In this document: piece by piece, positions 1-64,000 of the stretch
How positions within the stretch are numbered: the first letter of the stretch is position 1
How the letters are laid out: each line of letters begins with the position of its first letter
Assembly: GCA_938020525.1 (NCBI GenBank)
Contig: CALIHW010000103.1
Location: forward strand, 1-64,000
Direction: 5' to 3'
Length of the DNA stretch: 64,000 nucleotides
Source of the DNA: an uncultured Granulosicoccaceae bacterium
GTDB lineage: Bacteria; Pseudomonadota; Gammaproteobacteria; Granulosicoccales; Granulosicoccaceae
Notes under the pieces: generated by a model
Database searches by the model: none
Seen by the model: only the letters and a program-made list of their open reading frames with translations
Told to the model about the DNA's origin: nothing
Program-made: the position numbers and the translations under genes

Positions 1-595
1 AGTCGTAGCAGACTTGCTTTTCAGGCGCTTTTGCATAGAAGAAGTCCTGACCATGTCCGCAGTAATGCAGATCAGTGTCAGCTCCTGGTAATGCAGCGTA
101 TAGATAAAACGCCGGCTTGTGAGCAGCCTGTATGGCACTACCCGATGGCTCACCAGGCTGGGTTAAAACCTGGCCTTGAGCATTGAGGTATCCGGTTTCT
201 TCAGAGCTGAAGGCGATGATCTCGTTTGTGCCAAAATCTCCGTTACGAAATTTTGCAGGCACATCGATCGCGAACTTACCTTTCTCTTTACCGGCAGTAC
301 CAGCTTTCAGCCAACCGACTGGTCCGATGTATTCGGATGTCTGGTTAACTGTGTCGTGAACCCAGGCAAAAATAGCCCGACGACCAGGCGGCATCTTCAG
401 TGCGTTGTACGCACCTTTGAATTGCCCTTTTTCAGCGTCAAAAGCGATGCTACCTTTGGGTCCGATATCTGTGCCGAAATCGTAACCATCGATAATAACA
501 CCACCTAACATGGGCATTACTTCCTTGGCATTGGCTGTAAACGAGCCAAGTGCCAGGAGCATTACAGCGCCCCACTTAAAAATGCGTAAACGCAT
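1..595 (-). CDS. Secreted/periplasmic hypothetical protein, C-terminus truncated by window start
   Basis: Reverse-strand ORF open from ATG (593-595) to the window edge: MRLRIFKWGAVMLLALGSFTANAKEVMPMLGGVIIDGYDFGTDIGPKGS...YCGHGQDFFYAKAPEKQVCYD; signal-peptide-like N-terminus. Not in the ORF track because no stop is inside the window. Confidence 0.7.
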   Translation of the reverse strand, partial: MRLRIFKWGAVMLLALGSFTANAKEVMPMLGGVIIDGYDFGTDIGPKGSIAFDAEKGQFKGAYNALKMPPGRRAIFAWVHDTVNQTSEYIGPVGWLKAGTAGKEKGKFAIDVPAKFRNGDFGTNEIIAFSSEETGYLNAQGQVLTQPGEPSGSAIQAAHKPAFYLYAALPGADTDLHYCGHGQDFFYAKAPEKQVCYD

Positions 596-1124
596 TTAGC
601 CTCCTAGTTGCTTCTTTCAGCAGACCCCGGGATTGGGGTTTGCCCAAGATGCGACAGTTGCAAAATACGGAGGTAAAACCCCCGCAAGACAAGGGCTACT
701 TCGCCACAGAATGGTTCCGTAGAGAGAGCCCCGCCCGGGCCCAAACTACCTCGATCTTGCTTAAACAGCAACCGGAATTTGGGCTAATCGTGACTGTCAC
801 TGGATTGCGACAAGATGGCAATCAGACAGGTGGAAAATACTCAACAAGGAGATGAGAAATTTATAGTAGTTATCGGCCTCGTCTGGTTCCCGCCCATGCT
901 CTGGAGAACGGTCCTGGAAAACAGTGCTGATGACCTTCCGGAAGCCTCCATTTGTGTTGGTGGTTGAATTTATCGGTGCACTGCGAGTTCCGCATTGTTT
1001 TAGAACCTGGTAGGGCAACCGTAGTGATGTTGTCACAGATGGCCGGGTTACGTGCGCACGTATCTGTGACAGCGTATATCCTTAGACAAAACCGTTGATC
1101 GCGAAATTAGAGATTGGAATTCCA

Positions 1125-2330
1125 ATGAATGAAAGTGTCACTGATTTGAATATGGAAAGCGATATAGATATTGATAAAGCCCGAGCTGACACCCCGACTT
1201 GCAGAAACCTGGTGCACTTTAATAATGCCGGCTCTTCTCTTATGCCAACACCGGTTTTCGATTCTGTGATTCGCCATTTGCAGCTGGAGCAGGAAGTTGG
1301 CGGCTATGAAGCGCATGCGCAGGTGATGGAGGATATTGACGCTTTTTACAAAGAATTTGGATCTTTGTTGAATGCATCTGCAGATGAGATCGCATTCATA
1401 GAAAATGCCACGCGCGCGTGGGATATGGCTTTTTACTCGTTGCCACTGCAACCGGGTGATCGAATATTAACGCATGAGTCTGAGTATGTTTCAAACTATC
1501 TGGCGCTGTTGCAGCAGGCGGAGCGTCGTAAGCTACGCATTGATCTCGTACCTTCTGATGAGCACGGTCAGATAGATTTGGTTGAGCTACAGAATAGAAT
1601 AACCGACCGAACCCGCGTGATCGCTCTCACGCATATTCCCACACAAGGTGGTTTGGTGAATCCAGTTGAGGCGGTCGGGGAAATTGCGAAGCGCGAGGGA
1701 TTGATATACCTGCTTGATGCCTGCCAGTCGGCAGGGCAAATTCAACTTGATGTGAAAAAAATTCAATGTGATTTGTTGTCCGGTACGGGACGAAAATTTT
1801 TGCGTGGTCCGCGAGGCACAGGTTTTCTCTACGTTCGAAAGCAATTTCTGGAGCAGCTTGATCCACCTTTTGTTGATCTGCACTCCGCCACCTGGACCCA
1901 CGATGACGGATTTGAGTTTCAGCCGAACGCTACCAGGTTTGAAAACTGGGAGTCTTTCTATGCAGGTCGTATCGGCTTAATGCAGGCCGTAAGGTATGCA
2001 AATCAGCTTGGCCTGGCATCAATTGAAAAGCGAGTCTGTGCGCTTGGGAGTCAATTGCGATCGACACTGGATTCCATAAACGGTGTTAGCACACTGGATC
2101 AGGGGGAGCGTCGCTGCGGCATTGTTACCTTCAATAAGGCTGGTGTGTCGGTTGCTGATATGAAAGAGAAGTTATCTCAACACAATATGAATGTTTCAGT
2201 ATCGTCTTTCAATTCTGCCCGATTGGACTTTGCGCGGCGCAACCTGACCGATATAACCCGGGCGTCAGTGCATTACTTTAATTCGTTAGATGAAATTAAT
2301 CGTTTTGCCGAACGGGTGGATGAGATTTAA
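1125..2330 (+). CDS. PLP-dependent aminotransferase class V-fold protein (cysteine desulfurase / isopenicillin N epimerase-like)
   Basis: FNNAGSSLMP, LDACQSAGQIQLDV and SGTGRKFLRGPRGTGFLYVR match the class V aminotransferase fold; ATG at 1125 preferred over TTG at 1095. Confidence 0.85.
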   Translation: MNESVTDLNMESDIDIDKARADTPTCRNLVHFNNAGSSLMPTPVFDSVIRHLQLEQEVGGYEAHAQVMEDIDAFYKEFGSLLNASADEIAFIENATRAWDMAFYSLPLQPGDRILTHESEYVSNYLALLQQAERRKLRIDLVPSDEHGQIDLVELQNRITDRTRVIALTHIPTQGGLVNPVEAVGEIAKREGLIYLLDACQSAGQIQLDVKKIQCDLLSGTGRKFLRGPRGTGFLYVRKQFLEQLDPPFVDLHSATWTHDDGFEFQPNATRFENWESFYAGRIGLMQAVRYANQLGLASIEKRVCALGSQLRSTLDSINGVSTLDQGERRCGIVTFNKAGVSVADMKEKLSQHNMNVSVSSFNSARLDFARRNLTDITRASVHYFNSLDEINRFAERVDEI

Positions 2331-2336
2331 GCGAGT

Positions 2337-2801
2337 CTATATCTTGAGATCAAGCCTGGGTTTCCAGAAAGGGCGGAAAAGTTCGATCTTCGGGCAGCGG
2401 TCCATTACGACTTTTAATCCAGCGTCTTTTGCGAGCTTGGCAGCGCGGTCATCGTACACACCTATCTGGCCCCAAAGCACCTTGGCTTTAATTTCTATTG
2501 CCTGTTGAGCGATGCTATAGAGTTCTTCGGATCGACGGAACACTTCTACCATATCAACTGGTCGATCAACTTCAGCCAGAGAGTTATAAACTTTAATACC
2601 ACGAATCTCGGTTAGCTTCGGGCTCGGGTTAATGGGGATCATGTCATAGCCAGTTTCGTGCAATACACGCAGTACGCCATAGCTGAATTTTGTTTTATCG
2701 CCGCTGGCACCCACCATAGCAATGGTTTTAACCGAGCGTAGTATCTCTGTTAGATACTCGGAGTCGTAGTTATACGGACTTTGAACTTCTGCGGTTGGCA
2801 T
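2337..2801 (-). CDS. CoA-binding protein (CoA_binding_2 / YccU-like)
   Basis: ILRSVKTIAMVGASGDKTKFSYGVLRVLHETGYDMIPINP Rossmann signature. Confidence 0.85.
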   Translation of the reverse strand: MPTAEVQSPYNYDSEYLTEILRSVKTIAMVGASGDKTKFSYGVLRVLHETGYDMIPINPSPKLTEIRGIKVYNSLAEVDRPVDMVEVFRRSEELYSIAQQAIEIKAKVLWGQIGVYDDRAAKLAKDAGLKVVMDRCPKIELFRPFWKPRLDLKI

Positions 2802-3170
2802 TCAGTTCTCCTTTGGGGTGGCAATATCTGCTTTTAGCTCGTGGGGTTCAAGCGGATCAAGAAACGGGTTGCGATAGAGTTTGTCGTGGCTTTCAATGCC
2901 GATGTCTATAGTGCAATCGGAAACCGGGTGTGCAACACATAGCACAATATAGCCATCATTGATTTGTCGGTTATTGAGTGCGACTTGTTTGCGCTGATCA
3001 ACCTCACCTTCAACTAGTTTTGCAGCGCAGGTAATGCATCCGCCGTACTTGCAACCATAAGGTAAGTCGACACCCTGTTTGCGCAGAGTTTCAAGCAACG
3101 GCCTGCGCGGGTTTACCTGATAGGTAGCAGCGCCACGATTGGCGATGGTAATAGTTTTTAGGTCACTCAT
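2802..3170 (-). CDS. [2Fe-2S] plant-type ferredoxin
   Basis: GCKYGGCITCAAKLVEGEV...VLC gives C-x4-C-x2-C...C; its stop directly abuts the downstream ATG. Confidence 0.88.
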   Translation of the reverse strand: MSDLKTITIANRGAATYQVNPRRPLLETLRKQGVDLPYGCKYGGCITCAAKLVEGEVDQRKQVALNNRQINDGYIVLCVAHPVSDCTIDIGIESHDKLYRNPFLDPLEPHELKADIATPKEN

Positions 3171-3185
3171 ATGAGGCGGGGCTTC

Positions 3186-4544
3186 CTAAAGCCAGATGTC
3201 GCTGGTGCAATCGCCACCAGGATAGCGAGTCTCATGGCAGCGGCTAGGCCCGTTGGGTTCATTGCCAAAGTTGACTATAAAGTCCTGGTTGATTTGCATG
3301 CCCCCATTCTCTACATCGCAGTCGATCATCAACATGACGCCGCCTTTGGTGCGAATCTCTGGATAAAATTGGTTATCCCAGGTAGAAAAGAGAGAGGTGG
3401 TGACGTAGAGCCGCTTACCATCAAGGGATAGTTGATACATCTGTGGCCCGCCGGCTACATCAACACCGTTAACCTGTGGTGCTTTACCAAGCAGCCCGCC
3501 CATCCAGACCTGGCCAGTAAGCTTCGGGTTATGAGGATCAGTGATATCGTACTGACGCATGTCGCCATGTAGCCAGTTATTCAAATAAAGGTATTTGTCA
3601 TCCATAGATACCAGGATGGCGGACATTACTCCTGGTATGGGTATTGGCCATTCCGGATGGGGTTCGTTATCCACATCAATGATTTTTTCCCACTCCCATT
3701 TACTAGTCTCTGATTTCCAGAAGTGGATAACATTAGCGCTAAGGGCAGCGCCACAAAAGCCATGGGTGCTATCAGGGTTGTGGTGAAACTTTACTTCCAG
3801 CGGTATGAGTCCGTCCTCACCAAGGTACAGTGTTTCAAATGGCTCACGTTTTTCGAAATCCCAAAGATGCAGGCGTCTGCCGTATTTTAAGTGGCCAACC
3901 TCTTCAAGATCGAAGCCGGGCATAAAAGTATTGGGAGCAGCCCACTCGGAGCTGACCATTATGTTGTGGCGTGGTTGATACCAGAAATCATAGCTGAACG
4001 GGATGTCTCCCATTGAGTTCTCCCAGCGGCCGATAATTTCAAAGTCTTTATTCAGGTGCAGGTAGCCGCCCGGCGCTTCTCCTTTGGCATCACCGAGGAA
4101 GGAGATAATTATCTCCGAGCCCAGACAATGAACTGTATGTGGGCCGGAAAGATTGGCTTTGGTTTTTATCTCTGCGCCGTCAATAACCTTGTGTAAGGCG
4201 GGCGCGCGTGGGTTGGTCGCTGTATCTACAATATGAATATTGTTAGACCGAACGCCTGGAACCAATAAGTATTTACGCGACATAGAGGAATCATCATGGC
4301 ACGAAGAGCAGGCGTTCCAGCCCATGTGGTGCAATTCATCACCGATACCAGGCATCTCCAGGCGGTGAATGACTTCGGAGTAGGTCGGACTATCAGGGTC
4401 AGCATCTACTGTTGCGAGATAGTCCGGTTTCTGTATCCCGGTGCCGGTATAGATTGCGATGGTGTAGAGGAGTTTCTCTCTAGGTGCCGCCATTGCTTCT
4501 GACGGGTTGGCGTAGCCGGGGCCGCAGCAGGTTGTTGCCGTCAT
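3186..4544 (-). CDS. Selenium-binding protein 56 / methanethiol oxidase family (SELENBP1/MtoX-like)
   Basis: CCGPGYANPSEAM, PDYLATVDADPDSPTYSEVIHRLEMP, ELHHMGWNACSSC, LYLNNWLHGDMRQYDI, RYPGGDCTSDIWL are family hallmarks. Confidence 0.93.
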   Translation of the reverse strand: MTATTCCGPGYANPSEAMAAPREKLLYTIAIYTGTGIQKPDYLATVDADPDSPTYSEVIHRLEMPGIGDELHHMGWNACSSCHDDSSMSRKYLLVPGVRSNNIHIVDTATNPRAPALHKVIDGAEIKTKANLSGPHTVHCLGSEIIISFLGDAKGEAPGGYLHLNKDFEIIGRWENSMGDIPFSYDFWYQPRHNIMVSSEWAAPNTFMPGFDLEEVGHLKYGRRLHLWDFEKREPFETLYLGEDGLIPLEVKFHHNPDSTHGFCGAALSANVIHFWKSETSKWEWEKIIDVDNEPHPEWPIPIPGVMSAILVSMDDKYLYLNNWLHGDMRQYDITDPHNPKLTGQVWMGGLLGKAPQVNGVDVAGGPQMYQLSLDGKRLYVTTSLFSTWDNQFYPEIRTKGGVMLMIDCDVENGGMQINQDFIVNFGNEPNGPSRCHETRYPGGDCTSDIWL

Positions 4545-4571
4545 AGATCTCTCGTCATCGCGGAATCTGTA

Positions 4572-4624
4572 TTATCGTATAATGATAACACTATTATCAC
4601 AAATTGATAATAATGGTATTATCC
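4572..4624. promoter_or_regulatory. Putative operator array in the divergent mtoX-like / iclR-like promoter
   Basis: Alternating half-sites TTATCG(4572) TGATAA(4583) TTATCA(4594) TGATAA(4605) at exact 11-bp intervals, plus TTATCC(4619). Confidence 0.6.
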
Positions 4625-4700
4625 GTCGAACCACACTGGTGGACGTGAATCAGTAGTTCAGGGTGAGGTGAACGAAATTACGAGCAAACATTGAAAACCC

Positions 4701-5483
4701 ATGCATCTTGAAAGACTTACTACAATTCTGGAGATTGTCGGAAAACACAGTGAAGCGACAGTTGCCGAAATTTGTGCCGCCTCGACCCTGCCAAAACCTA
4801 CGGTTTACCGGTTAGTTCAGGATTTGGTTTCTGCAGGCTTGCTTGAGCCTGTGTCCAAAGGCTGCTTTTCTATTGGTGTTCGATTAAAGCGAATTACGGA
4901 CAATGATCAATCTGATCGAGCATTGCTTGAGTTGATAGCTCCAGCTCTTAAAGATGCTGCGGAGGCTTATGGTGCGGCATTTTTTCTCTCAAGACTTTGC
5001 GGTACTTCTGTAGAAATAATTCATGTGGAAACACCAGGCAATGGTGTCTCATTTTTGCACCCGGGTTTGGGTAAGCGTCCCTTGCACGCCTGTTCCTGTT
5101 CCAAAGTGGTGGCGGCATTTTCACCTGAGTTAATGCTTGAAAAAAAGCTCAAGGGACGCTTAAAGGCCTACACTGAATTTACATTAACCAAAGTGACTGA
5201 TTTAAAAGCAGAGCTCGAAGCCATACGTAAGCGCGGCTATGCAGAGTGTGTGGAAGAGATTGAACGTGGTATGTGCTCTGTAGCATCACCGATTGGTCAA
5301 AGTGAACTGGGTAGAACGCTTGCTATTGGTGCAACCGGGTCAACCCGCGTGTTTACTCCCTCATTTCGGGTTCAACTAGGCAGTCAGCTTGTTGATATGG
5401 GTGAAGACTTGTCTGCGCGCTTTGGCTGGGCTGACTCTGCCAATTCTTATGGCTCTGCCACTGGCAGTACTACCAGGGACTAA
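4701..5483 (+). CDS. IclR family transcriptional regulator
   Basis: N-terminal wHTH (VAEICAASTLPKPTVYRLVQDLVSAGLLEP) and IclR effector domain (RGYAECVEEIERGMCSVASPI). Confidence 0.92.
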   Translation: MHLERLTTILEIVGKHSEATVAEICAASTLPKPTVYRLVQDLVSAGLLEPVSKGCFSIGVRLKRITDNDQSDRALLELIAPALKDAAEAYGAAFFLSRLCGTSVEIIHVETPGNGVSFLHPGLGKRPLHACSCSKVVAAFSPELMLEKKLKGRLKAYTEFTLTKVTDLKAELEAIRKRGYAECVEEIERGMCSVASPIGQSELGRTLAIGATGSTRVFTPSFRVQLGSQLVDMGEDLSARFGWADSANSYGSATGSTTRD

Positions 5484-5557
5484 GTCCCGTCACTGGCTTA
5501 TTGCTATAACCCGTAATGCATTACCCCTGGACACTACTGCTGTGAGAGTTAATAAAA

Positions 5558-6697
5558 ATGAATTCTGATAACTTTGGGTTTGGTACGCAGATACGTAAAT
5601 CTCCCTTCTTTGACGCCACTGTTCGTTGGGGCGCGAGGGATTTTTCTGTGTACAACCATATGTATATTCCGCGTGACTTCGGTGACCCTGAGCAAAACTT
5701 CTGGAATCTGGTTAACGATGCCATCCTTTGTGATGTTGCTGTAGAGCGGCAAGTCGAAATAACAGGCCCTGACGCGGCACAGTTTGTACAGTTCTTAACA
5801 CCGAGGAACCTTTCTGCCATGGCAGTGGGGCAGTGTAAGTACATTCTTATCACCAATGCAGATGGTGGCCTATTGAATGACCCGGTGTTGCTCAAGCTTG
5901 CGGAAGATCACTTCTGGATTTCACTGGCAGATAGTGACATCTTGCTTTGGGCTCAGGGAGTAGCTGTGCATTCTGGCTTTGATGTCAATATACGCGAGCC
6001 TGATGTATCTCCCCTACAATTGCAGGGTCCTAAGTCTGGCCAAGTGATGCAGGCTCTGTTTGGTGAAGGTATTAATGATTTGCGCTACTACTGGTTGCGT
6101 GAATATCAACTAGACGGTATCCCGTTGCTTGTATCACGTACCGGCTGGTCAAGTGAACTTGGCTATGAAATATATCTAAAAGACGGGTCTCGAGGCAATG
6201 AGCTGTGGGATAAGATTATGGCGGTGGGTGAACCGTTGGGATTGAAGCCAGGGCACACGTCTTCGATTCGTCGTATAGAGGGTGGCATGCTCTCTTATCA
6301 TGCCGATGCGGATATCAATACCAATCCCTTTGAGTTGAGGTTTGATCGATTGGTAGATCTTGACATGACTGCAGATTTTATTGGTAAATCTGCCTTGCAA
6401 CGTATTTATAAAGAAGGTGTTGCGCGCATGCAAGTGGGACTGGTAGTTGAAGGTGCTCCATTGAAAGGACCTAACACAACATTCTGGCCGGTTAAAATTC
6501 AGGGGCGTGATATCGGTAAGGTAACCTCGGCGGTCTATTCGCCACGGTTAAAACAGAACATTGCTCTTGCTATGGTCTCTTCCGATGTTGCTGCAACGGG
6601 TAATGAAGTTGATGTTGACGCGAGCTTCGGGAATACAAGAGCAAAGATTGTCGACTATCCGTTCTATGATCCAAAAAAGAAAGTTGCTTCATCCTGA
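5558..6697 (+). CDS. GcvT-fold folate-dependent aminomethyltransferase/demethylase, DmdA-like
   Basis: VYNHM, CDVAVERQVEITGPDAAQFVQFLTPRNLS, NDPVLLKL..WISLADSDI, QGPKSGQVMQALFG, IRRIEGGMLSY, resembling DMSP demethylase DmdA and relatives. Confidence 0.85.
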   Translation: MNSDNFGFGTQIRKSPFFDATVRWGARDFSVYNHMYIPRDFGDPEQNFWNLVNDAILCDVAVERQVEITGPDAAQFVQFLTPRNLSAMAVGQCKYILITNADGGLLNDPVLLKLAEDHFWISLADSDILLWAQGVAVHSGFDVNIREPDVSPLQLQGPKSGQVMQALFGEGINDLRYYWLREYQLDGIPLLVSRTGWSSELGYEIYLKDGSRGNELWDKIMAVGEPLGLKPGHTSSIRRIEGGMLSYHADADINTNPFELRFDRLVDLDMTADFIGKSALQRIYKEGVARMQVGLVVEGAPLKGPNTTFWPVKIQGRDIGKVTSAVYSPRLKQNIALAMVSSDVAATGNEVDVDASFGNTRAKIVDYPFYDPKKKVASS

Positions 6698-6896
6698 ATC
6701 TTTTATCTGCTTTATAAAAGACATTTATGCTGGCTTGTATGAGTTATCCGTATGTTTCTCCGCGTGTATTTACGGCGGTAAAAATCACGATAACTATGGT
6801 TAAAAACCGTAACACAATCAAGCGACTATAAATTTTTGATGTAGAGTTAATAGCTGTTGTTGCAGTAATTTTATTTAATTTTATGTGGAGAATTTT

Positions 6897-7169
6897 ATGG
6901 ATGTAATGAGTTTGGTAATTTGGTTGGTACTTGGTGCAGTCGCAGGTTGGTTGGCCGGTATGATTATGAAAACAGGCTCAGGTAATATTGTAACAAACAT
7001 TATTGTGGGTATTGTTGGTGCATTCCTTGGTGGCTGGATTGCCAGCAAGATTGGTGTTGCGTCTGCTACCGGTGGCCTTTCTATTATGTCTATCATCACA
7101 GCGGTTGTTGGTGCATGCGTATTGCTGTTCATACTCGGCCTTATCCAAAAAGGGCGATCGAACGTTTAA
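6897..7169 (+). CDS. GlsB/YeaQ/YmgE family stress-response membrane protein
   Basis: VIWLVLGAVAGWLAGMIMKTGSGNIVTNIIVGIVGAFLGGWI; ATG at 6897 preferred. Confidence 0.9.
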   Translation: MDVMSLVIWLVLGAVAGWLAGMIMKTGSGNIVTNIIVGIVGAFLGGWIASKIGVASATGGLSIMSIITAVVGACVLLFILGLIQKGRSNV

Positions 7170-7195
7170 GTGCGCCCAGGCTATTGCAGTCGATT

Positions 7196-7237
7196 AGTTG
7201 ATAATCGTCAGTTGATAATCGTCAGTTGATAATGATT
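7196..7237. repeat. 14-bp tandem repeat AGTTGATAATCGTC, about 3 copies
   Basis: 7196-7209 and 7210-7223 identical, 7224-7237 degenerate. Confidence 0.85.
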
Positions 7238-7310
7238 AATTGACAGTGGTTAGTTGCTAATAATAATTAGTGGATAATGGTAGTTTGCAACTGAAGTGGA
7301 GCGTCAATTG

Positions 7311-7341
7311 AAGAGCATTCATTCGTGAATGCTCTTTTTTT
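7311..7341 (+). terminator. Rho-independent terminator
   Basis: AAGAGCATTCA-TTCG-TGAATGCTCTT perfect 11-bp stem, TTCG tetraloop, T-tract. Confidence 0.92.
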
Positions 7342-7640
7342 ATGCACTTTGTAGTACAGGAGTATTTCGCGAACAGCATATTAGTATCCTGATTAATGAA
7401 CTCATGTGATTATGTAGCGGAAATTGCGCGCCACTGGGGGCAGGCATGCTGGGTAACCCGGTGGGATCTCTGGTGAAGGCAACGGCAAATGTCGAGAAGC
7501 AGGTAGCAAAAAAACTCGTAATTGACGCAGTCTCTTTACGATATCTGATTTCCTTTAATAATAATTCAATACGTTTGATGTAGCGTTACAGGTGTGGGAT
7601 TGGTTACAATTGCCTCCTATTATTATCCGATGCCCACCGC

Positions 7641-8186
7641 TTGAAAACTGTTTCCACAGAACTGCTTGATATTGTCGACGACGAAGATCAGGTGATCGGT
7701 TCCGCGACGCGTGGTGAAATTCATCAGCAGGCGCTGATGCATCGCTCAGTGCATATTATTGTGTTGGATGGCAAAGGTCGCGTGTTGTTGCAAAAGCGTT
7801 CAATGCAGAAAGATCAGTGTGCCGGAATGTGGGACACCTCTTGTGCCGGACATGTCGAGTCCGGTCACAGCTATGCAGAAACCGCTCCCCGGGAATTGCA
7901 GGAAGAGCTTGGTATTGATGGTCCGCTGCATCAACTGTTTAAGATGCATCCGACCAAAGATAATGGTCAGGAATTCGCGCTGGTTTATACAATAGAACAT
8001 GCTGGGCCGTTTACACCTGCTGTCGATGAGATAGATGAACTAAAGTGGTATTCGTTTGAAGAAGTGGACAACTGGCTCCATAGGCTGTCATCGATCAGTA
8101 TCGATCAGCATGATCTGACCAGTGGATTTATGGAAATATGGCGCCAGTATCGAGAGCACCATGAGTATCGAGAGCACCATGTGTGA
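7641..8186 (+). CDS. NUDIX hydrolase (isopentenyl-diphosphate isomerase-like/YfcD-like)
   Basis: GHVESGHSYAETAPRELQEELGI NUDIX box; TTG start inferred. Confidence 0.88.
   Translation: MKTVSTELLDIVDDEDQVIGSATRGEIHQQALMHRSVHIIVLDGKGRVLLQKRSMQKDQCAGMWDTSCAGHVESGHSYAETAPRELQEELGIDGPLHQLFKMHPTKDNGQEFALVYTIEHAGPFTPAVDEIDELKWYSFEEVDNWLHRLSSISIDQHDLTSGFMEIWRQYREHHEYREHHV
8146..8181 (+). repeat. 18-bp perfect tandem duplication at 3' end of the NUDIX gene
   Basis: agtatcgagagcaccatg x2. Confidence 0.95.
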
Positions 8187-8204
8187 CCTGCAAGGTGTTG
8201 CCTG

Positions 8205-9227
8205 ATGCAAGCCAGTGATTTTGACTACGACTTGCCGGAAGCACTGATAGCGCAACATCCACCGGAGCACAGAAGCGGCGGCAGGCTGCTATGTCTTGGT
8301 GATGGCAAGCTTGATCATTTGCAGATTGCAGATTTTCCTTCGCGGTTGCGTGCGGGTGACTTGCTGGTGATGAATGATACCCGTGTCTATCCTGCACGGT
8401 TAAACGGCAGGAAAGCTACCGGTGGCAAGGTTGAATTGCTGGTAGAGAATATTCTTGATGAGAACACTGCGCTTTGTCTCTGTAAAGCCAGTAAGTCCCC
8501 AAAGGCAGGTGTTGAGCTGGTTTTTGATAGTGGTGGCAGTGCTGTTGTGCAAGGTCGCGAGCATGATCTGTTTCGTATAGAGTTTACCCTTGATGCGACA
8601 TTGCTTGAGTATTTGCAGCAACATGGGTCACTACCATTGCCACCTTATATTGAAAGACCGGTTGAGCGTGATGATTTAGAGCGATATCAAACTGTCTTTG
8701 CAAATCGCACGGGTGCGGTGGCAGCACCGACTGCAGGTTTGCACTTTGATAAAGAGTTGTTATCTCAGTGTGCGAGTAAGGGTGTTGAGCAAACGTTTGT
8801 AACGCTTCATGTCGGGGCTGGTACGTTTCAGCCTGTACGTGGCGATGATTTAGACAGTCACGTTATGCATGCAGAGTGGCTAAGTGTTACTGATGAGGTA
8901 TGCCAACAAATACAACAGACAAAACAAAAGGGTGGGCGCGTTATTGCCATAGGTACCACCGTTGTCAGAGCGCTTGAAACAGCGGCGTTGGGTGGTGTGC
9001 TGCAGCCCTATGAAGGCGATACCCGTTTATTTCTTAAACCCGGTGATCAGTTTAAGGTGGTGGATGGTTTGCTAACCAACTTCCATCTGCCGCGTTCAAC
9101 GCTACTGATGCTGGTCTGTGCATTCGGTGGTAAGCAAAGATTACTGGATGCGTATAATGCGGCGGTTGAGCACGAGTACAGATTTTTCAGCTATGGTGAT
9201 GCCATGTTGATCTGGCCTGAATGTTAA
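8205..9227 (+). CDS. queA: S-adenosylmethionine:tRNA ribosyltransferase-isomerase
   Basis: FDYDLPEALIAQHPPEHRSGGRLL, NDTRVYPARL, GAVAAPTAGLHF; upstream of tgt. Confidence 0.97.
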   Translation: MQASDFDYDLPEALIAQHPPEHRSGGRLLCLGDGKLDHLQIADFPSRLRAGDLLVMNDTRVYPARLNGRKATGGKVELLVENILDENTALCLCKASKSPKAGVELVFDSGGSAVVQGREHDLFRIEFTLDATLLEYLQQHGSLPLPPYIERPVERDDLERYQTVFANRTGAVAAPTAGLHFDKELLSQCASKGVEQTFVTLHVGAGTFQPVRGDDLDSHVMHAEWLSVTDEVCQQIQQTKQKGGRVIAIGTTVVRALETAALGGVLQPYEGDTRLFLKPGDQFKVVDGLLTNFHLPRSTLLMLVCAFGGKQRLLDAYNAAVEHEYRFFSYGDAMLIWPEC

Positions 9228-9235
9228 TCTGAAGA

Positions 9236-9278
9236 CTAACCGGAATACTGGCCTGGATGCTAACCAGAATACTGGCCT
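9236..9278. repeat. Imperfect tandem repeat at and after the queA stop
   Basis: CTAACC(G/A)GAATACTGGCCT at 9236-9254 and 9260-9278; a related copy begins inside the queA 3' end near 9210. Confidence 0.8.
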
Positions 9279-9335
9279 CACCCTCAAAGCTTGTTAAGTA
9301 ACATATATCAGTGAAACCTATTTTTAACCGGATAA

Positions 9336-10454
<1,119 letters not shown>

Positions 10455-10532
10455 AGTTAGCTTACTTTAAGCGAGTTGTTAGTGAGTTAATGTCTGTTCG
10501 CGGGTTTAGAAGTTTCCCAAGCGTCTGTTTTG

Positions 10533-10641
10533 TTTTTTTAAATCATCTGGAGTCGGGTCAAAGCGCCATGGATGGCGCGTGAGCGCCAGCGGCACAGGGA
10601 TGTGCCATTGGCGCGACCCGACGGAGGGTGATTTAAAAAAA
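10533..10641. repeat. Structured palindromic element with two internal hairpins
   Basis: Outer arms TTTTTTTAAATCA/TGATTTAAAAAAA and GTCGGGTC/GACCCGAC enclose GCGCCAT-gg-ATGGCGC and GCGCCA..GGCACA-ggga-TGTGCC..TGGCGC. Confidence 0.85.
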
Positions 10642-10757
10642 TGCCGCAGGCACCCGAAGGGCAAAGAAGTGCGCAAAGCGTTTTTGGTTACTTTGGCCGC
10701 TTTTGCAAAAGTGACTCGTAGAGCCAGGGACTGGCTTCGAAAAACGCCATGGATGGC

Positions 10758-10822
10758 AAGCCAGAGCAACAAGCCAGAGCAACAAGCCAGAGCAACAAGC
10801 CAGATCGACACTCCAGATCGAC
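10758..10822. repeat. 13-bp tandem repeat array (AAGCCAGAGCAAC and variants), about 5 units
   Basis: Three perfect copies 10758-10796, two diverged copies to 10822, degenerate tail to about 10890. Confidence 0.9.
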
Positions 10823-10988
10823 AAGCCACTCAAGTGAGAGCAAATAGCCAAAACGACAAGCCAGATCGACAAACCGCTCAAGCCAGAGCACAGAGACCCA
10901 ACCAGCCCAAGTCCGCAAAATCAAAACTTAAAGCAAGCAAGCCGCTTGTGGCATAATCCGCGGTTTGAAACGACCCACGGAGAGTCCG

Positions 10989-11312
10989 ATGTCATTTTTC
11001 ATATCAGATGCGCACGCCCAAGCAGCTGGCGGCCAGGGATCAATGATCAGTCTGTTGCTGCCGTTCCTGTTACTTCCGATTTTCTATTTCCTGATGATTC
11101 GTCCGCAGCAGAAGCGAATGAAGGAACACAAAGCCATGGTTGACGCCCTCAAAAAGGGTGATGAGGTTGTGACCAATGGCGGTCTCGGCGGTACGATTAC
11201 CAAGGTCAGTGATGGTTTCTTTCAGGTCAAGATTGCTGAAAATACTGAAGTGACTGTGCAACAAAATGCAATTGCCAATCTGTTGCCGAAAGGGACTTTG
11301 AAAAAAGTCTGA
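10989..11312 (+). CDS. yajC: Preprotein translocase subunit YajC
   Basis: FLLLPIFYFLMIRPQQKRMKEHKAMVDALKKGDEVVTNGGLGGTI; ATG at 10989. Confidence 0.96.
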   Translation: MSFFISDAHAQAAGGQGSMISLLLPFLLLPIFYFLMIRPQQKRMKEHKAMVDALKKGDEVVTNGGLGGTITKVSDGFFQVKIAENTEVTVQQNAIANLLPKGTLKKV

Positions 11313-11467
11313 TCTTAAGGCCTTTTAATCCGGAATATTGTGGCTATCTTTAATAGTCAAATAGTTTAATAAGCGCATTTTTCGGCATACGATTTAACAC
11401 TCTGGCCGGCGATGAATCCGGTTTCTGACAATTGCTTGACGAGCGCTCGATCCTCTGTGGTTAGTCC

Positions 11468-13324
11468 ATGATAAATAAATACCCCCTGTGGAAGTATCTG
11501 CTGCTGGCTGTCGTGGTCGGCGCCGGTCTGCTGTTTGCGTTGCCCAATGTGTTTGGCGATGACCCCGCGGTTCAAATATCACCCCGCAATGGCGCGCTTG
11601 CTGAAGATCTGGAACAAAACGTTGGATTGACACTTGAAAACGGTGGTATAGAAGATTTTACCCTGCGCGAAGATGATGGCCGCTTGTTGGCGCTTTTTGC
11701 CGATGGCGATGATCAGCTTAAAGGGCGCGATCTGATTCAGCAGAATCACAGCGACCGTAATACCGTAGCTCTTAACCTGGTGCCCGCAACACCTGCGTGG
11801 TTGAGATCAATTGCCAAGCCCATGGGGCTGGGTCTGGATCTTCGCGGTGGTGTTCACTTTCTTATGGAAGTTGATATCGCTGCGGCAATTACCCAGGCAG
11901 AAGCGAAATATATCGATGATTTCAGAACCTTTCTCCGAGGCAGAGATATTCGCTATCGCGGTGCAAGGCAAACGGGCGATGGAGTGCAGGTACGATTTGA
12001 TGATGCTGAACGGCGTGATGCTGCACTAAGCGCTATTCGGGCTGAGTATATTGACCTTGAGTTGGCCCCTGTGGACGACGGGACTGATTTCTATATCAAC
12101 GCGAAGCTGACAGAAATCGCACGTGAAAACGAAAGACGATCAGCACTGGATCAGAACATTATTACGCTGCGAAATCGTGTAAACGAACTCGGTGTAGCAG
12201 AGCCGATAGTTCAGCAGCAGGGTCGTGAGCGCATCGTCGTGCAGTTGCCGGGTGTGCAGGACACAACCATTGCAAAGGAAATTCTCGGCGCTACTGCAAC
12301 GCTTGAATACCGCATGGTGCACGGTTCATCTACGGACTGGTACGCTGCTCAGGAAACCGGCCGGGTACCTGCCAATACCAAGCTTTATAATTTAAGAGAA
12401 GACGGAAGTCCGATACTGCTGCAGAGAAGGGTCATTGTGACAGGTGATCAGATCAAGGATGCCTCCTCAGGTATCGATACGCAGTCGGGATCGCCAGCGG
12501 TATTTATAAATCTTGATGGTGCTGGTGCCAAGCGCATGCAGGATGTCAGTTCCGAAAATATCGGTAATCCGATGGCTGTTGTGTTTATTGAAACGCAAGT
12601 GACTACGGTTAAAAAAGGCGATGAGTACGAAAAGAAGCGTACCCGCGTTGAAGAGGTGATTAATGTTGCGACTATTCGCGATGTTTTAAGTCACCGTTTC
12701 CAAACCACGGGGCTTGATACTAGCGAAGCGCGCAATCTTTCATTGCTTCTCAGGGCGGGTGCGCTGAAAGCGCCAGTCGAGATTGTTGAAGAGCGAACTG
12801 TTGGTCCAAGCCTGGGTCAGGAGAATATTGATCGCGGTAAAATGTCTGTTCTTATTGGTCTTGCACTAGTTTTGATATTCATGGCTTTTTACTACAAGGC
12901 GTTTGGTGTTATTGCAGATCTTGCACTGGTGACAAATCTGGTGTTGATTGTGGCTTTGCTTTCCATGTTACCCACTTCGTTAACGTTGCCGGGTATTGCA
13001 GGCATCGTGTTGACGGTCGGTATGGCCGTGGACGCGAATGTTTTGATCTTTGAACGTATCCGAGAAGAACTCCGCAATGGTCAACGTGTTCAGGAAGCCA
13101 TACACGCAGGATACGAAAAAGCCTTTGTAACCATTGCTGATGCAAATGTCACAACGCTTATTGCGGCAGTTGTATTGTTTGTGTTTGGTACCGGCCCGAT
13201 CAAGGGTTTTGCAGTAACGCTTTCAATTGGCATTGTGACTTCCATGTTCACAGCGATTTTTGGTACTCGGGCAATTGTTAACTGGCGCTACGGCGGCAAG
13301 AAGCTTGAAACATTACCTATCTAG
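11468..13324 (+). CDS. secD: Protein translocase subunit SecD
   Basis: GLGLDLRGGVHFLMEVD, LTLPGIAGIVLTVGMAVDANVLIFERIREEL. Confidence 0.98.
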   Translation: MINKYPLWKYLLLAVVVGAGLLFALPNVFGDDPAVQISPRNGALAEDLEQNVGLTLENGGIEDFTLREDDGRLLALFADGDDQLKGRDLIQQNHSDRNTVALNLVPATPAWLRSIAKPMGLGLDLRGGVHFLMEVDIAAAITQAEAKYIDDFRTFLRGRDIRYRGARQTGDGVQVRFDDAERRDAALSAIRAEYIDLELAPVDDGTDFYINAKLTEIARENERRSALDQNIITLRNRVNELGVAEPIVQQQGRERIVVQLPGVQDTTIAKEILGATATLEYRMVHGSSTDWYAAQETGRVPANTKLYNLREDGSPILLQRRVIVTGDQIKDASSGIDTQSGSPAVFINLDGAGAKRMQDVSSENIGNPMAVVFIETQVTTVKKGDEYEKKRTRVEEVINVATIRDVLSHRFQTTGLDTSEARNLSLLLRAGALKAPVEIVEERTVGPSLGQENIDRGKMSVLIGLALVLIFMAFYYKAFGVIADLALVTNLVLIVALLSMLPTSLTLPGIAGIVLTVGMAVDANVLIFERIREELRNGQRVQEAIHAGYEKAFVTIADANVTTLIAAVVLFVFGTGPIKGFAVTLSIGIVTSMFTAIFGTRAIVNWRYGGKKLETLPI

Positions 13325-13566
13325 CCTGGATTATTCATCAGGCGACGGTTAAATATTGGCGAAATGCTATGTATACAGTTCCAAACCACTTTTTTAGCAC
13401 CATTTTCAAAATCGCAGTTTGTCTATTCGACGGCAGAAAAAAATCTGGCGTCACATCTCGGCCCATCCTCTTCGGCACGTGGCGGGCCACGTTTCTCAGA
13501 CGATTGGCCGACCTGTTTAGCCAGATTTCCTCTGCACGCCGAATCCTCATGAATTATCCAGGCTAG
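13321..13566. mobile_element. MITE-like inverted-repeat element between secD and secF
   Basis: CTAGCCTGGATTATTCAT (13321-13338) vs ATGAATTATCCAGGCTAG (13549-13566): 17/18 inverted match; no convincing ORF; separates genes that are normally adjacent. Confidence 0.7.
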
Positions 13567-13633
13567 GCGATTTTTTAAGTGCATTTGCTGCAGATAACTA
13601 CTCAACCCATCAAGCTCTAACAGACCGGTTCCA

Positions 13634-14581
13634 ATGGCTAAGAAACAACAACAGAATTACGATGTGCGCTTTGATGTGATGGGGTTGCGTAATGCAGCAA
13701 CAATGATCTCGGCTGCTTTAATACTGATTTCGATTGTTGCACTCGTGTTGCGTGGTTTGAACTTTGGTATCGATTTTACCGGTGGATATATAGTTGAGGC
13801 GGGCTTTGAGCAACCGGCTGAATTACCGGCAATTCGAGAGGCTTTGGCGAGTAGTGATTTTGAAGATGCCATTGTGCAACATTTCGGCACGACCACTGAA
13901 GTATTGGTGAGACTCGCACCTGCGGAAGGGCGCACCGGCGCCACAGTAAACACTGATGTTGATCGTGTATTGGCCGGGCTCGGGCAAGGTGAGGTTACGA
14001 TGCGCCGCGTGGAATTTGTTGGCCCTCAGGTCGGTGAAGAGTTGCGTGAGCAAGGTGGCCTGGCGGTACTGATCGCACTTTTTTTTATTGTTATTTATAT
14101 CTGGCTGCGCTTTGAAAAGAAGTTTTCCGTAGGCGCGGTGGCAGCACTGGTACATGACGTGATAATCACGCTTGGCTTTTTTGCTATAACCCAGATCAAC
14201 TTCGACTTAAGTGTCCTTGCTGCGATTCTTGCGGTAATTGGTTACTCGCTTAACGATACCATCGTTGTGTTTGATAGAATTCGTGAAAACTTTATCGGCA
14301 TACGTAAGAAAGCGCCAATAGAGGTGATGAATATCTCTATTAATCAGACGTTATCGCGTACTATTATCACGTCACTGACCACATTGCTGGTGTTACTCGC
14401 ATTGTTTCTATTGGGCGGTGAATCGATACGAAGCTTTGCGATCGCGTTGATCATTGGGGTGATTGTGGGAACGTATTCATCTATCTACGTTGCCAGTAAT
14501 GCGGTTCTTACTCTTGGGCTTACCCGTGAAGATATGTTGCCGGTAGAAAAAGAAGGTACAGAGCTGGATGATATTCCGTGA
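13634..14581 (+). CDS. secF: Protein translocase subunit SecF
   Basis: LNFGIDFTGGYIVEAGF, GYSLNDTIVVFDRIREN. Confidence 0.98.
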   Translation: MAKKQQQNYDVRFDVMGLRNAATMISAALILISIVALVLRGLNFGIDFTGGYIVEAGFEQPAELPAIREALASSDFEDAIVQHFGTTTEVLVRLAPAEGRTGATVNTDVDRVLAGLGQGEVTMRRVEFVGPQVGEELREQGGLAVLIALFFIVIYIWLRFEKKFSVGAVAALVHDVIITLGFFAITQINFDLSVLAAILAVIGYSLNDTIVVFDRIRENFIGIRKKAPIEVMNISINQTLSRTIITSLTTLLVLLALFLLGGESIRSFAIALIIGVIVGTYSSIYVASNAVLTLGLTREDMLPVEKEGTELDDIP

Positions 14582-14797
14582 TTGATTCGACTGACTGAGT
14601 CCACTGATTCGGGCGCCTGATTGAGTCAATTGGGTGGGGTGGTGAGTTGTTGTATTCGCTCTTGTTAGTGATCGCTGTGCAGTTACCTGAGGTCTGATAC
14701 TAAAGGCCAGATACTCCGATCTGGGCACCCAAGGCAAGTTCCTCAAGACTGGTTATGCAGGGAACGGGAAGGAACGTAGCTTGTTATTTTTCCGCGG

Positions 14798-15595
14798 TTA
14801 TATTTCGTAGACTTTCAGCTCTTTGAATGTCCTGACCATCTGATCAAATATCCTGGGTGTGGCGGCGATGATGTTGCCGGACTGCATCCAGTCACTCTCA
14901 CCTTTGGTATCGCCAATTAGACCTCCCGCCTCGCGCACTATCAATGCACCGGCTGCGACATCCCATGGTTTTAAGTTGTACTGCCAATAACCATCCTGTC
15001 TGCCTGCGGCAACGTAGGCCAGTTCAAGGGCTGCTGACCCATGCCTGCGAATACCCGACGCATTGGTCGTGAAGAAATTCAGTGATTTCAGATAGGCCTC
15101 ATAGTCGCCCTTGCCAGTATTGGAGTAACCCGTTCCGAGCAACGCGTCTTCAAGGCCTGCTCGTTTGCTTACGCGCAGGCGCTTACCGTCAAGCGTCGCG
15201 CCATCACCGCGGGTGGCGGTAAATAGCTCCTGACTGACAGGGTTGTAAATGACGGCTTGTTCCATCCGGTCTTTGTGCGCAACCGCAATTGATACACAAA
15301 ACGATGGATAGCCATGCAGATAGTTCTTAGTGCCGTCGAGCGGATCGATGTACCATTTGTATTCGGCTTTCTCATTACCGACCAGGCCGCTCTCTTCGCA
15401 GATAAATTGATGATCAGGGAAGGAGCGCTGTAAGACGGAGACGATTTCAGCTTCTGTTATCCGGTCTACTTCCGATACAAAGTCGTTTTTGCCTTTCAGT
15501 TCAACGGTCAGGCTGTCCAGCCTGTCCATGTATTTGGTCAATACCCGGCCTCCGGCTCGAGCTGCGCGAACGGCGATGTTAAGCATCGGGTGCAT
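14798..15595 (-). CDS. suhB: Inositol-1-monophosphatase family protein
   Basis: EESG, IDPLDGTKNYLHGYPSFCVSIA, KPWDVAAGALIVREAGG. Confidence 0.96.
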   Translation of the reverse strand: MHPMLNIAVRAARAGGRVLTKYMDRLDSLTVELKGKNDFVSEVDRITEAEIVSVLQRSFPDHQFICEESGLVGNEKAEYKWYIDPLDGTKNYLHGYPSFCVSIAVAHKDRMEQAVIYNPVSQELFTATRGDGATLDGKRLRVSKRAGLEDALLGTGYSNTGKGDYEAYLKSLNFFTTNASGIRRHGSAALELAYVAAGRQDGYWQYNLKPWDVAAGALIVREAGGLIGDTKGESDWMQSGNIIAATPRIFDQMVRTFKELKVYEI

Positions 15596-15724
15596 TGAGA
15601 GGCGACTCCATGGCTGGGGTTTGGGAGAGTGATGGTGTTAGCCGGCTAAGAATACAGGATTGCGGCCTTTCAGCGCTGATTAATATGGGAAGGTTCGGGA
15701 ATTTTTAAGTGAACAGTTGATTCG

Positions 15725-16483
15725 ATGTTGGATTCAAAAGACATAAAATTTGTCCTGGTAGAGACCAGTAACGGTGGCAACATCGGTGCTGCTGCGCGGG
15801 CGATGAAAACCATGGGTTTGTCTCAACTCGCGCTGGTTAATCCCTGTGAGTACAGAACCTATGAGTGCTACTCAAGGGCTGCCGGTGCTTTTGATGTGCT
15901 GGATAATGCGCTGGTTTGCCAGACGCTTGAAGAAGCGATAGCGGATTGTACGCAGGTGATCGGTACCAGTGCTCGCTTGAGAAGTCTCAGCTGGCCGCAG
16001 TTGGATCCGCATGACTTTACCGAGCTGTTTGGCACTGCACCAGAAGGTTCAAAAATCGCCGTGGTATTTGGCAGAGAGCGTAGCGGGTTAAGCAATGCCG
16101 AGCTCGGTTTATGTTCGCAGCTGGTGGTGATTCCTTCGGTGGCAGATTTTAGTTCCCTGAATATCAGTGCCGCGGTGCAGGTGCTGGCGTATGAAGTGCG
16201 CAGGGCGGTTCTGGCTCAAGATTCTGCGAGTGCTCCCGCAGTTGAAGAAGCGAAGGTTAAATCCGGTGATTTGCCTGCTGACCATGAAGAGCTTGAGCGA
16301 ATGTATGCTCACTTGGAATCGACCATGCTCGATACCGGTTACCTCAACCCAGATAACCCGCGCATGATGATGCCGCGTTTCAGGCGGCTGTTTAATCGTT
16401 CATCATTGAATCGCAGTGAAGTGCAGTTGTTGCGCGGGTTATTCGCGTCACTTGAAAAAATGGCCAGACACATTAAAGCCTGA
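15725..16483 (+). CDS. trmJ: tRNA (cytidine/uridine-2'-O-)-methyltransferase TrmJ
   Basis: VETSNGGNIGAAARAMKTMGL, VFGRERSGLSNAEL; SPOUT fold; next to suhB and cysE. Confidence 0.95.
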   Translation: MLDSKDIKFVLVETSNGGNIGAAARAMKTMGLSQLALVNPCEYRTYECYSRAAGAFDVLDNALVCQTLEEAIADCTQVIGTSARLRSLSWPQLDPHDFTELFGTAPEGSKIAVVFGRERSGLSNAELGLCSQLVVIPSVADFSSLNISAAVQVLAYEVRRAVLAQDSASAPAVEEAKVKSGDLPADHEELERMYAHLESTMLDTGYLNPDNPRMMMPRFRRLFNRSSLNRSEVQLLRGLFASLEKMARHIKA

Positions 16484-16625
16484 CGTATGAAAATCTATAA
16501 TTTGCAGTGGGCTTGCAGGCAGTTCCGGTAATACATCGAGCGATCTCTCTGTTTTTTGTTCAGCAGCTCTTTGAATCCGGAAAATAGGCTTTATAATACT
16601 TGAGTAAATTAATCGGGTAATTGGC

Positions 16626-17465
16626 ATGTTTGCGCAAATTAAAGAGGACATCTATTGCGTTTTTGATCGTGATCCCGCGTCGCGCACAGTAATAGAAGTC
16701 CTGACGACTTACCCCGGAACCCACGCGCTGCTGATTCATCGATTGGCGCACTGGTTGTGGAATAAGAAGCTCAAATGGCTGGCGCGGGTGTTTTCCTACA
16801 TCGGTCGCTGGTTCACCGGTATTGAAATTCACCCAGGTGCGACCATCGGGCGGCGTTTTTTTATAGATCACGGCACTGGAGTTGTGATTGGTGAGACAGC
16901 TGAGATCGGTGATGACGTTACTCTGTACCATGGCGTGACTCTCGGTGGCACTTCGTGGAACAAAGGCAAGCGCCACCCAACCGTGCACAATAATGTTGTG
17001 GTTGGGGCTGGAGCAAAAATTCTTGGGCCGATTGTGGTTGGCGAAAACGCCAGAATCGGATCTAACGCGGTAGTAGTGAAAGAGGTTCCGGCCGGTGCGA
17101 CTATGGTGGGTATTCCGGCGCGGCAGGTAGGTAAGAAGGCAGGAATTGCTGATGTGCGCAAAGCAACTGCGGATAAAATCGGTTTCGATGCCTACGGGGT
17201 GACCGACGATTTACCCGATCCGGTTGTTGAAGCGATCGATAAGATGCTCGATCACATTCACGAGACTGACGCTCGTTTTGAAGAGATGCGCTGCGCTCTG
17301 CGCAAGCTCGGTGAGCACGTCGATAAAATGGAGCCGCTGGAAGTCGACGGACTGATGGCTGAGTGTCGCGGGCAAATCAAGGGAGAGACTGCGGGCGATG
17401 ATCAGGTGTTGACTGACGACAGCGCCGCTGTCAGTCAGGGTCCGAAAAGCGTGGTAAAGGCCTGA
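16626..17465 (+). CDS. cysE: Serine O-acetyltransferase
   Basis: [47 protein letters not shown] left-handed beta-helix. Confidence 0.95.
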
Positions 17466-17492
17466 GTTTTTTTATTTCGATTCAACGGGATA

Positions 17493-17517
17493 ATACTTGA
17501 CTGTTTTTGTAGGATAT
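17493..17517 (+). promoter_or_regulatory. Candidate IscR type 1 site overlapping the iscR promoter
   Basis: ATACTTGACTGTTTTTGTAGGATAT matches 22/25 positions of the recalled consensus ATASYYGACTRWWWYAGTCRRSTAT. Confidence 0.65.
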
Positions 17518-17549
17518 GTAAACTGAGCAGCGTTGCCTAGGGTGAATTT

Positions 17550-18029
17550 ATGAAGCTGACAACACGGGGCCGCTATGCCGTCACAGCCATGCTTGACCTT
17601 GCTCTTTACGAGAACCAGGGGCCTATCAGTCTGGCTGATATCTCCGGCAGGCAGGAAATCTCGTTGTCCTATCTTGAGCAACTGTTTTCACGTTTGCGCA
17701 GAAGTGGGCTGGTCGAGAGTACCCGTGGGCCGGGTGGGGGATACCGTATCGCTCAGCCCCTGGCTGAGGTGTCAGTTGCAAACATAGTGCGTGCGGTAAA
17801 CGAGTCCGTAGACACAACACAGTGCGGTGGCCAAAAAAATTGCCACAATCACGGCAGGTGTCTTACTCATGATTTATGGGAAGGCCTGAGCGAGCAGATA
17901 GAGAATTTTTTAAGTGGCGTCAGCCTGCAGGATCTTATAGATAAAGATCAGGTACGCGATGTTGCTCAGCGTCAAGCTGAAAGCCCGTTGCTTTTCAGGC
18001 AGGGGCAGGTTCGGCAAGGTGCCAATTGA
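17550..18029 (+). CDS. iscR: Fe-S cluster assembly regulator IscR
   Basis: MKLTTRGRYAVTAMLDLAL, Rrf2 fold, C..C..C motif CGGQKNCHNHGRC. Confidence 0.97.
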   Translation: MKLTTRGRYAVTAMLDLALYENQGPISLADISGRQEISLSYLEQLFSRLRRSGLVESTRGPGGGYRIAQPLAEVSVANIVRAVNESVDTTQCGGQKNCHNHGRCLTHDLWEGLSEQIENFLSGVSLQDLIDKDQVRDVAQRQAESPLLFRQGQVRQGAN

Positions 18030-18138
18030 TTGTTTACCGGTTGAATGTTGATGAAGTGGTTATTGACGGATTAGTCGGGAAAGTGAATTTGGAAATTAAC
18101 GTAGCTCGAACAAGCGAGCTGACTACAGAGAGACTGAA

Positions 18139-19362
18139 GTGGGAAAGCTAAACATACCTGTATATCTGGATTACTCCGCAACAACACCAGTTGACGAGCG
18201 CGTTGCTAAGGCGATGACGGACTGCCTGACATTGCAAGGTAACTTCGGTAACCCGGCTTCTCGTTCACACGTATTTGGCTGGAAAGCTGAAGATGCTGTG
18301 ACCGAAGCACGAGAAAACGTGGCGAAACTGATTGGCGCTAATCCAAAAGAGATCATCTGGACTTCAGGTGCAACAGAATCCGACAACCTTGCAATCAAAG
18401 GGGCGGCGCACTTTAATGCACGTAAAGGTAAGCACATCATTACCCTAAAGACTGAGCATAAAGCTGTTCTTGATACTTGCAGACAGTTGGAAAGTGAAGG
18501 CTTTGAAGTGACTTATCTTGACCCTGAAGAGAACGGACTGGTTGATATTACCAAGCTTGCCGATGCTATTCGTGAAGACACCACGCTTGTATCGATTATG
18601 CATGTGAATAACGAGATCGGCGTGATTCAAGACATCGGGGCAATCGGTGCACTGACCAGATCAAAGAAAATTCTGCTTCATGTTGATGCAGCGCAAAGCC
18701 CGGGTAAAGTGGCGATTGATGTAGACGCAATGAATATAGATTTGCTGTCTCTATGCGCACACAAGGTTTATGGGCCGAAAGGCATCGGTGCGTTGTATGT
18801 TCGTCGTAAGCCCCGGGTTCGCATTGAAGCGCAAATTCATGGTGGTGGCCATGAGCGTGGTATGCGTTCCGGTACGCTGGCAACACATCAGATTGTGGGT
18901 ATGGGTGAGTCCTTCCGTATTGCACACGAAGAGATGGAAGCAGAGAACGCAAGAATAGAAAAGTTGCGTGATCGACTTTATGACGGCTTGAAGGATATGG
19001 AAGAGGTTTACGTCAATGGTGATCTTGAGCAACGCATACCAGGTAACCTGAATATCAGCTTCAATTTTGTGGAAGGCGAGAGCTTGATGATGTCCCTTAA
19101 GGATATTGCGGTTTCAAGTGGCTCGGCATGTACCAGTGACAGTTTAGAGCCGTCGTACGTATTGCGTGCACTAGGGCGTAACGATGAGCTGGCTCACAGT
19201 TCATTGCGTTTTACGCTAGGTCGGTTCACAACTGAAGAAGAAGTGGATTTCACTATTAAAGAAGTACGTAAGGCGGTCGAGAAGCTGCGCGATCTTTCGC
19301 CCTTGTGGGATATGTTCAAAGACGGCGTCGATCTCGATTCTGTTCAATGGGCGGCTCACTAG
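18139..19362 (+). CDS. iscS: Cysteine desulfurase IscS
   Basis: [51 protein letters not shown]. Confidence 0.98.
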
Positions 19363-19419
19363 CAGGGCTTAACAAATAATATTTGATTTTAATTTTCGAA
19401 ATACCCAAGGAAATAAGAC

Positions 19420-19821
19420 ATGGCTTATAGCGACAAAGTAATTGATCACTACGAAAACCCACGCAACGTTGGCAAGCTTGACGCCGATAGCGACAATGTC
19501 GGTACCGGCATGGTTGGCGCACCTGCATGTGGTGACGTTATGCGTCTGCAAATCCAGGTTGATGATAACGGCGTGATTGAAGATGCCAAGTTCAAGACCT
19601 ACGGCTGTGGATCAGCAATTGCCTCCTCTTCTCTGGTAACAGAGATGGTTAAGGGTAAGACGCTTGACGAGGCCGCTGCGATTAAAAACATGGAAATCGT
19701 CGAGGAGCTTGCGCTTCCACCGGTTAAGATTCACTGCTCTGTATTGGCTGAAGACGCGATTGCAGCAGCAATTGAAGATATTAAAGCCAAGCGTGAAAAG
19801 AAGGCAGAGTCTGCGGCTTAA
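19420..19821 (+). CDS. iscU: Fe-S scaffold protein IscU
   Basis: MAYSDKVIDHYENPRNVG, GAPACGDVM, YGCGSAIASSS, LPPVKIHCSVLAEDAI. Confidence 0.98.
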   Translation: MAYSDKVIDHYENPRNVGKLDADSDNVGTGMVGAPACGDVMRLQIQVDDNGVIEDAKFKTYGCGSAIASSSLVTEMVKGKTLDEAAAIKNMEIVEELALPPVKIHCSVLAEDAIAAAIEDIKAKREKKAESAA

Positions 19822-19851
19822 GAGTCTGTTAGACAGGCTGGCTGGATATTA

Positions 19852-20175
19852 ATGGCTATTACACTGACAGACGCGGCAGCAGATCACGTCAAAGGCTTTC
19901 TCGCAAACCGCGGTAAAGGTATCGGACTGCGCCTTGCAGTTCGAACCACCGGCTGCTCAGGCATGGCTTACGTGCTTGAGTTTGCGGATGAAGTGGATGA
20001 AGGTGATGTAGTGTTTGATGACAACGATATAAAAGTTGTGGTCGATCCCAAGAGTCTTGTGTATCTGGACGGTACAGAGCTCGATTTTGGTAAAGAAGGG
20101 CTGAACGAAGGTTTCAAATTCAACAACCCTAACGTCAAGGATGAATGTGGTTGTGGAGAAAGTTTTAACGTCTAG
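19852..20175 (+). CDS. iscA: Iron-sulfur cluster assembly protein IscA
   Basis: [19 protein letters not shown]...CGCGESF. Confidence 0.97.
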
Positions 20176-20234
20176 TTGTTGCCGCATTCTTCTCCTGCCT
20201 TACTGCCACAATCTACCCTCTGAATCAGACGCCT

Positions 20235-20780
20235 TTGGAAACCGATAACTTCAATTTCGAACAGAACTATTTTGAACTGTTCGATCTTCCGGTCAGTTGC
20301 GAAATTGATGCTGCAAAGTTGCGTGAAAATTTTATGCAGATGCAACGGCAGTATCATCCGGATCGGTTTGCCGCAGCTTCAAGCACCGAGAGGCGACGTG
20401 CTGTGCAGATAGCCTCACATATTAATGGTGCCCACCAGACACTTGACGTTCCATTGAAACGTGCAGAGTACTGCTTGCAATTGGCGGGGCTAAGTACAGA
20501 CTCTGAAACCGATGCGAAGATGGACTCGATGTTTTTGATGCAGCAGATGGAGCTGCGTGAATCACTCGAAGAGATATCTTCTGCATCTGATCCTTACAAG
20601 GCTCTGGACTCGGCACGCGAAGATATAGATAGTCAAATCAAAACTACGCAAGCAGAGACATCCGAATGTATAGCGCAGCAAAAGTATGATGAGGCGCGTG
20701 AATCTATTCGTCGCTGGCAGTTTCTTGAGAAACTCGCAGAAGAGGCTAATTCTATTGAGGCACAACTCGATGATGCCTGA
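20235..20780 (+). CDS. hscB: Fe-S co-chaperone HscB
   Basis: [37 protein letters not shown]-domain. Confidence 0.96.
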
Positions 20781-20807
20781 GTATACCTGGATGCCTGGGC
20801 ATACCTG
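20772..20807 (+). repeat. 18-bp near-perfect tandem duplication at the hscB stop
   Basis: GATGCCTGAGTATACCTG / GATGCCTGGGCATACCTG. Confidence 0.9.
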
Positions 20808-20824
20808 TACAGGACGTTGCTGAT

Positions 20825-22717
20825 ATGGCCTTATTACAAATATCAGAACCGGGTGAGGCAACTGCACCGCATCAGCATCGATTAGCAGCAGGGATTGATC
20901 TGGGTACTACCAATTCATTGGTGGCAACGGTTAGAAGCGGTGCTGCTGCTGTGCTTGAAGATGAAGAGGGTGAAGCGATATTCCCGTCAGTCGTACGTTA
21001 TGGCAATGACGGCGTCAGTGCCATTGGCCGGCAGGCACGTGAGCAGGCGGCAGAAGATCCGTACAACACAATCTCTTCTGTTAAACGATTGATTGGTCTC
21101 AGTGCTGAAGACATTGCAGCGTCATCGGCAAGTATGATGTTTCAGCTGGTCGAAACTGATTCCACCGTACCAAGAATTAGAACAGACGCAGGTCCCAAGA
21201 CTGCGATTGAAGTATCTGCAGACATATTAAAGTCATTGAAAGCCCGCGCAGAGCAAAGTCTCGGTGGTGAACTTGGCGGTGTCGTAGTGACAGTGCCTGC
21301 TTACTTTGACGATACGCAAAGGCAAGCTACCAAGGATGCAGCGAAACTCGCGGGACTCAATGTGTATCGACTGGTTAATGAACCGACAGCAGCGGCAATT
21401 GCCTATGGTCTTGATCGTCAGGAAACGGACAGCACGATTGCCGTCTATGACCTTGGCGGTGGTACTTTTGATATCTCAATACTGAAACTTGAAAGAGGTG
21501 TATTTGAAGTTTTATCCACTGCAGGTGATACCGCACTGGGTGGTGATGATATTGATCAAGCGCTCGTCAGCTGGTTTGTTGGTGAGCATGACATCACAGT
21601 GGGTGAGGATGCAGCACTTCAACGTTCTTTGCTTGATCAGGCCCGTGCTGTAAAGCATCAGCTGACTGATGCGAATGAGGCGCAGTTTCAGATTGAGTAT
21701 CAGGACAAAAGCTACTGTTCGTCTTTGTCGCTTGAAACATTCCGCTCGCTAGTACATGTGCTGGTTGATAGAACGCTCAAGTCGTGCCGTGGTGCACTGA
21801 GGCAGGCTAAGCTTAAAAAGACCGACATTGATAATGTTGTGATGGTTGGTGGTTCCACTCGTGTGCCGATAGTCCGGCAAATGGTTAGTGAGTTTTTTGA
21901 TCAGGATGTACTAACCGATATTAATCCTGATGAAGTCGTTGCCGTAGGGGCAGCTCTGCAAGCGGATGTGCTTGCTGGCAACAAACCGGACAGTGATATG
22001 TTGTTGCTGGATGTGAATCCGCTTTCACTGGGCATAGAAACTCACGGTGGTCTGGTAGAACAGATTATTCCGCGTAATACGACTATCCCGGTTGCCCGTG
22101 CTCAGGAATTCACCACATTTAAGGACGGTCAAACTGCCATGGCGTTGCATGTAGTGCAGGGTGAACGCGATCTTGTGCGGGACTGCCGCTCGCTAGGGCG
22201 CTTTGAGCTTCGTGGTTTTGTGCCTGCCGTCGCCGGGCAGGCTCGTATACAAGTGATGTTTCAAGTTGATGCGGATGGTTTGTTGACTGTGTCTGCAATA
22301 GAAAAGATCAGTGAAGTGCATGCTGAAGTACAGATTAAACCGTCTTATGGCTTGCTGGATGCTGAAATTGAAACAATGATTCGTGACTCAATGACTCATG
22401 CCGAGCAGGATGTTGCAGCGCGTATGCTGCAGGAGCAACGCGTCGAGGCAGAGCGAACAGTGGCGGCACTTGATGCGGCAATGTCTCGAGACGCTGATGA
22501 GTTTTTAACAGCTTCTGAAAAACAAAAGATTCTTGATGCACGGGAGTATGTTGTGCAATCTGGCAAGTCAGACGATGCAGAGGCAATTAAGAATGCATTA
22601 CGTGAACTTGAATCGGTGAGTGAAGTTTATGTTGCTCGACGCATGAATGCATCAGTTGGTGAGACAATGACCGGCAAGAACATAGATAGTTATCAAAAAC
22701 AGGACAATCCTTCCTAA
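20825..22717 (+). CDS. hscA: Fe-S protein assembly chaperone HscA
   Basis: [33 protein letters not shown]; DnaK family in isc operon. Confidence 0.97.
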
Positions 22718-23058
22718 TGCCAAAAATTACAGTTAAGCCGCACGAAGAAATTTGCCCTGAGGGCAAAGTGTTTGAAGCAAACTCCGGTACTTCAGTGTGT
22801 GATGCGCTGTTGTCACAGCATATTCATATTGAGCACGCCTGTGAGAAGTCATGTGCCTGTACTACCTGTCACGTCTATGTGCGTGAGGGAATCGATTCAC
22901 TGGATGAGGCTACTGAGCTTGAAGAAGACTATCTCGATAAAGCCTGGGGCGTTGATCCGGATTCGCGGTTGAGTTGTCAGTCGATCATTGAAGATGAAGA
23001 CCTGACGATTGAAATTCCGAAATACACCATCAATATGGTGTCTGAAACCCATCATTAG
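22717..23058 (+). CDS. fdx: Isc-system [2Fe-2S] ferredoxin
   Basis: CEKSCACTTCHVYVREG...RLSCQ. Confidence 0.96.
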   Translation: MPKITVKPHEEICPEGKVFEANSGTSVCDALLSQHIHIEHACEKSCACTTCHVYVREGIDSLDEATELEEDYLDKAWGVDPDSRLSCQSIIEDEDLTIEIPKYTINMVSETHH

Positions 23059-23072
23059 GACTGGAGTGCGAT

Positions 23073-23276
23073 ATGGGACTTAAGTGGACAGATACACTCG
23101 ACATCGCGATCGAGCTGGTTGATACCCATACTGAGGTCGATCCACAGCAGGTTCGTTTCACCGACTTGCACCGATGGGTGACAGAACTGCCCGATTTTGA
23201 CGATGATCCGGAAAAATCCAATGAGAAGATTCTCGAGGCGATTCAGATGACATGGATCGAGGAAAAGGAAGACTGA
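23073..23276 (+). CDS. iscX: Fe-S cluster assembly protein IscX
   Basis: MGLKWTDTLDIAIELVDTHTEVDPQQVRFTDLHRWV. Confidence 0.95.
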   Translation: MGLKWTDTLDIAIELVDTHTEVDPQQVRFTDLHRWVTELPDFDDDPEKSNEKILEAIQMTWIEEKED

Positions 23277-23402
23277 TGCGGCCGAGGCCCATTGAGTTTG
23301 GTCTTTGATGCTGGCAGTGGTACTCAAAAGCCGTGCAGAAACAAAAATAGCAGCTAGTATTTGACGATTGTGGATCACGCGCGTAGTATCGCGTGCTCGG
23401 TT

Positions 23403-23479
23403 CGGGGCATAGCGCAGCCTGGTAGCGCATCTGCTTTGGGAGCAGAGGGTCGCAGGTTCGAATCCTGCTGCCCCGACCA
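23403..23479 (+). tRNA. tRNA-Pro(TGG)
   Basis: Cloverleaf CGGGGCA...TGCCCCGACCA; anticodon loop TTTGGGA; encoded CCA. Confidence 0.97.
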
Positions 23480-23566
23480 ACTTTTAACATCCGTGCAGAA
23501 CCTGCTGAAACTCCGGCGCTCTTTTGCTGAGCACCGAATTGCAGGGGAACTCATGAACCAGGTTAT

Positions 23567-23643
23567 GCGCCCGTAGCTCATTTGGATAGAGCATCGGCCT
23601 TCTAAGCCGAGGGTAGCAGGTTCGAATCCTGCCGGGCGTGCCA
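23567..23643 (+). tRNA. tRNA-Arg(TCT)
   Basis: GCGCCCG...CGGGCGTGCCA; anticodon loop CTTCTAA. Confidence 0.97.
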
Positions 23644-23727
23644 TACCCGGTCTGCGGGTAACGGAGAATTTCGGTGTTTTTTTCAGGCGCCGAATGGTAG
23701 TTAAAAGTGCCAGGTTTAAAGTTCAGT

Positions 23728-23804
23728 GGTGGGCGTAGCTCAGTTGGTAGAGCGCAGGATTGTGATTCCTGTGGTCGTGGGTTCAAATCCCATCGTCCAC
23801 CCCA
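23728..23804 (+). tRNA. tRNA-His(GTG)
   Basis: G-1:C73 acceptor, anticodon loop TTGTGAT, CCA. Confidence 0.97.
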
Positions 23805-23905
23805 CTTTAATTCGACTGTAAATGCAAACTGTATGAATATAAATTTCCGGCAGGAAAGTGCAGTTACGGTCAAGCTTCAGCTATAATGGCGAGCTAGGAA
23901 TCATT

Positions 23906-23990
<85 letters not shown>

Positions 23991-24141
23991 TCTTCAACAG
24001 CTGTGACGCACCGTACCGCGAGCCCGTTGTCTTAGAAATAGCCAGTGAAAATTAGCTAGAGACAAGGGCTTACAGTCAAGATCTTCCGCGTTCAAAGTCA
24101 AATTTACAACATCCATACAGCCAGGCGGCTGGTGAGGTTAT

Positions 24142-25458
24142 ATGCAGGTTACAGAAGAATCCGTAAACGGTCTTGAGCGCACGATAAGAATTCAGGTGCC
24201 CTCAGCGGATATTGATACTGCGGTCCACAAAAAGCTGCAATCACTTGCCAAGGAAGTTCGCATCAACGGATTCCGTCCGGGCAAGGTGCCACTTCAGGTG
24301 GTCAAGAAACGTTTTGGTGGGCAAGTGCGGCAGGAAGTTCTGGGCGACGTCATCAACGAAAGTTATCACAACGCACTAACGCAAGAGAGCTACAGACCTG
24401 CAGGCATGCCTTCAATTGAGCCGGTCAAGATGGAAGACGACTCCGAAGAGTTCGCTTACACCGCAACTTTTGAAGTTTATCCGGAGATTGAGCTTGCAAG
24501 TCTCAATGGGGAGACGGTCATCAAAACCGATTCTGCGGTCGAAGAATCGGATCTCGATGAAATGATGGAAACACTGCGCCAGCAGCGCAAGGTCTGGAAT
24601 GATGTCGATCGCGCTTCCGAAACTGGCGATCAGGTCATCATGGATTTTGTTGGCAGTATTGACGGTGAGGAGTTTCCGGGTGGGTCTGCAAAGGAAGCGC
24701 CGCTTGAGCTGGGTTCTAACTCGATGATCCCGGGTTTTGAAGATCAGCTGGTCGGAGTCTCAAAGGGTGATGAAAAGACGATTAATGTGAACTTCCCCGA
24801 GGACTATCGTGCGACAGACCTCGCAGGAAAAGAAGCGCAATTCCAAATAACTGTGCATGGCGTCAAAGTGTCTGAGCTTCCGCAAGTGAATGACGAGTTT
24901 GCTAAGGAATTTGGCATTGAAGAGGGTGGAGTAGATGCACTTCGTGCCGATATCAGAAAGAACATGGAAAGATAACTGAGGCAAGCGCTTGAAAATAAGG
25001 ATAAACAGGCGGTAATGGATCTGCTTCTGGCAAAGAATGATTTTCCTGTGCCCGGTAGTCTTATTAACGAAGAAATTGGCAGGTTGAAAAAGCAGTTGAT
25101 TGATCAGATGCAGGTACCGGAAGGTTCTGAGCCTGAGCTTGACGACGAAATGTTTAAGTCAGATGCAGAACGTCGGGTGAAACTCGGGTTGCTGGTCGCG
25201 GAGATCATCAGAAAACACGAAATGAAACCGGATCCGGATAAAGTGCGGTCTACGATTGAATCGATGGCAGCCTCTTATGAAGATCCGCAGCAAGTTGTCG
25301 ACTACTATTATAGTAACCAGGAATATATGCAGAACATCGAAGGATTGGTACTAGAACAGCAAGTCACCGACTGGGCAATGGCAGAAGCAACAGTAAAAGC
25401 GGAAGCCATGCCTTTTAAGGAAGTGATGAACCCTGATAAGCAGAATCAGTCAAACTGA
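24142..25458 (+). pseudogene. tig: Trigger factor interrupted by an in-frame TAA at 24973-24975
   Basis: ORFs 24142-24975 and 25015-25458 are in the same frame and together match full-length Tig (438 codons): ...RKNMER*LRQALENKDKQAVMDLLLAKNDFPVPGSLI... Confidence 0.85.
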
Positions 25459-25481
25459 CAAAAAGCGTTATTTAAGAGAGT

Positions 25482-26141
25482 ATGAACATGACTAAGAGCC
25501 CATTGGACCCCTTTATGGTCGCCCCCCAGGCTACGGGTTATATCCCGAGTGTGGAGGAAGTGACTCCGCGCGGCTCTATGCGTTACGACATTTACTCCCG
25601 CATGCTCAAAGAGCGCGTGGTGTTTTTGGTTGGGCAAGTTGAGGACTTCATGGCCAATGTGGTCGTGGCCCAGCTGCTGTTTCTGGAATCAGAAAACCCT
25701 GATAAAGATATCTCTCTCTACATTAACAGCCCGGGTGGTTCTGTTACGGCAGGAATGGCTATCTATGACACGATGCAGTTCATCAAGCCAGACGTCAGTA
25801 CACTGTGTGTCGGTCAGGCTGCAAGTATGGGGGCCTTGCTTTTGGCCGGTGGCGCGCAGGACAAACGCTTTGCGCTGCCTCACAGTCGTATGATGATCCA
25901 TCAGCCTCTGGGTGGTTTTCAGGGGCAGGCTACCGATATCGAAATTCACGCGCAGGAAATTCTCTCTATCAAGCAGCGCCTGAATCAGGTGCTTGCGCAT
26001 CACACAGGGAAAGATATTGAAGTGATCCAGAACGATACCGATCGGGACAACTTCATGACTGCCCAGGACGGCGTGGAGTATGGATTGATAGATCGAGTTG
26101 TTGAGAACCGTGGCAGAGAAGCGGAGATTGCCTCCACTTAA
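25482..26141 (+). CDS. clpP: ATP-dependent Clp protease proteolytic subunit
   Basis: [43 protein letters not shown]. Confidence 0.98.
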
Positions 26142-26253
26142 CACCAGATTTGTCTTGCCAGGACCCCGTGCAAATGCTGAAACGACGGGTGTTTCCTTGC
26201 AAAAACTGGTGAAAAGCGGCAAGGTGGATGTATAGAAACTGGGTGTCTGGATA

Positions 26254-27561
26254 ATGAGCGACGGCGATAACAAAAATACAGAAGACAGCAAGCTGCTTTA
26301 TTGCTCATTCTGCGGCAAGAGCCAGCATGAAGTGCGCAAGTTGATCGCTGGCCCGTCAGTGTTCATTTGCGATGAATGTGTCGATCTTTGCAACGACATC
26401 ATTACTGAAGAGATGCAAGAGAAAGCTGCCGGGGCTACCGGTGAGCTCCTCAAGCCTCAGCAAATCAGAGATACCCTTGACCAATACGTGATCGGTCAGG
26501 AAGGTGCCAAGAAAATTCTCGCAGTTGCGGTGTACAACCACTACAAACGATTGCAGTACCAAAGCGAGAGCAAAGATGATGTCGAATTGGCTAAAAGCAA
26601 TATCTTGCTTGTTGGTCCGACAGGTTCCGGTAAAACTCTGCTGGCTGAGACACTGGCCCGACTGCTAAACGTTCCGTTTACAATGGCAGATGCCACTACG
26701 CTTACTGAAGCAGGATATGTCGGTGAGGATGTTGAGAACATCATCCAAAAGCTACTGCAAAAGTGTGACTATGATGTCGATAAAGCACAGAACGGTATTG
26801 TCTACATTGATGAAATCGATAAGATTTCGCGCAAGGCTGACAACCCTTCTATCACCCGTGATGTTTCCGGTGAAGGTGTACAGCAGGCACTGTTAAAACT
26901 GATCGAAGGCACCGTTGCCTCAGTTCCACCTCAGGGTGGTCGTAAGCACCCGCAACAGGAATTCCTGCAGGTGGATACAAAAAATATTCTGTTTATTGTC
27001 GGTGGCGCATTTGCCGGTCTTGATAAGATCATTCGCGATCGTTCAGACAAGGGTGGTATTGGTTTTGCGGCTGATGTTAAAACCAAAGATGAAACTGCCA
27101 AGCTTGGTGAAGTATTGGCAACAGTAGAAGCAGATGACTTGGTGCGTTATGGTTTGATTCCGGAGTTTGTTGGCCGACTTCCTGTGATCGCAACACTTAA
27201 AGAACTCGATGAAGACGCGCTGGTGAGAATTCTTACCGAGCCTAAAAATGCAATCACCAAGCAGTACGAAAAACTGCTGAGCATGGAAAATGTCGAAATC
27301 GAATTCCGTGAAGATGCCCTGTATGCCGTAGCGGAGAAAGCGACCGAGCGGAAGACCGGCGCACGTGGCTTGCGTACTATCCTTGAAAATATACTTCTCG
27401 ACACGATGTATGACCTGCCTCAAATGGAAGGTGTTAAGAAAGTCGTTGTCGATGGTGCAGTAGTCAGAGGTGAAGCAAAGCCATACCTGATGTTTGCCAG
27501 CAACGATGAGCCTGAAGATACAGGTGAAGAAGGCTTCAAGCGCGCGGCATCTGACGAGTAG
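26254..27561 (+). CDS. clpX: ATP-dependent Clp protease ATP-binding subunit ClpX
   Basis: [46 protein letters not shown]. Confidence 0.98.
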
Positions 27562-27734
27562 GCGCAGACGGTAGCTATTATTTTTGCCTGGGATGCTTAT
27601 AAGGATCGCCGACAATGCGTCGGCGCACCTGAGCGTCGTTAATTCACCGTTGTTCGCCTTGTAAAATCCCCTCCCGGCCTTACACTTAATGTTCGAGCTC
27701 AGACGCCTTTGTCTGTGCGGAACAGCGAGGCATC

Positions 27735-30251
27735 ATGGCCGACGATCCCAAGTCACCTAGGAAAGCACCCAAAAAGGCATCTGGCAAAGATTTAGCCAAA
27801 GATGCGGATCGCACGCTTGAAAAGGCAGTGCCGGATTCGAAAAATTTACCGGATCATTTAATTCCCCTGGTACCTTTGCGGGACGTTGTTGTATATCCGC
27901 ATATGGTGATTCCGCTGTTCGTTGGTCGAGAGAAATCAATCCTTGCGCTCGATGAGGCTATGTCTCGCGATAAGCAGATTTTGTTGTCTGCTCAAACGCG
28001 TGCCGACATCGAAGATCCTGACGCGGAAGACATCAATACTTTTGGCACCCTTGCCGATATCCTGCAGTTATTGAAGCTACCGGACGGTACTATCAAAGTA
28101 CTGGTTGAGGGGAGTCAGCGCGCCAGAATTTCAGATGTGGAAAAAACCCCGGATGGTTTTTTTGCCGCCCGTGCCGAAGTGGTTGATGTAGCCCAGGACT
28201 ACGACGAAGTGGAAATGGAAGTGCTGGTTCGTTCAGTCACTAAGCTGTTTGAACAATACGTCAAACTTAAAGAAAAGCTTGCACCGGAAATACTCACATC
28301 GCTGAGCGGTATCGACAATCCATCCAGGCTTGCAGATACGGTAGCTGCTCATCTTTCTTTGAAGATAGAAGAGAAGCAAACACTTCTTGAGATTGAACAC
28401 CCTGCAGACAGGCTCGAGCAATTAATGAGCTTGATGGAAGGGGAGCTCGATATGTTGCAGGTTGAGAAAAGAATTCGTGGCCGGGTTAAGCAACAAATGG
28501 AAAAGAGCCAGCGTGAGTACTATCTCAACGAGCAAATGAAGGCTATCCAGAAAGAACTCGGAGATATGGATGACGTTCCGAATGAAATCGAAGATCTGGC
28601 TGGAAAAATTGAATCTGCCGGCATGGGTGCTGAAGCTAAAGAGAAAGTTACTGCTGAGTTGCAGAAGCTAAAAATGATGTCACCTATGTCTGCAGAGGCG
28701 ACGGTTGTGCGGAACTACATCGAAACACTTACCAATGTTCCGTGGAAAAAACGCAGCAGGCTTAAGTCCAATCTCGCAGAGGCAGAAGAGGTTCTCGAAG
28801 CTGATCACTATGGGCTCGATAAGGTGAAAGAGCGCATCCTTGAATACCTCGCTGTTCAAAAAAGAGTTAAGAAATCAAAAGGGCCCATTCTTTGTCTGGT
28901 GGGGCCTCCGGGTGTTGGTAAGACATCTCTTGGTAAATCTATCGCACGCTCTACCGGTAGAAAGTTCAGCCGCATGGCGCTGGGTGGTGTCAGAGACGAG
29001 GCAGAAATAAGAGGTCATAGACGTACTTATATAGGGTCAATGCCCGGCAAGATTATTCAAAACATCACTAAAGCAGAGACACGTAATCCGCTGATGTTAC
29101 TGGATGAGATAGACAAGATGTCTACCGACTTCAGAGGCGATCCTTCGTCAGCACTGCTTGAGGTTCTTGATCCAGAGCAGAACAATACGTTTACAGATCA
29201 CTACCTGGAAGTAGAATATGACTTGTCAGATGTTATGTTTGTCGCGACCGCTAACAGCATGGATATACCTGCGCCGCTGTTAGACCGAATGGAAGTGATC
29301 AGAATACCGGGTTACACAGAAACTGAAAAGTTGCACATAGCGCTGAACTATCTGGTGCCTCGAAAATTCGAGGACAACGGTTTACACAAAGACGAAATGA
29401 CTTTGTCAGAAGATGCCATCCGTCATGTTATTCGTCACTACACGCGTGAAGCTGGGGTCCGTGGACTTGAACGCGAGATATCTAAAATTTGTAGAAAGAT
29501 TGTCACCAGAATTCTGCTTGAAAAAGATACCCAATCTGTTGATGTCACACCTGATAATCTCTCAGAATATCTGGGTGTTCCGCAGTACCGCATTGGCAAA
29601 GCCGATCAGGAAGATAAAGTGGGTCAGGTAACCGGCCTTGCCTGGACGCAAGTGGGTGGTGAATTACTCACTATAGAAACAGCTGTGATGCCGGGTAAGG
29701 GTAAATTTATCAATACCGGGCAGCTGGGTGATGTGATGCAGGAGTCAATACAGGCGGCCAAAACTGTAGTCAGAAGTCGGGCCCAGTCACTGGGTTTAAA
29801 AGATGATTTCCATACTGAGAAAGACATTCACATTCACGTTCCCGAAGGGGCTACACCAAAAGATGGCCCGAGCGCGGGTATTGGAATGTGCACGGCACTG
29901 GTGTCGGCTATGACGGGTATCCCGGTAAAGTCTGACGTTGCAATGACTGGTGAAATTACATTGCGAGGAGAAGTGCTGCCGATCGGTGGCTTGAAAGAGA
30001 AGTTGCTTGCAGCGCACCGTGGCGGTTTGAAAACCGTCATCATTCCGCACGACAATGAGAAAGACCTGGCGGACGTTCCAGATGAAATTCTGGAAAAGCT
30101 GGATGTCAAAATAGCTCGCTGGATTGATGATGTTCTGGTGGTGGCGCTCACAAGCTCGCCAGTGCCGCTGCTACCCGAAGAAGTTTCTGATACCAAGTCT
30201 AAAAGTGCATCCAGGAAGAAAAAACCTTCCCAATCAGTCAGGCACCACTAG
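27735..30251 (+). CDS. lon: ATP-dependent protease Lon
   Basis: [37 protein letters not shown]. Confidence 0.98.
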
Positions 30252-30475
30252 GGGGAATCGCTTCAATAAAACCACCGGTTTGTGGTAAGGTGGTGGGGTT
30301 TGGTGCAGTTTGCACGCGTACAGTTTAGGCGGTTTTCCGCTTGTCTGTGTTAGGTTTTAGTGACGCATTGTTCGAGCCTGGCTGCCAGTCTGAAGCATTT
30401 ATTCGCTGAGTAGTATTGTTGTTGTCAGGCAGGGCGTTGCGCCGTATTTGCAATAATTATAGAGGACACCTCTGA

Positions 30476-30748
30476 ATGAATAAATCAGAATTCGTTGACG
30501 CGGTTGCTGATAAAGCTGACGTACAAAAATCCGATGCCCTTAAAATCGTTGACTCGATGACAGAAGTGATTAGTGATGCGCTCAAGTCAAAAGATCAGGT
30601 GACATTGGTCGGTTTTGGAACGTTTCTGGTAAGTGAAAGAGCGGCGCGGAAAGGACGTAATCCGCGTACAGGTGAAGAAATTGACATAAAGGCTTCAAAT
30701 GTTCCGCGATTTAAGCCTGGCAAAGCGTTGAAAGACGCTATAAACTAG
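30476..30748 (+). CDS. hupB: DNA-binding protein HU-beta
   Basis: MNKSEFVDAVADKADVQKSDA...GFGTFLVSERAARKGRNPRTGEEI. Confidence 0.97.
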   Translation: MNKSEFVDAVADKADVQKSDALKIVDSMTEVISDALKSKDQVTLVGFGTFLVSERAARKGRNPRTGEEIDIKASNVPRFKPGKALKDAIN

Positions 30749-30760
30749 TACGGATAGCTC

Positions 30761-30836
30761 GGGTGCTTAGCTCAGCTGGGAGAGCATCGCCCTTACAAGG
30801 CGAGGGTCGGGGGTTCGATCCCCTCAGCACCCACCA
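30761..30836 (+). tRNA. tRNA-Val(TAC)
   Basis: GGGTGCT...AGCACCCACCA; anticodon TAC. Confidence 0.97.
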
Positions 30837-30844
30837 CTATATTT

Positions 30845-30921
30845 GGAGCGGTAGTTCAGTTGGTTAGAATACCGGCCTGTCACGCCGGGGGTCGCGGGTT
30901 CGAGTCCCGTCCGCTCCGCCA
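30845..30921 (+). tRNA. tRNA-Asp(GTC)
   Basis: GGAGCGG...CCGCTCCGCCA; anticodon GTC. Confidence 0.97.
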
Positions 30922-30928
30922 AACAACG

Positions 30929-30953
30929 AAGGGTGTCTCGGCACCCTTTTTTT
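30929..30953 (+). terminator. Rho-independent terminator after tRNA-Asp
   Basis: AAGGGTG..CACCCTTTTTTT. Confidence 0.85.
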
Positions 30954-31038
30954 GTGTCCGCTGCTATATTAAATCTAAGCTTTGCAATCACACTGGCGAT
31001 TTAGTCGTCTGTAAACCACACGCACAAGTACGTAGCTT

Positions 31039-32955
31039 ATGTTATTAGATTTCAGAGACGGTATACGTAATTCCAAACGGCTCAAATACATTTTGGTGGG
31101 TATCATCTGTATACCTTTCGCCCTGGTTGGTATTGGCTCCTATTTCGGCAACCACGGGCCGAGTTACGCTGCCAAGGTGAATGGACAGGAGGTCTCTGTC
31201 TACGCATTTCAGAACGCCGCAGCTCAGTCACAGATGCAGATCCAGCAGACTTTTGGCGGGCGCCTGCCTGAGGGGCTTGATCTGAGTTCTATGGTAAATA
31301 ACCAGGCGATGGACGCTGTTGTACAACAGGAAGTACTACGTCAGTCAACGGCTGAAAAAGGTTTTGCAGTTGGTGATGAGCATCTCGCTAAGGAGATTTT
31401 ATCTATTGATGCGTTTGTAGTAGACGGTGCATTTGACAAGCAACGCTACTCTGAATTTTTGCAGTCTCGAGGTATGTCTGCAGAACAGTTTGAAGAACAG
31501 TATCGAAGTGATCTGTTGATGCAACAGTTTCGCAACGGAGTGGTTGCTACCGGGTTTTCACTAGGTGATGAGAATGAGCTGATTACATCGTTACGCAACC
31601 AAAAACGACTCGCATCTTTCATTAAGCTGGATACACAGTCAAAAGCTGACTCTCTCGAGATTACAGACGAAGAAGTACAGACTCACTACGACGAGAATAT
31701 AGAGGCGTTTAACAACCCTCAGAAAGTGAAGATTGAATACATTGAGCTTAATATCGACGTCTTGAAAGATGATGTTGAAACCACAGAAGAAGATTTAGAA
31801 GGATATTTCGAGCAAAACAAATCCCGCTGGGTAGTGCCTGAGAAACGATCGGCATCGCATATTTTGCTCGCGGTCGATAGCGATGCTTCCGACTCGGCCT
31901 TAGAAGAGAAGAAATCTCTAGCTGATGAGCTGGTTGCGCGGATCGCCGCAGGTGAAACACTCGCAGCGCTTGCGCCTGAATTTTCAGATGATCCGGGTTC
32001 TGCTGATAATGGCGGCAGTCTCGGGGAGTTTGGTCGCGGTGTGATGGTTAGTGCGTTTGAAGAAGTAGCATTCGCGATGAATGAAGGTGAGGTTAGTGAT
32101 CCGGTGAAGTCAGAGTTTGGATTCCACATTATTCAACTGGATAAAATCATCGGCGAGACAGGCCAGCTGTTTGAAGAAGTGAAAGCAGAGGTGGAAGACC
32201 AGTATCGCGCCGAGCTGGCAGAGACCGAGTTTTTTCAGGCTTCTGATACGCTTTCGAATTCAACTTATGAGAACAATGATTCGCTCCAGCCCGCAGCAGA
32301 TGAAACTGGACTTGAGTTAAAAACTACTGACTGGATAGATCAAAACAGCACAGAAGGAGTCGGTGCGTTTCCACAAGTAATTGCGGCAGCACTGTCTGAT
32401 GATGTGCGAAACAATGGTTTGAACTCCGAGGTACTGACCGTGGGTGATAACCATGCGGTAGTGCTGCGTACTATTGATTATGAAGAAGCCAAGCCCAAGC
32501 TACTTGATGAGGTTCGTGAAGATGTTGTTAAGCGGGTTCAGAGCGAGAAATCCTTAGTAGAATTAACAGCACTTGCAGAAACAATGGTAACGGAGCTTGA
32601 AGGTGGTGCTGAAGCGGAAGCGCTGGCGACCGCAAACGAAGGCGAATTTATTGCAACTGCTGCACTTGAGCGAAGTAATTCAGAAACTGACCGTACATTG
32701 GTGAGTGCACTATTTACTATGCCGAAGCCTGCTGAGGGCTCTGCCAGTTATCGAACTGTTACAGATAGCAATGGTGATGTGGTGGTTGTTTCGTTCACTG
32801 GTGTTGAAGCGGGTGAATCAGAAGAAGCAGCTCCGGTAACTGCTACAGCGGCACCTGCAACTGCAGAATATACTTCACTGCTTAGCGCTATGGAAGCTGA
32901 TGCCGATATAGAGAAGAACGAAGCTGTGCTGAACCCTGAAGCTACTTTGCAATAG
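31039..32955 (+). CDS. ppiD: Peptidylprolyl isomerase PpiD (SurA N-terminal + parvulin domain)
   Basis: MLLDFRDGIRNSKRLKYILVGIICIPFALVGIGSYF; RSASHILLAV...DPGSADNGGSLGEFGRGVMV. Confidence 0.93.
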   Translation: MLLDFRDGIRNSKRLKYILVGIICIPFALVGIGSYFGNHGPSYAAKVNGQEVSVYAFQNAAAQSQMQIQQTFGGRLPEGLDLSSMVNNQAMDAVVQQEVLRQSTAEKGFAVGDEHLAKEILSIDAFVVDGAFDKQRYSEFLQSRGMSAEQFEEQYRSDLLMQQFRNGVVATGFSLGDENELITSLRNQKRLASFIKLDTQSKADSLEITDEEVQTHYDENIEAFNNPQKVKIEYIELNIDVLKDDVETTEEDLEGYFEQNKSRWVVPEKRSASHILLAVDSDASDSALEEKKSLADELVARIAAGETLAALAPEFSDDPGSADNGGSLGEFGRGVMVSAFEEVAFAMNEGEVSDPVKSEFGFHIIQLDKIIGETGQLFEEVKAEVEDQYRAELAETEFFQASDTLSNSTYENNDSLQPAADETGLELKTTDWIDQNSTEGVGAFPQVIAAALSDDVRNNGLNSEVLTVGDNHAVVLRTIDYEEAKPKLLDEVREDVVKRVQSEKSLVELTALAETMVTELEGGAEAEALATANEGEFIATAALERSNSETDRTLVSALFTMPKPAEGSASYRTVTDSNGDVVVVSFTGVEAGESEEAAPVTATAAPATAEYTSLLSAMEADADIEKNEAVLNPEATLQ

Positions 32956-32957
32956 AA

Positions 32958-33743
32958 CTATTCCATAGACGGCGGCATGGCCACATTGTTAAATCCGTTA
33001 TCCACGTACACGGTCTGACCTGTAATTCCCGCCGCCATATCAGAACAAAGAAATGCCGCGGTATCACCGACTTGCTCAATAGTGACATTGCGTTTCAATG
33101 GAGAACTCTCTGCAACGTAGTTGAGAAGCTTTTTAAAATCACTAATACCAGAAGCTGCCAGCGTTCTGATAGGGCCTGCAGATATCGCATTTACCCTAAC
33201 GCTGGATGGGCCCAACGAGTGAGCCATGAATCTGGTATTCGCCTCCAGGCTCGCCTTCGCCAGACCCATAACATTGTAGTTAGGCATGGATCTTACTGCG
33301 CCAAGATAGCTTAGAGTCAGTAAAGCTGCGTTTTCATTAAGTAGTGGTTTACAGGCTTTGCCAAGTGCTGCAAAACTGTAAGAGCTGATGTCGTGTGCTA
33401 TACGAAAGCCTTCACGCGTGACGTTGTCCAGGTAGTCACCTTCGAGTTGTTCACGCGGAGCAAAACCAACAGCGTGTACCAGAATATCCAGTGAACCCCA
33501 GTGGCTTTTTAATGATGCGGCGAGATCATCTATTTCTTTGTCATGTTCGACATCGCACGGAAAAACTGCTGTGGAGTTGCACTCTGCAGCCATGTCTACG
33601 ACGCGATCCTTAAGACGGTCATTCTGATAGGTGAATGCCAGATCCGCACCTTCACGATGCATTGACTGGGCAATACCCCATGCAATAGATCGTTTACTGG
33701 CGACACCAATGATCAGTGCTTTTTTACCTTCGAGAAATCCCAT
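32958..33743 (-). CDS. fabI: Enoyl-[acyl-carrier-protein] reductase (NADH)
   Basis: [40 protein letters not shown]. Confidence 0.97.
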
Positions 33744-34105
33744 GTCTTTGCTCCGGTTGATTGCATGTGATTATACCGCGCAATGCTGATTCCACGCTAA
33801 TTGTTCAATTCTCCGCAAACAGATGCCGAGATGAAGCCTGGTAGTCGCGCGGCAAAACCTCTGTTACTGCGAACGCGCCCTGACTGTGTGCCAAGGCAAT
33901 GTTAATCATCGATCATTTTCGTTCCATATGAATAACTATGCGCCTCAAATGATCGTACCCTAATTGATGATGGAACAGGGTCCGCGCCCTGGCACGTTCT
34001 CGCTATGCAAACTTCTACCGCGCAGACTCCTGGTCCGGGTTCTTTTATAATGAATCTATACAGGCTGGAGTTGGTTCCAGCCACCGTTAAAAGTGAATGT
34101 GCGCC

Positions 34106-34567
34106 ATGATTGAAATCGAAAGAAAGTTTCTGGTTAAAAAAGATCAATGGCCACGCAGTGAGCAGCGTGTCGTCATGCGGCAAGGGTACCTTGCACAGCA
34201 GGGCAATCTGGTCTGTCGCGTCAGACAGAAGAACCAGCAGTTCTTCTTATCGATCAAGGCCAGAATCGACGACCTGTCAAGTTATGACTATGAGTATCCG
34301 ATTCCGGAGGAGGATGGTCAAACGATGCTAGATAAGCTCTGTGATTATCAGGCGGTAACTAAAACCCGGCATCTGGTTAAGCAGGGAGAGCTGGTGTGGG
34401 AGATAGATGAGTTCCACGACGCTAATGGTGGCCTTGTAGTGGCGGAAATAGAACTGCCATCAGCCGAGCATGTATTTGAAATGCCTGATTGGCTAGCGGA
34501 AGAGGTGTCAGATGATAAGCGCTACACTAACTATGCGCTTTATTGCAAGCCGCATAGTCAGTGGTGA
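34106..34567 (+). CDS. CYTH domain protein (triphosphate tunnel metalloenzyme-like)
   Basis: MIEIERKFLVKKDQWP (EIERKFLV motif), IKARIDDLSSYDYEYPI; start at 34106. Confidence 0.9.
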   Translation: MIEIERKFLVKKDQWPRSEQRVVMRQGYLAQQGNLVCRVRQKNQQFFLSIKARIDDLSSYDYEYPIPEEDGQTMLDKLCDYQAVTKTRHLVKQGELVWEIDEFHDANGGLVVAEIELPSAEHVFEMPDWLAEEVSDDKRYTNYALYCKPHSQW

Positions 34568-34581
34568 GGATGTCATATTTC

Positions 34582-34636
34582 GTAGGGGGATAGGCTTGCG
34601 TGGACTTTGGTGGATGCGCAAGCTTATCCTCCCTAC
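34582..34636. repeat. Imperfect intergenic palindrome
   Basis: GTAGGGGGATAGGCTTGCG...CGCAAGCTTATCCTCCCTAC. Confidence 0.8.
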
Positions 34637-34707
34637 CTGCCCTTATGTGGAGTGAGACGACCTGACACATTGAATACCGAGTTTTACAGCTATGGATGCC
34701 TTGTGAG

Positions 34708-35835
34708 CTAGCTTCGCAACAGCTTGGTTAACAGTTCCTCATAGACATCTGTCAACGTATCCAGCTCTGCCACGGCTACGTGCTCATCAATCTGATGAAT
34801 GGTGGCATTGCATGGACCCAGCTCTAAAACCTGTGCACCGGTAGGCGCTATGAATCGACCGTCAGACGTACCACCGCTGGTTGAGAGTTCTGCGTCTGTG
34901 TTACAAACTTTTTTTATCGCACTAACAGTGGCATCCACCAGTTCCCCGCGGCCGGTAATAAAAGGGTTACCTGACAAGCTCCAGTCAAGGTCATAGTTAA
35001 GTTCGTGTGCGTCGAGAATTGACTTCACTCGCTGTTGTAGTTCATCTGAAGTAACCTCTGTTGAAAATCGGAAATTGAATTTAACTTCCATTTCACCAGG
35101 AATAACATTCGTGACACCAGTACCGGCGTGAATGTTGGAGATCTGGAATGTGGTGGCGGGAAAAAACTCGTTGCCATTATCCCATTGCTCTCGCGTAAGG
35201 GCCGCGAGTGCATCGGCAAATTTATGAACCGGGTTTTCGCCTAAATGCGGATAGGCGACGTGACCTTGTTTGCCCTCTATATTCAGTGTGCCGTTTAGCG
35301 AGCCGCGTCTGCCGTTTTTTATAACATCGCCCAGATTGTTGGTGCTGGTAGGTTCACCAACAATACACCAGTTCATTTTGATGGCATTTTGCTCCAGGAA
35401 TTCAACTACTTTGACAGTACCGTTAACGGCTGGGCCTTCTTCATCGCTGGTTATTAAAAATCCAATGCGTCCGTTGACAGGTCCCTTCGCAAAAAGCCTC
35501 TCGACTGCGACAACCATAGCGGCGATACTGCTCTTCATGTCCGAAGTGCCACGACCGTAAATTGAACCATCGTGAATCTCAGCGCCGAACGGGGGATGAG
35601 TCCAGCTTTCCAGTGGGCCGGTTGGTACCACGTCTGTGTGGCCGGCGAATACAAACAATGGTCCATCACCTTCAGTGACTGACCAAAGATTATCAACATC
35701 TTCAAAGCGAAGGTGGGTATGTTTGAAACCAAGTGCGGCGAGTCTATTGGCTATTATTTTCTGACAGCCACCATCGTTCGGTGTAACCGATTCACGCTTT
35801 ACCAATTGTTGAGCTAGCTTAATGGTTTCAGACAT
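34708..35835 (-). CDS. dapE: Succinyl-diaminopimelate desuccinylase
   Basis: VFAGHTDVVPTGPLESWTHPPF, GRGTSDMKSSIAAM, STSGGTSDGRFI. Confidence 0.96.
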   Translation of the reverse strand: MSETIKLAQQLVKRESVTPNDGGCQKIIANRLAALGFKHTHLRFEDVDNLWSVTEGDGPLFVFAGHTDVVPTGPLESWTHPPFGAEIHDGSIYGRGTSDMKSSIAAMVVAVERLFAKGPVNGRIGFLITSDEEGPAVNGTVKVVEFLEQNAIKMNWCIVGEPTSTNNLGDVIKNGRRGSLNGTLNIEGKQGHVAYPHLGENPVHKFADALAALTREQWDNGNEFFPATTFQISNIHAGTGVTNVIPGEMEVKFNFRFSTEVTSDELQQRVKSILDAHELNYDLDWSLSGNPFITGRGELVDATVSAIKKVCNTDAELSTSGGTSDGRFIAPTGAQVLELGPCNATIHQIDEHVAVAELDTLTDVYEELLTKLLRS

Positions 35836-35837
35836 GG

Positions 35838-38498
35838 TCAGCTATCCAGTGTGGTATGCAGTGAGTCGCGCAACCGATTGAGTGCCGCGTCATCGGTGAT
35901 TTTTTCACGGGCAGCATTTTGTATGTAGAAGGAATCTTCAGCTGTTTCTCCCAGCGTGGTGATGTTGGCAGACATTACCCGAACACTGTGTTCAGCGAAG
36001 CATTTACCAATTGCGCTCAGTAAGCCTGGACGATCGATCGCCTTTATAAACAAGCTTGTTGAGTCTTCAGAAAGTTCGTTGTCGAATTGAATGATCGGTT
36101 CAAACTCAAAGTGCGTCAGGCGTCTTGGTGCGGGGAGCTTTACGTTTTCCGGGGCGTGTCTCTCAATAAGAATGAGATCCAGGTGAGTGCGAATACTCTC
36201 CAGACGGTGTTCATCCTGAATAGTTTCGCCTTCCCGATCAAGTACAAAAAATGTATTTAGCGTCCAGCCATTGAGAGAGGTAAGAATCTGTGCGCTGACA
36301 ATAGTCAGGTTAAGCTGATCCAGTGTCGAGACAATATGTGAAAACAGATGGGTGTAGTCATTTACATGAATAAATATCTCGGTGGAGCCACGTGCTGTTT
36401 CTCTACGTAATAGAATCAGCGGTTCACCTGTTTCAATTAGGGATAAGTTAGTCACATGCCAGCTAATCTCATCCGAGCTGTATTGCAGAAAATACTGTTC
36501 ATCACAGTGCTGCCAGATTTTCTCTGCGGTTGTCGGGTCTATTGAATTTTCGATCAAAAATTCAGTGGCTTGTTGTTTTTTTCTCTTAACAATTTCTGCA
36601 ACATCAATCGGGTTATCAAGGCCGCGTTTAAGTGCATTGGTTGTGTGGCGGTATAGTTGCTCAAGTAGGTTTTGTTTCCAGGTGTTCCAGAGTTCCGGAT
36701 TGGTACCACGAATATCTGCCACTGTTAAGAGAAACAGGAAGTCCAGATATTGTTGTGAACCAACGAAACGTGCAAAGTCGAGAATTACGTCTGGATCGGA
36801 TGTGTCTTTTCGCTGTGCGGTCATCGACATATCAAGGTGATGCCTTATAGTCCAGACAACCAGCTTGCTATCTTCTTCATCCAGCCCATGATGTTTGCAA
36901 AAAGCGGTAGCATCTTCGGCTCCCAGTATTGAGTGATCACCGTCGCGGCCTTTGGCTATGTCATGAAACAAACCAATAATATACAGCAGTTCCTGCTTTT
37001 CGATACTCTGCATGATCGCGGAGCATTCGGGATATTCGTTGTCGTGTTGTGGAATGGCAAACCTTCGGAGGTTTCTTATCACCATCAGTGTATGTTCATC
37101 GACGGTGTAAATATGAAACAAATCATACTGCATTCGGCCAACGATCATTTCAAAGTTCGGCAGATAGGCAGCCATTACGCCGTATCGATTCATTAATCGC
37201 AGTTTACGTGTGATTTTCTCCGGTTCACGGAAGAGCTGCATAAAAAGGTCACGCGCTATGACATCTGAGCGGAATTTCCGGTTGATAAGGTGTAGGTTGC
37301 TTTTCAGACTTCTGAGAGTGCGTGCTCCGATGCCGCGGACTTCATCGTATGATGCGAATATCTGAAAGAGCTCCAGGATTGCTGGCGGGTACTTTGGAAA
37401 TACAGAGTCGTCTGTGGTTTCTATGTACTCATTAATGATGACAAAATTTTTGTCGTGAGTTGGCTTTGTAATCAGGTTTTCCGGTGCAGAGTGACTTGCC
37501 CCTATCAGCTGCAAGAGCATGTCATTCAGTCTTTCTACCTTGGTAACGGTGCGGAAGTAAATCTGCATAAACCGCTCTACAGCATCGTTGCTATATTCAC
37601 CTTGTTGTTCGTATCCAAAGTCGCTGGCCAGTTCCCGCTGATAGTCAAACAGCAATCTATCTTCCTTGCGCTTGCTTTTGGTGTGCAACAAAAAACGTAT
37701 GCGCCAGAGTATGTCTCTGCCTTCGGTTAATTCATCGAGTTCCTGTTGTGTTAGATAACCATCTGACACCAATGCATGTAGGTTTGAATTGCCATACTTT
37801 CGTATCAGCATCCACTCAACGGTTTGTATGTCGCGCAGGCCACCCGGGCTTTCTTTTAAATTTGGCTCAAGTCGAAATCCGGAACCATGATACTTAAGGT
37901 GTCGCTCTCTTTGTTCTTGTTGTTTGGCTGCAAAAAATTTATCGACTGGCCAGATTTTTTCCGGCTTTATGCTTAGAGATAATTCTTCAAACAGTTCTCT
38001 TTTGCCGCAGACATAACGGCTTTCTATAAGATTGGTTATAACAGTGATGTCGGCCTTTGCTTCGACGATGCAGCGTTTTACATCTCTGACACTATGTCCA
38101 ATATCAAGGCCGAGATCCCACAGTTGAGTGACAAACTGGCCAATTTCTTCATCAGCATCTGTGAAGCTTTTATCAGTCAGAATCAATATATCGATATCAG
38201 AGCGCGGATGCAGTTCGGCACGGCCGTAGCCACCGACTGCCACAAGTGCAAGAGAATTTCTGGCCGACGCCGGAATTATCTGTTGCCAGATATGAGAGAC
38301 AATTGAATCAATTATTGCCGACTGCCAGCCAATTAACTCAGAAACTGGTGCGCCTTCGTGAAACAGCGTCTTTAGCGACTCAAATTTGGATGATAGTGCT
38401 GATTTGTAAGCGTCTAGAGTGGAGTTTGCAGCTTCTATCTCTGCAATCATCGCAGGCAAGTGTATTACGGTTGTAATTTCCTGCGGCGGTTTATCCAT
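35838..38498 (-). CDS. glnD: [Protein-PII] uridylyltransferase / UMP-removing enzyme
   Basis: ALVAVGGYGRAELHPRSDIDILIL, HD motif GLFHDIAKGRDGDHSILGAEDA, C-terminal ACT domains. Confidence 0.97.
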   Translation of the reverse strand: MDKPPQEITTVIHLPAMIAEIEAANSTLDAYKSALSSKFESLKTLFHEGAPVSELIGWQSAIIDSIVSHIWQQIIPASARNSLALVAVGGYGRAELHPRSDIDILILTDKSFTDADEEIGQFVTQLWDLGLDIGHSVRDVKRCIVEAKADITVITNLIESRYVCGKRELFEELSLSIKPEKIWPVDKFFAAKQQEQRERHLKYHGSGFRLEPNLKESPGGLRDIQTVEWMLIRKYGNSNLHALVSDGYLTQQELDELTEGRDILWRIRFLLHTKSKRKEDRLLFDYQRELASDFGYEQQGEYSNDAVERFMQIYFRTVTKVERLNDMLLQLIGASHSAPENLITKPTHDKNFVIINEYIETTDDSVFPKYPPAILELFQIFASYDEVRGIGARTLRSLKSNLHLINRKFRSDVIARDLFMQLFREPEKITRKLRLMNRYGVMAAYLPNFEMIVGRMQYDLFHIYTVDEHTLMVIRNLRRFAIPQHDNEYPECSAIMQSIEKQELLYIIGLFHDIAKGRDGDHSILGAEDATAFCKHHGLDEEDSKLVVWTIRHHLDMSMTAQRKDTSDPDVILDFARFVGSQQYLDFLFLLTVADIRGTNPELWNTWKQNLLEQLYRHTTNALKRGLDNPIDVAEIVKRKKQQATEFLIENSIDPTTAEKIWQHCDEQYFLQYSSDEISWHVTNLSLIETGEPLILLRRETARGSTEIFIHVNDYTHLFSHIVSTLDQLNLTIVSAQILTSLNGWTLNTFFVLDREGETIQDEHRLESIRTHLDLILIERHAPENVKLPAPRRLTHFEFEPIIQFDNELSEDSTSLFIKAIDRPGLLSAIGKCFAEHSVRVMSANITTLGETAEDSFYIQNAAREKITDDAALNRLRDSLHTTLDS

Positions 38499-38507
38499 CG
38501 TTAGTGT

Positions 38508-39284
38508 TTAAATTTCTGCAGGCGACAAAGTAAAAAGCTCATAGCCGGTTTCTGTTACCAGTACTGTGTGTTCCCATTGAGCAGACAGGCTGCGGTCTTT
38601 GGTGACGACTGTCCATTCATCGGGTAGCAGTTTAACAGCGCGTTTTCCGGCATTGATCATCGGTTCTATCGTAAAGACCATGCCAGCTTCAAGTGTCAGG
38701 CCGTCACCGGCCTGACCGTAGTGCAATACCTGTGGCTCTTCATGAAACAGTCTGCCGATGCCATGGCCACAATACTCGCGGACTACAGAACAGCGTTCAC
38801 CCTCTGCGTATTCCTGAATTGCGGCACCAATGTCGCCAAGTGTCGCTCCAGGTTTTACCTGCGCGATGCCTCGATGCAGGCTTTCTAATGCGATATCGCA
38901 AATGCGTTTGCCTTTAATGGTGGGTTCGCCAACGTGGTACATGCGACTGGTATCACCGTGGTACCCGTCTTTGATGACGGTTACGTCGATATTGATGATG
39001 TCTTTTTTCTTCAATACACGATCGCCCGGGATGCCGTGGCAAACTACGTGATTTAGCGATGTGCAGATCGATTTTGGAAACCCGCGGTAGTTCAGCGGTG
39101 CGGGGATACCGCCCTGAATTTCAGTGATGTGATGGTGACAGATGGTGTCCAGCTCATCAGTCGTAACTCCTGGCTTGACGTGTTCGGTAATCAGGTCCAG
39201 CACCTCGGCGGCCATGCGTCCTGCAACGCGCATTTTTTCAATTTCTGACGGCGATTTAATTGGTACTGCGTGTCTTGCTGACAT
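38508..39284 (-). CDS. map: Methionine aminopeptidase type I
   Basis: KSPSEIEKMRVAGRMAAEVL, HGIPGDRVLKKKDIINIDVTVIKDGYHGD. Confidence 0.97.
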   Translation of the reverse strand: MSARHAVPIKSPSEIEKMRVAGRMAAEVLDLITEHVKPGVTTDELDTICHHHITEIQGGIPAPLNYRGFPKSICTSLNHVVCHGIPGDRVLKKKDIINIDVTVIKDGYHGDTSRMYHVGEPTIKGKRICDIALESLHRGIAQVKPGATLGDIGAAIQEYAEGERCSVVREYCGHGIGRLFHEEPQVLHYGQAGDGLTLEAGMVFTIEPMINAGKRAVKLLPDEWTVVTKDRSLSAQWEHTVLVTETGYELFTLSPAEI

Positions 39285-39647
39285 CTTTTCGGGGTGTCCT
39301 TCGAAGGTCCTGGTTGATCTTTGTGTATCGTCTCTTGAATCCTGATCAGCATCTGGTGTTGCTGCCGGGATGTTTGTTTTTACCGCGGTGCGATATTACA
39401 GCGTGGTTTCCAGCCGAGGCGACAGGGTAAATTTACTGCCAAACCGCTATTGTATTGGAATAAACCTGAATTCTGGAATATAATTACCGGCTGGCCGGCG
39501 TGGTTTTTGAACGCCAGCCTTCCAACCGGTTTTCCGGAATTCGCACGCTCCTGTACTGATCATGCCCGGGTGCCATTGTGCTGACGCATATATGGTTGCA
39601 TGTTCGACGGAGCGGAGGCCCAACCCAATACAATAGAGATTAGTATT

Positions 39648-40604
39648 ATGTCTAAAGTTAGCATGCGTCAAATGCTCGAAGCTGGCGTGCACTTCGGCCA
39701 CCAGACTCGGTACTGGTGCCCGAAAATGGCTCCCTACATCTATGGCGAGCGCAATAAAATCCACATCTTCAACCTCGAGAATACCGTTCCGGCGCTTGAT
39801 GACGCCATGAACTTTCTCGGTAGCCTGGCGGCCAAGAATGGTCGGGTGTTGTTTGTCGGTACCAAACGTGCGGCACGTGACGCTGTGAAAGATGCGGCAA
39901 CCGCCTGCAACATGCCGTATGTTAATCGTCGTTGGCCTGGTGGCATGATGACCAACTTCAAGACGGTTAAACAATCGGTCAAGCGGATGCTTGAGCTCGA
40001 AGAGATGTTTGCCAGTGGTGGCGAGGAACGTCTAAACAAGAAAGAGGCACTGACACTGCGTCGTGAACTTGAGAAACTCGATAAAAGCCTTGGTGGTGTA
40101 AAAACCATGGAGCGTCTTCCTGATGCGTTGTTTGTTGTTGATACCGGCTATGAGAAAATTGCCATCGCAGAAGCGCGCAAGCTGGGCATTCCAATCATTG
40201 CTGTTGTTGATAGCAACAACTCACCTGAGCTGGTTGACTATGTGATCCCGGGTAATGACGATGCGGTTCGAGCCATTCAGCTTTATGTTGATGCAGCGGC
40301 TGAGTCAATTCAGGCAGGTAAAACTGCTGGTGCAGTATCCGGTAGCAAAGATTACGTTGAAGTGAAAGATTCTCCCGCCGAACCAGCACCGGCTGCGGAT
40401 GCGACAACCGCTGCAGAAGAAGCGGAAGCATCGCTTGCAGCGGCGGCCAGTGAAGCGGAAGCGACTACTGACACAACCAGCGAAGCGCCAGCTGAAGCAC
40501 CGGCAACCGAAACAGCACCGGCAACCGAAACAGCAGCGGCAGCTGCGGCTGCGGCTGAAGCTCCGGCTAGTGAGACCAACGCGGAAAAACCTGCTGACTC
40601 TTAA
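39648..40604 (+). CDS. rpsB: 30S ribosomal protein S2 with long Ala/Glu/Thr-rich C-terminal extension
   Basis: [40 protein letters not shown]; start at 39648. Confidence 0.98.
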
Positions 40605-40635
40605 TAGTTCAGTGGTGGTAGTTCTAATCTAAACC

Positions 40636-40658
40636 CCGATGCGCACCCTGCGCATCGG
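40636..40658 (+). promoter_or_regulatory. Hairpin (attenuator-like) between rpsB and tsf
   Basis: CCGATGCGC-accct-GCGCATCGG perfect 9-bp stem, no T-tract. Confidence 0.6.
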
Positions 40659-40724
40659 CGTCGTCAACAGCGGCGGCGAGAACCAAATTACTGGGTCCAG
40701 ACACGGGCTCACAAGGTAAGACAA

Positions 40725-41600
40725 ATGGCAATTACAGCAGCAATGGTAAAGGAACTGCGTGAGAGAACCGGCGCAGGCATGATGGAATGCAAAGGTGCAT
40801 TGGTTGAAGCAAATGGTGACCTCGATGCCGCAGCTGAACAAATGCGTATTTCTGGCTTGGCAAAGGCCGACAAGAAATCAGGACGAGTCGCGGCTGAGGG
40901 TGTTATCGCGGCTGTGACCAGTGCAGACGGCAAGTGTGTGGCAATGGTTGAAATCAATTGCGAAACTGACTTTGTAGCCAAGGGTGATGACTTCACTGGT
41001 TTTGCTCAAACGGTATGCCAGGCAGCTCTGGATAACAATCCAGCTGATGTGGAAGCATTAGGTGCACTTGACGCAGGTGGCAACACGGTAGAGCACATTC
41101 GTCAGGAGCTGGTATCAAAACTTGGTGAAAATATTCAAATCCGTCGCTTTGTTCGTCACGAAATGAAGAACGGCACTGCAGGCGTGTATAAGCACGGTGA
41201 ACGTATTGGTGTAGTCACAGAAGTAAGTGGCAAAGAAGAGCTTGCTCGTGATATCGCCATGCATGTTGCTGCAAGCCGTCCGATCTGTATCGCTGAAGCA
41301 GACGTGCCAGCGGATGTTCTGGAGCAGGAAAAGAAAATTCTCGTGGCAGAAGCTGCCGAAAGCGGCAAGCCTGCAGAGATCATAGAGAAGATGGTTGAAG
41401 GCCGCATACGTAAGTATCTGGCGGAAATTACCTTGGTCGGCCAGCCATTCGTAAAGGAGCCTGATCAGACTGTCGAGAAGCTTCTGAAGGCAGAGGGTGC
41501 TCAGGTGTACTTCTTTGAGCGCTATGAGGTCGGTGAAGGGATTGAAAAGAAGACTGAAAACTTCGCTGAAGAAGTGATGGCGCAAGTCAAAGGCGACTAG
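40725..41600 (+). CDS. tsf: Elongation factor Ts
   Basis: [26 protein letters not shown]. Confidence 0.98.
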
Positions 41601-41686
41601 TCTCTGGTGAGGTGGGTGGCTTGAGTTTGCTGCCACTGACAAAGAGGCAGGCTTGCCAGGTTCGCAACATTTAACATAGAGCGATT

Positions 41687-41713
41687 AAAGCCGGCCGATG
41701 TGCCGGCTTTTTT
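41687..41713 (+). terminator. Rho-independent terminator after tsf
   Basis: AAAGCCGGC-cgatgt-GCCGGCTTTTTTT. Confidence 0.9.
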
Positions 41714-41874
41714 ATGGCACAATCATCGGCTAACGATGTCCGCAGTACGGTATTATCTCGAAATTACAGGTCGAAATTTTAGGCCGGAGTTTCAGGCCGG
41801 AATATTTGCTAAGGCAGCCAGACCGATGAACAGCTCTTTGCGTCGGCGGTTTTGCGAGAGTGGAGAAAAAAATA

Positions 41875-42432
41875 ATGATTGATGATATAAAAAAAGACGC
41901 GGCCTCGCGCATGGGTAAAAGTCTTGATTCGCTGCAGGAACAATTCGGCAGAATCCGTACCGGCCGCGCTCACACCAGCTTGCTGGATCATGTCAAAGTC
42001 GATTACTACGGCAATGCCTCAGTTTTGAATCAGGTGGCGAAGATTGCGATTGAAGATTCGCGAACCCTGACGGTCACACCGTGGGAAAAGGATATGGTCG
42101 CGCCGATTGAGAAAGCGATCATCAACTCTGATCTCGGGCTTAACCCGTCAAGCGCTGGTACAGTGATTCGCATACCGATGCCACCACTGACAGAAGAGCG
42201 CCGTAAAGATCTGGTAAAAGTGGTTCGCCAGGAGGCTGAAAATGCAAGAGTCAGCGTACGCAATATTCGTCGAGATGCAAATGGTGATCTTAAAGATCTC
42301 CAAAAAGAAAAAGAGATCTCTGAAGACGAAGAACGCAAAGGGCAGGATCTGATTCAAAAGGCAACCGACGAGTACATTGCCAAGGTCGATGAAATGCTTA
42401 AGGGCAAAGAAGCAGAGCTAATGGAAGTCTGA
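41875..42432 (+). CDS. frr: Ribosome recycling factor
   Basis: [38 protein letters not shown]; start at 41875. Confidence 0.97.
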
Positions 42433-42502
42433 TTCGAATCCTTAGCCTAACCCTAACGCAAACTTGACCCAAACTTGAGCTGGTTGCTCTGTCGATAAAC
42501 CT

Positions 42503-43225
42503 GTGAAAGAACTACCAAATCACATCGCAATTATCATGGACGGCAATGGTCGTTGGGCACAGCAACGCGGTAAGCAGCGGAGTGCTGGCCATCAGGCAGG
42601 TGTGAAAGCTACTCGCGGCATTGTTGAGCATTGTGCCAGGTTGCGTATAAATGCATTGACCGTTTATGCATTCAGCAGTGAAAACTGGCAGCGCCCTGAA
42701 AAGGAAGTGAGTTTCCTGATGGAGCTCTTTGTCAAAGCTATTCGAAGTGAGCTGAATAAACTTCACGAAAATAATATCCGTATACAGTTTATTGGTGAGC
42801 TTTCGCGATTTTCTGGTGGTCTGTTAGATGAAATTAATGCCGCAACTGAAAAAACCGCGCACAACACAGGTATGTTCTTAAACATAGCGGTAAATTACGG
42901 TGGCAGGGCAGAGCTTGTCAATGCCACGCGAGCTATTGCTGCGAAGGTCGAAAGTGGTGAGTTGGATGCAGCCAGTATCACTGAGGAAACAGTCACATCG
43001 AATACCTGGCTGGCGGCATGCCCGGAGCCTGATCTATTTATTCGCACCGGTGGCGAGCAGCGATTGAGTAACTATCTGTTGTGGCATCTTGCCTACACCG
43101 AGCTGGCATTTACCGATACGCTCTGGCCTGATTTTGATGGCGAAGAGCTGGATAAAATTATTGAAAACTTCAGCTCCAGGCAACGTCGCTTCGGTCAGAC
43201 TGGAGAGCAAGTGCAATCCGGTTGA
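42503..43225 (+). CDS. uppS: Undecaprenyl diphosphate synthase
   Basis: HIAIIMDGNGRWAQQRGKQRSAGHQAG, LFIRTGGEQRLSNYLLW. Confidence 0.98.
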   Translation: MKELPNHIAIIMDGNGRWAQQRGKQRSAGHQAGVKATRGIVEHCARLRINALTVYAFSSENWQRPEKEVSFLMELFVKAIRSELNKLHENNIRIQFIGELSRFSGGLLDEINAATEKTAHNTGMFLNIAVNYGGRAELVNATRAIAAKVESGELDAASITEETVTSNTWLAACPEPDLFIRTGGEQRLSNYLLWHLAYTELAFTDTLWPDFDGEELDKIIENFSSRQRRFGQTGEQVQSG

Positions 43226-43261
43226 TGGTTGCACTAACAGTCTTATTTACAGGGGGTTGGT

Positions 43262-44083
43262 TTGCTTAAGCAGCGCATAATTACAGCCGTCATTCTTGCT
43301 GCTGTCGCACTATGGGCATTGCTTGGCTGGAATGACTTCTTCTTTGCACTATTTCTGCTCGCACTTACTGGTGCTTGTGCGTGGGAGTGGGGCAATCTAG
43401 TTGCAGTAACACCGCATAATCTCCGAGTAGCCTATGTGGTGATCGTGACGGCAGTGACTGCAATTTGTTTGTTGATTGTGAATTCATATGTTTTGGCGTC
43501 TTTGGTTTTAACTGGTGTAGTTATATGGATCATGATTGTCTGTGATCTAGTTGCAAGGCCAGTTCTCGACGCGGCAATTGATGCGGACGGTAAAGAGAAA
43601 ACACGATGGTTGTTGCTAACTAAAGCGTCTTATTTATTATTGCTAGCCGTTTGTTGTTTGTATTGGTTGCGCCAGGTTCACGGACCATCAATTGTAATCT
43701 ATGCCATCGCCCTGGTTGCAGCGGCAGATACAGGTGCTTATTTTGCGGGTCGAAAGTTTGGCAAGCGAAAGCTTGCAGAGCAAATTAGTGGCGGCAAAAC
43801 TATAGAAGGTGCAGCTGGTGGAATGCTTGGGGCTTTAGTGCTTGCAGTAGTTGCCTGCGGTTTTCTTGCCACGCAAGAGCTCAGTGCATGGTCAATTCTC
43901 ATCATGAGTATTTTTGCAGCAATTGTATCGATTGCGGGTGATCTTTTTATTAGTCGTGCCAAACGCACCAGTGGTGTCAAAGATAGTGGCAATTTACTAC
44001 CCGGCCATGGTGGCGTGCTTGATCGTTTTGATGGATTGTTAGCGGCGATTCCGTTTGTTGCTTTTGCTGCCCTGTGGATGTAA
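43262..44083 (+). CDS. cdsA: Phosphatidate cytidylyltransferase
   Basis: AADTGAYFAGRKFGKRKLAEQISGGKTIEG...SRAKRTSGVKDSGNLLPGHGGVLDRFD. Confidence 0.97.
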   Translation: MLKQRIITAVILAAVALWALLGWNDFFFALFLLALTGACAWEWGNLVAVTPHNLRVAYVVIVTAVTAICLLIVNSYVLASLVLTGVVIWIMIVCDLVARPVLDAAIDADGKEKTRWLLLTKASYLLLLAVCCLYWLRQVHGPSIVIYAIALVAAADTGAYFAGRKFGKRKLAEQISGGKTIEGAAGGMLGALVLAVVACGFLATQELSAWSILIMSIFAAIVSIAGDLFISRAKRTSGVKDSGNLLPGHGGVLDRFDGLLAAIPFVAFAALWM

Positions 44084-44086
44084 CTC

Positions 44087-45310
44087 GTGAAAACTGCGCA
44101 AGCATCACGTGAGACCGTAGCGGTATTTGGATCTACTGGTTCTATCGGTACCAGTACACTTGATGTCCTTGAACGTAATCAAGCCCGCTATCAGGTGACG
44201 GCGCTGACCGCAAACACCAATGTTGAATTGATATTTCAACAGTGTCTTAAATTTAAACCCGCTACGGCTGCGATGGCACAACCGGAAGCAGCTGTTGCGT
44301 TAGCGCAGAGACTAAAAGCGGCCAACAGTAGTACAACAGTTATAAATTCAACTGATGCTCTGTCACAGATCGCTGCAGATCCATCGGTGCAAACTGTGAT
44401 GGCATCGATCGTTGGGTTTGCGGGGTTACAACCAACGATTACAGCTGCCCGACATGGTAAGCGGATACTGCTTGCCAATAAAGAGGCTATGGTGGTTGCC
44501 GGTGAATTGCTTAACGAGGCAGCACGGGAAAGTGGAGCAAGCATTATTCCGGTTGATAGTGAACATAACGCTATCTTTCAATGTCTTCCAGAGAGCAACC
44601 GGTGTGATCCTGTGAAGACACTGCATGGTGGTGTGTCATCTCTTGTTTTAACGGCTTCAGGTGGACCGTTTCGAAAATACACTGAAGAGCAGATGCAATC
44701 TGTAACGGTAGAGCAGGCGCTGAGTCATCCGAATTGGGAGATGGGTCAGAAGGTAACTATCGATTCAGCCACTTTAATGAATAAGGGGCTGGAAGTCATC
44801 GAGGCGAGTTACCTATTTGGTGTTGATGAAAGTCAGATCGAAGTTCTGGTGCATCCCGAAAGTACCGTGCATTCAATGGTAAGATTTGCTGATGGTTCGG
44901 TGCTGGCACAGCTTGGCCAGGCCGATATGCGCACGCCGATCGCCAATGCGCTCGCTTGGCCGGACCGCATCGATGCCGGTGTGGAGCCACTGGATTTTAT
45001 CCGCCTGGGTAGTTTGCACTTTGAAGCGCCCGACATGCAGCGTTTCCCCTGCCTGGCGCTCGCACGTCAGGCGCTACGCCAGGGCAACGGGGCTACCGGC
45101 GTGTTGAATGCCGCCAACGAAGTGGCAGTTGAACAATTTGTTACAGGGAGAATCGGTTTTACCGATATCTCACGGATAAACGCCCATGCTTTGCAAAATT
45201 ACACTGGGGCAGTTCCGGAAAACATAGAAGATCTTTTTCGCCTGGATCACTCAGTTCGTCAGTTTGCGCTAGAATACATAGACAGAGAGCTGCCCTTGAC
45301 GGGGATGTAA
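44087..45310 (+). CDS. dxr: 1-deoxy-D-xylulose 5-phosphate reductoisomerase
   Basis: VAVFGSTGSIGTSTLDVLERN, LLANKEAMVVAGELL. Confidence 0.97.
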   Translation: MKTAQASRETVAVFGSTGSIGTSTLDVLERNQARYQVTALTANTNVELIFQQCLKFKPATAAMAQPEAAVALAQRLKAANSSTTVINSTDALSQIAADPSVQTVMASIVGFAGLQPTITAARHGKRILLANKEAMVVAGELLNEAARESGASIIPVDSEHNAIFQCLPESNRCDPVKTLHGGVSSLVLTASGGPFRKYTEEQMQSVTVEQALSHPNWEMGQKVTIDSATLMNKGLEVIEASYLFGVDESQIEVLVHPESTVHSMVRFADGSVLAQLGQADMRTPIANALAWPDRIDAGVEPLDFIRLGSLHFEAPDMQRFPCLALARQALRQGNGATGVLNAANEVAVEQFVTGRIGFTDISRINAHALQNYTGAVPENIEDLFRLDHSVRQFALEYIDRELPLTGM

Positions 45311-45465
45311 AATCACTGTCCCCGGTGCGGTTACAGAACGGGCGCTGGTACAAAACGGCGTTCTATCACCGGGCCTCAACACACCTAAGCAAGTCGGGAT
45401 ATAAGCAGCACCCACAGGCTTAAGCCATGCAGCGGCCGGTTAAACCCGGTCAAAGGTAATTATTG

Positions 45466-46839
45466 ATGCAGAGTTTCTTACTAAGTGTTGTCGCCTTCAT
45501 TGTTGCTATTGGTGTGCTGGTGACCATCCATGAATTCGGCCACTATTGGGTGGCGAAGAAAATGGGGGTGAAAGTACTGCGGTTTTCCATTGGTTTTGGC
45601 AAACCGCTATGGAAAAAAGTTGCAGGAAGGGACCAGACAGAATTCGTACTGGCTGCCGTTCCTCTCGGTGGTTATGTCAAGATGCTCGATGAACGTGAAG
45701 GTGACGTAGACGCCTCGGAAGTTGATCGTGCTTTTAACCGCAAAAGTGTTTGGGCAAGAATTGCCATTGTAATAGCCGGACCACTGGCAAATCTTATTTT
45801 AGCTGTGCTGGTCTATTGGTTGATTTTCATTGTCGGCATCACTGGTATTGCGCCTATCGTTGGGGAACCGCTTAAAGATTCACCTGCAGCGATTGCTGGC
45901 TTTCAGAACGAAGATAAAATTGTTGAGATCAACGGTAACGCAACACCTACATGGAACACGGTTTACGTTGGGCTGCTGGACGGTATTGTCAGTGGCGGTG
46001 GTGATATCAACATAGCGGTAGACACAGTCGATGGGACAACCGTCACCCGCAATCTTGTGCTCGACAAAGAGCTGTTGAATCAGGAAGGAGACATTGTCGG
46101 ATCAATAGGGCTTGGGCGTTGGTGGCCTGATGTCGACCCTGTCATTGGCGGTGTGGTGCCTGATGGTGCTGCAGAAGCTGCCGGGCTGCAAGAGGGGGAC
46201 AAAGTCCTGTTCAGCGATGGCGTCGCAGTAAGTACGTGGAGCCAGTTGGTAGATATTATTCGTGCTAGTGCTGACAAAAAACTCAACATTGTGGTGCTTC
46301 GCGATAACTCTGAAATCAATCTGCAGCTGACGCCTGCATTGCGTGAAACCCCCGCGGGTAATATCGGCTTTATCGGTGCTCGCGAAACACAGTCGCAGGC
46401 AATCGCTGATGAGAAGCTACGCACGGTCGAGCGATATCCGCCTTTGACGGCCCTCGGTATGGGGTTTAAGCGCACCATGGAAATGATATCGGTCAGTGTC
46501 AAAATGATTGGTAAGTTGCTTACTGGTCAGGCGTCGCTGAAGAACACTGTCAGCGGGCCAATCTCCATCGCGCAGTTTGCTGGCCAGTCGGTCAGTGTCG
46601 GTATCGACCATTATCTGAGTTTCATCGCTCTGGTATCAATCAGCCTGGGGATCTTTAACCTGTTTCCAGTGCCAATGCTTGATGGTGGACACCTGATGTA
46701 CTACGCGGTAGAGGTGGTAACCGGAAAGCCCGTGTCAGAGAAAATTCAGATTTTCGGGCAACAGATTGGCATAGTGCTGCTTGGTACGTTGATGATCTTC
46801 GTTTTTTATCAGGATATTCTCAGAGTGTTTGGCGCATAG
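45466..46839 (+). CDS. rseP: RIP metalloprotease RseP
   Basis: HEFGHYWVAKKMGVKVLRFSIGFGKPLW, PDZ domains, NLFPVPMLDGGHL. Confidence 0.97.
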   Translation: MQSFLLSVVAFIVAIGVLVTIHEFGHYWVAKKMGVKVLRFSIGFGKPLWKKVAGRDQTEFVLAAVPLGGYVKMLDEREGDVDASEVDRAFNRKSVWARIAIVIAGPLANLILAVLVYWLIFIVGITGIAPIVGEPLKDSPAAIAGFQNEDKIVEINGNATPTWNTVYVGLLDGIVSGGGDINIAVDTVDGTTVTRNLVLDKELLNQEGDIVGSIGLGRWWPDVDPVIGGVVPDGAAEAAGLQEGDKVLFSDGVAVSTWSQLVDIIRASADKKLNIVVLRDNSEINLQLTPALRETPAGNIGFIGARETQSQAIADEKLRTVERYPPLTALGMGFKRTMEMISVSVKMIGKLLTGQASLKNTVSGPISIAQFAGQSVSVGIDHYLSFIALVSISLGIFNLFPVPMLDGGHLMYYAVEVVTGKPVSEKIQIFGQQIGIVLLGTLMIFVFYQDILRVFGA

Positions 46840-46907
46840 AAGAGTGTTTGGTGTATAAATCTGATTAAAGGGCTCGTCAAAAAGCCTTCCCTGGACCAAT
46901 GCAGGCC

Positions 46908-47066
46908 AGTGTAGTGAAGCATTCAAATGCTGCCAGTGAGAGTTTGCCATTTGGTTCACAGCAAGGCGCAGCTCGCAGGTAATGGCTTCCCTTTTCAAGA
47001 GCTGCAACGCGGCTGTGGAACAAATGGCGAGCACTCACTGGTGGCGTTTGGATGTTTCACTACACT
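46908..47066. repeat. Long imperfect inverted-repeat element between rseP and bamA
   Basis: AGTGTAGTGAA (46908) pairs TTCACTACACT (47056-47066); inner GCCATTTGGTTCACAGC (46946-46962) pairs GCTGTGGAACAAATGGC (47012-47028). Confidence 0.8.
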
Positions 47067-47141
47067 AGGTTTAGATTCGGTAATTCATCTGGCGCGAAAC
47101 AGTTGGTATTCTGTGTCGAATTCTCCGCTCGTATACCATCC

Positions 47142-49472
47142 ATGCCATTAGGTACTAACCGCCGAATCCGGTGCCGTGTGCTGGCGCTGGTTTTACTCAG
47201 TGCAGCAGGCATCTTCTTCCTTCCCGCCAAACTGACTGCCCAGCAGTCCGAGTTTGTGGTGAGTGATGTCGTTGTACGCGGCAATGATCAAATCGAAACT
47301 GGTGATGTGCTCAGCAATTTGCCGATCAGAGCCGGGGACACCTTTCGGGCTGGGGACGGTTCGCGATTGATTAGAGCTCTTTATGATACCGAGCTTTTCG
47401 ACGATATCAGTCTGGCGCGTGACGGCACGACGCTAATCGTTCAGATCACAGAGCGGCCGACCATTGCCGAGATAGATATAACCGGCAACGAAGATTTGCA
47501 AACGGATCAACTCCTCGAAACGCTGGATGACGTTGGTCTGGCTACTGGTCGAATCTTCCGTCGCGCTGTGCTCGATAATCTTGAAACAGAATTACGGCAA
47601 GTGTACTTCAGTCGTGGTCAGTACGGCACCCAGGTTGAGTCAACAGTCGAAGAGCTGGAGCGTAACCGTGTCAGCGTCAGTATAGAGATTGATGAAGGTG
47701 TGGTTGCCAGAATCAGTCACATGAATATTGTTGGCAACGAAAACTTTACCGAGGCCGAATTACTCAAGCTACTGGCCTCAGGAACTCGTAGTCTGAATCC
47801 ATTCAGTACACGAGATAAATATTCGCGTGCCAAGCTGTCAGCAGATACAGAAGCTCTGCGCGCCTGGTACTTCGATCGGGGTTATCTACGTTTTGATATC
47901 ACCTCAACCCAGGTAACTATCTCCCCTGACAAGTACGATATCAACGTCACTATCAACGTTGATGAGGGCGAACAGTACTCGGTAGGTGATGTCAGTATTT
48001 CCGGATTGGAGTCAGACTTCGTGGTTGGTGAAGAGTCACTTCTTCCCCTGGTGAGTTTAAAAGAAGGTGATATTTACTCTCGTAAGTTGATGACCGAAAG
48101 CTCCAGTGCCATCAGTGACCGTCTTGGTGAAGCAGGGTATGCCTTTGCAGATGTTAATGTCGTGCCGGATCTTGATGATGAGAACAACACAGTCAGTCTG
48201 CAGTACGTTTTAAACCCCGGCAAACGTGTTTATGTTCGTCGCATTGTATTCAACGGTCAGGATCGAACTCAGGATGAGGTGCTTCGGCGGGAGATGCGGC
48301 AAATGGAAGGCAGTCGCTTTTCACCGGCGGCACTTAACCGGTCGCAAACCAGGCTGCAGAGATTACCTTATATAGACCGTGTATCTATAACGACGCCGCG
48401 CGTGCCAGGTAGTGACGATCTTGTCGATATTTCCGTCAATGTTCTTGAAGGTGCTTCAGGCTCTTTCGGTGCAGGTGCCGGGTTTGGGTCGGATGGTTTT
48501 TTGTTCCAGGTGAACTTTACTCAGGAAAACCTGTTTGGTAGTGGCGAGCGTCTATCGCTTGCGTTTGATAACAGTACCAGTCAGGACAACTTTTCAATTT
48601 CCTATACTGATCCTTACTACACCAACGATGGTATTAGTCGAAACGTCCGGGCTTTTGTAAGGAATACAGATACGGGTGAATTAGATTCAACTGCTAATTT
48701 TATACTTGATAGTTACGGTGCAAGAGTCCGTTACGGTGTTCCATTGAGTGAATTCTCTACCTTTAGCTTTGGCCTTGGGTATGAACGTGTTGAAGTGATT
48801 TCGACTGAAGGTAGTGCGCAAGAGATTAATGATTTCATCGCCGAGGAAGGTGACGAGCATGATTTGTTTGATGTCACTGTCGGCTACACTCACGACACGC
48901 GGGATCGAACCATTTTTGCAACCTCTGGCGCACGTAATTCACTTTCACTGGAGGCGACTTCACCGAATAGTGATTTAACTTATCTAAAGCTAGGTTATAA
49001 CTTCGAGTATTTCTATCCACTTTCAAAAGCCCTGACTCTGGCGTTTAGTACGCAGGTCAGCTACGGGGAAGGTGAGGAAGATCTCGGTAGCTTGCCGTTC
49101 TTTCGTCGTTTCTTTGCGGGTGGAATTCAGTCGGTCCGAGGTTATGCGAGAAATACTCTTGGGCCTCGAGATGAAGAAACAGAAGATGCTGTTGGCGGTG
49201 ATTTCCGAACAACTGGTTCCTTTGAAGTAATCTTTCCGCCGCCATTCACTGAAATTAATGGTGCAACCCGCCTGAGTCTGTTTGTTGACTACGGTAATGT
49301 CTGGCGCGATGTATCTGATTTTGAGGCTGATGAACTGCGCGGCTCCTACGGGCTTTCGTTTGTGTGGCTGGCACCAATCGGGCCTCTGACGTTCAGTTAT
49401 GCCCAAACCTTCAATGATGATCCCACTGATGTGGTAGATAATTTCCAATTCACGATCGGGTCTCTATTCTAA
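47142..49472 (+). CDS. bamA: Outer membrane protein assembly factor BamA
   Basis: POTRA repeats, FFAGGIQSVRGYARNTLGPRD, C-terminal F; start at 47142 preferred because 47052 lies in an inverted repeat. Confidence 0.96.
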   Translation: MPLGTNRRIRCRVLALVLLSAAGIFFLPAKLTAQQSEFVVSDVVVRGNDQIETGDVLSNLPIRAGDTFRAGDGSRLIRALYDTELFDDISLARDGTTLIVQITERPTIAEIDITGNEDLQTDQLLETLDDVGLATGRIFRRAVLDNLETELRQVYFSRGQYGTQVESTVEELERNRVSVSIEIDEGVVARISHMNIVGNENFTEAELLKLLASGTRSLNPFSTRDKYSRAKLSADTEALRAWYFDRGYLRFDITSTQVTISPDKYDINVTINVDEGEQYSVGDVSISGLESDFVVGEESLLPLVSLKEGDIYSRKLMTESSSAISDRLGEAGYAFADVNVVPDLDDENNTVSLQYVLNPGKRVYVRRIVFNGQDRTQDEVLRREMRQMEGSRFSPAALNRSQTRLQRLPYIDRVSITTPRVPGSDDLVDISVNVLEGASGSFGAGAGFGSDGFLFQVNFTQENLFGSGERLSLAFDNSTSQDNFSISYTDPYYTNDGISRNVRAFVRNTDTGELDSTANFILDSYGARVRYGVPLSEFSTFSFGLGYERVEVISTEGSAQEINDFIAEEGDEHDLFDVTVGYTHDTRDRTIFATSGARNSLSLEATSPNSDLTYLKLGYNFEYFYPLSKALTLAFSTQVSYGEGEEDLGSLPFFRRFFAGGIQSVRGYARNTLGPRDEETEDAVGGDFRTTGSFEVIFPPPFTEINGATRLSLFVDYGNVWRDVSDFEADELRGSYGLSFVWLAPIGPLTFSYAQTFNDDPTDVVDNFQFTIGSLF

Positions 49473-49572
49473 ATCCCGCCTCTGGATTGGGTGTAAGTCA
49501 CACAGCTGCACCAGCAGTTGTAGCACGCACCGCAAATTGCGATAGAATCAGCACTCTGGCTCTAATTTCACG

Positions 49573-50097
49573 ATGGAGGGGTTACGTTTGACTGCGCGTT
49601 TCGCGATAATTATTCTGTTGCTGATGATGAGCGGCACGGCTGCGGCCCAAATCAAAATCGGTTTTGTTGATATCCCGTTTCTGATCGATGAGGCCCCTCA
49701 GGCGCAGGCTGCCAGCAATCGGCTGGAAAGTGAGTTCGCTCCCAGACAAGATCTCATCAAAGAGCAGAAAGCCGAGCTTGAGATACTGCGTAACGAGCTG
49801 GAAGACGACGCCCTTGGTACAACGCAGCGCGCTTCCAAAGAGCGTGAATACAGGAAGATCGAACGTCGTATGAAGCGGGATGAACAGGAATTCCGTGAAG
49901 AGCTCAATATTCAAAAAAATCAGGAATTCAAGAAAGTTCGTGTTTATGTACTGGATGCCATAGCGACTTTTGCAAAGCGTCATAACTACGACATGATTAT
50001 TAGTGACGGTGTTTTGTTTGCCAATAAAACAGTGGATGTCACTGACAAAGTATTGTTTGAACTACAGCAAGCTCTAGACGAACAGCAAAATAACTAA
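49573..50097 (+). CDS. skp: Periplasmic chaperone Skp/OmpH
   Basis: Signal peptide, KIGFVDIPFLIDEAPQAQAA, coiled coil; between bamA and lpxD. Confidence 0.92.
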   Translation: MEGLRLTARFAIIILLLMMSGTAAAQIKIGFVDIPFLIDEAPQAQAASNRLESEFAPRQDLIKEQKAELEILRNELEDDALGTTQRASKEREYRKIERRMKRDEQEFREELNIQKNQEFKKVRVYVLDAIATFAKRHNYDMIISDGVLFANKTVDVTDKVLFELQQALDEQQNN

Positions 50098-51132
50098 GTG
50101 TCAAATGCCGCCTCATTTAAATGCAGCGAACTTGCTGAGGTAATCGGTGCGGAAGTTAAAGGCGACGGCAATACTGAAATCACCTCTATAGCATCTATAG
50201 ATACTGCAACTTGCGGTTGCATAACTTTTATCTCCAGCGTTAAGTATCTCGACGCACTGCAATCTACTTGTGCTTCTGCTGTTGTGCTCGCACCAGCAAT
50301 GGAAAATATTATTGCGAGCACTGCTGAATTTACTCGCCTAGTTATGGATAACCCCTATTTAGGCTATGCAAAGCTTACCCGTCTTTGGGCAGTGCACGAA
50401 TCCAATAATCAGTCACCCCCTATACATCACACAGCAAGCGTTGCTGAAACTGCTGTTGTTGCAGACGATGTAAGTATTGGTGCAAATGCTATTGTTGATG
50501 CAGAAGCGTTACTTGGCAAAGGTGCAGTGATCGGTGCCGGTGCCTATATCGGGCACGGCACTATAGTAGGAGAGGGTACAACGATTCATCCCAATGCAAC
50601 CATTTTGCACGGATGTGTTATTGGGAATGATTGCGAAATTCATTCAGGTGCTGTGATAGGTGCTGACGGTTTCGGCTTTGCTCCCGGCGAGCAGGGCTGG
50701 GAGAAGATTTATCAGCTTGGTACAGTGACCATTGGCGACCGTGTCAGCGTAGGTGCGTGTACTACGATCGACCGGGGTGCGCTTGAAAATACTGTCATCA
50801 GCGACGGAGTAATTCTCGATAACCACATTCAGGTGGCGCATAACGTCACGATTGGCAAAAACACAGCAATAGCTGGCTGTACCGGTATCGCTGGCAGCAC
50901 AACAATTGGCGCTGGCTGCAGAATCGGCGGGGCGGTATCGATAGTTGGTCATATCAGTATTTGCGATAATGTTCTGATCACTGCCAACTCTTTCGTAAAC
51001 CGTTCTGTTGTAGAGCCGGGTAGTTATTCGTCAGGCTTCCCGCTAGAGCCATCAAGCCAGTGGCGTAAAAACGCAGTACGTTTGCACAGGCTGGATGAGC
51101 TTAGTCGACAGGTGGGTAAACTGAAATCCTGA
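50098..51132 (+). CDS. lpxD: UDP-3-O-(3-hydroxyacyl)glucosamine N-acyltransferase
   Basis: Hexapeptide repeats, VIGADGFGFAPGEQGWEKIYQLGTVTIGDRVSVGACTTIDRGAL; GTG start. Confidence 0.96.
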   Translation: MSNAASFKCSELAEVIGAEVKGDGNTEITSIASIDTATCGCITFISSVKYLDALQSTCASAVVLAPAMENIIASTAEFTRLVMDNPYLGYAKLTRLWAVHESNNQSPPIHHTASVAETAVVADDVSIGANAIVDAEALLGKGAVIGAGAYIGHGTIVGEGTTIHPNATILHGCVIGNDCEIHSGAVIGADGFGFAPGEQGWEKIYQLGTVTIGDRVSVGACTTIDRGALENTVISDGVILDNHIQVAHNVTIGKNTAIAGCTGIAGSTTIGAGCRIGGAVSIVGHISICDNVLITANSFVNRSVVEPGSYSSGFPLEPSSQWRKNAVRLHRLDELSRQVGKLKS

Positions 51133-51208
51133 TTCGCTAGTTCCGAGCAGGCAGTGGGTATACATTTTCGATAGAATATAGGCGTCAGCCATTCCTCGAG
51201 GAGGACTC

Positions 51209-51658
51209 TTGGAAACACTCGATATCACCGAGATCGTAAAATACTTGCCACACAGATACCCGTTTCTGTTGATTGACCGGGTCACCGGAATAGAACCCGG
51301 GGTAGAACTAAATGCTATAAAAAACATCACGGCGAATGAACCAATATTTACCGGACACTTTCCGCAGTTTCCGGTTTTTCCCGGTGTTTTGATTCTGGAA
51401 GCAATGGCTCAATGTTGTGCGGTTTACACTTTTCGCGAGCTTGGTGGGTACCCGAGTAAGGAAACTCTCTACCTTCTTGTAGGTATTGATAGTGCGCGCT
51501 TTAAAAAGCAGGTTGTTCCAGGGGACCAGATGAAGCTTAAAGTAGTGCATCAGAAAACCCGCAGGGGTATTTCGCGTTTTGATGCAACAGCGCATGTTGA
51601 CGACGCTCTGTGCTGTAGTGCTGAGATAATCATTGCTAAAAACGAGATCGAATTGTGA
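51209..51658 (+). CDS. fabZ: 3-hydroxyacyl-ACP dehydratase FabZ
   Basis: LPHRYPFLLIDRV, FTGHFPQFPVFPGVLILEAMAQ; TTG start. Confidence 0.97.
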   Translation: METLDITEIVKYLPHRYPFLLIDRVTGIEPGVELNAIKNITANEPIFTGHFPQFPVFPGVLILEAMAQCCAVYTFRELGGYPSKETLYLLVGIDSARFKKQVVPGDQMKLKVVHQKTRRGISRFDATAHVDDALCCSAEIIIAKNEIEL

Positions 51659-52428
51659 TCCATCCTTCGGCGGTAATCGATCCCAAGGCAAGTGTTGATG
51701 AAAGCTGCACCATCGGACCCTTCGCTGTGATTGGTGCCGATGTGGTAATGGGCGCTGGTAATACGGTGGGTCCACACGCGGTTATCACCGGTCCAACCAC
51801 AATAGGTGAAGACAACCACATCTTTCAATTTGCCTCTATTGGAGCCGACCCTCAGGATCTCAAGTTTGACGGTATTGATAGCCGGCTTGAAATTGGTAGT
51901 CGGAACAGAATAAGAGAATTTGTAACGATTAATCGCGGCACGTCGGGCGGTGGTGGCGTTACGCGGCTGGGTGATGACAATCTATTGATGGCCTATGTGC
52001 ATATCGCACATGATTGTTTGGTAGAGAATCGAGCGGTATTTGCAAATTCAGCTTCTCTCGCAGGGCATGTATCGGTAGGCGACAATGCCATACTCGGCGG
52101 ATTTTCTCTGGTACATCAGTTTAGTCGAATTGGTGCACACAGCTTTTCCGGGATGGGGTCAGTTATTAATAAAGATGTACCACCTTACGTGCTTGTTAGT
52201 GGTCACTTTGCAGAGTCGAAAGGAATCAATAAAGAAGGCTTGAAGCGGCGTGGCTTTAGCACAGAAGAAATCAGAGCGATTCAACAGAGCTATGTCAAGC
52301 TTGTGCGGAGAAAAGGTGTTATTGAAGATGAAGTGTTTGCAGAGATAGAGCAGTTGGCGGGTGAATATGCAGGCGTTAAACAACTACTTGAATTTGTGCG
52401 CAGTGCGAAAAGAGGGATTGTTAGCTAG
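51655..52428 (+). CDS. lpxA: UDP-N-acetylglucosamine acyltransferase
   Basis: IHPSAVIDPKASVDESCTIGPFAVIG, FVTINRGT; GTG start. Confidence 0.97.
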   Translation: MIHPSAVIDPKASVDESCTIGPFAVIGADVVMGAGNTVGPHAVITGPTTIGEDNHIFQFASIGADPQDLKFDGIDSRLEIGSRNRIREFVTINRGTSGGGGVTRLGDDNLLMAYVHIAHDCLVENRAVFANSASLAGHVSVGDNAILGGFSLVHQFSRIGAHSFSGMGSVINKDVPPYVLVSGHFAESKGINKEGLKRRGFSTEEIRAIQQSYVKLVRRKGVIEDEVFAEIEQLAGEYAGVKQLLEFVRSAKRGIVS

Positions 52429-52515
52429 ACAAATGTCTGTGAAACCAGGTTGCCAGTGGGTTGAGGTTAGGGTTGCGGTTGAAGTGACCTTGGGGTGTGG
52501 TCTGATGGCTGCGTC

Positions 52516-53712
52516 TTAACCTACTGCCAATTCAGTCATTTTGTCGTGTACAAGTGAAATGGCAATCTCAGCACACCGCTTGCTCGCACCATCTTTACCA
52601 AGTTGCTTGTACACATAAGCCAGTTCGTTGATTTGAGTATTCCTTGCTTTCTCATCCGTCAGCAGCTTACCGACTTCCAGAGCCAAATTCTCTGCAGTGA
52701 CATCATCCTGCAGGAGCTCAGGCACGATTGATTTGCCTGCCATGATATTAGCCAGGCTCACATGTTCCGTGGTTAACATGCGCTTTAGTACCTGATAACT
52801 AATTGCATTGAGTTTGTAGATCACGACCATCGGAATACCGAGAATCGCAAGCTCCAGTGTGGCAGTACCGGACGCTACCAATGCAGTATCACACGATCGG
52901 ATTGCGCTGTAGTCATTCGGCTCTATCAGGGTTACATCGACATTGTGTTGTTGAACAAGTGATTCAATTTCTTCCGGTTTGATTGTATCTGCGACGGGTA
53001 GTACGAATTCGATTTTCTGGTTGATTTCAAGGCCAATTTTCTTTCTGTTATCCGGCGAGATCAACAACTCGCAGGCTTCGAGCATTGGTGGCAGCAACAT
53101 GCTGACTTCACTTTTACGACTACCCGGTAGCAGAGCGACACGCTTCGTTTCGCGTGTCTTAAGCGGGGGCTTGTCCGCTGCTGTGAGAAGTTGTTTGTTA
53201 TCCAGCAGAGGGTTGCCAACGTATGTGCAAGGGATTTCGGCATCGTCAAACAGCTTTTTCTCAAATGGCAGAATGAGCGCCATATGATCAACAATTTTTT
53301 TAAGCTCGGTAACGCGTCCGGGTCGGGAAGCCCAAACTTTTGGTGCAATAAAAAAGAGTACCGGAATACCTGCCTCACGTGCGGCTGTCGCGAGCTTCAT
53401 ATTGAAGTGAGGATAATCGACCAGTATCAGGATGTCCGGGTCGCGCTCAGACAGGGCTTTGCGGAGAGTCGTAAGACCTGCGCGCAGTGACGGGTACTTG
53501 TGCAGTACTTCCAACAGACCCATCACGGCGTTGTTTTCGACGTCGACCAAGAGGTCGACGCCCTGTTCTGCCAAATGGGTACCACCCATGCCGAAGCATT
53601 CGAATGTCGAATCGTCGGGGAGCGACTTCCGTGAGCATTTTTTCAGTGCTTGAACGAGTTTGGCAGCGTGAATATCACCGGACGCCTCGCCAGCACTTAT
53701 CATTACTTTCAT
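52516..53712 (-). CDS. lpxB: Lipid-A-disaccharide synthase
   Basis: MISAGEASGDIHAAKLVQALK, FECFGMGGTHLAEQGVDLLVD, PHFNMKLA. Confidence 0.97.
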   Translation of the reverse strand: MKVMISAGEASGDIHAAKLVQALKKCSRKSLPDDSTFECFGMGGTHLAEQGVDLLVDVENNAVMGLLEVLHKYPSLRAGLTTLRKALSERDPDILILVDYPHFNMKLATAAREAGIPVLFFIAPKVWASRPGRVTELKKIVDHMALILPFEKKLFDDAEIPCTYVGNPLLDNKQLLTAADKPPLKTRETKRVALLPGSRKSEVSMLLPPMLEACELLISPDNRKKIGLEINQKIEFVLPVADTIKPEEIESLVQQHNVDVTLIEPNDYSAIRSCDTALVASGTATLELAILGIPMVVIYKLNAISYQVLKRMLTTEHVSLANIMAGKSIVPELLQDDVTAENLALEVGKLLTDEKARNTQINELAYVYKQLGKDGASKRCAEIAISLVHDKMTELAVG

Positions 53713-53853
53713 TCAATAGCTTGTTAGAAAATTCAGTGCCGTGAGATTATCACAGCAACTGTCTAAATTCGGTGCAAGTTTCGCTAATCGGGAATCCACG
53801 CATAGACCTTTTCTAAGAATCGAGGTGCACGCCGTAGGTTCCCGGGAATTTAG

Positions 53854-55275
53854 CTAGCGGAGTCTTCTGCGCGCCAGCAGAAGTAAAAACCCCAGTGCGG
53901 CGAACGACCCACCACCTGAACTGACGCCCGCTTCAGCTGCTGCAGGGGTGGCTGCGGCAAAGAGTGGTGCTGGCTCAGACGCGGCTTTTTCTTGCTCCAC
54001 CAGGTCATCGGCAGTCATGACTACCAGCGTTTTGGTGCTGTCCTGATTATTCGATTGATCCGTATCGAAAGTGTTAGCGGTAAGGGTGGTATCAAAGCTG
54101 ACTTCGCCCTGAACTGTAGGTGCAGACAAACTCACAGATACATTGGAGCTGCTGCTCTCGGAAAGCGCCGGTGACAGGCAAATCACGTTTGCACCTGCTC
54201 CACTTTGCTGACACATCCACGAGGGTGATGAAAAAGATACCAGTGAAGTACCTTCCGGTACGTCGGTTTCAAGTCGCACGGTATTCGCACCCATGCTGCT
54301 GTTGTTAGTAACAAACATATCAAGCTGTATTGTGCTGCCAACCAGCGCGGAGGTGGATGATGAGCTAACCAACGAGTATTCACTTTGATAAAGCTCTATC
54401 ATCGAATTTCTGTCACCGTCACTGATGTATTCACGTTGACCGATCTTTGTCACGCCGCCTTGTAGCGGGGTGATCGTGGCTGTGCCATTGCTTGAAAAGA
54501 AATGCGATCCATAGTGCATGATTGAATCGTAGTCGTATTCTCCCAATACGATGGCATCTTCGAGAATATCAAAGTTGTGCGTCTTTTCAGGTGTAATGTT
54601 ATTCCAGTTAATCTGAACAAAACTGTCTCTGTCTGGTCTGGTGTGTTCGTGCAATAGACCGAGTGCATGCCCGATTTCATGAATCATGCTGCCTTCGCTG
54701 CACTTGTCACCGGTATAGATGCTCTGAGCACCGTTGTTCTGAAATCCTACCCATGACGCACACTGACCTGCTTCGACAAAATCTACGTAGTGAGGGTAGG
54801 CGCTCTCGGTGTCAGGAGTCCGCTCAACAAGATTTATTGCACCTGTGTCGTTCCAGCGTGCTATGGCAAAGCGTACTTTCTCTTCGGCAGCGTCAGACAA
54901 GCTACCGCTTATACGATAAGGGACGATACCATTGGGCCAAACTGCACCGTAGACATAGTTACTCAAGCCACGGACTGTGCGTTTATTAGAATCTTGATTA
55001 AAGTAGTTACTGGCATTACCAAAAATGATATCGCCTTCTGCGATAGCAACGCCGTCTATGCTGTCGAGTACCCTCATGTGGGTGGTACCGTCGCGGAAAA
55101 CTATCGGAACGATAGCGTGCTTATCACTGCCAATATGTGTTTCGCTTTTGTTGGCGTAACCACTGTCTAATGACTCTGCGTATGATGGTGCAATTGAAGC
55201 ACCAGATACTATCAGCGCGATAACTGATAAAGTTTGCGACACGCGCATAGATACTTGTGATTTAGAAAATTTCAA
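53854..55275 (-). CDS. Secreted astacin-family (M12A) zinc metalloprotease with DUF11/CARDB-like domain and GlyGly-CTERM-like tail
   Basis: HEIGHALGLLHEHTRPDRD zinc motif, SIMHYG Met-turn, signal peptide, C-terminal SSGGGSFAALGFLLLLARRRLR. Confidence 0.9.
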   Translation of the reverse strand: MKFSKSQVSMRVSQTLSVIALIVSGASIAPSYAESLDSGYANKSETHIGSDKHAIVPIVFRDGTTHMRVLDSIDGVAIAEGDIIFGNASNYFNQDSNKRTVRGLSNYVYGAVWPNGIVPYRISGSLSDAAEEKVRFAIARWNDTGAINLVERTPDTESAYPHYVDFVEAGQCASWVGFQNNGAQSIYTGDKCSEGSMIHEIGHALGLLHEHTRPDRDSFVQINWNNITPEKTHNFDILEDAIVLGEYDYDSIMHYGSHFFSSNGTATITPLQGGVTKIGQREYISDGDRNSMIELYQSEYSLVSSSSTSALVGSTIQLDMFVTNNSSMGANTVRLETDVPEGTSLVSFSSPSWMCQQSGAGANVICLSPALSESSSSNVSVSLSAPTVQGEVSFDTTLTANTFDTDQSNNQDSTKTLVVMTADDLVEQEKAASEPAPLFAAATPAAAEAGVSSGGGSFAALGFLLLLARRRLR

Positions 55276-55594
55276 AACTCAACCCCTGGCCTTTGTTGGG
55301 CTTTTATTTATGCCGGGTCTTGTTGTTTTTTTAGTCGCCCGGCACACAGCAGTCACGGAGGTGGCTGCAAGCACTGGCACAAGGTAACGACACGGCTGGC
55401 GGGTTCTTGAGTTAGATTGTTACTTGATGTTACACGTGCTGCCTTTTGTTGTGGCTAAGTTACTGATTTTTTGAGGTATGCAGGCATTGTTGAAGCCGAT
55501 CACAAAGACTGTTTTGCGACAAAATATGCCAACAGCTCTACATTTCTATTTCCATGGGTTTGCATCACCCCACGTGTGATTCATTTTCTTCGCG

Positions 55595-56434
55595 TTATTC
55601 AGAATCAGTCAGGAAAAGCTCCGGGTCAACCCACGTGCGATTTAATCCCACTGACCAGTGCAGGTGCGCACCGGTAACGCGACCGGTAGCGCCAACCTCA
55701 CCGATCTTCTGTCCGCGTGTCACTCTATCCCCGGGGCTGACGTCTATGCTGCTCAGATGAGCATAGAAGGTCTGCAGTCCCTCTCCGTGACCAAGAAAAA
55801 TGCACTTGCCACTAAAAAAATAGTTACCGGTTTCTATAACATAGGCATCGGCTGGTGCAAGTATATCCGTGCCTTCCGCTGCTGCGATATCCATACCGCC
55901 GTGTGGGCGACGCGGTTGTTTGTTAAAGAATCGTCTGGAGCCGAATGAGCTGCTGCGTACTCCTTTGACTGGTATATCAAAGCTTATACCGAGTACCTCA
56001 TCGTGTCGGTATCTTTTCGCATTCGCGATCGAAGTCCGATCCTTTTTGATGCGAGCCATATCGGTTTCATTTGGGTTTACCTGGCGTTTGTTTGTAATGG
56101 TGATGTGTTGCTCCGGATAGGCCTTGCCGACCACTTCAAACTCATAAGATGGGATAGGACCGCTGGCGGAAGTAACTTCCAGTGAATGCCAGCCAGGCTC
56201 GGTGCTTAATGGGATCCCTACCAGGGCGTGATAGTTGTCTGCAACTTTTACCACCGCGACCGGCAAGTCGTTGAACAGCGCTGAGGGTTTTTCATCCAGC
56301 TTGCCAAGGTTGATGCTTGCGACGCCACCCGGTGTCTGCTGGGATCTCGGCAAACGAAAGTCATCGGCCAGGGCAATCCCTGAAAGACCAAAAGTCAGAA
56401 TTGCGCCAGAGATAATAAGTAGAAAGCGATTCAC
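55595..56434 (-). CDS. M23 family metallopeptidase (LytM domain)
   Basis: SFGSRRFFNKQPRRPHGGMDIAAAEGTDILAPADA...GATGRVTGAHLHWSVGLN; signal peptide. Confidence 0.94.
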   Translation of the reverse strand: MNRFLLIISGAILTFGLSGIALADDFRLPRSQQTPGGVASINLGKLDEKPSALFNDLPVAVVKVADNYHALVGIPLSTEPGWHSLEVTSASGPIPSYEFEVVGKAYPEQHITITNKRQVNPNETDMARIKKDRTSIANAKRYRHDEVLGISFDIPVKGVRSSSFGSRRFFNKQPRRPHGGMDIAAAEGTDILAPADAYVIETGNYFFSGKCIFLGHGEGLQTFYAHLSSIDVSPGDRVTRGQKIGEVGATGRVTGAHLHWSVGLNRTWVDPELFLTDSE

Positions 56435-56614
56435 GAGTTATACATCCATTATTGTTTCAAAAATGATACAAATGCACCATAAAAGCTACAAGTCTTTTTT
56501 AAGACTTATTCGTCGGGTAGCAATTGATAGAAAACGGCTAAAAGTAAGGGAATAATTTTTTCCTGCACGTTATCATCCTCGTTTACGAAAGCGCTATAGA
56601 TATCCGGCCCCTAC

Positions 56615-59600
56615 ATGCGATTGAGCAAAATCAAGCTTGCAGGCTTTAAGTCTTTTGTCGATCCAACGACTGTACAGCTTTCAACTAATCTTACAGGTAT
56701 TGTCGGCCCCAACGGCTGTGGTAAGTCAAACACTATTGACGCCGTTCGTTGGGTCATGGGTGAGTCTTCCGCTAAGCACTTACGTGGCGCGTCGATGTCG
56801 GATGTTATCTTTTCAGGTTCTTCTTCCCGTAAGCCGGTAGGGCAGGCTTCAGTTGAACTGGTTTTCGATAATAGTGAAGGCAAGCTTGAAGGTCAGTATT
56901 CAGCCTACGCAGAGATAGCACTCAAGCGTCAGGTAACTCGAGACGGGCAATCACAGTATTTCCTTAATGGCACCAAGTGCCGCCGCCGCGACATTACCGA
57001 TATATTTCTTGGCACGGGACTCGGTCCACGTAGCTATGCGATCATCGAACAAGGCATGATCTCGCGATTGATCGATGCCAAGCCTGAAGAGATGCGGGTT
57101 TATCTCGAAGAGGCGGCTGGAATCTCCAAATATAAGGAACGTCGGCGCGAGACAGAAAACCGAATTCGTCATACAAGAGATAATCTTGATCGATTAAACG
57201 ATCTGCGTGAAGAGGTAGAAAAACAGCTCGAGAAATTGCAGCGTCAGTCACGCACGGCAGAGAAATACAAAACTCTCAAGATAGATGAAAAAAAGTACCG
57301 GTCTGAATTGCTCGGCTTGCGTTGGCGTGAGTACCACGATGCACTAAACTCGTTCGATGAACGGCTTGAAGAACGAACAAACAACGTAGCCTCTGCAGAT
57401 GAGGCGCGTGCCGAGGCGGAAGAGAATATCGCCACAATGCGTGAGAAACGCAAAGAGGTTGAAGGTGAACTTAACGAGGTACAAGCTAAATTTTACGCAG
57501 TAGGTGCAGACATCACGCGTGCTGAACAGTCTATTCAACATGCACGTGAAGAGCGCGAAAAACGCAGCCGAGAACTGCAACGCATCGAAGAAGAATCTGC
57601 GGAAATAAAAACCAACATTGAAAACGATGAAGAGCGCATTAAAGAAGTGGAAGTAGCTCTTGCTGATGCAGGGCCTACGATTGAGCGCGTACAACGTGAG
57701 CAGGAAGAAGCGACGGAAAGTTACGAGCAGGCTGAGAGTGATTTTCAAGATGCACTTGCAACCTGGGAAGAGTTGAGTGCGGATCACTCGGAACAGGAAA
57801 CCATCTCTCAGGTAGAGCAAGCGCGACTGGAAGAACTTAAAAAGAAAGTCGCCGATCTAAAGCTGCGCGATGAGCGATTGCAGCGTGAGAAGGGTGAGCT
57901 TTCAGAACGTGGCAGCGACAGTGCACTGAATACCCTGATCTCGGAGCAGCAAGCAAAGAATACAGAAGAACTCGCACTGCGAACGCAGCTTGATAATGCA
58001 GGTAAGTCATTAGCGCAAGTACGTGAGAAAGTTATTCAGGCAGCACAGAGCCTCGACGTCAAACGCACCAAGCTGCAAAGTAGCAGCGGACGTCTTTCTT
58101 CTTTGCAGGCTTTACAGCAAGCAGCCACTGGTGGCAGTGAGAAGAAAAAAATTGAATGGCTTGAGAAAAACGGTCTTGCCGATGCACCACCTTTGTTAAA
58201 GCTACTCGATATAGACAAGGGTTGGGAAAAAGCCATAGAAGCAGTGCTGGGTGATTTTCTTGATGCAGTCTGCGTAGATGACTACGACGCTCTCAGTAAG
58301 AAACTCGGTAATCTGCCGCAATCCGGAATCAATGTTGTTAAAGATGGTGTAAGAGGTGATTCGCCAGAAGGGCAACCGGATGGGCAGCCAAAAGACCAGC
58401 CAAAAGACCAAGCAGAAGAAAGATGGCTTGCCACCATGGTCAGCAGTCGTGCCGGTATTGCTGAGTTGATGCATGGTGTGACGATCTGTGAAACCACCGA
58501 AGAAGCATTCGAAGCGCGTGACTCTCTTAGTGCCGGTGAATCTGTCGTGACAAAAGATGGTCTATGGATGGGGCGGCACTGGTTATGTGTACGCTCTGAT
58601 GATGGCAGCGGTAGCGTGCTTGAAAGACAGGAAGAACTGGATACACTTGTTGAGCAGATCCGGTTATTAAAAGATGATATATCTTCTCTTGAAGCGGAGC
58701 ATGAGCAATACAAGCAGCAGGTGGTAGAAAGAGAAAATAATCGCGATAAACTCCAGACACTGATCAACACCAGGCATCGTGAGATCAGCACAATTGCCGG
58801 AAAGATCGAATCTGCCAGAGCACAAATTGATCAGGCGGGAGAGCGGGCGACAAAAGTAGACGCCGAGCTTGAAGAAATTGAGGCAGTCACTGCACGCTCT
58901 GATCGGGAACATCAGGAAGCTTCGCGTCGATCAGAAGAGGCAGAAAAGCGTCTGCATCAATTGCAGCAGCAACTGGCGGAAATGGATGAGCGCCGTCTGC
59001 AGGGGCGAACGCTACGCGATGATGCGAGACAAAAGCTCGATCACGTTAGACAGTCTGGTCAGGCTACTATTGTAAAGCTCGAGTCCATGAAGTCAGGTCG
59101 TGAATCAATAGAACAAAACCGTGAGCGTATGCAGCGGCAATTGACGCAGCTTGAAGTCAGACGTAGCGAGCTCGATCAGCAGCAACAACCCGATAACAAC
59201 GAGATAGAGCAGCTGAAAACCGAGCACCTGGCTCTTCTGCGCAGTCGCAGCGAGGTAGAGTCTTTGTTGCAGGCAGCACGCAAGCAGCTTGAAGAACATG
59301 ACATCCAGCAGCGTACTCAGGAACAGAATCGTCACCGGCTTGAGCAACAGGCGCAGCAAGCGCGTGAGTTATTGCAGCAAGTGAATATGGAATCTCAGGA
59401 GTCGCGAGTCAGGCTTAAAACCATAGACGAGCAACTCACAGAGGCAGGTGTTGATCGTGAAGAGTTAATGCCCACCATTCCAGAAGAAGCCACCGTAAAA
59501 GAATGGGCCGAGCATCTTGCTGAAGTAGAGCGAAAAATACAGCGCCTTGGCCCAATTAATCTGGCTGCAATTGAAGAGTACCAGGAGCAACAGCAGCGCA

Positions 59601-60160
59601 AGGAGTACCTCGATGAGCAGTATAAAGATATAACCGAAGCACTCGAGACTCTGGAAGATGCAATAGGCAAGATTGATCGTGAAACCAAAGCCATGTTCCG
59701 TGAAACCTTTGACGCTGTAAATGGCAAGCTGCAGGAACTCTTTCCGCGTCTATTTGGTGGTGGTCAGGCCAAGCTTGAACTCACCAGTGAAGACTTACTG
59801 GAAGCAGGTGTTGCAGTGATGGCGCGTCCACCTGGCAAACGGGTAAGCAGCATTCAGTTGCTCTCTGGTGGTGAGAAAGCACTGACGGCAGTGGCGCTAG
59901 TTTTTGCATTCTTTCATCTGCGGCCGTCACCCTTTTGTATGCTCGATGAGGTCGATGCGCCACTGGATGATGCCAATGTCGCGCGCTTTGCGAAAATGGT
60001 TGAAGAAATGTCCAGTCAGGTGCAGTTTATCTTCATCACGCACAACAAAGTCACCATGGAGCTTAGCAACCAGCTCATGGGTGTCACCATGCAAGAGCCA
60101 GGTGTTTCGAGGCTTGTTTCTGTGGATGTCGATGAGGCCGTGGAGCTGGCGGTAGCGTAA
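56615..60160 (+). CDS. smc: Chromosome segregation protein SMC
   Basis: GIVGPNGCGKSNTIDAVRWVMGE Walker A, coiled coils, LLSGGEKALTAVALVFAFF signature. Confidence 0.97.
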   Translation: MRLSKIKLAGFKSFVDPTTVQLSTNLTGIVGPNGCGKSNTIDAVRWVMGESSAKHLRGASMSDVIFSGSSSRKPVGQASVELVFDNSEGKLEGQYSAYAEIALKRQVTRDGQSQYFLNGTKCRRRDITDIFLGTGLGPRSYAIIEQGMISRLIDAKPEEMRVYLEEAAGISKYKERRRETENRIRHTRDNLDRLNDLREEVEKQLEKLQRQSRTAEKYKTLKIDEKKYRSELLGLRWREYHDALNSFDERLEERTNNVASADEARAEAEENIATMREKRKEVEGELNEVQAKFYAVGADITRAEQSIQHAREEREKRSRELQRIEEESAEIKTNIENDEERIKEVEVALADAGPTIERVQREQEEATESYEQAESDFQDALATWEELSADHSEQETISQVEQARLEELKKKVADLKLRDERLQREKGELSERGSDSALNTLISEQQAKNTEELALRTQLDNAGKSLAQVREKVIQAAQSLDVKRTKLQSSSGRLSSLQALQQAATGGSEKKKIEWLEKNGLADAPPLLKLLDIDKGWEKAIEAVLGDFLDAVCVDDYDALSKKLGNLPQSGINVVKDGVRGDSPEGQPDGQPKDQPKDQAEERWLATMVSSRAGIAELMHGVTICETTEEAFEARDSLSAGESVVTKDGLWMGRHWLCVRSDDGSGSVLERQEELDTLVEQIRLLKDDISSLEAEHEQYKQQVVERENNRDKLQTLINTRHREISTIAGKIESARAQIDQAGERATKVDAELEEIEAVTARSDREHQEASRRSEEAEKRLHQLQQQLAEMDERRLQGRTLRDDARQKLDHVRQSGQATIVKLESMKSGRESIEQNRERMQRQLTQLEVRRSELDQQQQPDNNEIEQLKTEHLALLRSRSEVESLLQAARKQLEEHDIQQRTQEQNRHRLEQQAQQARELLQQVNMESQESRVRLKTIDEQLTEAGVDREELMPTIPEEATVKEWAEHLAEVERKIQRLGPINLAAIEEYQEQQQRKEYLDEQYKDITEALETLEDAIGKIDRETKAMFRETFDAVNGKLQELFPRLFGGGQAKLELTSEDLLEAGVAVMARPPGKRVSSIQLLSGGEKALTAVALVFAFFHLRPSPFCMLDEVDAPLDDANVARFAKMVEEMSSQVQFIFITHNKVTMELSNQLMGVTMQEPGVSRLVSVDVDEAVELAVA

Positions 60161-60320
60161 AGCTATGGAACGTGCCAAAAATTGGTATATCAGTGGGGAA
60201 TAGGATTTAGTGGGGTGTTGTTTCTACTAGCCCATTTGTAACCTTAAATGCAGTTACTGTGATCGACGCGCAAAAGTTAGTTTTGTAAACTAACCGTTAC
60301 CTCTACCTAATCAAGAAAGG

Positions 60321-61385
60321 ATGGTGCGCATGGAATTCTTCCGCTGGATTCTGATTGCTGCCGGGATAGTTTTGCTGGCTGTTGCATTCCTGATGAACCG
60401 CAGCAAGACGCCAAGTTCATTTCGCCGTACGAATATCGCCAAACCGGTTGTCAAAGACACAAGCGTTGGCGATATGCCTGAGCCCGCTTACGACCCATTG
60501 CGAAATGATTTTAGTGTGGACTCTTCAACTGTAGATCAGTACGAATCATCTGATGACATGAAGGGATATTCGGATGAGCAAATTTTTAATGAGCTAGGGG
60601 TCGATGAGCTAGTGGTTAGTGAGCTAGGAGTTAACGATCATCCAGATTCGCAAGCAAATTACGAATCCGAATCGTTCTCACCCACGTCAGCTGCAAGCGA
60701 TGACTTCGAAGAAATTGATATCGCCCTTGATAGTGAGTCTTCTGGTAGCCGATCAAGAGATGAAAGTCCGGCCAGAGAAACGGCCAGAGAAACGGCCAGT
60801 GAATCAGCCAGAGAGACGGCCAAAGTAACGAGTTTCGCAAGTGCTGTACAGGCTGCCAATGCTCAGGATGAACTTGTGGCCGCAGACATTGATGATCTCG
60901 ATAATAATTTTTACGAAGAATTCGAGGCTTATGCCGGGCCGGTGCAGTTGGAAGAGTTCGAAGAAAAACTCGTGTCGATTCATGTGGTCGCGCTGAGTGG
61001 TCGCAGGTTTTATGGCAACGATCTCAAATCGCTTTTTGATAAGCATGGGTACAAGTTTGGTCGAATGTCGCTTTACCATTGTACGCTTGAAGGAGAAAAA
61101 GTTTTCTCAGTAGCCAATATGGTTAAGCCAGGTACATTTAACGAAGACCAAATGCGCATCTTCGAAACTCCCGGCATCACGCTCTTTATGCGCTTGCCTA
61201 TAGAACTGGATTCTGGTGTTGCTTTTGACTTTCTGCTTCAGGAAGCCAAAGAGCTTGCAGCAGAGCTTGATGGTCAGCTACGCGATGGCAATCGGAATCC
61301 CCTCAGCGAGCAGACGATTCAACACATGCGGGAGGACATACAGCAATATGTATTTCGTACCAAGCGGTTATTGCAGCCAGTCTAG
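60321..61385 (+). CDS. zipA: Cell division protein ZipA
   Basis: N-terminal TM segment, acidic linker, ZipA_C-like domain (VSIHVVALSGRRFYGNDLKSLFDKHGYKFG...); downstream of smc. Confidence 0.88.
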   Translation: MVRMEFFRWILIAAGIVLLAVAFLMNRSKTPSSFRRTNIAKPVVKDTSVGDMPEPAYDPLRNDFSVDSSTVDQYESSDDMKGYSDEQIFNELGVDELVVSELGVNDHPDSQANYESESFSPTSAASDDFEEIDIALDSESSGSRSRDESPARETARETASESARETAKVTSFASAVQAANAQDELVAADIDDLDNNFYEEFEAYAGPVQLEEFEEKLVSIHVVALSGRRFYGNDLKSLFDKHGYKFGRMSLYHCTLEGEKVFSVANMVKPGTFNEDQMRIFETPGITLFMRLPIELDSGVAFDFLLQEAKELAAELDGQLRDGNRNPLSEQTIQHMREDIQQYVFRTKRLLQPV

Positions 61386-61712
61386 CCCGGTTTATTCATG
61401 AGGATTGGCGTCCAGGCTAGATTGGTGGTGTGCGGGTATCAAAATTAAGGCTGGTAGCTTTTTATTTCCTCATGCCTTTTATAGCGAATTTGATATCAGC
61501 TCATATGGGTCTTTCTGCCGTCGGAGATTACTAGCCCGGTTTGTTCGTGAAATGGCGAGCATAGCGCGCAGAGCATTGGTTTCACAGGGTATTTTCTTCT
61601 CGCGTTCCATGTTTTCATTTACTTGGCTTACTGATTTTTGCAAGAGAAAAAATTCGCTGTGGAATCTAGGATGAAGCGGAATGCCGTCATTTTCATGAAT
61701 AAACCGGGTTAG
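61382..61712. mobile_element. MITE-like inverted-repeat element downstream of zipA, related ends to the secD/secF element
   Basis: CTAGCCCGGTTTATTCATGA (61382-61401) vs TCATGAATAAACCGGGTTAG (61693-61712): 19/20 inverted match; internal CTAGCCCGGTTTGTTCGTGA at 61531-61550. Confidence 0.7.
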
Positions 61713-61750
61713 GTGCCTATCACATGACCTTAACCAGTGCCGCTTTTGTC

Positions 61751-62073
61751 ATTCTCCCCGGGGAGAATCCGGCATGTAGTTTGCGCCGGACGAGGGGTGT
61801 GTCTGGTTAGATTTTCAATAAGACTTCGAGCTTAAATTTTGAATTCATTGCCAGAACTATCCCTATCCCAATGCAAACTACGCATTGGACTCTCCCGCAG
61901 GGAGAGTGACTTTAAATCGCACCTACGCTCTTCAATTTTTAAATCGGAAAACCTGTAAAGGCTATTACGACACCCTCCCGAGAGGGAGAATGGCTATTTT
62001 GGGGCGTCGTTTAAGCCCAGTTGTTTGCCACTCGACACCCTCCCGCTTGCGGGAGGGTCAGCGTCTAACGCTG
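61751..62073. repeat. Cluster of CTCCC/GGGAG intergenic hairpins
   Basis: ATTCTCCCCGGGGAGAAT (61751-61768), ACTCTCCC-gca-GGGAGAGT (61889-61907), CCTCCC-gaga-GGGAG (about 61973-61990), ACCCTCCCGC-tt-GCGGGAGGGT (62037-62058), CAGCGT-cta-ACGCTG (62059-62073). Confidence 0.85.
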
Positions 62074-62122
62074 AGGAGGGGCGCTGGGGAAGGTTATGAC
62101 CGCTCAGAATACTCAAACCAGA

Positions 62123-63397
62123 TCAGGTGTAAATCGGAAACTTACCCGTCAAATCCAGCACTCGAGCTTTGACTGCTTTCTCAACGTCACCATTACCTGC
62201 CTCGCCGTTCTGTGCGAGCCCGTCAAGCACCTCGATAATCATCTCTCCCACCTGGGTAAATTCAGCAGTACCGAAACCACGTGATGTTGCAGCTGGAGTG
62301 CCGAGGCGAACACCGGAGGTTACAAACGGCGATTCCGGATCAAACGGAATGCCGTTCTTGTTGCAAGTGATACCGGCTCTACCCAACGATGCTTCGGCAG
62401 CCTTCCCGGTCAGCTTCTTAGCAGTCAGGTCTACCAACAGTACGTGTGTATCAGTGCCACCTGAGACCAGATTCAAGCCACCGGCATTTATCGCATCTGA
62501 CAATGCATGCGCATTATCAAGAATCGATTGTGCATACTGCTTGAACTCCGGACGCAATGCCTCGCCAAATGCCACTGCTTTGGCTGCAATCACATGCATC
62601 AAAGGCCCACCCTGCAGACCGGGGAATACTGAAGAGTTAATCTTCTTACCAAGCTCGACGTCGTTAGACAGGATCATTCCGCCACGTGGGCCACGAAGAG
62701 TTTTGTGCGTTGTGGTGGTCACAACATCCGCATGGTCAAGCGGATTCGGATGCACCCCACCGGCGACCAAACCGGCAAAGTGCGCCATATCAACCATCAG
62801 TTTTGCGCCAACCGAATCTGCGATTTCTCGAAACTTTTTAAAATCGATGATGCGCGGATACGCAGAACCACCGGCAATAATAAGTTTCGGCTTGTGCTCT
62901 GTTGCCATCTGTTGCACTTCGTTAAAGTCTATCTGGTGGGTTTGCTTGTCGACCGCATAGGACACAGCGTTAAACCACTTGCCAGACTGATTCACCGGAG
63001 AGCCGTGCGTAAGGTGTCCACCAGCGGCAAGGTCAAGACCCATAAAGGTATCACCCGGCTCAAGCAAGACCTGGAAAACGGCCTGGTTGGCTTGTGCACC
63101 GGAGTGAGGTTGCACGTTGACAAACTCACAGTTAAACAAGTTTTTGGCGCGTTCAAGCGCCAATTCTTCGGCAACATCCACATGCTCACAACCACCGTAG
63201 TACCGCCGTCCCGGGTAACCTTCCGCATACTTGTTTGTCATCACAGACCCCTGAGCCTGCATCACTGCATTCGAGACAATGTTCTCAGAGGCAATCAACT
63301 CGATCTCGTGCTGCTGTCTCTTGAGTTCGTCCGCAATTGCAGCTGCCAGCTCTGGATCGCGCGTTGTCACGTCTTCGCTAAAAAACTTATCAGACAT
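62123..63397 (-). CDS. glyA: Serine hydroxymethyltransferase
   Basis: [55 protein letters not shown]. Confidence 0.98.
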
Positions 63398-63807
63398 AGG
63401 GTTCTCTTGGGTAAAGGTATGGATGATGGGGCAGCTGCATGAAGTTCGCCCAGCCTGTTTACAGCTTTAGCCGGACACTGCCAATCCCGCAACCATAGCT
63501 CATTACTCTGCCCTTAGAAATGTAGCATCATCGCGGTTTCGCGATTGAGCATACCGGGGCCGGCGCCAGACAAGATGCCTGGCCAATCCGAAGTGCTCGG
63601 TCAAACAGAAGCTCGACTCACTGCCAGCCGTGATGGTCACAAGCTCGAGCCAATAACCTGGCAGATTTGTAGCTAAAGCTCTACCCTTGCCAATCGTGAC
63701 TGCACGGTAGTTAGTCCTCATTTTTCAAAATGTTACCGTGTATTTCTTACTATTTTCTTAACAGCGGTCGATAGCAACCATGCATACGTGAATTCATAAA
63801 GCGCATA

Positions 63808-64000
63808 GTGAAAGGAAACAAGAACAAAGGCAAAAACGCCCGCGGCATCCCAATCATTGAGGCTCTGTCAAACCGCGTGCTGTTTTCAGCAGACCCTCTG
63901 GGCTTAAGCGACAGCTTGCTAGCCGGAGGTTCCGACGCGCCTGAATCAATGCCAGAATCAACGCCGGCAACATTGCTAGATATCGCGTTCGACACAACGG
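63808..64000 (+). CDS. N-terminus of a putative LEPR-XLL-type large surface/secreted protein, truncated at window end
   Basis: Open frame VKGNKNKGKNARGIPIIEALSNRVLFSADPLGLSDSLLAGGSDAPESMPESTPATLLDIAFDTT; matches the (L)E.L..R.LFSADPL N-terminal signature; GTG start tentative. Confidence 0.55.
   Translation, partial: MKGNKNKGKNARGIPIIEALSNRVLFSADPLGLSDSLLAGGSDAPESMPESTPATLLDIAFDTT

Follow-up and report, generated by a model that had tools for sequence, protein, structure and literature searches.

What are the evenly spaced TTATC and GATAA half-sites that lie between a divergent SBP56 gene and IclR gene in this bacterium, and which protein would use them? The stretch of DNA analyzed here (the window) covers 64,000 nucleotides, and the closest relatives among named records are uncultured Granulosicoccaceae. 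Within it, a gene for an SBP56 family protein (3186-4544, minus strand) and a gene for an IclR family regulator (iclR; 4701-5483, plus strand) are separated by a 156-bp intergenic gap. An initial annotation had listed five half-sites in this gap, and all five are where it placed them: TTATCG at 4572-4577, TGATAA at 4583-4588, TTATCA at 4594-4599, TGATAA at 4605-4610, and TTATCC at 4619-4624. The first four start exactly 11 bp apart and alternate in orientation; the fifth starts 14 bp past the start of the fourth.

The same annotation held that each neighboring pair of half-sites forms a palindrome. This is true of the letters in the window, but only one of the two kinds of pair, TTATCR-N5-YGATAA, keeps its spacing in orthologous promoters. 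When 95 related genomes were searched, 12 further loci came to light, whose IclR proteins are 43-83% identical to that of the window; SBP56 is divergent from iclR in 11 of them, and in the remaining one (L037) iclR is instead followed downstream by an SBP56 relative. A scan of a species-representative genome collection, for which HACSCSK was one of two retrieval patterns, added 80 loci, mostly from Rhodobacteraceae, with some from SAR116 and Acidimicrobiia. Once duplicates and loci with short upstream DNA were dropped, the comparison set consisted of 85 iclR promoters from gamma- and alphaproteobacteria and a few Acidimicrobiia.

An iterated motif placed two copies of KTMTCRYAWWNYGAKAA in every one of these 85 promoters, with a centre-to-centre distance of 22 bp in 78, 20 bp in six, and 21 bp in one. 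Since the length of this motif was fixed, four half-site boxes were placed again with all three spacings free. The result was 11/11/11 in 72 of the 85, 11/9/11 in six, and 11/10/11 in one, and in the last six promoters one outer box was poorly placed. The helical phasing seen by the initial annotation, which had named loss of the 11-bp interval in orthologous promoters as the finding that would count against it, is thus widely retained. It follows from the free spacings that the distance inside TTATCR-N5-YGATAA is constant and the distance between units is not; this is the conserved unit, and there are two per promoter. In the window, unit 1 is TTATCG-TATAA-TGATAA (4572-4588, plus strand), a 17-bp palindrome kept in all 85 promoters, and unit 2 is TTATCA-CAAAT-TGATAA (4594-4610, plus strand), centered 22 bp from unit 1. 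The inner letters of the left halves differ between the units, being TA in unit 1 and CAA in unit 2.

These counts should be read with descent in mind. The promoters are related, so that 85 of them are not 85 independent observations, and the flanking intergenic DNA of the nearest relatives retains some similarity. Likewise, the seven exceptions in spacing (L036-L042) all belong to one more divergent IclR branch (43-48% identity) and may stand for few evolutionary events.

The junction between the units, TGATAA-N5-TTATCA (4583-4599, assigned to neither strand), is the palindrome that the initial annotation had singled out. Among relatives its half-sites lie 11, 10, or 9 bp apart while the within-unit spacing stays at 11, and it is probably not a recognition unit; the idea that all neighboring pairs are equivalent palindromes finds no support, given the shift to 9 or 10 bp in the divergent relatives. 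The fifth half-site (TTATCC, 4619-4624, plus strand), which had been counted as part of the array, is out of phase with the other four. At its place L031 has nothing similar, L032 and L034 have degenerate versions (TTCTCC and TTCTCT) 2 bp further out, and in most alphaproteobacterial promoters it could not be accommodated, as unit 2 abuts the iclR start codon there. It is probably incidental and outside the operator, and may at most have a weak accessory role.

Does the operator belong to the regulator or to the enzyme? At the L037 locus, where SBP56 is not divergent, the motif still lies upstream of iclR. Ruegeria atlantica has a second iclR (L183, 45% identical, with SBP56 downstream), and upstream of it are one strong and one degenerate unit. 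Around SBP56 paralogues that lack this iclR (L184, L185), the operator is absent. The canonical mtoX locus (L186, from the sole genome in the genus sample that passes the MtoX cut-off) has no IclR relative and no operator within ~4 kb. An alignment over 369 genomes of the class found one further relative, which is ~30% identical and has neither SBP56 nearby nor the operator. Presence at iclR without a divergent SBP56, together with absence at SBP56 without this iclR, favors the adjacent IclR protein as the probable binder. The initial annotation had made the same suggestion, and the accompaniment of this iclR by the arrangement in 85 of 85 promoters speaks for it.

The place of the operator suggests what binding would do. 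In 77 of 83 promoters it lies 25-36 nt from the SBP56 start codon; its distance to the iclR start is variable, at 0-90 nt. On the minus strand, a putative -35-like TTGTGA (4597-4602, inside unit 2) and a putative -10-like TACGAT (4574-4579, inside unit 1) have the order and the 17-bp distance of a -35/-10 pair serving SBP56, and their letters are made up of the inner letters of the left halves of the units and their flanks. Among the 78 promoters with 22-bp spacing, TTGTGA or TTGCGA is found in 47, as is TACGAT or TACGAG. The match to -35/N17/-10 towards SBP56 averages 7.0 of 12 positions, compared with 4.5 at the mirror position on the other strand, where there is no -35 resemblance. The pair in the window was picked after alignment, matches the sigma-70 consensus at 8 of 12 positions, and is unlisted in a stricter standard promoter scan, which lists other overlapping candidates; we therefore infer, with support but short of demonstration, that the operator overlies the core promoter of SBP56. 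If so, this overlap would explain why the units are spaced at 22 bp next to SBP56 and at 20 bp in L038-L042, where the operator is 57-143 nt from SBP56, the alternative being descent. On the other side, many alphaproteobacterial promoters have 0-4 nt between the last base of unit 2 and the iclR start codon, and unit 2 there contains AAGG, which could be the ribosome-binding site of iclR.

From this arrangement we infer protein binding, repression, and an effector as follows. IclR, made from the divergent gene, would sit as two dimers or as one tetramer on the two 17-bp palindromes, two helical turns apart and on one face of the DNA; two conserved, phased units point to two dimers or one tetramer, and agree with the cooperative binding of more than one dimer proposed earlier. 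The bound operator would shut RNA polymerase out of the -35/-10 region of SBP56, so that repression would extend from SBP56 to the ferredoxin and CoA-binding genes that follow, and would limit iclR too. An effector held in the C-terminal domain would then release IclR from the operator. We regard this reading as a whole, a tandem operator at which IclR represses both SBP56 and its own gene until an effector releases it, as likely.

The IclR family includes activators as well as repressors, and PcaU and PobR activate their targets; IclR might likewise activate SBP56 from the same operator when the effector is present. In Ruegeria pomeroyi, methanethiol raises transcription of mtoX and of the IclR gene SPOA0268 (PMC5739008), which fits either sign. 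However, the operator lies over the probable -35 and -10 and not upstream of the -35, and its distance from the start of SBP56 is fixed. Its position suggests repression without proving it, and if the operator does cover the core promoter, repression would be the natural outcome. Activation is the strongest competitor, and an unlikely one.

How does the operator compare with known IclR sites? Suvorova and Gelfand (2021; PMC8222616) characterize the group 1 motifs of IclR regulators and report, for 94 orthologous groups, tandem sites at a distance of 18-22 nt, which they explain by a tetramer on one face of the DNA. The window operator resembles their group 1 subgroup WTT-11-AAW (WTTYCRYW3RYGRAAW): a 17-bp palindrome, in tandem about two helical turns apart, near a gene start. 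The letters in common are C at position 5, R at 6, Y at 7 and 12, G at 13, and an A+T-rich centre. More generally, the units fit the group 1 description of a 17-18 bp palindrome with the core CRY-W3-4-RYG, position 11 being only loosely R in unit 1, and their centres fall within the 18-22 nt range throughout (22 in the window and the majority, 20 or 21 elsewhere). The 22-bp spacing here stands at the top of the published range, which is mainly 19-21. The outer letters differ: positions 3 and 15 are A/C and T/G instead of T and A (TTATC or TTCTC versus TTTTC/TTTCC), with A or C at position 3 in 85 of 85 copies of unit 1 and 79 of 85 copies of unit 2. For this reason we file the operator as a group 1 variant and not within WTT-11-AAW. 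It is a tandem IclR operator of the known kind with variant letters at positions 3 and 15. SBP56 or selenium-binding genes have no mention in the main text of PMC8222616.

The same source reports 32 groups with three alternating boxes, as in PcaU, PobR, and HmgR, a type in which neighboring boxes make up group 1 and group 2 pairs, and this raises a second alternative. Three or more equivalent boxes might be bound in alternating dimer modes, with a dimer also on the central TGATAA-N5-TTATCA, which is a perfect palindrome in the window. We hold this to be quite improbable, as the central gap varies (11, 10, 9) while the spacing within units is constant. In addition, at 22-bp spacing, the central pair spans 17 nt, outside the 15-16 nt of the published group 2 consensus (TGRAACA-N1-2-TGTTYCA).

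GATAA and TTATC half-sites resemble pieces of the Fur box, and a regulator that recognizes GATAAT-like repeats, such as Fur, might own these sites instead of IclR. The geometry is wrong for this, as the 7-1-7 arrangement of the Fur box (TGATAATNATTATCA; TGATAAT-N-ATTATCA, 15 bp) is absent, with TGATAA and TTATCA spaced by 5 and not 3. A global regulator should also have many sites per genome, and the motif goes together with this iclR. In the 4.5-Mb genome there is a single copy of the 39-bp tandem with 0 mismatches. The next tandem places need 2-3 mismatches, a level at which the reversed-pattern control likewise gives 2 per strand, and the genome scan with the correct tandem found no second tandem target. 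Ownership by Fur or a similar regulator is accordingly very improbable.

Across 57 genomes, the 39-bp model has strong matches only at iclR-SBP56 promoters; it allows no gap, so that relatives with 20-bp spacing are below its reach. This uniqueness can be read from the sequence directly, as can the operator itself, its conservation and geometry, and its link to this iclR. The simplest reading is a local switch with one target region. Single units (TTATCRN5YGAKAA) are found at three places besides this promoter. These places and the tandem near-matches were considered as targets and set aside: the place on C118 is within a long open reading frame, and the rest are in or beside unrelated genes. 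We would also advise against the pattern TGATAA-N5-TTATCA, which the initial annotation had proposed for defining a regulon. It describes the junction between units, and at ≤2 mismatches it matches 387 times per strand genome-wide versus 193 for the reversed control, which amounts to many chance-level matches and no evidence of a regulon.

That the resemblance arose by chance has a negligible likelihood: the region is A+T-rich, but under a motif built without the window its promoter reaches 40.8, while none of 2000 dinucleotide-preserving shuffles exceeds 23.1, and the sites are conserved across classes. With the motif trained on 13 gammaproteobacterial promoters and the spacing left free between 12 and 40 bp, the 72 promoters kept out of training, from alphaproteobacteria and Acidimicrobiia, gave exactly 22 bp in 71 cases, and 71 of the 72 outscored every one of their 40 dinucleotide shuffles. 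The promoters of 16 paralogous iclR genes score 21.6 or less, most of them below 0. The separation of orthologues from paralogues is strong but not perfect, with a slight overlap between the weakest orthologue (L097, 20.2) and the paralogue L030 (21.6). Two of the higher-scoring paralogues, L026 and L030, carry single WTTTCAT-N3-TGAAAT sites, as would be predicted from the published WTT-11-AAW subgroup.

The regulator itself (4701-5483, plus strand) is an IclR family protein by its domains, HTH_IclR (PF09339) scoring 42.6 bits against a cut-off of 22 and IclR_C (PF01614) 67.8 bits against 24. TtgV is an IclR repressor reported as a tetramer on DNA. Its sequence is related to that of the window IclR, and its operator structure is PDB 2XRO; operator sequence and effector class are different, and any likeness of mechanism comes from the literature. 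The effector domain of the window protein contains a Cys-x-Cys (HACSC, with an invariant ACSC; Cys131 and Cys133) that is invariant in 13 of 13 aligned orthologues. It is invariant in the wider IclR set as well, save for one residue read as X, although only the set of 13 is unbiased here, as HACSCSK was used for retrieval. In related structures, the place of the Cys-x-Cys (window 4831-5100, and orthologues) holds other residues. It is a possible sensing site for a thiol, sulfane sulfur, or a metal. Given this pair and the enzyme controlled, our best guess at the effector is methanethiol or sulfane sulfur derived from it.

The SBP56 protein (PF05694, 680 bits), the product of the probable regulated gene, has the cysteine motifs GWNACS (Cys79), HTVHC (Cys140), and GGDCT (Cys446). 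Three cysteines are required for activity in RdMTO and RlMTO, two methanethiol oxidases of cluster 1 (PMC10936201). The window protein has all three of their motifs, at a spacing of 61/306 compared with 61/305 in RdMTO, and the L037-type SBP56 matches the RlMTO positions 76/140/456 exactly. All 80 full-length SBP56 neighbors carry the motifs GWNACS, HTV/IHC, and GGDCS/T. RdMTO and RlMTO were tested for activity, while the window protein is assigned to this kind from its sequence; it scores 147.9 bits against the MtoX equivalog NF052453 (NCBIfam), far below the cut-off of 650, and we name it methanethiol-oxidase-like for that reason. By its description, the SPOA0268/mtoX locus of R. pomeroyi is similar in that an IclR gene adjoins an SBP56-family methanethiol oxidase gene; it differs in that iclR and mtoX share one operon with SCO1 and mauG, and mtoX belongs to another SBP56 clade (PMC5739008).

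Downstream of SBP56, on the minus strand, are two conserved neighbors, a 2Fe-2S ferredoxin-like protein (2802-3170, PF00111) and a CoA-binding domain protein (2337-2801, PF13380). Downstream of iclR is a GcvT-family protein similar to the DMSP demethylase DmdA (5558-6697, plus strand), of a type near iclR in 22 loci. Its score of 363.9 bits against the DmdA model NF009133 is below the cut-off of 410, which makes it DmdA-like only; it may be a variant of DmdA or a different enzyme that transfers methyl groups. Other recurring neighbors are enoyl-CoA hydratase, acyl-CoA synthetase, rhodanese-like, and persulfide-dioxygenase-like proteins.

Methanethiol oxidation links DMSP demethylation to sulfur oxidation, and its control is little studied. 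For a widespread methanethiol-oxidase gene type in marine bacteria, the locus offers a precise operator and a probable regulator. It also offers a corrected search pattern: scanning for a regulon with TGATAA-N5-TTATCA would be misleading, and a switch of purely local reach is what the correct tandem suggests. A wider proposal, tentative and rather doubtful as it stands, is that marine gamma- and alphaproteobacteria and Acidimicrobiia share an uncharacterized group of IclR proteins that detects methanethiol or sulfane sulfur by way of its invariant Cys-x-Cys and switches on methanethiol oxidation from the tandem operator; the 22-bp spacing would be fixed by the second role of this operator as the -35/-10 of the oxidase gene.

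Some minor observations may be recorded here. In L058, L052, and similar Rhodobacteraceae loci, the rhodanese-like and persulfide-dioxygenase-like genes are near SBP56, as would fit methanethiol oxidation with sulfane sulfur as a product. In Maritalea myrionectae (L062, ~3480-3940), the SBP56 beside iclR looks like a remnant, with short pieces only; the locus retains iclR and the genes for the hydratase and ligase, along with a weaker form of the operator. At L037 (4868-9854), IclR, SBP56, and a protein near D-apionate lactonase (626 bits, cut-off 750) are encoded in one direction, the last being an unexpected neighbor for a methanethiol-oxidase-like gene. Finally, the window has 13- and 48-bp tandem repeats at 10757-10890, with the unit CAAGCCAGAGCAA, between a gene end at 10454 and a gene start at 10965.
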